Shown one piece after another: positions 1 through 64,000 of a DNA stretch of 64,000 nt. The translations under genes and the position numbers were made by a program. A model generated the notes under the pieces. That model searched no databases. It was not told where the DNA came from and was given only the letters and a program-made list of their open reading frames with translations. Numbering within the stretch: position 1 is the stretch's first letter; every line of letters starts with the position of its first letter. Source of the stretch: Epinephelus fuscoguttatus (taxonomy: Eukaryota > Chordata > Actinopteri > Perciformes > Serranidae); contig NC_064754.1 of assembly GCF_011397635.1 (NCBI RefSeq), positions 31,228,543 through 31,292,542 on the forward strand, read 5' to 3'.

Positions 1-1811
1 CACTTGACCCTACCTGTCATTGCAATCACATATTTGGACAAAACCAACCAGTGGGAACCTGCATACATTGAGAGACGTACTGAAGCCCTCCAACACATCA
101 GCACCGGTGGGCTCAAACGAATGCATTCCTTAGCATAGATACCTGAAATTCTGTTTAAAGCCCTTGTGTGTAAGAAAAGAAGCTCACTGACTTTGGCAGA
201 AGTGGTATTAAAAAAGACATCTGGTAGACAGCAGTATAAACCACCTAACTGCTCAAACTGGCTTCCAATGGATGAGATTCTGTGCAGAGTTGAAAAGCTG
301 TCAGTAGAAGAGTTGTGTATTTATTTTATCTAGGTTACAACAATCAGATTAACAACCGTAAAAATGATGGGTCCTTTGCTGCGTATCCTGATCACAAAAG
401 CAGCGCATGGTGAGACCTGGCATGCATGAACTCATACATAAATGATGGCACACCCTCCTTTAACCTAGATTTTGACTATGTGAGAAGCGATGTTTTTCAT
501 GTACAAATAAATGAAACTAAACTATCACACCTTCTTCTCTCCTTTCCTATCTAAGGCTGACAGCTTATGTTGCCAAGGTGTTTTCCATTGCCAACAATCT
601 GGTGGCGGTGCAAAAGGAACATATCTGTGATGCTGTTGAGTTTCTGATTCACAACGCGCAGCAACCTGGTGGCTTTTTTAGAGAAGTCGCAGCGGTGTCT
701 CATGAAACCATGATCGTAGGTGCACTGTTATTATTAACATCAGTCTTCAACATGATTCTAAACAAAAGACCAAATCAAAATGAAAACCATTACATGTCAC
801 CGGCTGTCATTGATGAATAAACAGAATTTTAATATTGATGATGGTAATAATATGCTTGTGTTTGTGTGTGTGCGTAGGGGGATGTGCGTGGTGTAGACTC
901 AGATGCCTCCATGACAGCCTTCTGCCTCATTGCCATGCAGGAGTCACGCATACTATGTACAGCTACTGTTAATGTGAGTATCTCATCTGTGTACAGTTTA
1001 CCAACCCTACACCCCAATGGTAACTGTAACTAAGGAGGTTATGGCTCGTATTGCGTGGCAGGTCCAAAAAGGACAGCTAACCCGACCCCAGGCTTCTGGG
1101 GGTCCTAAACAAAAATTGGTTTGGGGCTAGGGTTGGGTCGGTTCTCGGTAATACCAATTCGGTTCGGTACTCCGTCTTGGACCGTTTTTTTTTTTTTTTT
1201 TTTTTTTTGAGACCGACCGGACAGCATACTCGGGCGGAGTGTACGCCGCGGAGGTCCGCCCGGTAAAAGTGGACGTCCGCAAGCCCTGTGTGCGCAAAGC
1301 ACGACTGCGGGGACTCCGCTACGCGCACCAGTGTCACACAAAAGACTGTTCTGTTCTGTTCGGCATGTATTTTTCACATCGTGGGGATTTTTCACGGACA
1401 TTTTTACACAGAGTCCGCTCCGCTTATAATACGCCCGTGTCTGTGAGCACCTGTGTCTGCCTCTTCACCAAGCGCACAGCAAGCAGGAGAGAGTGGGGGG
1501 TGGGGCGGGGACTGAGCTAGGGGGTGCGAGTGCGCATGTGCCGAGGCCTCTACTGTAGCCTGGAGTTTGGGAGTCGATAATGGCGAGCAATTTAGTCTCG
1601 ACGAAATCAAAGAATACGCCACTATGGCAACACTTTGGCTTTGAGCCAGATGAAGGAGGCAACCCTTGTTTGCACTGATTGAGTAAGCTGCAAAATTTAT
1701 TTGTAAGGAATAAAAGAAACAACTTGTTACTGTCACTCGGTTGTCGTTTTTTATTTTAAATGAGTCAATTGCGCCCCTAAGTGGCGAAAATCCGGTATTA
1801 CCGACTTGATG

Positions 1812-1843
<32 letters not shown>

Positions 1844-4800
1844 GTTTTGTTTTGTTTTTGTTTGTTTTTTTTACAAAAAACAGAACTTTTTTTTTTTTTC
1901 CTCATACCGACCCAACCCTATTGGGGCCATCGTAACTGTAACATGTTGCCACTTATGTAGCACTGAATCAACTTGTGTAATAGTTTAAGTGCACATAATA
2001 TACAAATAAGCATATCAAGACTAAGTGGGACCTATTAGCAGCAACACTATCTTTAAATAGACCACAGTAAATATAGCATTTGTCCATTGCCCCCTAACCC
2101 CATGACTGGTCCTTCCCAGGACAATTTGATTGATCTGGTGAAAGGCTGATTCATATTTTAGTGTTGTGTTTTCAGTAGAAAGGGCTGAATCTCATCTGTC
2201 CTCATGGTAAAATGTTGGAATGTAGTAAGGATTGTTGAAGCGAAAATCTGTGCCTGGAATTGGGCCAGATGGCTCCCGACCTCGCTCTTTTCTTCTCGAA
2301 CGGACTTTCTTTGTCTTCCATTAGATATCAAAAACTCAAATACTCAGAGGTCAAAAAATCACTGGAGACACGTAGAATCAGATGCAACTGAGTTTAAAGT
2401 GCTCGCTGGCAACAAACACATCACAACTCAATGAGTCAAGCTCCGGAGCAAGACTGAAGCTTCACTTTCTGCACTGCTCCCTTTTATACTGGCGAGGATT
2501 CGAGAGAATCTCCACCTTTTTCCTTTAGTCCATCCTACCCACTGGTGGCAGGCCTTTTTGCCTTTGCAGACAGACATGCCTGGACATGCCCAGACATGTC
2601 CTAATGGTGTAATCTTTTTCTCCCAGCCTGGAAATCCCCAAACTCTCCCACCATTAGGTTTGACCTCGGGTTCACCCTATTTTTTTAAAAACATATGGAA
2701 CTTGGGGACTTTTCCTATACAGTCCCTTGTGCCTTGTGTGTGTCTACTATTACAGTTCCAGGCAATACATGGTATGGTATGTGTGTGTTTTCAATATATG
2801 AATACTCAAACTTGTGTAAAAGTGCTTTGCCTTACATGGATACATAAAACATGGTTACATGAACTCCAACCTTAATCAACTTGTGCAAAATAAAACATTT
2901 ACCTGATTAGTGATTAAATCTTACACTACAGGATATGACACAACTAAGTGTCTACATACAGATATTTTTACAAACATATTTGCCTCAACATCTTGGCATA
3001 ACTCTCATTCACACACAAACAGAGTTTTGGGTCTCTAAAACAGAGATTTTTTAAAACACCTTCTAAGGTGCAGTTTTTCAAAACTCTGGTTACTGTGTAT
3101 CTGTGTGGACATGGAAAAAAGAGCATTTGGGACACGTTGATGTCATCTCCTGAGTTTATGCATGTCCATAGTTGCTTTGTAATGAGGATGCACTAGAAAC
3201 AACAACTACAATGGTGGACCACCAGTTTGCTCTAACCTCTGGCACCCCATTGACTTTTCCACATCACAGCAAATGATCCCAATGAGGTACTGAACACCTG
3301 AGCAATGAGCAGGCAGATGGCTGCTGGTCTGACCATTACTTCATCCACTCCGTCATGTCCATTTGTCTCCAACGAAAAAGAAGGGTACAGAAAAAATGGC
3401 CAGATGACACCATCTTTTGACAAAAGTCTCAGACTGTACTCAGTAAGGAACTGCCCAAGTAGTGTCCTGAAGACACTCCCCCAATCCCAAGTGGTGTCCC
3501 AATTCTCCGTCAGGTTAGCTCTTAACCTGATGGAGAATTGGGACACCACTTCCCTTCATGTGAATGTGCAAAACTAATGGGAAGGGCTAAGACAAGGGCT
3601 AAGGGGAAGAAATGGAATTGGTCCTTGCTCTGTAAGGGCTTGAGTCAACGAGTCTATAAGGGATCCATTTGGGATTGGGGGACTGAGACACACTGCAGTA
3701 TGCTTAAGTTTGTCATTTTCATGGCTTAAGAAGCATCTTGGACACAAAGCCAAAATCAAACCCAAACCAACCAACCAAAACCTCATCAACGCTGGCATCC
3801 TTTGTCACATGGCAGAAATACATAAATTGCACACATAAAAGAGCACTCAATGCAAAAGCAGTCACTCAAAGGGCAGGTTAGGGAACTGAAGAACCAGTGG
3901 AGGACAAAGAAAGTCCTAGAGATCCAACAGCCAGCAGACTGCAAGGGCACTAACCAACTTCAAGAAAAGTATCAAAGACCAAAACCAACCACCCTACATG
4001 GCCCTTATTTTTTGTACAGCATTGATGAGGAAAGTTATCACGGTCCCTGCAGTCCCAGCAGGGTTTTCGCATGGCTGAGAAGAAGGGTTTTTGAGAATCA
4101 CAATCTCAAGGCCAAAACCAAATTTCTGGTCTTAAAGTTGATAGTGCTGCCCACTTTACTGAACAAATTCAGTAACATGGATCACGTGAGCAGACAACTG
4201 AAACCTCTAGATGCTCACTAGCAGAGGTGCTTTAGGAGAATTCTCAACATCTATGGCAGGGTAGATGCACTAACTTCAGTGTCCCCAAGGAGGCCAGTCT
4301 ACCCACCATTGCTGCCCCTGTCACACACCAACTCATGATCCACATTCCCTACTCTCAGCTGCCAAAGCAATTTCTCTTCTCCCAGCTTTAGACAGGTCAC
4401 CATGTCCCAGGAGGACAAATGAAAACCATAACCTCCACCATGTTGCAGAAGTCAAGAATGGCCTCCGAAAGAAAAAAACATAATAAAAAATGCCCAAACC
4501 ACACAAAAACCTCTATCTCACACCCCCTTGATATGCGGATCTAGGATTGGCCTCTTGGACCACCTGAGGACCCACAAGGATTAAGCTTGTCAGATTCAGG
4601 AATCTCTACAATTTATATGTTCTCCCATTATTCTCCTTTTCCTCACTTTCTTTGTTTTTTCCTTATGCTCAGGGTCTGCAAGGCAGTATAGAAAAAGCAG
4701 CAGCCTATCTGGAGAAGCGTCTGCCCAGCTTAATCAACCCATATGCTGTTGCCATAACATCATATGCCCTGGCCAATGAAAACAAACTGAACCAGGAGAG

Positions 4801-6399
4801 CCTCTTGAAGTTTGCTTCCCCAGGTTTCTTTATGCAATATACACATACATCTTCCGAGAAAAAGTGTAGTGTAATAGCATTGTTAAAGTAACAGTAGAAC
4901 ATATCTTGGCTTGTCAGAAGTATAGAATAGTAATGCATTTACATGTGTCTGTGATTTCCTTAGATTTGTCCCACTGGCCGACACCTAGGGGACGTGTTTA
5001 CACATTAGAGGCCACAGCTTACGCTCTTCTGGCTCTGGTCAAGGCCAAGGTGAGCATGTCCTACTTATCTGTATCAACAGAGCATGCTATAAAATCATTC
5101 AGTGGAGTTATCTTTTATGGTACCACACTACAGGGTAGAAGATTGGTCACTGCAAAGCCTCTGAGCCCTGACAACACTGCTGACATCATAGTTGCTTCTA
5201 TATGGATAACCAAAGGCATATTTCTTGCTAGGTAGTAAAGAATAAAATCCCATTGTAGAGACTTACAACTGAGCCAAGTCTCACTCCAAAGTCATCGAAA
5301 TCTGGCGCTTGGGCAGTGACTTGTGGCATCAGAAACCACCAAAAAAAAGGGTGTCCTTTAATGTCGGCACGGTATGCGGCTGGTTGCCCTTATAGTTTAA
5401 AGGCGCCTGGTGGCATCAGGGGGAAATGCTGTAGGACAAGGATGAAAGCTTAGGCGGTGAAGGTCAGTGGATGGGTCCAACAAACACCAACTTTCAGCCT
5501 AGAGATTGGTGTTTGCATCCTGTAAGTTTCTAAAGCCAGAGCCCCCTTCCACCAAACTTGCCGTGTTGTACCAATGTATGTTCATTTTGAAAGAGACTGT
5601 ATGTAAGCGTTAAATTTCCTGTGAAAACTGAAGTGTATTTTGAAAGAATACAATGCATGTAACAGGCAGTACTAGACACAGAGTCCCAGAACGTCAACAA
5701 CCAACACACCCAGGGTACCTTGCACATCGTATGTGGACGTAGAAAGTCCATGACCAAATGTCAATATGTGATGAGGTCGGAGTGAGAATATGTTGTACCT
5801 CTTGTTTAAGTGAAGTAATCTATCACAGAGACAAGATAAACATTTTTGTTAAACGCAGACATTACAGACAAGTCCCGAAATCTAAGGTATGCTTTGGAAA
5901 TATACATGGATGTATAACAATAAGGGATCAAAATGATATTTCTATTATATAACAACCTTTGTCTCCAACCCCTCTGTTAATAAAGGCCTACGAAGAAGCC
6001 ATACCTATTGTGAGATGGTTCAACAAACAGCGGAGAGTGAAGGGAGGCTATGGATCAACTCAGGTAACCCAGACCTCCAGCTATCGATCTATCTATCTTT
6101 TCGCACTGTTTCAATTCTTTGCTGGGATCAAACTACTTCATTTTCCTTCTCTCCCACACTCTCTAGGCTACTATACTCGTGTACCAGGCTGTAGCAGAGT
6201 ACTGGGCCAGTGCTAAAGAACCAGAGTATGACCTGAATGTGGACATCTTGTTGCCGGGCAGGTCTAGGCCTATCAAGTACAACCTCAACAGGGAAAACCA
6301 CTATGGCACCAGAACATCTAAAGTCAGAACACACACAAACACACAATGTTTCATTAACATCATCATCCATGAAGTTTTCTGTATGTTTCTCCTGCTTAT

Positions 6400-6438
<39 letters not shown>

Positions 6439-7575
6439 GCACATTGAAATTCCCCCAGATCAATGAAATAAACCGGAATGTGAAAGTGACTGCCACAGGC
6501 ACAGGAGAAGCAGTGCTAACGGTACATAAAAAACACTAATTTAGTTCTGAGTTTTATCATCTGTTGATTATTGATATGTCCTTTTTAGATAAGAACAAAG
6601 ACATTTAAATAACCTCACGTGGACAGTACTATTAAGTCTGTAAGCCTATTGACATTATCACAATGCATTTAATGTCTGTGTAACAGATGGTGTCGCTGTA
6701 TTACGCTCTACCGAAAGAAAAGGAGAGTGACTGTCAGAGGTTTAACTTGTCAGTGCAGCTCCTTCCAGGTAATTTGGTGCCCTCTGTCTCATTGCTCACA
6801 TTAATCTATTTTGTATTGACATCTGCCTCCTTTTCTTATGAGAAAAGATTAATTTTCATCCAAATTTTTGTTCCTCCAGAGAAAATGGCCGAGGATGAGA
6901 AGATATACAGGCTGAAAATAACGGTTTTGTAAGTACATAAAAGAAATCATATAAATAAACATTAGATTTAAATGGCTATTTCTGATTTTCAATTTATTTC
7001 CATTATCATCTTTTCGGTGTTGCTATTGTTTTTAGTAGCCCCATGTCCCTGATTTTGTCATTATCCCTTCCCAGTATAGCAACTTTTTTTGCTTTCATTT
7101 CTCATGTTTTCAAAAAATAGAAATGTTGCAGATATCATGGTCACATATTTTTTTGAATTTGTCCGACTCACTTTAAACTCAATTGAACATCCATAGATTC
7201 CAAACCATTTGGCAGCTGGTCTGAAGCTGTTGATTGTATCACGCAATCTTGCAGTTATCAAGTTAAATTTCTTGTCGAGTTCTTGTCCAGATTTAAAGTT
7301 AAGTATTATCTTTAGAAAAAGCAGTTAATTTTCACCACCAAGTTCAATTTTCTCAAAAAATATTGTTTTGTCACAGTTTATAACTATATAGCTTTATAAC
7401 AGTTATGTATTGTAATATTTGATAATATTTTACTACCAATACATTCCTTATTTTATCTATTCATTCCATTTTCTGCACAGGTATAAAGACAGGGAGCGCG
7501 ATGCATCCATGACAATCTTGGATATTGGCATGCTAACTGGCTTCACCCCTAACACGAATGATTTGAGCTTAGTAA

Positions 7576-7636
<61 letters not shown>

Positions 7637-10600
7637 CCTCTTCGTCGTTATCAAAAAAATGATACAATGTTATGTTTGGACGCACAGTTTACATATACAC
7701 TTATCAGCCAAAACATTGAAACCACTGACAGGTTAAGTAAATAACACTGATCATCCCATTACAATTTTCTAATGAAAACCTTTGGTCCTGACATGCATGT
7801 GGATGCCTTTTGACATGCACCACCCACCCAAACACCTTTGCAAACTAAGTACACCCCCTCATAGCAATGGCACTCCCCAATGGCAGTGGCCCCCCAGCAT
7901 GACAATGTGCCATGCCATGCAGCAAAAAGGAGAAATGTCACAAAGAGCTCAAGGCATCAACTGGGCTTCCAAATTTCCCAGATCCCAATCTGAGGTACTC
8001 CTGATCTATCTTGGATTGGATTTGGCTCTGACCTGTTGAGAGATGGACGTAGGACCTCTGAGGGTGTCCCGTGGTGTCTGGCAGATCCTTTGAGTCAAGT
8101 GGGTTGCGAGGTGGTGTGCCTGCACTTCCTACGGATGCTCAATCAGATTGGGATCTGGCTAATTTGAATGCCAGGTTGACGCCATGAGCTCTTTGTCATA
8201 TCCTTGGACACCTCCTAAGCCGTTTTTGGCATGGTGCATTGTCCTGCTGGTGGGGGGCACTGCTATCTGAGAGTTACATTACCATAAGGGGGGTATACTT
8301 GGTCTGCAATGGTGTTTGATTAGATGGTGCCAGTCAAGTGGCATCCACATGAATACCAGGACCCAAGATTTCTCAGCAGAGCATTATGACTTGATGATCA
8401 ATGTTAATCACTTCATCTGTCAGTGGTTTTAATGTTTTGGCTGATCGGTTTATATACACACATATATATATGTGTGTGTGTGTGTGTATGTGTGTGTGTT
8501 TGTAGTTAGCCCAAGGACGTGCTCGCACCATTGCAAAGTATTCGGTAAACCCCGCCCAGTCAGAAAGAAGCTCACTCATAATCCACCTGGACAAGGTAAG
8601 ACATGACTGTTTCCTGCCTCTATACTATTTCTGTCTGCCTTGTTCTTTTTTTTATCTCTACCTCACATTTGTCTGCAGGTTTCTCACACAAGACCAGAGG
8701 AGATCATTTTTAGGATTCATCAGAAGATGAAAGTGGGAGTCTTACAACCAGCTGCCGTGTCTGTCTATGAGTTTAACCATGAAAACAGTAACCGTGAGTC
8801 TCAGAGACACCCAGAAATATATGCTCTGCCTCTGACACACAAACAAACGCGGACCAGGTTAAAGGATTATTATTTGCTGCCAGTAGATCAGTGTATATAG
8901 CACAGTGGTTAAGAGTGTGTTTTCACATTCTCCAGATATACAATCCTGCTGTGAGCCCAGAATATCCTGCAAGTATTTTTTGTTTTTTTCTTTCCCACTG
9001 CAGAAACACATTGTGTGAAGTTCTACCATCCAGAGAGGAGAGGTGGTGAGCTACTGCGAATCTGTAGAAATGATGAATGCACATGTGCAGAAGGTAAACA
9101 AGATGATGTCTAACTAAAGACTGAGGCTGTATATGCATAATTGTGCATCTCAAATCTTGACTGAATAACTCATGAATATTCTTAAATTGTGACTTAGATA
9201 GAGCAGCACTCACCCATCAACTCATACAAACACATATCTTATTTAATCAGGCCGTCAGTTGTATATTTTATGGAAGCTGAGAACGGCCGTGCTTGCTGTT
9301 ATTTTTCCAGCGACATTATCTCGAGATCAAATTAGTTATTTCATTTTATCAAGATAAAGCTTGTTTTCTCGTATTGATAGATTAATTTATGTCGATATTT
9401 GAGAAAATTTGTAGAAAAGACTCCCGCACACTGTCTAACTTACAAAAATAATTTTAGTGCTGCTGCAGCATTTCAGAGACTAGACCTTCATCACGCAAAC
9501 AGTTTTGTTACCATTTCATAGGTAAATTCTTGAGAATAAATGCTTGAATTCTTATTGTTAACTTGCAATCTCTCAAAAAACACACATCCAAATCCTGGAC
9601 GTACATAACAAAAATGAACTTACAGGGGTACGTTTAAATCAAGAATAGGTATCAATACACAAAAGAATACTTGATAATAATGCTACAAAGCCTCCACAAT
9701 GTCACAGAGTAAAAATTACATCCAAATATGCCAGACAATGGTCAAACTACACTCTGCCCTACTGAAGAAACAAAAGGCTGATTTCTCTCGACAACAAGAT
9801 CATTTATCATAAGAAAACAACATCTGTTTTCTCAAGATCACAGGGTGATAATAGAGAACTTAGTGTTAGACCTTGTTTGAAGCACTAGAGCCAAAGCATG
9901 AGAGACAACCAGAATTTATATTCCCCCATTTTCAGGTGTTACGGCAATAAAGTGGTAAAATGGTGTCCTCTTGTGTGCACAAGAGGTTACCACAGGCTCC
10001 ATCCACATCGAGATTGCAGTTACGTGTATTACGAGCGTGCCAAATGCACTTTAGGTGCATTTTCTTTAGGCCAGACTCCCTTGGCACACCTGTGGCACAC
10101 TTGGGCTCGGGGTGAGATGAGAAAGAATACATTATGATATGACAAGCGTGGCTTAGATTGAAACCCGAACAATCTTTATCACATCATCTTGCTCGTCACA
10201 ACAACACATCTCCCTGTATTATAAACAAAAATGTGGAGCTCCAGCTGACATTTTGGCCAGCCTTGTTTAGAAAAAGATGACACATGCAGCTGTTAGCCCA
10301 GTACCCAGTGTTTAGGTGCAACACTGGCAAGAACAGAGGATCCTGTGGGAGTTTAAGTGGAGCAATAAATTTTAAGTGATTCACAATTTTTCTTGGAGCT
10401 GTGTGAACTTTTTTTAACGAGTCTGTCTCCAACATACCTGTTGATGTGCAGAAGAAACTGCAAAGAATGATTCATCAAAACAACATGTTTGATGTGTACA
10501 TAAGCAACCGGAGGAACAGTTATTTTACAATAGTCTGATGCTGGTTGCACAAATGGAACCAGCAGATCTGCCGTGCGTAATTGTGGCTTTACAGTGCGCA

Positions 10601-13176
10601 ACATCAGTATTTACTTTGTGTCTACTGTTTATTTCCAGAGAACTGTGGTGTACTAAAGAAGGGCAACGTCAGCAATGTGGAGCGCACAGCTAAGAGCTGT
10701 GAGACTAAAGTGAGCAGTAATATAGATTTTGGTAAGAGTTTCTGTATGTTTTTGTGCGTGACTGAGAAATTACAAGAACAAGTAAGCAATGGAGCCAGTG
10801 AGCTAACAACATGCAATTTGTCTTTCCTCAGTGTACAAAGTGAGAGTGGAAGATTTTATAGATGGCTTGTCCACGGACATTTACACAGTGCTGGTACTGG
10901 AAGTCATCAAAGAAGGTGGGTATTTCCATCTTTGAACGTAAAGTACCTCAAAGGTGAGATACCACATTTCAGTCGTAAGTGCTATATCGTAGGCAACTGG
11001 ACTTGCTTGCGTTTCTTGAAGATGTTTTGCCTCTCATCCAAGAAGCTTCTTCAGTTCTAAATGACTGGTACGAAGTTGCAGGCTATAAACCCTGTGTGGG
11101 TGGGAACCTTTGCAGAGTCAGAGAAGGGACACTCCTTTGAGGACAACAATGTGCACATCTTGGCCATGGAGGAAAGATGGTTTGAAGGAGGAGTAAAAGA
11201 AGCCATCTACGTTAAGCTGGAATGACCATCGTTAAACAGAGGGGGCGGCTTATGACACTATTTATCCCCCACCTACAGTGCAGTCTTGGGATCCCTCCCC
11301 AGATGACTTCACGCCCATTTACCCCAGGTCCCACCTGACCCTAACGACTCACATGGTAGCCAGGTGGGTCAACGGCTCACATTATGACCTTCACGACTCT
11401 GAAACTAAGAGCTCACGTGACCCCTACAACTCTGCAAGGGTTCCCACCCACACAGGGTTTACAGCCTGCAACTTCCTACCAGTCATTTAGACCTGAAGAA
11501 GTTTCTTGGATGAGAGGCGAAACGTCTTCAAGAAACACAAGCAAGTCCAGTTGCCTACGATACAGCACTTACGATGACCATGACCTGGATGACTGAGAAT
11601 CTTCACCAATACATTTCAATCCCTTTCTGATTTTGACGTTCACTTCAGATCTCCCCAGAGCTGCTTCCAGCCACAATTATACTGGGAGTACGTGAGAATT
11701 CAAAAGTAATGTTTCGAAGTTGTGCTTGTTGTTAGGCATCTAATATGTTTAAAGGAAAAATGTAGTTGATTACATGTTGCTCTGATCATCACTTCTATCA
11801 GATATGATCGTACTCACCAAAATAAAAGCTGTGATCTGAGCCCAAAATCTGCTGAACACAGAAGTATTGCTAGTTTTAAACTAGAAGAGCCCTCAGAGAT
11901 CGCAGACCTCCTCCAAGGCCATATGCCCTATACCACAATGTTGACGATGCATACGTAATCCAAACTTCCCTGTCCTTAGTTTCGGTAGCCGGTGGGCAGC
12001 ATATGCATGTTAGTCCCCCCACTTTCATGTCCCTACCAGCTAGCTGATCAACTGGTGTAACATTTTTCAAACTGGTTTGATATTAAGCCAAACACTGGAC
12101 CGGAACCACTACTATCTAGTCACACTTGACTCAGCAACCCCTCTTGAGTGGAACATAATGACACTCTGTCCTGACAGTCAATGAGCATCCAAATATCATG
12201 TCATATCACATAAAATCAGAGCTGTCCGTCCACACGAAATCCATTATTCACGTCTGTTTCATCATGTAAACAAACCACACAAATATGCCGCTATTTCGGC
12301 CCAGTAACCTCTATGTTTGCTTGTGATGTCCGAGATAGCCAAGTGCAGGCAATCAAGACTATCAATGTCGTATATTTCAAGTTAAACAAAAGGGCAAAAT
12401 AATTTGACCATTTCTTCTTTGACCCATGCTACACCCCTTTACTAAGTTTCATGAAAATCAGGCCAGCACTTTTCCCTAATCCTGAAGATAAACAAACAAA
12501 CATACTGAACCAAAAGCATGACCTCTTTGGTGGATGTAATAAACCATAGTTTTCTGTTAAGTATGTTCTCTCTGTTCTTTGTTTTAACCACAGGAAATGA
12601 TGACGTAGGCCCTCTGAATAAACAGCGCACATTCCTCAGTTATCGGCACTGCAGAAAGACTTTAGGTCTGAGCAAAGGCAAAACCTACCTTATCATGGGT
12701 GCATCCAAAGATATTTACACAGACCAACAGAGACAATTGTAAGTTCGTTGCATCTGTGCATGTGTGGTGTGTTTGTTCCATCTGTAATATTGTCAGCATT
12801 TAAAACATTTTACCTGTCTGTGTTTTGTGTTGCTAAAGTACATACTCGCATGCAAATCATGCTTATCTTTATCAGTTTTCGTAGTGTTGTTTGTGAGTAA
12901 TTATTATTTATCTTTTTTTTTATTTTTTTGACTTTGTACTTGCCATTATTCTTCTGGTCATTCCTTTTTCATTATTCCTGCAGTTAGAGAGAGCTGTTTA
13001 CATGAAAACCCAGTGTTTCTTTCACTTTCTCTAGGTATCAGTACGTGCTGAGTGAGAGAAACTGGATCGAGTACTGGCCCACAGATGCAGAGTGTAAAAC
13101 CGCTGTATACAAGCCTACCTGTGCAGGCATATTGGAGATGGCCCAGAAGTACACACGAGATGGATGTCAGCAGTAG
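1..13176 (+). CDS. c3: Complement C3, C-terminal 650 codons (19 exons, 5' end outside window)
   Basis: C3 is the central complement protein: after cleavage, C3b binds surfaces through its thioester and feeds convertases and opsonisation; it is secreted. Exons read here: 1-106, 334-409, 556-715, 878-973, 4673-4823, 4964-5049, 5986-6063, 6167-6322, 6459-6521, 6687-6768, 6880-6928, 7481-7571, 8506-8595, 8679-8793, 9004-9093, 10639-10731, 10832-10915, 12594-12738, 13035-13176. They join in one open frame of 1953 nt ending in TAG. Order: end of thioester domain (LTLPVIAITYLDKTNQWE; VSHETMI with the catalytic His codon at 701-703; GGYGSTQ), CUB, MG8 (DASMTILDIGMLTGF), and a Cys-rich C345C domain ending DGCQQ. 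The thioester CGEQ motif lies upstream of the window. No frameshift or stop was seen. Teleosts carry several C3 copies, so which one this is cannot be told; C4, C5 and A2M fit less well. Confidence 0.93.
1128..1920. mobile_element. Non-autonomous hAT-like element (MITE) with TIRs and 7-bp target duplication
   Basis: The left end reads TAGGGTTGGGTCGGT and the right end is its reverse complement (ACCGACCCAACCCTA at 1906-1920). The 7 bases TTGGGGC occur directly outside both ends (1121-1127 and 1921-1927), as expected of a target-site duplication; hAT elements normally make 8 bp, so the class is a best guess. The interior has T-rich tracts and no transposase frame. Confidence 0.75.
3475..3685. 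repeat. Palindromic repeat, copy 1 (internally deleted)
   Basis: This 211-bp unit is framed by ACTCCCCCAATCCC and GGGATTGGGGGACT, which are inverted repeats, and contains a near-perfect inner hairpin around 3504-3553. A longer copy lies at 33438-33698. Relative to it, this copy has lost most of the left arm between the outer end and the inner hairpin. Confidence 0.7.
4040..4590 (+). pseudogene. Decayed LINE ORF2 C-terminal fragment
   Basis: The + strand reads RRRVFENHNLKAKTKF and, after a stop near 4221, RCFRRILNIYGR. These resemble the region behind the reverse transcriptase domain of fish non-LTR elements. At about 4535-4580 another frame gives CGSRIGLLDHLRTHKD, which resembles the C-terminal zinc-finger end of such proteins. 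Stops and frame changes show it is dead. The clade cannot be fixed from this fragment. Confidence 0.5.
5279..5788. repeat. Interspersed repeat B, copy 1 (TCTCACTCC inverted ends)
   Basis: The unit begins TCTCACTCCAAAGTCATCG and ends in an imperfect inverted copy (GATGAGGTCGGAGTGAGA). The first half is clearly similar to 63645-64000, with the shared blocks 'gcttgggcagtg', 'tcctttaatgtcggca' and 'ttctaaagcca'. It sits in C3 intron 6. No transposase was seen and the family is not recognised. Confidence 0.6.
6329..6437 (+). repeat. AC tract and facing (GT)n tract inside C3 intron 8
   Basis: An AC-rich tract (6329-6345) starts six bases inside the donor at 6323, and a (GT)n tract (6402-6437) lies 21 bases before the exon at 6459. 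In the transcript the two would be complementary. The normal pyrimidine tract before this acceptor is short. Confidence 0.8.
7576..7629 (+). repeat. (AC)n microsatellite directly after donor of C3 exon 12
   Basis: About 27 AC units begin five bases inside the intron, right after the donor GTAAG at 7572. A TG tract (8470-8500) abuts the acceptor of the same intron. Confidence 0.9.
7698..8450. mobile_element. Tc1/mariner-derived palindromic element, defective
   Basis: Inverted ends of about 55 bp read 'cagccaaaacattgaaacca' on the left and its complement 'ggttttaatgttttggctga' on the right, with TA flanking both sides (7696-7697 and 8451-8452). A short + strand stretch near 7920-7990 resembles the end of a Tc1 transposase (RAQGINWASKFPRSQS). 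Related sequence then follows in the opposite orientation, so this looks like a rearranged, non-coding derivative. Confidence 0.65.
8470..8500 (+). repeat. (TG)n tract at acceptor of C3 exon 13
   Basis: The TG repeat lies where the polypyrimidine tract would be; exon 13 starts at 8506 right after TTTGTAG. It can pair with the AC tract at the other end of the intron. Confidence 0.85.
9094..10638 (+). other. C3 intron 15, no recognised element
   Basis: This is 1.5 kb of AT-rich intron sequence between the exons ending at 9093 and starting at 10639. No coding signal, repeat ends or known family were identified. Confidence 0.5.
10973..11574 (+). mobile_element. Penelope-like element remnant (GIY-YIG tail) between inverted repeats
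   Basis: The + strand frame at about 11110-11225 reads SEKGHSFEDNNVHILAMEER followed by WFEGGVKEAIYVKLE, then a stop and PSLNRGGGL. This is the conserved end of the GIY-YIG endonuclease domain of fish Penelope-like retroelements, with a TGA in place of an expected Arg codon. Arms of about 145 bp (10973-11117 and 11430-11574) are inverted copies of each other, as in Penelope pseudo-LTR arrangements. The reverse transcriptase is absent. It lies in C3 intron 17. Confidence 0.7.
12420..12548 (+). repeat. LINE/SINE 3'-tail-like repeat, copy 1
   Basis: The string 'agtttcatgaaaatc', then a run of 'aaacaaac' and 'ctctttggtggatgtaataa' match a widespread animal repeat tail (RTE-type LINE or dependent SINE, from memory). 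A second copy is at 31640-31890. It ends 45 bases before C3 exon 18. Confidence 0.5.
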
Positions 13177-13189
13177 TGAAGCTTAAGGA

Positions 13190-13299
13190 AATAAAATGTT
13201 CTGTTCAAATTGTTTTTATTTGGCATTATTCTGTAATGCTTAAGATTAGAGTTTGAAAATGGAAGTGTTAACATGTAGTACATACGGATTATCAATAAA
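13190..13299 (+). terminator. C3 polyadenylation signals
   Basis: AATAAA is present at 13190-13195, only 14 bases after the C3 stop codon, and again at 13294-13299. The 3' UTR is therefore probably about 30 to 150 bases long. Which signal is used cannot be told from sequence. Confidence 0.6.
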
Positions 13300-13820
13300 A
13301 TACTTACAGAGAACCTATACTGGGTGGTCAAAAGTGTACCGTAAGTAAGTGGGAAGAGGACAAAGGGTGAGTACTTTACTTTATGAGATAAATTACACCA
13401 TAAGCACCTACATGTCTAAAAGTTACACTGTGCAGTACTATCAGAAACAAACAGAGTAAAAAAAAAAAAAAAAAGACAAATTGCCTACTTGCCAAATTTT
13501 GGATCACCAACAAGATGATCAAAAATGTTATTAGTTAAGTTGAATAAGTTGAAGGACCTTTTTACCTCACAGTCCTTACGTTGGAGACATAAACAGCTTT
13601 TCTACATTTGCTAGTTAACACTTTGGTTAACTGGTGGCAGGACACAAGAGCATGTTTAAGATACAACACACAGACTTATCTGTGAGTCTTAAACAGGAAT
13701 CAGGAAACAGCTCCGACTCCGAGAAGTCCCTGAGTTGTTTGGCTCCCAACTTGAAGGTTGCAGTCCTATCAACACAACAATGGTAGTAGGTTTGAAACGC
13801 CAGCAGTGTTGCTCTTTAGA

Positions 13821-14705
13821 CTGATTTCACACCGCTGCCATGTTGGATTTTTACTGCATTGAAAATAGTAGTGTTTTGAGAGGGAGGCAGTTATGTCTTA
13901 CTGCTGTGTACCCCAGTGCAACTCGTACCAACGGTGAGAAAGCGATAAAAACCTATCTTTCCACCGATTTCCCAAACATTGTAAGGGGACTCATTTTGCC
14001 TCATTGAGCGAAATGCCTTCACTCCCTGGCTCACTCCATCTGACTGTAAAATCATACGACACCAAACGTTAGCATGAGATATCAATTAAGACAGTAGAGT
14101 ACACAAGGCACATAGGAACTTGTTAGTTAACGTTAGCTACAGCAAAGCGGCTAACGTTAATGCAAGCTTGAACAAATTACAATGCATTTTAAGCTTGACG
14201 TGATGTGTGTACTGTGCGGCCTACTGACGAATAGCAAACTTTAGGAAACTAATGAAGAGTGAAAAAGGTGACAGATACCGGGGCAGACTTAGAAACTACT
14301 CAGAAATCATAAGTGCTGTGTTTCGGGATCGAAAGGTGACTATCACATTGGCTACTCTAAAGACAGACTAGTTAGCCATGAGTTTTAGCTAGCCTGATAA
14401 TGTTATCACCGACACAACCTGACACAACCCAAACAAACGTTACCTACCTTCAATGTCAGTGATGTAGCCCTCAATCCAATTGCTGAAGCCTTTCAGCAAG
14501 ACAGCTCTAGGTATTCTGGATCCCTCTTCAGCCCATTTTTTAACATCATTCATCGAAAATTAGCTCCAAATTCATCTTTCACATGTTACTCCATCTTTAT
14601 ACACCTCCTGCAGTAGTATTTTCAATGCAGTAAACAGTGGACGGGGCTATCTTCCCACTTCTAGGTGTTTTTTTTAAATCCAGCATGGCGGTGGTGTAAA
14701 ATGAG
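13821..14705 (+). mobile_element. Inverted-repeat element with a broken THAP-finger start (possibly P-element-like)
   Basis: The left arm (13821-13873: 'cacaccgctgccatgttgg', 'actgcattgaaaatagta') recurs inverted on the right (14608-14635 and 14675-14705). Inside, from ATG 13893, the frame reads MSYCCVPQCNSYQR, a stop, then ESDKNLSFHRFPKHC. This is the Cys-x-Cys start and FHRFPK block of a THAP zinc finger. P-element transposases carry THAP fingers, so a P-like origin is plausible. Target duplications were not clear. Confidence 0.55.
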
Positions 14706-15911
14706 GTGTGGTGTCTAGTAGTCTGGGGCCGTTAGTGGCCGTTTTGGTAAGGAAACGGAACCAGGGCGAGTGAGACAGGATCCGGAATTCAATGGATGTG
14801 CCTTTCTGTAAAAATAAAAGCACCAAGCTAATAAAAATGCGGTGAAACTTTTAATTTAAAGAATATAATTTTCAAGAAAAGCCCCAAGCCATTAAGTTAA
14901 TCGATTTTCTTACACTCCTCATCACCCCAAATCGATGGTGCGCCAGAATTTAAAGTTTTACTATGGTGAACACTTTTAGTTTGGTGAATTTGGTGAATAC
15001 CGCATCCGCTCCCTAGACCGGAACCAGAATCCAGACAAAATTCAGAGTGACCAGGCTCTTCGCTTGAAGAGCCTGATGACGAGAGGCTAGGTGTCTAGAG
15101 GATGGATCCCACTGACTCAAGCGATCCTCTGACTTTTCCTCTAGTGCCACCATGAGGTCAAATATGCCACTGCAGTTAAATAGCTCTACTTATATCTGCA
15201 AGACCAGGTGACAAAAAATTTGGTACACACATTTATAGTTCCCATCAAGAGGATCACATTTGTGGCTCCTGGTGGATGATATCTCAGCTGCTGCATTCAG
15301 GTCTTTCCAAAGTCCCAAATCATTAACTATGAGCAGGTGTTCCTGTGATCTTACAGGAAACTTAAACATAAAGACAGCCACAAGAAAGACGTGCTAAGGT
15401 TTATGAGAAAATTAATTCAGTTTGTTGTTTGGAATAAGAAGAGTCCTGAATAAGTCTTATATTACTCCAAACATCTGTAATAGATAATAATATAAAATAA
15501 AACTAGGACTAAAGTGTTTGTCTGATTCGACAACGTTACAATATTACATTCAAGTCACAAAAGCACTCACTTTCTATTTCCTGAAATATGAAACTTGATG
15601 AGCTTTAAAAACATAGACGACTGCTGTTCTGGGGGTATTTTCAATGAAAAAACATGCCTTTGTTCTTTTTGTACAGCACAAGAAAAATATGTACCCAAAG
15701 ACTATATGTATATTTACATAGTTCACACTGTAGCCAAAATATAAACAATTTCTGGCAGCCATCTTTATTTGGATTGTGGGAGGAAACTTAGCTGCAGAGG
15801 CAGGGTGCCTTTTTTCCATTATGCAGCAAATAGAATATTTTTTTTATCCAGATTTTTAGGAGAAAGCTTGAAGATACTGGAAATGTTTAAGAAATCATTT
15901 GGTAGGCTATA

Positions 15912-17099
15912 CACCCACTGGCCGCTTTAATAGGCACATCTTGTTAGTACTAGGTTGGACCCCCCTTTGCCGTGAGATCTGCCTTTATTCTTCATGGCAT
16001 AGATTCAACAAGGTGCTGGAAACATTCCTCAGAGATTTTGGTCCATATTGACATGATAGCATCACACAGCTGCTGTAGATTTGTCGGCTGCACATCTATG
16101 ATACAAATCTCCCGTTCCACCACATCCCAGAGTTGCTCTGGATTGAGATCTGGTGACTGTGGAGGCCATTGCAGTACAGTGAACTCATTGTCATGTTCAA
16201 GAAATCAGTTTGAGATGATCTGATCTTTGTGACATGGTGCGTTATCCTGCTGGAAGTAGCCATCAGAAGATGGGTACACTGTGGTCATAAAGGGATGGAC
16301 ACGGTCAGCAACAATACTCAGGTAGGCTGTGGCGTTTAAACAGTTGGTACTAAGGGGCCCAAAGTGTGCCAAGAAAATATCCCCCACACCATTACACCAC
16401 CACCACCAGCCTGAACTGTTGATACAAGGCAGGATGGATCCATGCTTTCATGTTGTTTACACCAAATTCTGACCCTACCATCTGAATGTCGCAGCAGAAA
16501 TCCAGACTCATCAGACCAGGCAACATTTTCCAATCTTCCATTGTCCAGTTTTGGTGAGCCTGTGTGAACTGTAGCCTCAGTTTCCTGTTCTTAGCTGACA
16601 AGAGTGACGCCTGGTGTGGTCTTCTTCTGTGGCTGTAGCCCATCTGCTTCAAGGTTCAACGTGTTGTTCGTTATACCTTGGCTGTAATGCGTGATTGAAT
16701 TACTGTTGCCTTTCTATCATCTTGAACCAGTTTGGCCATTCTCCTCTGACCTCTGGCATCAACAAAGCATTTTCACCCAGAGAATTACTCGCTGGATATT
16801 TTGTCTTTTTCCAACCATCTTCTGTAAACCCTAGAGATGGTTGTGTGTGAAAATCCCAGTAGATCAGCACTTTCTGAAATACTCAGATCAGCCCATCTGG
16901 CACCAACAACCATGCCATGTTCAAAGTCACTTAAATCACCTTTCTTCCCCATTCTGATGCTCAGTATGACCTTCAGCAGGTCGTCTTGACCATGTCAACA
17001 TGCCTAAATGCACTGAGTTGCTGCCATGTGTTTGGCTTATCAGCTATTTGCATTACTGAGAAGTTGAACAGGTGTACCTAATAAAGTGACCGGTGAGTG
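15912..17099 (-). mobile_element. Tc1-like transposon with inactivated DD34E transposase
   Basis: Inverted ends 'cactggccgctttaatagg' (left) and the complement of 'cctaataaagtgaccggtga' (right) are flanked by TA on each side (15910-15911 and 17100-17101). The minus strand carries transposase pieces split by frameshifts: 16652-16392 (paired-domain end and ENRKLRLQFTQAHQNW), 16533-16336 (WSDESGFLLRHSDGR) and 16387-16205 (YPSSDGYFQQDNAPCHK). The length of 1188 bp is close to full for the family. Several frames would have to be joined to give a protein, so it is dead. Confidence 0.9.
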
Positions 17100-17249
17100 T
17101 ATATTTGAGATGATTACTGCTGTAACCGTTTTTCCTTAAACATTTCTGGACACGAGTGTTTTTAACTATCTTCATTATTCTGGCCTTTAGTTTATCCATT
17201 TTGTCATGTTGTTTAGCAAATGAACATTAGGGGGCACTAGCCAAGATGC

Positions 17250-17503
17250 AGTATGTTGTCGGCCAGAAATAAAGACAGCGAAGAAGAAGACAGTGACGTA
17301 CTTCCGTAGCCCAGACGCTGTTCTCGTTCTTGAAGAAAAGACTCCAACTTTAATTGACAGTCTCGGAGACAGGCTCCATCAAACCCTGTGAGCCAGCCCG
17401 GGAACACAGCGACAGCGAAGTGACGACTTACTCTTTAAACTTTGTTCACGTATTAAAAAAAGCTGGTTAGTTTCCAGGTCGAGGTACTACAGACGACGTC
17501 GCT
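17250..17503 (+). promoter_or_regulatory. asf1b promoter / 5' UTR region
   Basis: The segment before the asf1b start includes a CRE half site with an ETS-like core (TGACGTACTTCCG near 17293-17305) and is CpG-richer than the upstream transposon. The transcription start cannot be fixed from sequence. Confidence 0.4.
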
Positions 17504-20500
17504 ATGGCCAAGGTACAAGTGTTAAACGTCGCTGTGCTGGACAACCCGAGCCCATTTGGAAATCCTTTTCAGTTTGAAATCACGTTTGAATGCATGGAGG
17601 ATTTACCAGAAGGTGGGTATTGTTTTCTGGTACTGTGTTTTCTCGTTCTTTGTGATATGTTAGCTGTGGAGTACTAGCTGCCCTTCTGGGCGCATTCCGC
17701 ATCAGTGCTAACATTAATTCACTCGTTACAGGTAGATGGGGCGCGTCCTAAGTAGCTGATAAACCCGCCATATTGTTCGACCATATATAAATACTAGCTA
17801 TCGTTGAGGCTGCTCAGTGATAGCTGTTGAAAATTGGCGCTGGCGCGTTTGTGCTCTGCGCCCCGCCTCCTGCCTGCAGTGATTGGTTCATGGACGTTCG
17901 TCGGAGGTTTTTCTAAGAAGCTGATTGGTTGATCACATTGTGTTTCTGTAGCAACAGACAAGCTGAACGATTTGCCGCGAACCGAGGACAGTTAGAAACA
18001 ACAGGAAAGGGGTAGTATATGTTCTGGGGATGCATACAGTCAGTTAATCCATGGTGACACTAACTGTTTAGTTACCATGGAAATATAAAGTGCCATCACA
18101 AAGTGTTATAAGATGGAGGGATTGATTGGAGGGCAGTTACGTGAAGCAGTATCAGTCTATTATTATGTTTGACTGTTGATATGTAGACATTGTGGAACTG
18201 TTTTTTTCTATGCTTATCTACAGTTTGAGGTTATGTCACTTGACATCACAGACTCTGAACATACAGAATACAGAACAACAAAATGCTGGAGTGAATCTGT
18301 ACAAGTACTGCAAACAAAGGGCACTGAACTTTTCAAATATGTTAGCACCCCAAATGAAGTTCTGTTCATCTCATTTCTGTTGTGGTCGGTTTAAAAGCTT
18401 AAAAAAGTCAGACATAAATATATAGAGTGTATAGGGGTGACTGTGTTTAACAAATTTAACTTACTATTTTAGCCATGATCTGTACCATAGCCTCATATGA
18501 ACTGTACTATAGTCCCAATGACCTTTTAAACACATTTAACTTGTGTTAAACTTATGTCAAATGAGGCTATGGCACGGTTCATGGATAAAATAATAGGTGA
18601 AATGATATGTCAAAATCTGTGCTAAGAAAATGAACCTGTTTGGCCTGGCTTGGTGCCATTTAGGAATTCACCAGTCCAACTTTTTTTCCTCCTGATGTCG
18701 CCTCTGAAACCTGAGGATAAGTGCATTGTGTGGAGCTCAACAGCACTCATTTTGCTTTTGAATTACGCACAGGTCTGAGACGAAAGTCGAGCATTGGTTA
18801 AACACTGAGGATATTCTGTTGTACACAGTTTAAAAACAAATCTGAGTGGTTCAAAATGTCCCTGTCACTTTTTAAGCCCTCTTATTGTGTGTCATGTCAG
18901 ATCTGGAGTGGAAGATCATCTACGTGGGTTCAGCTGAGAGCGAGGAATACGACCAGGTCCTGGACTCTGTGTTAGTTGGCCCGGTACCGGCTGGCAGACA
19001 CATGTTTGTGTTTCAGGTGAGTGAGCTGTAGTCACATGTTACTTTTGCTGTCATACATCTAGACCACGGGACTCATTGAATATTAGGACTAGAAATCAAA
19101 GACATGTAGGTAGGTGGTTGTTCTTCTGCTCTGTGCTGCTTTGATAGCGTGATTACTGTGGTGTACTTTGATCTGATTTCTCCCTCTTTGTGTTCCTCTC
19201 TGCCCCGTCAGGCTGATGCTCCCAACACAGGGCTGATTCCAGAGAGTGATGCTGTAGGAGTGACTGTTGTCCTTATAACCTGCACCTACCGTGGACAGGA
19301 GTTCATTCGTATCGGTTACTACGTCAACAATGAATACACAGACCCTGAACTACGGGAAAACCCACCTCTCAAACCAGACTACACTCAGGTAACACACGTA
19401 CACTCAGGGATGATAGTCATGGATAGAGTAGTGTGGGACCTGCTCACAACAATATGCACTTACATGTATGTGGCCTGAATTGCTAAACAGATTTTGGTGT
19501 TTTATATTAATGGTATTTTTAAAAAATTACTGCAATTCCTGAGCTGCAGAGAGCTTCAACATACAGTACACTACATAGGCAATGCTTATGAAAGAGATCT
19601 ATTGAAATATGCACTGTTTTTACCGCCCTCTTGTGCTCTGAAAGTGACATTACAGGTAACAGCAGCATCAAGAAATGAGTACAACGTGAACTTTTAAAAA
19701 TAAATATGTATATTCTTATTTTTTCTTTCCTTTTTGTAGTTGTCTTTTATTCTTAAGGAGAAAACTGAATATGTTTTGGTTTTGTACTGCCGGTCAGTCG
19801 AAACAATTAATTAAAAGACAACAACTTATTCTCTATAAAACTGCAAAGGGCATTCTGCACTGTTTTCTGACATTTTAAAAATTTGACAGATGATTGATTA
19901 ATACTAAAAAAACAACAGCTTAATCACTAATAAAGATAGTCCCCAGTTGCAGCTATGTATCGCTCAATGAAGGACAAGTGCCAGTGTTTCCCAAAGGAGG
20001 TTTTTCCAGTAGCGGTGCTGAAATGTGTGTGTGTGTGTTTTACTTTACTTTACTTTTCAGCACATCTGCTGACATGTGAAGGGTTTTAGACCTGTTTTTG
20101 TAAAACGGATAGGCAATATGGCCCTAAAATAATATCACAGTATTTCAGGGTATTTTTGCAATGATATTTTTGACAATATGATAAATTATAAAAAAAAATA
20201 CATCTATCTGGGGCGGCTGTGGCTCAGAGGTAGAGCAGGTTGTCCACCAATCGGAAGATCAGCCGTTTGATCCCCAGCTTCTCTAGTCTGCACGTCGATC
20301 CATCCTTGAGCTAGATACTGAACCCCAAATTGGTGTCGGTATGTGAGTGTGTCAAAAACTGAGTAGCAGGAGGCACCCTGTATGGTAGGGTAGAGCACGC
20401 ACATCCAAGATATTACAGGTGCAGGACTATCAAGCAAACAGACACAAAACAGAAAACAAAGACAAACAGCACAGTGTATCGCAGCCTCTAGAGAAGCGTT

Positions 20501-21877
20501 CAGTGTGATGTATATGTGCCACGCACATATAGAACCTGATAAAAGAAGCTCTGTATGAGAAATCAGTTTTCTAAATGCAAACCAGTGGAACAGAAGTTAA
20601 CGCAATACTGGCCATGACTCTCTAAAGCCCCATTTCCACCAAGCAGTGCGGTTCAGTTCAGTTCGGCACGCCTTTTTTCTGTTTCCACAGTGAAATGTTG
20701 TGGATGGTACCAATGGAACCATTCTGTACCGTCCCCATTTTTGGTCACCCCTCTGTTGGGGTACCTAGCACACAGATCTGGTACTAAAAGGTGGAGCTGT
20801 GAACACTGCAGTCTGTTGACTGGTCAATAGCAGGCGGTCACTCTGCTGAGGGCTGAGTTGTGGCTGGTTTTGAGGCTCATGTGACCACTGTTCATACTGT
20901 GGAGAGTTTTATTAGTTAACTGTAACTATAAAATGAATTGATGTTGTGCTGCCTCTCGCAGCAGCTGTAGACTGAGAAAAAACAACTTAATTCACTAGGC
21001 CGTCTGCCGGCAACTTTTAAGGTGGAACATTAACTTGCACAAACCCACTATTTTTAAATATCCCATGGAGAGAGACTCTCACTGCAGCCTGTTTTATTTT
21101 GTTCTAAAAATGTTGATGTGCAGCCTCATTCTATGGACGATAAACTAGGTGTAGACTAATAAAAGAGGAAGTACAGTGAGTGAGCAGTGAGCGACAACAA
21201 CCCCCACACAGAGTACTGTTCGCCGTGGAAACACTAGGGTCTAGGTACCATGTCTGAGGGGTTACTTTTGGTGCCAAAGGTATCATACCAAAAGTGTTTG
21301 GTGGAAACGGGGCTTAAAGTAGGCTCTCTGTGTGGAAGAGGTACCGTTATGTGTTCACCTGACAGGGATCCACTCATTTGGAAACAGTTGTATAATATCC
21401 TCTGCAGTTGAGGAGAAGCTTTCTGTAATCTGAGAAAATAATCTCTGAGATGCCATCAAGGTTATCTCAGTTTTGGCTCGGAAAGCCTGCATCGCAAGCA
21501 GGAGGTGTGGACGTTAATAGACGAGGGTGTTTACCAGGCAAGTAGGGTCAAATGAAAAGATGCAGTTTAGTTTAATAAAGAAAGTGTTTGTGAAACCTGA
21601 CCCATATTTGGGACTAAAAGTCAGGATGTGTCGATTACAAACACTAATTCATTCCACTGATGTTGTTTCATTCCCTCAGCTCCTGAGGAATATTCTGGCC
21701 TCTAACCCCCGTGTCACCCGCTTCCATATCAACTGGGAAGGCTCGGCAGACAAGATGGAGGACAGCGAGAACGTCGACCCGTCCCCCAACATCAGCAGCA
21801 TGCTCCCCCCGTCCTGTATACCAGGAAAGATGCCGCCTCTCGGGCTGATGCCGGACAACTCCATGGACTGCATGTAA
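17504..21877 (+). CDS. asf1b: Histone chaperone ASF1B (complete, 4 exons, 199 aa)
   Basis: ASF1 binds the H3-H4 dimer and passes it to CAF-1 or HIRA during replication-coupled and independent nucleosome assembly in the nucleus. Exons: 17504-17612, 18901-19016, 19212-19388, 21680-21877; the sum is 600 nt with no break. The first 156 residues form the immunoglobulin-like core starting [18 protein letters not shown]. Key residues known from the family are present: E36/D37 (HIRA and CAF-1 site), D54, V94 and R108 (H3 site). The short tail carries CIPG and ends NSMDCM; the CIPG block and tail fit ASF1B better than ASF1A. The start is the only ATG that gives the family N terminus. In human, ASF1B also lies beside PRKACA. 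Confidence 0.97.
17613..18900 (+). other. asf1b intron 1 with promoter-like block and a foldback
   Basis: The first 350 bases are GC-rich with two ATTGG (inverted CCAAT) motifs near 17880 and 17920, a TATATAAAT-like stretch near 17785 and TTGGCGC at about 17834. A small foldback repeat lies at 18461-18600. The rest shows nothing recognised. Confidence 0.5.
18461..18600. repeat. Small foldback repeat (about 140 bp)
   Basis: The left arm 'ccatgatctgtaccatagcc' and the right arm 'ggctatggcacggttcatgg' are near-complementary over about 40 bases and separated by about 55 bases. This would fold as one hairpin. It is probably a tiny MITE. Confidence 0.55.
20210..20400 (+). mobile_element. tRNA-derived SINE
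   Basis: 'ggggcggctgtggctcagag' followed by 'gtagagcaggttg' gives an A-box-like start, and 'ccgtttgatcccc' a B-box. The body ('agatactgaaccccaaattg') matches a common fish SINE seen from memory. It is not a functional tRNA gene. It lies in asf1b intron 3. Confidence 0.75.
20626..21314. mobile_element. PIF/Harbinger-like MITE with TAA target duplication
   Basis: Inverted ends 'agccccatttccacca' and 'tggtggaaacggggct' are flanked on both sides by TAA (20623-20625 and 21315-21317). A 3-bp TWA duplication is the hallmark of PIF/Harbinger. No transposase frame. It fills the middle of asf1b intron 3. Confidence 0.7.
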
Positions 21878-22763
21878 GAGTCATCAGATTGAGATAATGG
21901 ACAAGAAATTCCTCTTATTTGTACACTTACTCACACCGCAAACACACATTTGGACAAGGAGGCCACGGACGTATCTACGTAAGATGGACATTAACAGGAA
22001 GCAGGGGTATTACAACGTTATTTTTATACAGCATACACAAATGGGATGGATCTGGAATTGTTAGCAACTGTTTTTGTCTCCTGTGCACTCTCTTCCAACA
22101 CACAGAGGCCTGCACAACCGACACTGCCTTATTTAACTGTACCTCTGTCTCAGTTTGAGTCATCAGGGTGGGGCAGTCTTAAGACCACCGTATCTTTACA
22201 GCCCTAAGGCTCACAAGTCATACTCACACACCCATGGTGACCTGTTTGGTGCCCATACTGTTCATTATGTTCTCTGAGCACAGATCAAAGCTATGGGCAG
22301 TGCTCTTGGTGTCAAAGTATTTCATTGTTCTGAAGGTTTGTCTCATCTGATGTAAATTTGTAGCATCCTGATACCTATGGGGAAAAAAAATTGGGTTTGA
22401 AATATGGGCCATGTTAGGGGCCTGTTGCAAGAAGCAGCTTTGTTTACTGTTAGTGGGTAACTCATGCAGAGTACAGTCTTGTGTTTGCAAGTTGTGATAA
22501 CTCGGTAAACCTGCTTCTTCAAACAGGCCCCAGCTCAGATGACGTTCTTTAAAATGTTGCATAAAACGTCTTATTATGCACAACCTGTAGGTGAAGGAGT
22601 CACAAGAGAGATGGATGCGGTATTGCAGTCAAGTTCGGATGGTTTAGGCTTACTGTAAATAATGTTTTCTAAGCGCTTATTTTGTCTTCATGATGTGATC
22701 TCTTTCTTTTTGTACTTACTATATATTCTCTGCCTTTCTATTTGTAACAACCATGATGGGGTT

Positions 22764-22769
22764 AATAAA
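22764..22769 (+). terminator. asf1b polyadenylation signal
   Basis: AATAAA is followed by a GT-rich stretch (TTTGTTTTGTGG) about 890 bases after the stop codon. The implied 3' UTR is 21878 to about 22790. Confidence 0.6.
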
Positions 22770-23264
22770 GTTTGTTTTGTGGACCTTGTGCCGCTTTCTG
22801 GTGATCACCTTGTCTTACTTACACAGCTGCTTTCCACCTTGGCTAGCGGGGAAGGGAGCACAGCAACAGCAGCGAGACTCAGCATGTGCGTGTGTGTGCG
22901 TGCACGTGCGTCGGCCCACTCTTTCCCCTCCCTTCTCCCTCGCTCCGTTCTTTTTTTTCCCCCTGATTTCATTCATAAAATGCAGCAGCCTCATTCCACC
23001 ATTTTCACTCTAGCCTCATGTTGCTAGGCAACTGCAGCACAAAAGGGAGGGGAGGACTGTCTGCTCTCACCCATTTTATCTCATCTTAGTTGAAGGGACT
23101 AACTCCTCCGTCCGTCCATCTGTTACCTCTGTCTGCTTCTTTCATGTCTACACTGTTGAGCGAGATGCTGTGAACGCTTATAATCGCTACAGGCGAGATT
23201 TAAAAAAGCAGCATGTTAAACCATGTTTACCAGCATTCATATTTGGCATCAAATTCCATATGCG

Positions 23265-23430
23265 GCATGCCCCGGTGGTGGAAAGTAACTAAGTACAATT
23301 ACTCAAAATTGTCCTTAACTCCAATACTTAGGGACTTGTACTTTATACCTCTACTCCACCACATTTCAGAGGCAGATATACCTTTTACTCCACTACATTT
23401 ATTTTATATTTTTTTCTGTAAAGATTCAGA
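23265..23430 (+). mobile_element. Tol2-type hAT end fragment
   Basis: 'ggtggaaagtaactaagtac', 'ctctactccaccacatttca' and 'ttttactccactacatttat' match the AGTACTTTTACTC-rich ends of the very common fish hAT/Tol2 group (family memory). Only one end is visible. Confidence 0.6.
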
Positions 23431-23848
23431 TTAATAATACAAAATATAATAAGTAAATTATTATAGTTTAGGATATAATCCCTATATTTATGACAGGTAA
23501 AGGGGGAAAATCGATACAGCATTCATATCATATCTTACATGGCAATACTGCCAAATAACGAATTTTAATAATGCAAACCTGAACATTTGATAGTCCACTA
23601 GAACAATAAATTCAATTGCTTTTTTAGACCACTATGTACATTTTGCTGCATTAAAAATGAGTGAAGTGAGATGAACAGGCTGAGAACTTTATTTTATATG
23701 ATAAAACAGATGGTGACAGTTTGGGGATGTGATTTGCAGTTGAAAAAGGTAATTAAATGCAATATACTACAGTCTATATACCACAGTAGGCACAACATGT
23801 TTAAAATAATATTGATCATTGTATCGTGGGCCTGGTGTACCCACCCTT

Positions 23849-23870
23849 TATATATATATATATATATATA
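23849..23870. repeat. (TA)n microsatellite
   Basis: Eleven TA units in AT-rich intergenic DNA. Confidence 0.9.
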
Positions 23871-24544
23871 CAGACTATATGAGACTATACAATAAATAAC
23901 TGAGGGATTATACTATTTTATTATATTATTACTATAAATTACTGACAAAACAATTTAGTTGCAAGCCCTGAAATCTTCTGTAATAATTATCAGAACATAC
24001 TGTGTATCACAAAAAAATGTATGGTATGTTTGGTGGTTTAGGCACCTTGCACACAATAAAGCAGGTGGCTGTGGAGCCCTAATATGATGGTGTCAGACCC
24101 TGCAGTGGCTGTAGGGATATATTTATAGCTTAGGTGTTTGTTCATGGGCCTCGGGTCTTTTTTAAATTCTGATTTTTACACCAACACGAGCTCAAATTAT
24201 TATTGGAATCAAATATTCAGATGCAAATCTATATAAAATTGTGCCTATTGAGGATCCTGATAATAAGCGGCCCCTGGGCATCTGCTACAGTCGCCCTGTA
24301 GGTGCAGCAGGTGTGGAGCGAGGATGGCAGAGATGCTGCTGGAGGACTGACTGTAAAGGTCGCTGGTGCGCAGACAGCATGAGGCTCCTCATCCAGCACC
24401 GATTGCAAAAAGATTGTCTTTTATTTCCTGTGATTCATTTCCCACCACATCAACTCTTCCCTCCATGCGCGGCCGTCTGCGATCTGTTTAGAAGTCCTGC
24501 CAGCCAGACCGCGCCGCGCGTGCGTTAAATTCTGACCAACATTT

Positions 24545-25595
24545 CTAAAAATAGCTCGCGGTTGACGTCACTTAGCCAAACGTGTATCAGTCGCTTGGCG
24601 GCGGTGAGGAGGGGGGGCGGGTGTTGCGAGAGCACGGGGAGGGAGGGTTTTTTTTTTTTTTTTTTTTTTTGGAAAGGGGGGGGGGCATTCCTGTCAACCG
24701 CTGCTGACAGCCAATAGATGTCCCAGCATTCACCGAGATTCCCACGGTTCGGCCGCGCCAAGCCAATGGAGGAGAGCGACCGGAAAAAGTGGGCGCGTAC
24801 CTCTTCGGTAGGAAAATAATCGCTGACGTTCCCCTCGCTTGCTTTTTGTAGGGGGCGGGATGCTGCTGCTGTTGATGGATTGCGAAGGGCCAATCAGAGC
24901 GCTCCGTAGGACAGCGCCGTGGAGAGCTGGCCAATCCTTGGCTGAGCTCCAGCTGTCAATCAACCCCAGTTCTGGAGAGTGGGCGGGGCGTTCGCTCGGC
25001 TGTAGTTCCGTCATCTCGCTCGTCTCCGAGGCTACAGGGGGCCAATGTTGATTTGGGCGAATTCCTGTCGTTGTCGGACCCCGCCGAGGATTAATTTTTA
25101 AAAGCTGGGTTCGGTAACGCAAAGTGGCAGGCTTTTGATTGAGAATACTGCACCCCCGCCGTCGGTATAGCTGTTTTTTGGGCTGGGGGAGAGGTGGGGA
25201 GCCGGGGGGCCTCGCTCGGAGGGGGCTGCAAGGAGGGACAGGAGAAGACTGGATCCTCCGTGTTCAGGCCAACTGCGCCGAGGTCGGCCTGGCGGTCCGG
25301 TGAAGCCCCAGCGACCGAGATACCTCAACGGTAGCTCCCCGTGGATTTAAATTTCTAACGGTCGCCGGTTGTTGGTGACCGTGGAGTCAGTGAGCCCGCT
25401 GCACTGTACCGTCTCGCCGTGGCACCGCATCAGCAGCTGTCAGGCTATTTAAGATCAAGACTTCGGAGTTAACGCTTGGTAACTGTTACAGCTGGATTTA
25501 GAATATACCGGTCAGACCCAATCGAGCTAAGACCGGCTTGACAAGGCTGTAGGGCGGCCAAAAAGCCACGGATCGCCCGTTGACAAGTTGTCATC
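24545..25595 (+). promoter_or_regulatory. prkaca promoter and 5' UTR (CpG island with CRE and CCAAT boxes)
   Basis: This 1-kb CpG-rich region precedes the prkaca start. It has a perfect palindromic CRE (TGACGTCA, 24563-24570), five CCAAT boxes all on the + strand (24711, 24763, 24890, 24931, 25042), GC boxes (24853, 24981) and a T-run/G-run tract (24650-24690). No TATA box stands out, as usual for a housekeeping promoter. The transcription start is probably between about 25050 and 25200 (inference). Confidence 0.75.
24563..24570 (+). promoter_or_regulatory. Perfect cAMP response element TGACGTCA
   Basis: Full palindromic CREB/ATF site about 1.03 kb before the PKA catalytic subunit start codon, at the upstream edge of the CpG island. 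Confidence 0.7.
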
Positions 25596-42928
<17,333 letters not shown>

Positions 42929-45057
42929 AGTTAGAGAGCAAAGAGAGGAGGAAAGAAGGAAGTAGGGAGAGTCAAAGGTAGGCTGGTCAAGTGGGAGACG
43001 TAAGGAGGGAGTACCGTCTCCTGTCCAATCACAAGCACCAGCTACAAAATGAGGGAGGAATTGGGATAGAGAAGGGAAAAAAGAGCAAGGAGACTGATAA
43101 CCAGCAGTGTTGCCTTTTCTGTTGCGTTTCTGTTGTATTTTATTTATTGGTCTGTCTTATTTATGGATCCCTTTATGATGAAGGTGTGCTTCAGATTCAT
43201 GGGTGTTATTTAGAGTTGCCTCTACACATTTTCACCCAAGATCTTCCCTGCTCTTTTATTGTTTCATTCATCGTTCAGTCACTTTTGGGCCACATCACAG
43301 AGACATCACTCAGTCAGTCCGTCGGTCATTACATGAAGCCCATCGAGTCGTGCAAGTCGAGGTCTCAGTCCGCACAAGAGCTTCTTAAATTTAACAACCG
43401 GCTAACTTGCTCTTTCTCTGGTGAGCAAAAGCGGCATTGAGTCGAACATTTAAATGAATCACACGCACACGCACTTAAATAACTTATGTTTTGCAGTCAT
43501 TTTTCCTTTAATTATTGAAAGCATTTCATATCGTAGACAGCATACATTAAGTCACTGGCATGATCGGCCACAAGAAAAACATGAAGATGATGCATCGCGT
43601 GTGCTCTAACAAGTTTCGGTCAGACACAAATGACACTTAAGGGGCAAGAAGTCAGTTAAGTTTACTATGTAACTCCATCTATACTTCTCATCGTTGTTAG
43701 CATAGCCAGGCTTTGTGCACTCAATTTTTAAATGTTGCTAGATACTAGTGGCTCCAATGATATCATGTCAGCAAACAAGGAAATTTGGATAAGGGAACGT
43801 AAATATCTCAGTTTTAATGGTGTTGTGAAGGAACACCGTAACATAATGGTATCTCAGGTTTGAACATATCACTTAATAAGACATTTTATCAACATGAAGC
43901 ATTAGGATTAGCAGGTAAAGAGGACGTGTGAGACACTAGCTTATGATATAGATTTAGGAATTTAAAGCTCTGGTTAGCACTAAGAGGAACATGAGGGAAT
44001 ATTAAGACTTTTGGATAGTGTATTCCACAGTTTCCCACTCCAGAAGATTTGGTTTTGCTAACTCGACGACTCTGTTTGGTCTTAAAAGCACTCACTGTCT
44101 CCACTCAGAGCTCACATACTCTTTAAGTTGATGCAGCATTTTGAATTTGGCCCTTGCCAATTCCAACTACAGAAGACCACCTGAGGCAGACTACCTCCAA
44201 CCACTTCTGGCTGGTGGTCACCAGAGCACTTTGACCAGTCATTGAAGGCGGTCTGGATAGTGTGCTTTATGGTCTTTTACAGAAACCTGTGTTTATGTTC
44301 ATCTCCCCAGCAGCCAGCCCTCTTGTCACTTGCAAAGTTGGGCCACACTCCATGTGACAGTCTTACATGTGACAGCAACTCTATTCCCATCTCTTGTGTT
44401 TACAGTCTTTGTTTAATTTAGTTTTTCATGTGGTGGTGATGTAACGACGACTGGCGCTCCACTGAACAAGTTAAGAAAAGGTAGCGCAACTGGAGTTGAC
44501 TAGAGCTAGTATTGAGAAGAGACAAAAATGATCCTAGTGCACAGTGTCCAAGCTGCCTGTTTAAAGTGCACGACACAAGTGTTCAACGCCTCCTTAGCTC
44601 CTGAGCTGTGATCGCAAAGTACTTGAGCAAAGCCCAAAATGGTGGTCAGTGTAGGATTTGGTCGTTCAGGATTTATGAAATAAAACACAGTGACACTAGT
44701 GTCTGTTTCAAACATTCAAATGCCTTCTTCATAGCTGTATTTCAATGTGCCACCATAATGAAGATATTCTGTTTTGGTTCAAACGGGCGCTCTGGTTTTG
44801 CTCTGATCGCTTTAAAATCCAGATATGTTTGATTCACACGAGTCCCTCCTGTCCAAAACAGTTCAGATACGGGAAAATATTACAAGCCTTTTCTCAGTTG
44901 TACTGTGTAATTCTGTGTTTATGAAAAAATACACACACAATTACACACATATCACTCATGTGGAATGTTATTAGAAATGAGCTACCATCAAGGGATTTTC
45001 AATGTCGACTCAATGATCTGTTTTAGATCATTTTTCGGTGTGTGTAGCCAAATGTCT

Positions 45058-46305
45058 GCAGCTGGATTAACCAGCTACGGGGCCCCGGGCCTTTATGAAC
45101 CCACCATTCCTCCCACTCTCTGTGTATGTACCACTATGCTGGAATATCTCATGGTCCCAGGTTCACTGTGTGGTAATTTGATTAAAACACAAATTAAAGC
45201 AGCTACAAGGAACTTTCATTTCGTGTTGATTTGGGCAGCTCCTCTGAACAAAAGCGGTAGTGTTTCCCAGAATAAAGATTTCCCATGAGCACCGCCGCCT
45301 CTTGTTGTAAATCTTGATCTGGCTAGCGGGTGCATTTGTTGTGGAAGCAAGTGGAAGACAGCAGTTTGTTCTTATCGAAATGTGTTTTATACATAAACAG
45401 GCATAATACACACCTCTCTGCGTGGAAGAAGACCAGTTCAGGATCAGTTTTGAATCCTTTCAACGCAGTGCTCTCCATCTCTTGAATGACCAACCAAGGT
45501 TGACTCGTGTTTTTGCCCGTGCTTTATCACCATCCCCTTTAGCTTTCTTTGTTCTCTTTGCTGTTTCTGCCCCAGTTTCAGCCATAAACACGAAATGTAA
45601 CATCGAAAATAAATTTCTGTAAAGAATTTTAACTAGCTTATGCACTACTCACTGCCAAACTGTGCCCGGGACAATGTAAACAGGCACTTCCAGTCTGCAT
45701 GCCATAAATTCTTCAGTCTGATTTTGCGGGGAATCGGACCGAAGACAAGCACGAAGAATAACTTTATAGAAACTTATGTAGGTCATGTATTAGCATCAGT
45801 ATTAAACTGAGACTGTTTCATAACCAGTTAAAAACTTCTTGTAGCTGCTTTACTTTAGGAATGAGTGCAGCATTAACTGATGTAATCAAAGTCTTGAGGG
45901 GCCGCTGATTCAGTATTGCACTTCCATAAAGCTTGCAAAATAGATAGCTAGATGGGTATCCTAGCTAGTATGCCATATTCACATCATATGGGATGGATGG
46001 TAGAAATGGGAAAGGTGTTGGCATGCAAGCGTTGATGCCATCTGACACCTTTTCACAGGTGTGACCAGTAAACTGACATTGAATTCGATGGGGTCCAGGA
46101 CCCCTTTAAGACAGGGCCTCAAGATGAGCTAAAGACCCACCTCAAGGCCCTTCCTAGTGTCAGCTGATATGGCGCTTTAGCAGAGTATATTCCCAAATGA
46201 AGTTACAGTTAATCAAATTACCACAAACCAATCTGGGGCTTTTGCAGATATGGGGCCCTGGGCAGCTGCCTACTCTTTGCCAAGCTGGTAATCCAGCCAG
46301 TGTCC
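45058..46305. repeat. Inverted repeat pair (arms 45058-45200 and 46199-46305)
   Basis: Arm one contains 'gctggattaaccagct', 'ggggccccgggc' and 'gtggtaatttgatta'. Arm two carries their complements ('taatcaaattaccac', 'ggggccctgggc', 'agctggtaatccagc'). The arms are diverged copies of one repeat in opposite orientation. Confidence 0.5.
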
Positions 46306-46563
46306 AGTAGAAAACCTTTTGACTGATTGGTTTTATATCAGAGAAATTAGTCACATACAAGGCAATCATCTCGTGACCAAAAGCTCCGCTCCCCACTTCT
46401 TGTCATAATCTTTCACATTGAGGTGAAACAGCTTAAAAACATTTCATTGATCAATCTGAGGTCAAAACCATATTGGCACATAGATGGTGGCAAGAGCTGC
46501 AAGGTGGACACACATCTACTTGATCAGCTGGCTTATTGGTTATTATGGACTAATTTACAACCC

Positions 46564-46566
<3 letters not shown>

Positions 46567-46605
<39 letters not shown>
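46567..46605 (+). repeat. (ATT)n microsatellite
   Basis: About 13 TTA/ATT units. Confidence 0.9.
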
Positions 46606-46979
46606 GACATTGTTGTAAACCACTTGTTGAGACTTCACATTCGTTGTATTTCCTCCATGTCCAGTTTAATGTTGACTATATCATCATGGACAAAATGTTT
46701 GAAGTTATAATACAATATTATTCCGTGTCTCCTCGATGTTTTTTGCAGTGATACAACTTCCTCTCGATGCAGGCACAATGCTGGTACATACTGTCGCACT
46801 TTTTAGGGAAATGAGACCCCAATGTAAACCATGTTAACCCCCGCCACACACACCCATACACGCACACACACATATACACACACACACAAATAACACACTG
46901 CAAAGGGAAGCGTCTAAAGTCACGGGAACAGTGACATAAAAACACGAAGTGTAATATTTTGCAACATGAGTATCATTCC

Positions 46980-46985
46980 AATAAA
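46980..46985 (+). terminator. prkaca polyadenylation signal (probable)
   Basis: AATAAA followed by a GT/T-rich stretch (AAACGTGTGTGTGTTTC). Confidence 0.5.
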
Positions 46986-47119
46986 GTTTTACTTGTAAAA
47001 TTCTACTAAACGTGTGTGTGTTTCCTGGATGTGTGTGTTAGTAGTTTGTGTGTGTTTAAGGGTGAATTGTGGATGAGGAGATAGTTTAAATGTAGAGTGA
47101 GTGTTGTAGCCTGGAGGTG

Positions 47120-47586
47120 AGGCATCCATCACTGCCGCCTGATGCGGAATGGAGCCGTCATCCACCCATCTGTTGACCGCCCGGCTCCATCTGATTCACC
47201 ATAACGCGTAAAAACAATAACTAAACCTTCTACTATGATCACAGATCGCGTTTCTTTGTGTTAAAATCAGGTTTGACAGATTGAGCAGTGATTAAATTGT
47301 GATTGCCAACAAAGAAGACCGCTCCGATGCGCTGAAACCCAGCCAATTCCACCTTAAATGCCATTTGCGTCTGTAGTAGAGACCGAGGCGCCATCTTCGG
47401 TCCACCTTAAGCGCACAATGTGGCCAACGAACGAACGAAAGCGTACCAGCCAGGCTTCCGTCCTCATTCTCCAGCCGGGGATCGCTCTCTGGCTTCCCAG
47501 CTTTGACACAGCGTCACTTGTGAAACAGCACAGAGGGGGGGAAAAGACGCACCCGAGCCAAAGCCCATCCGCACCAGCAGGAGAAG
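47120..47586 (+). promoter_or_regulatory. samd1 promoter / 5' UTR (start of CpG island)
   Basis: GC- and CpG-rich sequence begins near 47120 and continues through samd1 exon 1 to about 49560. No TATA box was seen close to the start codon. Confidence 0.5.
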
Positions 47587-50500
47587 ATGTCCGAGCCCAA
47601 TAAGTACCGAGAGTGGATCCTGGAAACAATCGACTCTCTCCGCTCGAGGAAAGCCCGTCCGGATCTGGAGAGGATTTGTCGAATGGTCCGGAGACGACAC
47701 GGGTCAGACCCAGACCGAACCAGGACAGAACTGGAAAAACTGATTCAAGAGCAGACGGTGCTCAAAGTTAGCTACAAGGGGTCCATATCGTATCGAAACG
47801 CGGCGAAGGTGCAGAGGAAAAGCAGAAAGAAGATTGAGTTTACGGCGGCTGGCAGCAGCAGCAGCAGCAGCAGCGCGGAGGCAGCGAGGGAGCGGACCAA
47901 ACACGACCATCTCAACAACAACGGCGACAGTGCGCACAGCTTCACCGACCAGGAGGAGGGCGAGGAGGACTCGGAGCCCAGCCCAGATCCCCACACTCAA
48001 ACACCAGCCAGCGCCGCCGACAAGAAGCTGAAGCCAGCCTCCAGTCAGAGTAGCGGAAACGGGTGCCTCAGTTGTGGCGCAACAACGGGCTGCGATGTCG
48101 GGAGCGGCTGTAAAGAGGAGAAAGCAAGTGCACCGAGAGACAAGGGATTAGGACAGCAGGGAGTGGGGGGCTGTCCGTCGCCCGGTCTCACTCACACAAC
48201 AAACGACGGCGGCGATGCCAGCAAGATAACACCGAGCAAAGCCGACGCAGTTCGCGCAGAGAAAGAGCCGTGTTTGTCCGGAGATGACACCCAGAACAAA
48301 ACTTGCTCCGGGAGCGCCAGCAGCCTCCCGCAACAGCAGAGACCGAAGCAGACTGTGCCCCTCAAGCCCAAACTTCGAGTCGGAGGAGGGGGCACCAAAA
48401 CAGCGGGGAACCACGCCAACTCCGACCTGGGCGACAGACTGGTGGCTTCTGTTCGCAGCCTGTCCGAGAGGAGCATCCGAGGGGGCTCCGCCGCCGCGAC
48501 CAGAGGCCACATGAAGCCGCTCGGGCTGAAGGAGATTTTAGGCTATCTGAGCAGCCAGGAGCGGCTGTCGGAGGAGAAGCTGACCCGAGGCAAAGTCAAA
48601 GTGGTTATGGAGAGAGAGGTGGCGAGGGGCAGGCTGCGCAGGACCCGCTGCGGGAACATTACTCTTCCTCTGAGGGGGATGGTGGTGGAGGAGCCGACGC
48701 CGAAGAATCCGTCCGCTGACAGACTTGTAAAGAGCGCACTGCAGGACAAGCACGCTGGGAAAAAGGTGGGCGCTGCTAACTTAATATTTCCAACACGTCC
48801 CAGTTGTACAGCGCTGGCTTGATGGCTTGGCTAATAAATTAATGATCAGTGGTTAAACCCGCACACACGGCACCGGGACGCGCTCGGCTTGCCTCGCCAA
48901 ATATTTTTGTTTCTTGTTCATATGCAGAAGTGTTTGGAGATTCCCCACATTTCTACACATGAATTGTTTCTGTAACTGTGCCTGTGTCGCGTTTGTCCTC
49001 TGTAGCCTCGGTTAATGTGTGTGTATGTGTGTGTGGCGCTGCTTCCTGCACAAAAGGTGCGGGTTACATTCAGGAGCAGACGGCTCCTGAGCGGCTTCCC
49101 CGGCTCCCGGGATGAGCGCGCGCACCATAAAGAGCGTCTCTGCACGGCGCGAGCACGAGCTGCCTCTGGTGTCGTTGTCACATCACTATTTTGGGGTCAA
49201 TAACATTTCATTTGGCTCTCAGGAACTTTGTCTGCGCGGCTCGGAGCGGAGCGCGGAGTGTCTGGGCCTGCCGCGCAGTAGGCGGTGTCTGTCTAAACTT
49301 GAGACGTGCCGCTGCCGCTCTCCTGTGGGCGCTGCTTTGTCGCGCAGGCCGGCGGAGGACTCAGCCCCCCCCCCCCCCCCCCAAAAAAAACAACCGAGAA
49401 AATATTGCATTTTGTGCGGCGCCTTTCCAACCCCGTAGTTTTGCTTTTCCTCCCCGCATCTCCCCCGCTCCGTGCCTCATTAAATCCTTTGTATCATCTC
49501 TGACAGCACACCCTCCTCCCTCTCTCCCCCTCCCGGGTGGAGGCAGACTTGAGTAGGCTACAGTAGGCGGCTATCGTTATTTCTGCTCTTACTGTGTTTC
49601 TCCAAGTGGGAGGTGTTTGTCATCTACTCTTCCCACCCTGGAGGAGCGCAGCAGACCTCATAATGCTCTTTAAAGCAATGAGAACTTAGCTCAAACTCAG
49701 GTGTTGCCCAGTCACCTCAGAGGATGGAGCTTCATCTCCGCTGCTCTCCACCCTTTTTTTTTATACAACTTTTATTGTCATTGCAGCCGTCGTCCCCCTC
49801 TCTCCAGGAGAATGAGCCGATGGAAACAGCCAGTGAAGAAGAGGAACGGGAAAAGAATGAGGAAGAAGAGGAGGAGGAGGAGGAGGATGATCCCCGGAGT
49901 TCTGATGAGGAGGGAGGACTATCCCCGGTAGCCATGACAACCGAACCAGAGCTCATTGAGAAAACCACAGAAGATGCTGAGATCCATACAGCATCAAAGC
50001 AGGAGAGCCCCCAACAGCAGCAGCAGCAGCAGCACGGTGGCAAAGGTGTGTGCGCGTGGACGTGAGCGTGCGTGTTGATTAAATGCTCTCATTATCACTA
50101 GTAACCCTCCCCCTGTTAGTCAGCACGACTATCATGACTGCTGTATTTTTGCGTTTAAGAATGTAATTTTAGGCATAAATATTTACTTTTATTTACTTTT
50201 TACACCTGTGATCATAACTTAAACTTATATTTTATATTCAAATATGATCATAGAGTAACTCAAACTTTATTTACGGTCATTTAAGACAATAAATAACTAC
50301 TGTCTTTTTTTCTTTTTTTTCCCCTTGTTTCTGCTGAAAAACAAGCAAAAAAAATGATATATGATAATGATATAGTAATATTAATTAATGATTGGCATAA
50401 ATGAATAATAAAAAATAAATAAAAATATTGTGTTAACAAAAGATATTACTAAGAATTTTTTTTATTTATTTATTTTTTTTAAAAAAAGTGGTCGCTAGTC

Positions 50501-51937
50501 TTCCAGTTGTCCGCTCACAAAACATTAAAAATACCTCAATTTAAAATCACATAGTATCAATGAGATGATAAAATTCAATGTCAGTCCAAAATAAAGACAA
50601 AAAAAAATAGTAAAAAAAAAACATAATCGTCAAAAGTCACTGTACCAAAATAAGAATGAAATAAAATTAACAAAAATGTTCCAGAACTGCCGTAACAAAT
50701 TATTATTGTAACAACTGTTATTAACTATGAATTTTGAAAACTACTATTTCTAACAGGAATAATAATAAAAGTAAAAGCCAGTCTTTAATCTTTTCTCTTC
50801 CCTCTTTTCGTCTGGGTTTGCCATCTTGTCTCTAAGGGACGTGCGGGCTTGATTCCTTCACCAGGACACTGCATCCACCTGTTCATGGAGCCTCCCTGTC
50901 ACAATGTAACAGCGCACACTTGGAGGAGAGAGCTGTCATCCCCGATCAGCTTCATATGGAGGCACAGGTGAGTGCAAGCATCTGTCCTGTTGGTTTTTAC
51001 TGTGGGATGATGTTATCAAAACAAGTCCAAATTACTCAAACGCCAACCATGACTGAGTCTGAGTGCAGACCTTTGTTGCATCTCGCCTGTTATCTCTCTA
51101 CAAATGTCTCTAATAAAGTGTAAAAATCCCCCAATACTTTTAAAAAAATACCAAAACATGTCCTATGTCTCTGTCTTTACCAGTGGTGGAAGAAGTATTG
51201 AGATTCTACACCTTATTAAAAGTGTTATATGGTGTAAAATTACACATTATGAGGAATAGTCTGTTTAAGTATTATATAATTTATACATACTAATTTATTT
51301 GATTATTAATGCTGATGCATTTACATGTATGATAATGTAGCTGGCCAAGGCACTGCCTCTCTTAAGTATTTCATTATACCTTTATATTATGTGCATAATT
51401 TTTATACCTGAGTGAAGTGAAGTGGACATCTAAAGTAGCATAAGATTTATAGAAATATTTAAATGAAGTGTAAGTACTTTGAATTTGTTATGACGTACAA
51501 AACTTAAGTGAATGTACGGCGTTCTTGAGTAGCATTTAAAAGTCTGATCAAATGGTGACTGGAAAGTCAACCTTGGCAGTCAGTGTAAATGTCATCCTTT
51601 TCAAGTGCTCTTTCAAATACATCATTACATTCTCAGTGATGGTTTGCTGCACACTTTCGGCAGCACGCTTGCATTAGCTGTAACCAGGGTCAGAGGGTTC
51701 ACTGTAGCAAGAGCAAACACAGACACCTTGCCTGATCCTCATTCACACTTAACTGAATCAATAACCACAGAATGGGCTGCGGATGTTTGAACTGCATTTC
51801 AGTGAGGTGATCACAGTGGTAAAAATTATTCTTGACATACCGCTTTCTCTCACCTATTTAATGTCACATATATTTTAGAGACAATATTTTCAAGATTTTG
51901 CATGCACATGCAGGACTTATTTCCATGGTGGATATGA

Positions 51938-51975
<38 letters not shown>

Positions 51976-54900
51976 TGGCTGGGGACTCATACCCACCTGT
52001 GCAGTGAAGAACATCACTTTTAATCAGCGACAGTTTTATTTTTCAAATGTTGGTTTTACTGCGAGATTGCCAAATGTTAACACACAACCATGATTCAGCC
52101 GACACACAGTTCATTTTTATGCTGTTCTGAACCACTGACGGCTTGTGTTGTGCACACACACACTGAGTGCACACACTTCACATCTCTAGCAGCATCAAAA
52201 GTTGCTGTTTGGAATAAATTGAAGAAGATTCAACGGCTCAACAGACAAACTGTTTGGTGGGTCCAAAACTCAAACTTCAATCAAAGAAGACAGGGGAAAG
52301 AGATAAAAGAGAACATCATTTGCTCATTTGCTGTCAGAGTTAATGTAAATTTTAATTGTAAGTAAGCACACGTGCTAACATTTTGTTATTAAATATTTTC
52401 CTAAGGTATCAGTGATGCACTGCATGTTACATTTTATGCCATGTTAAGTAAAACAAAAATGATTACACCATGTGAAAAAATTTATCATGGGACCCAGTAA
52501 ATTTGTGTCTTGTACCACCTTATAGGATAACTTTTTTTTTTTTTTCTTTTTTTTTCTTTTTTTTTCAACCTGGGCCTTATTTCCCCATGTGTATGTGTGC
52601 GTATGATTTATGGGTACCACTCGTTCTAAAATTGGTTCAGTATTGAGGGAGGCGGGTGCAGCCTGGAGCTGCGAAACGAGCTAAAACGGTAACGGGGGCA
52701 AATGCGTCCTGTATAAGTTAGCGCAGTAAAAGTGCTTTTCTTCGCCACTGACCGGTTCAGATCGCCAGTGCTATGAGTGCTATGAGTGGAGTCAGCTGTC
52801 AGTCAGAGAGTGGGATTGCGGCCCGTTGGGTACTGTAAGTGAGTATGTGTGTATGAAGTGTGTGTGTTACGCCAGAAGAGTCAGAGTTTGGGACGGAGTC
52901 TTTTACGTGCTACCCCCTGGAGTGTTACCGGAGTTTTTGGAGTGCTCAAATAAACGGGCCTTTTTCCCAACTGCAAGAACAGGATGTCGCGCAACACCCC
53001 GTACAGCTTTCACAGGCTGCCTGGCACTGGTGATCTGAACTGGTCAGTGACGAAAAAAAAACACTTTAAATGCGCAAACTTATACGGGACGCATTTGCCC
53101 CCGTTTCCATTTTAGCTCGTTTCAGAACGAGTTGTACCCATGAATCATATGCACACATACACATGGAGAAATAGGGCCCAAGTTGAAAAATACAGAAGTT
53201 GTCCTTTAACCTTTATATGTGTTACAATATCTGGTTAAATGCCCTGCCTGTTTGTTGAACTGTATCTACTTTACTTTATCTGAGTTTCTGAATTCTCACC
53301 ATGAATCTTGCCCTTGTTCCTCACACAAGCCAAATACTGCACCTAACACTAGAGCTGGTAGTATCCACAGCATTAACACTACTTTATTTTTAAATGCCAC
53401 AGTACAATGCTTCACCTTTGATAGATGTGACGTAGTACAGTAATGTAACACTACGCTGGACAATGATGGTGCAAAAATCCTAAATTTCGGTTCACTGCTT
53501 ACTATAGAGCAAGGGTTTACAACTATTTGTAACCTAAGGCCAACTTCTGATTGTTAAAATACTTCCAAAGACCACTGTCCCCAAATTAATCATTAAAAAA
53601 GGAGAAAAAATAAACTGGACTGTAAATATGTGTTATGCCACTGTCAGCTGTCACCTGTCCCTTTTCCCCAGGAAATATTGTTTTGGCGTCCCAGCACATC
53701 CAGACTCTTATCCATTCTCATCATGCTTGATCTAAGTGTGGCCTTTGACACCATTTCTCACAACATCCTTCTTAACAGACTGGCCTCCGTTTGAATCACT
53801 GACACACCCCTTGACTGGTTTAAATCCTATCTCTCTGACCGTACTCAATTTATCCTGCTCAAAACAGTCAAACCCCAGCAGTTTCCAGTTACTGGTGTTC
53901 CTCAAGGTTCTGTCTTGAGTCCTCTTCTGTTTATCATCTACTTACTTCCTCTCGGTTACATCTTCCGTAAATTTAACATCCACTTCCATTGCTATGAGGA
54001 TGACACCCAGCTCTATCTGTCCACCAAACCTACCTCCAACCTCCCGCTCTCCTCCCTCTCTGACTACCTTCAGGAAATCAAATCCTGGTTCTCCTGCAAC
54101 TTCCTCAAATTTAACAGTAATAAAACTAAGTTGCTTCTCACACTTGATATTTATTACTCCTCAGTTTCCCCCTCTCCGCTGGTTAAGAGTGTGAGCGTCA
54201 TCTTCAACAGCGCTGTATCATTCCAAGCTCACATCAGTAATGTCACTCGGTTTGCTTACCTCCATCTATACAACATTTACCGCCTTCACCTGTCCCTCAG
54301 ACTGCACAGTACTGTCATTCTTGTTCACACACTGATTACATCCCATATAGATTACTGTAACTTACTCCTTTTTGGTCTCCCTCTTAAGTTCATCCATAAA
54401 TTTCTGCCGCTCACATCATCACCAAAACCCCCTCCATCAATCACATGGCTTCACTGGCTGCCAGTTAACCCAATCTACAACCAAGCTCCTCTGTAACTCT
54501 CCCAGCTCTTGCACATCCACACCCCCACCCACACTCCCAGGTCGTCTGCTTCCATCCACCTCACTGTCCCGCCAGTGCGCCTGACCACCATGGGGCCTAG
54601 AGACTTCAGCCGCTCTGCCCCCCGCCTCTGGAACTCCTTCCCATTGGACATTCATAGCATCAAGTCTCTCTCCACTTTCTCTCTCCACACCTTGAGTGTT
54701 GTGAAAGGCCCTTATAAATGAAATGTATTATTATTATTATTCCGACTGCTTTGTGTTTGAGTGTCTCTGGAGCTGCGATGGTTTTAGTGCCTCATTTGAC
54801 AGGATTTCACCACATTCAACACACTGTGCTTTCAGCTCAGCATCACTGCCTGCCAGTGTAAATCCAAATCCAAAGGGTTGTATTTCTTCACCACACGCTT

Positions 54901-57259
54901 TGGAGTTTTTCAGCATCACTTTTCTGTTTCTTTTAAGATACTTTTTTGGGCATTTTTTGCCTTTAATTGACAGGATAGTTAAGTGTGAAAGGGGGAGAGA
55001 GAGAGGGATGACATGCAGCAAAGGGCCACAGGCTGGACTCGAACCCGGGCCGCTGCGGCAACAGCCTTGTACATGGGGCGCCTGCTCTACCACTAAGCCA
55101 CCGACGCACCATCACTTTTCTGTTTCAAAAAACAATCCATTTTGTGTCACTGCATCCAAGGGAACGTTAGCTAGCTGACAGTTGCAAGGCACCTGAATGT
55201 AACTGGTCTTTAAAATTATGCATTTCAGTTTGACGTGTTTTGTTTAAGTGAAGTCTTGAGCCTATTTAGATATAAAAATGCTAGCTTTGTAAATTACCAA
55301 ATATTGGCAGTGCTTCCATTACCCACTGAGGCCATCAGGACTACAGCAGTGCCACAACCCTCCCTTTCTAACTTAAAAAAAAGTTTATAGAAGAGAATTA
55401 GAATTGGGGGTGACATTGCAGTTTACAGTTCATCTGACTCAGCCAGCTCCTTTGATGCTTGAGTTTAGATGGGGATCGTATTATGATTTTTCCCGTGGCA
55501 CTGTCTCTAGTGACTGTGACTTGTTTCAGGGAGTAGATATCGTCTGTTGTCATGCTCACTTATTCGCGTCTTTGATTTGACCCCCCTCTCTTCTTACCCC
55601 ACACAGAATCAGATGCAGCATGACAGAATCAACCACACCTCCTCAGGCTTTAACAGTGAGTTCTGCTTCACACATAATCTCACACTGTGTGTGCACTGGT
55701 GTATACTTGTGTTTGGTGGGTAGCGGTGATGACAGGTAATCAGACTGTGCTCAATTTTTTCCCATCGTAGGCTTGGAGTCTAAGACAGAGGTCGGCGTGT
55801 CGTCCTGCCTGCTCACACCCACTGCCTCCCCGAGAGACTCTGGCATGTCTGAGGACAGAGGGTTAAATGGAGGAGTTAACAGTGGAGGGTGAGTACAGCA
55901 GAAACACTGGAGACACTTAAGACACCAAGCACTGATTCACTGGGCTGGTCGTGTCTGCTCCCCTCTTGCTTGATTTTCTGAATCTGTTACAAAGTCCATT
56001 TTAGTTTTCTCCACAATATGCAGTCCAAAATAACTCTTTCCCTGACTTTTTAAACCAGCAGAAACAAGTTGTGAACACAACCCTGACGTGTCACCACCTT
56101 TTAAGTTAATTTGGAGGATAACAGTTGCTTATTTACACATCAGGCGTCACAGAGCAGCATAATCATTCATTTTGGAGTCATGTTTCTGTCCACCTCAGGA
56201 ATGCAAGTCTAATATTTATTCTTTTTTATCTCTGTTTTTAGTCTCCACCAACTCCTGAGGCAAAATATTTGTCTCTTTAGCTTCTAAATGCAGTGTATGA
56301 TTGTAGATAGCACGCTGGCACCCTGGTAGCAAGAGGCATGACAGGTGTTATTTGTAACACAAGCGTCTGCCTCCTATGTGACATACATATCAGCAGCGCT
56401 TTATAAACAATAACAATGGCATCAACATACCAAAAACAATCATTTACCATCCCTGTTACATGGCGACTGATCTCGCCCTCAGCTCGGAGAGTAAGGAGCT
56501 TCCAGACTTCATTGTGTACCCAATTTAGGACATTTTCCACTGCTGTTGTTCGTCTTTGAGTTAGCTGCTAACTGCTGCGAGCTGCTTTTTAAATCTCCTG
56601 GCGCTGGGTTGCACACATAACACGTCATCCGTGCTCTCGTCCTGCCAGCGGTCCCTTTTACACACACGTTGATTTGGCACTGTTATTGTCTCAACTGCCG
56701 ACTTAAAGGCAACACAACTCTGTCCCCTCATTCTGCAATTGTTCCTTTTATAAAGAAAAGCGAGGCGGAATAACAGCATGAAATTCGCGCCATGTACAGA
56801 CACTGTAGAAGGGGCTTTAGATGGTGCAAGCAGTGTAGTTGCACTAGGGCCTGTTGGAGGGCTGGCAATAGAGAGAGTGGGCCCTCCAACAATGTGTTGG
56901 CCTGTATTTAAAGAAGGACTCATGTTAAACGGTACAGCTTGTGATATACAGTATGTCCTCGAAAAGGCAAACCCCTGGTATTCTTCTATTTTTTTTACAC
57001 TTATCCTACAAAAACTATAAAAACAATGATTAAACTATAAAAAAAAGATTAAACTAAATGAATGATTAATTTTTTTCTTTGGTAATTTTGTCATATATAG
57101 ATATGCAATGACAGTCACTGGGTTAAATGTACTGTATGTTGATGTTGTCTGATGTAGAGTCTGTATGTCAAGAGAAGAGAAGATATACGGTAACTAGTTT
57201 TGGCGCATAAACTGTCAAGACTGACAAGCTGAGCTGTGTGTGTCTCTGTGTCTCTGTGT

Positions 57260-57290
<31 letters not shown>

Positions 57291-57583
57291 CTCCACTTTG
57301 TGGTAGCCACTAAGTCTGTCTGTTCTCTGTTTGGTGTTAGCAGGTTACGTACAGTGGGTTTTTTGATACCATAAGAGTGTTGAGATTGAACCAGAACAGT
57401 AAAGTTGCAGCCATAGCTCTGTAAAGCTAAGGGGAGCTGCAGATTCACCTAATAACTCTGTAGATTCATCAGTATGAGTGACCCCTTGCACAATGTTGGA
57501 CTTATAGGTTGTTATTACGAAACTATTGATTAAAGCCGCTTTAAAATAAGATAAGATAAGATAAGATAAGATAAGATAAGATA

Positions 57584-57614
<31 letters not shown>

Positions 57615-58355
57615 TACTTTATTGATCCCAAACTGAGAAATTCTTAAGATAAAAAAAATAAAGTGAAACAAAGTCTGGCCATTTAGTATTAATCATAACG
57701 CAATATCTGATTCTCCTGTTTACACTGACAATGACAAAGTGCAGTCTCATGGTTCAAGGTTCAATTTGTTCATCAGTAAAAACACTGAAATCACCGTGCT
57801 TCCATTCCTATAAACACCCACTAGACACCCAGTAGACCATAGATAAAAACCATCAATAAACTGCCCACCTTAATTAAAGTGTCAGCGCTGACATGACTTT
57901 ATACATTTACAGTTCAACATCTCCTGCGGGTTTTGTAATGGGCCAACTGCCCTCCTTGTCATCTCTCTAGGTTTGTGAAGTCCGAGGGGGCCAGTGGGAG
58001 CCCGGTGGACTGGACAGTGTCTGATGTGGTCAGTTATTTCACAGCAGCAGGTTTCCCTGAGCAGGCTGCTGCCTTCAGGACCCAGGTGAGCCTGCAATCC
58101 CCCGTAACAACCACTAGAGGCCACCAGAGACAGGCTTTGTCTCTATACTTGAACCTGAAAACAGTTGTAACCAACACCCACCTACCCACATTGCTTTGTT
58201 CTCTCTGTTAGGAAATCGATGGCAAGTCTCTTCTCCTCATGCAGCGTAACGATGTTTTGACCGGCCTGTCAATCAGACTGGGCCCTGCCCTCAAGATCTA
58301 TGAGCGTCACGTAAAGGTTCTGCAGAAAACGCACTTTGAGGATGACGACTGTTAA
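47587..58355 (+). CDS. samd1: SAM domain-containing protein 1 (complete, 7 exons, 664 aa)
   Basis: In mammals SAMD1 binds unmethylated CpG islands through an N-terminal winged helix and works with KDM1A and L3MBTL3-type partners in repression. Exons: 47587-48765, 49787-50045, 50837-50967, 55607-55655, 55771-55888, 57971-58085, 58212-58355 (1995 nt in frame). Residues about 6-80 are the winged helix ([20 protein letters not shown] ... [15 protein letters not shown]). A poly-Ser run follows, then a low-complexity acidic/Ser region. Residues about 309-365 hold a second conserved block ([20 protein letters not shown]). Exon 2 codes for a Glu run and a Gln run. Residues about 590-658 are the SAM domain ([20 protein letters not shown]). 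At 664 aa it is longer than human SAMD1 (about 540); the extra length is in the disordered middle. The start was chosen because the winged helix begins at once. Confidence 0.96.
48766..49786 (+). other. samd1 intron 1
   Basis: Still CpG-rich; contains a C-run (49366-49382) followed by an A-run. No element recognised. Confidence 0.5.
50046..50836 (+). other. samd1 intron 2
   Basis: Very AT-rich from about 50160 to 50800, in sharp contrast to the CpG island before it. No features recognised. Confidence 0.5.
51182..51520 (+). mobile_element. Tol2-type hAT fragment
   Basis: Begins 'cagtggtggaagaagtattg', a start common to many fish hAT MITEs, followed by 'taagtactttgaatttg'-type sequence. The far end was not fixed. 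Confidence 0.5.
51939..51974 (+). repeat. (GT)n microsatellite
   Basis: About 18 GT units in samd1 intron 3. Confidence 0.9.
52520..53208. mobile_element. Inverted-repeat MITE with arms of at least 100 bp
   Basis: The left arm (about 52562-52740: 'caacctgggccttatttccc', 'gggggcaaatgcgtcctgta') is mirrored on the right (about 53050-53190: 'tacgggacgcatttgccccc', 'gaaatagggcccaagttg'). The outermost 'aggataac'/'gttgtcctt' pair suggests ends near 52520 and 53208. Inner parts are also partly self-complementary. No transposase. Confidence 0.65.
53680..54744 (+). pseudogene. L2-like LINE, 5'-truncated reverse transcriptase fragment with 3' tail
   Basis: Frames give [19 protein letters not shown], then [20 protein letters not shown] and [12 protein letters not shown] (reverse transcriptase blocks with the active-site motif changed to YEDD from the usual A/YADD). 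[20 protein letters not shown] follows further on. Several stops and frame changes make it inactive. The 3' end 'gtgaaaggcccttataaatg' and terminal ATT repeat are typical of L2-type LINEs. The longest intact piece is 53915-54496. Confidence 0.75.
54745..55200 (-). pseudogene. BED zinc-finger (ZBED-type hAT) remnant split by a SINE
   Basis: The minus strand reads [20 protein letters not shown] then [18 protein letters not shown], a BED finger start of the kind in ZBED5-like domesticated or free hAT transposases. Upstream on the minus strand, across the SINE, the frame resumes with [14 protein letters not shown]. No downstream transposase domain was seen. Confidence 0.6.
54931..55109 (-). mobile_element. 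tRNA-derived SINE with perfect 17-bp target duplication
   Basis: CATCACTTTTCTGTTTC occurs at 54914-54930 and 55110-55126. On the minus strand the element starts ggtgcgtcggtggcttagtg (A box), has ggttcgagtcc (B box, about 55034) and ends in a short A-rich tail. It is inserted in the BED-finger remnant. Confidence 0.88.
56277..56540 (-). pseudogene. Harbinger-type Myb/SANT-like protein fragment (minus)
   Basis: The minus strand gives [20 protein letters not shown] followed by HVTGMVND, which fits the Myb/SANT-like domain of the second protein of PIF/Harbinger transposons. It is short and alone. A related fragment on the + strand is at 62234-62434. Confidence 0.5.
57262..57290 (+). repeat. (TG)n microsatellite
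   Basis: About 14 TG units preceded by TGTGTCTC units. Confidence 0.9.
57546..57650 (+). repeat. (ATAAG)n array next to a 'tactttattgatccc' repeat
   Basis: About thirteen perfect pentamers (57546-57612) followed by TACTTTATTGATCCC and 'actgagaaattct', a string very common in fish repeats. Confidence 0.8.
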
Positions 58356-58461
58356 CGACAGAGACTGTTACGTCTGTATCTACATATAGCTCAAGTAATC
58401 CTATAGATATGTATGCATGACATGATATACAACACACTTTGCTTTTCATCTCATGTCAAAT

Positions 58462-58499
<38 letters not shown>
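58462..58499 (+). repeat. (CA)n microsatellite in samd1 3' UTR
   Basis: About 18 AC units. Confidence 0.9.
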
Positions 58500-58504
<5 letters not shown>

Positions 58505-59956
58505 CTCTATTTCTCTTTCTCTACAACTGCTCTGGTCCAGAAACAACACAGCAAAGAGACTGGATTTCCTGGACAACAAGGGTTTTCTACCAAACTGAGC
58601 ACAAATGTCGGAGGAAGTACATCATGAAACTGTCAGATACGGAGGTTAAAAATAATCATGCAATTCCTCTTTTTTATTTACAACGATAAAGCACTTTGCA
58701 ATTTCTCGACTAAACTGTGCAAAATGGTTTGTTTTTAAACTGTTATTTGTGCTGACCTTTATGCACATTTCGAAAGGGGTCGTGGTTTTTCTGTGGTTTT
58801 CCTTTTGTTTTAGGAGGCTTTGACTGATGCGAGGGTTTCTCGCTTGTGGATGTTTGTCATTGCACACATGCTGTACGTGTGTGGCCACATGACAGAGCAC
58901 GTTGGATCAGAAACAGATTAATAGTTGACCAGATTAGATACATTCCCAGGAGCTGGAGCAGATGGTTGTGACGCTGACCGGTCACAGTCGTAGATGTATC
59001 ACAACCTTGTGTTAACGGTTGTTGGCCAAAGCAATAAGCTGATAATTCCTTCTAGATGTTTTGCATCTTGTCAACTCGCAGATCGGCAGGTGGATGATTT
59101 TGTGTGTCTTATTGTTTCAGATAAGAATCAGTGAAGTTTTCATAATGTTTTAAGCAGAGCTGGTGATCTGTTCTGGCTTATGCACCACCACAACAGGGGC
59201 TGGTTTCACCAAGACAGACTTCGACTGTGGCTTAGGGTGTTTTCATATTAGATATGATTGATTTGCCTGAGTATGACTGCGTCCCCACCCAACTTCCCTG
59301 CTGCTCAGCTTTCACATTAGTAACAATCAACTCTCAACTAGATGTAACAGAATGTAAATATATTAAAGGTTAGCCGATGTAATGCATCAGCCTCCATTTG
59401 TAAATTACTAAAAAAAAAAACAGTCTTCTAACTGAAAGATGTAATGGCAGGGTAAAGCTAAGTCAATCAATCAACTAATCTCATACCACCAGCATTTTTG
59501 AACTGTTTTTACCAGTCAAACCTTAGAAACCAAATGCTGTCAAACGATCACACATCTCATTCCCACCTTCACTGTACCGACACATTCCAGGTTTGGCATC
59601 TCGTCTCTGCATGCTTTATAATATTAGTGCTTTTTTCCTCATATTTGAATGTTTATATTTCTGTTTTCAGCACGTTGGTTTCATTTTGTGAATGTTTCCA
59701 GTCCACTCTTCACACACTGAATGTTTCTTTGTGCATTCAAAGCTCCTCTACCTCTCTCCCCTCGCTTCCCCCTTCACTGTCTCTTTCTTTGCAACTTTAC
59801 GTTGTTTATTGCCACTGTTGTCATTCAGATCATTTCATTCTTATGAGTTTAATCTGTAGGAGAGGACAGCTGTGTTTGGGTCCAGATTCACACAAGGGGA
59901 ATGTACAGTGTGCCTGTGCCCTTGTTGCTTGTCATTTGTTAAAGGACAATTTTAGT

Positions 59957-59962
59957 AATAAA
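59957..59962 (+). terminator. samd1 polyadenylation signal (probable)
   Basis: AATAAA about 1.6 kb after the stop codon; it is followed by 'gttggag' and, further on, a GT-rich stretch. Confidence 0.45.
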
Positions 59963-60774
59963 AGTTGGAGATTAAAACACCACAACGTGTCCGTTCTGAG
60001 TGTGTGCGAAGGCATGTTGCATGCATGTTTGTGTGTCTGTGGAAATATGCATATGTGGCGCGTGTGTGAGGGAGGGAATCCAACAACACAGCAGCTGGGT
60101 TACAGCAGCAGCTCCCTTCACTCACAACAACAAGGAGTGGAAAAAGGAAAGACCATGCTGCGTTTTAGAGAAGAAAAATCATATCCAGGCAAGACAGACT
60201 ATAAGGCTGTTCTTTTGGAAAATAGGCTCTGTACAGCATTTATTTTGACCCATAAATATTTCAGAGTAAGACGGGAAGTGTTCTCCATGACCAGCTAGGG
60301 ACTTGTGCCTGCATCTGCTGGTGAGAGGCAAAGGGGAGGAGGAAATATCATGCTATATCTGTCCTGGGACACTCTCCAGGGTAAGTGCTTGGGATCTGTG
60401 TGCGAGTGTGTGAAAGTTTGTGTGTGTGTGTGTGTTCACGATGGGGTTACAAATAAGCGGATGGGCATATTCATACGTCCACTGATAAACAGACAGGCTG
60501 CAGCTCCCACAAACATGGTGGTTCAAGGCAACATAGGAAAAAGAAAAGACTGAGACTCTCTGCTGGAAACTTCTGGGCTCCAGGAAGACCAAAACCACAC
60601 CAGGGCGGTTCAGATCAGTCAGAACCTGAAACCTTTGGCACTGATCGTGGCAGAAATCCGACCATACAAGATCAGCTCTTGAATATACCCCAGTAAACAA
60701 CTGCAGGCGACAGAGAGGGAGCAGAACTTAGTGTGGAACTTTGAGGATATCGGACGAGACAAAGGAGAGCAGTC

Positions 60775-63211
<2,437 letters not shown>

Positions 63212-63644
63212 TAATAGTGGAAGAAATGCACTGTGCTGTTTGGGAATGATCCAAGGCATACACTGATGCACGATAGTCAGGCTGCAACTTCGGAACACAC
63301 CCACCAGTTTCAAATGCAAAAAAGTATTTGTTAGTTTATTGTTCATTTTCTAACCTCTAGTTAATAAAGGAATACTTCACCCACAAAATTATAATTTGTA
63401 TATGAATTACTTACCCAGTGTAATCGTGAAGAAAAGTTTGTTTTGCTGGCATCTCTGCTCGATGAATGAATAACCCAAAAACAGAGAAAACACTTGATCT
63501 ATTGAAGTAAAACTGGGTGCACATATAACAACATCAAAACTATATCACTATCACTACTATTTTAAATGCTTTTGCATATGAGTAATACGCAAGGGCAAGT
63601 ATGTGTATTGGAACTTTTTAGCAGAGTGCAAACAAACAACCTGG

Positions 63645-64000
63645 TCTCACTCCAAAGTCATCGAAATCTGGTGCTTGGGCAGTGTCTTGTGGCATCAGAC
63701 AGTGTTGAAAAAAGCCATCCTTTAATGTCGGCATGATATGCGGCCGGTTGGCAGCGTCAGGGGGAAACGCAGTGGGACGAGAACAAAAGTTAAGGCAGTA
63801 AAAGTCCAAGTAGGGTGGGTCGGAGGGGGGCGGGTAGGCGCAACAAAAACGACTTTCACCCGGGAGAGCAGTGTTTGTGTCCCATAAGATTCTAAAGCCA
63901 AACCCTGTTCTTTTTTTCCTAAACCCAACCACATGCGTTAGTTGTTGGAGGAAAAAAAAACCTCAATTTGCATTGCTGTACCAATGTAGTGTGTTTATTT
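63645..64000. repeat. Interspersed repeat B, copy 2 (cut by window end)
   Basis: Starts TCTCACTCCAAAGTCATCG like 5279 and follows that copy for about 300 bases with indels. The right end lies outside the window. Confidence 0.65.

Follow-up and report, generated by a model that had tools for sequence, protein, structure and literature searches.

Complementary AC and TG tracts adjoin the donor and the acceptor of a complement C3 intron that holds a fold-back transposon in Epinephelus fuscoguttatus

One intron of a complement C3 gene of Epinephelus fuscoguttatus carries an AC tract directly behind its donor and a complementary TG tract directly before its acceptor, with a fold-back DNA transposon lying between the two. 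The pair of tracts is real and well placed with respect to both splice sites. We give an even chance to the reading that the intron belongs to the AC/GT type: in the pre-mRNA, the complementary tracts abutting the splice sites would base-pair and loop the intron body out of the way, bringing the donor up against the acceptor. This closeness would help intron definition where the polypyrimidine tract is poor. It is plausible that the C3 intron exemplifies a type already known in zebrafish, the inner transposon being a new twist.

The C3 intron and the placement of its tracts

The window, that is, the whole stretch of 64,000 nucleotides that was analysed (contig NC_064754.1), starts within the TED exons of the C3 gene, and the label "intron 12" used in the preliminary description was counted from the window edge and does not correspond to the gene's own intron number. 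The joined exon translations matched human C3 (phmmer, E 6.5e-101) and ran colinear through the exon junction, where NDLSL/LAQG aligns with DDLKQLANG of human C3, and the exons flanking intron 7572-8505 contain A2M_recep, the A2M receptor-binding domain (Pfam, E 1.8e-23). On the 3′ side of C3, open segments at window positions ~17471-21874 presumably resemble the ASF1 histone chaperone.

Table 1. Coordinates of the C3 intron, its neighbours and two further introns read from sequence (window positions unless a locus is named; a slash marks an exon-intron boundary)
Feature	Position	Strand	Remarks
Upstream intron, boundaries by eye	6323..6458	+	short AC-rich donor end GTCAGAACACACACAAACACACA plus (GT)18
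(GT)18, candidate rival partner of the AC tract	6402..6437	+	21 nt before 6458, the upstream intron's last base
C3 exon 5′ of the intron	7481..7571	+	RYKDRERDASMTILDIGMLTGFTPNTNDLSL
C3 intron, phase 0, 934 nt	7572..8505	+	TTA/GTAAGA ... TTTGTAG/TTAGCC, GT-AG sites
(AC)26.5	7577..7629	+	directly 3′ of GTAAG, from intron base +6; 100% match (Tandem Repeats Finder)
Fold-back DNA transposon, approximate boundaries	7690..8456	+	arms 7693-7785/8363-8455, 7776-7858/8289-8371, 7935-7993/8143-8201
Candidate branch-point region	8437..8470	+	CTGAT 8441-8445 in the transposon end, plus the TATATACACACATATATAT loop next to it, partly single-stranded
TG tract before the acceptor, complementary to the AC tract	8471..8503	+	87% match (Tandem Repeats Finder)
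C3 exon 3′ of the intron	8506..8595	+	LAQGRARTIAKYSVNPAQSERSSLIIHLDK
ArfGAP gene intron, AC/GT, 124 nt	L043 (G000:C1:10715437-10722437), ~5544-5667		
Anoctamin-like gene intron	L067 (G000:C2:48286656-48288356)		AC donor, (TG)19

The preliminary description had placed about 27 AC units five bases inside the donor, which the tandem repeat search bore out. It had also seen a TG tract ending five bases before the acceptor AG; the tract is there, but the distance is four bases, since strict alternation ends at 8499 and is followed by TTGT and then by the AG at 8504-8505. The TG tract is broken by TATG and one TTT, and its longest pure stretch is 8.5 units. Along 33 nt, the AC and TG arms reach a complementarity of 94%.

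To estimate how often such an arrangement would arise by chance, we used two densities of pure AC/TG tracts of at least 8 units: 10 tracts in 86,945 bases (nine in the window, including the two in question, and one in six transposon loci) and 28 tracts in the 135,220 bases surrounding 20 AC-donor loci. With seven positions allowed per splice site, a rightly oriented tract would then fall at a given donor with a probability of ~4e-4 or 7e-4, and likewise at a given acceptor, which gives a joint probability of ~1.6e-7 or 5e-7 per intron. Over the 200,000 introns assumed as the genome total, 0.03 to 0.1 joint cases would be expected; independent placement is therefore unlikely and a poor account of the arrangement, although the case was chosen for its look.

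A second C3 copy in tandem (L002) lies 77 kb upstream and contains the same intron, 932 nt long, with the same transposon and with (AC)25.5 and (TG)19.5. From the AC tract to the transposon end the two introns show 18 differences and one gap over 820 aligned bases. The arrangement would therefore predate the C3 duplication, unless it spread from one copy to the other afterwards. As the two gene copies are 97% identical over 2.7 kb, their agreement is weak evidence of selection; the tract lengths differ between them, and the window copy has the interruption in its TG tract. Downstream of the intron, at ~2694-3539 of L002, about 850 nt are without alignment to the window gene and probably represent an insertion in that copy.

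The acceptor at 8505 has a pyrimidine content of 0.53 between -20 and -4, with a longest run of 3, and in this respect the poor pyrimidine tract reported earlier is present. It is not special, however: among 11 acceptors measured in the gene, three are equally low, the other two ending at 877 and 6686 (0.53 in each), so that a weak pyrimidine tract alone is no sign of a special mechanism. The window contains no AC tract of at least 8 units before 7577, and the introns ending at 877 and 6686 hence have no such AC partner within themselves. The acceptor sequence at window positions 854-877 is itself TG-rich (GCTTGTGTTTGTGTGTGTGCGTAG).

These observations bear on a simpler account, in which the tracts are neutral microsatellites produced by slippage in a short intron that tolerated them, the transposon came later, U2AF reads an ordinary weak acceptor and any pairing is incidental. 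We consider this possible but doubtful. The unlike tract lengths of the two copies, the interrupted TG tract of the window copy and the equally poor acceptors elsewhere in the gene are in its favour, whereas the joint placement at both splice sites, unlikely if the tracts are independent, and the keeping of the tracts in both C3 copies speak against it.

Predicted folding and the upstream GT tract

Folding the intron, a check proposed in the preliminary description, gave full pairing of the two repeats in the isolated intron, with about 30 expected pairs between them. The isolated intron, at -444.9 kcal/mol (20 shuffles, z -16.6), was predicted to form a single giant stem in which GTAA is open and the TG tract is buried. 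Much of this energy is due to the transposon, since versions of the intron with the transposon shuffled reach only -275 to -287 kcal/mol. The isolated folds of the two C3 copies agree in their outermost pair, between intron base 6 and the base third from the end, and in a predicted distance of 8 steps from the 5′ to the 3′ splice site. The AC:TG expected pairs stayed at about 30 whether the transposon was present, left out or shuffled (eight shuffles), and fell to 4-16 when the AC tract was scrambled (four trials). The idea that the transposon is required for AC:TG pairing was thus rejected in silico. When the flanking exons were included, GTAA was again predicted to be open and the TG tract closed, the short loop before the TG tract was largely open, and in the window copy the first part of the AC tract was often unpaired.

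The earlier proposal that AC/TG pairing joins the splice sites therefore holds in the folds of the isolated intron, but not so clearly in a context of 2.6 kb. The intron at 6323-6458 contains a GT tract whose complementarity to the AC tract is 100% along 36 nt, compared to 94% along 33 nt for the TG tract at the acceptor of intron 7572-8505. In the fold of positions 6100-8700 the AC tract had 33.8 expected pairs with GT 6402-6437 and 17.2 with its own TG tract. By itself, intron 6323-6458 folds no better than its shuffles (z -0.91). In this model the upstream GT tract is the better AC partner, which counts against pairing within the intron. The AC tract might accordingly pair mainly with the upstream tract, looping out four exons (as read by eye) and favouring skipping or back-splicing, with the acceptor TG tract being secondary. 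Besides its better complementarity and the preference in the context fold, this reading gains from the presence of the GT tract in both copies, longer in L002, where (GT)29 occupies the equivalent upstream site, and from its being transcribed first. We nevertheless regard it as very unlikely, since the 53-nt AC tract can partly serve both partners and the upstream intron may be spliced out before the pairing takes place. On the AC/GT reading, the stem within the intron would form in the cell despite the rival pairing with this GT tract.

Instead of forming a duplex, the tracts could also serve as binding sites for proteins, with hnRNP L on the AC tract by the donor and TDP-43 or a CELF protein, CELF proteins being binders of UG tracts, on the UG tract by the acceptor, tuning the use of the intron. 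This seems to us quite improbable; a point against it is that the TG tract and a large part of the AC tract would be concealed in the predicted stem. The intron before CFTR exon 9 has, to our knowledge, no AC partner at its donor. As described in excerpts of PMC12171016, its (TG)mTn tract resembles the C3 intron in having a TG repeat directly at the acceptor, but differs in that it binds TDP-43 and goes with missplicing; this binding by the UG-rich sequence before the exon 9 acceptor, given there as needed for the missplicing, is a point in favour of protein sites, as is the naming of AC repeats with hnRNP L and of GT repeats with TARDBP as known pairs in an excerpt of PMC13174678.

As to the branch point, no AG occurs between 8424 and 8503, and the AG closest to the acceptor on its 5′ side ends at a distance of 82 nt in the window copy and of 57 nt in L002; the branch point is thus probably located in the transposon end or in the adjoining loop, as judged from these AG positions. 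The best branch-point match of this region, CTGAT, is predicted to be paired in the fold, and this speaks against the modelled stem simply helping splicing. A function of AC:TG pairing in splicing is plausible, with the GT tract upstream and the counts at the sampled AC donors speaking for caution; the stem, were it to form, might aid splicing and might reduce the need for U2AF2.

The transposon between the tracts

The element between the tracts occupies ~767 of the 934 nt of the intron, which would be 167 nt long without it, and its inverted arms are 76-83% complementary. A genome search with the transposon (genome size 1.047 Gb) gave at least 131 match rows on both strands, the best 40 of 2471 candidates having been scored; the rows are pieces and not copies, and the counts are lower bounds. 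With dispersed copies, shared termini and long inverted arms, the element is a fold-back (MITE-like) DNA transposon, and we take its termini to be Tc1-like. A 20-base piece of it gave no matches against viral contigs. Elsewhere in the C3 region, at 10973-11118 and 11429-11574, there is another inverted repeat with 146-nt arms that are 94% complementary and 310 nt apart, possibly a further fold-back element.

Six other copies of the transposon (L003-L008) have like termini and no AC/TG tracts at their ends, from which it follows that the hairpin belongs to the transposon family and the tracts to the intron; the possibility that the tracts are part of the transposon was rejected on this ground. 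We also rejected the possibility that the transposon made the intron, as an introner would, since ~118 nt separate the donor from the start of the element and ~49 nt separate its end from the acceptor, and the six other copies are without this donor and acceptor context as well as without the tracts. Introners in Amoebophrya, according to excerpts of PMC7789003, are like the C3 intron in that their ends are joined by complementary inverted repeats and in that they have MITE-like features; they differ in that the introns themselves are the repeats, with inverted repeats of 8-20 nt and many non-canonical sites. The C3 intron, by contrast, has GT-AG sites and carries its transposon inside.

If the C3 intron is of the AC/GT type, the original intron would have been short, at ~167 nt, and the fold-back transposon would have been inserted later between the tracts, leaving the distance between the splice sites unaltered because the element folds on itself. 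A stronger version of this history would make an AC/GT-paired intron a safe landing site for fold-back transposons, RNA structure defining the intron from end to end, with the terminal stem and the hairpin of the element jointly keeping the 8 steps as the intron grew from ~167 to 934 nt and the element end supplying the branch-point region. Taken as one joint claim, we hold this to be rather unlikely.

Introns of the same type in this genome and in other systems

In order to see whether donors with AC tracts are a general feature of this genome, we searched for GTAAG within 6 nt of (AC)12, using the motif read backward as a control. The motif was found 199 times forward and 344 times in reverse, and the control 467 and 181 times, respectively; overlapping matches were apparently counted a single time on one of the strands and several times on the other, and the proper comparisons are thus 199 with 181 and 344 with 467. 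There is no clear enrichment over the control for GTAAG adjoining AC tracts, and the donor motif was rejected as a genome-wide signature. For CAGGTAAG the counts were 9 forward and 14 reverse against 3 and 4 in the control, which, compared in the same manner (9 with 4, 14 with 3), amounts to a weak excess, four of the nine forward matches forming one cluster on C16.

Among the matches listed there were 62 distinct AC-donor sites, from which we read the two C3 copies and 41 others, 19 being left out. Around these 41 donors, TG tracts of at least 7 units numbered 8 in ~61 kb downstream and 8 in ~33 kb upstream, so there is no downstream excess. At three of the 41 sites a TG tract ends within 6 nt of a YAG, and at two, beyond the two C3 copies, AC and TG tracts appear to occur together in one intron. 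The gene at L043 is an ArfGAP (Pfam ArfGap, 2.8e-24), and its 124-nt intron folds at -67.3 kcal/mol with nearly all of its length in a single stem. The same locus has a second AC donor and TG acceptor pair with an apparent small exon between AC and TG, and the joined exon peptides around this pair matched no family in a Pfam scan. At L067, in a gene that we assume to resemble anoctamin, a likelier acceptor lies ~50 nt beyond the (TG)19. Judging from these readings of genomic sequence, this genome would have the AC/TG intron type in three genes or more, but the sample is without enrichment. The lack of a downstream TG excess and the little or no enrichment of GTAAG beside AC tracts are in favour of neutral microsatellites, while the two additional same-intron cases count against them.

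The composition of the C3 intron and the order of its AC and GT tracts are, as we understand it, those of the zebrafish type. Introns of zebrafish that carry complementary dinucleotide repeats at their two ends and are spliced without U2AF2 were reportedly described by Lin et al. in 2016 (Genome Res 26:12). In excerpts of later papers, hairpins formed by dinucleotide repeats from the two boundaries of an intron are stated to mediate splicing without U2AF2 in zebrafish (PMC9198270), and such structured introns to be prevalent in zebrafish genes (PMC9508853); the structured-intron study is also cited in the excerpts of PMC7404189, PMC5766209 and PMC10809524. As far as these excerpts go, the zebrafish paired introns and the C3 intron share dinucleotide repeats at opposite boundaries; a hairpin between the repeats, as in zebrafish, is predicted for the isolated C3 intron. 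Complementary repeats at opposite intron boundaries, the mark of the zebrafish type, are found in the window copy and also in L002. The C3 intron differs in having a fold-back transposon between its tracts and a competing GT tract in the upstream intron. No paper on this intron, or on any C3 AC/GT intron, was present among the literature matches listed.

If the stem does not work, what is left is a chance placement of two microsatellites, with a transposon lying between them. If it does, the two C3 copies, with their different tract lengths, shared transposon and competing GT tract, would constitute a natural test of intron definition by repeat pairing, and it would become possible to test, in a familiar immune gene, whether introns of this kind tolerate transposons whose insertion would otherwise make them longer.
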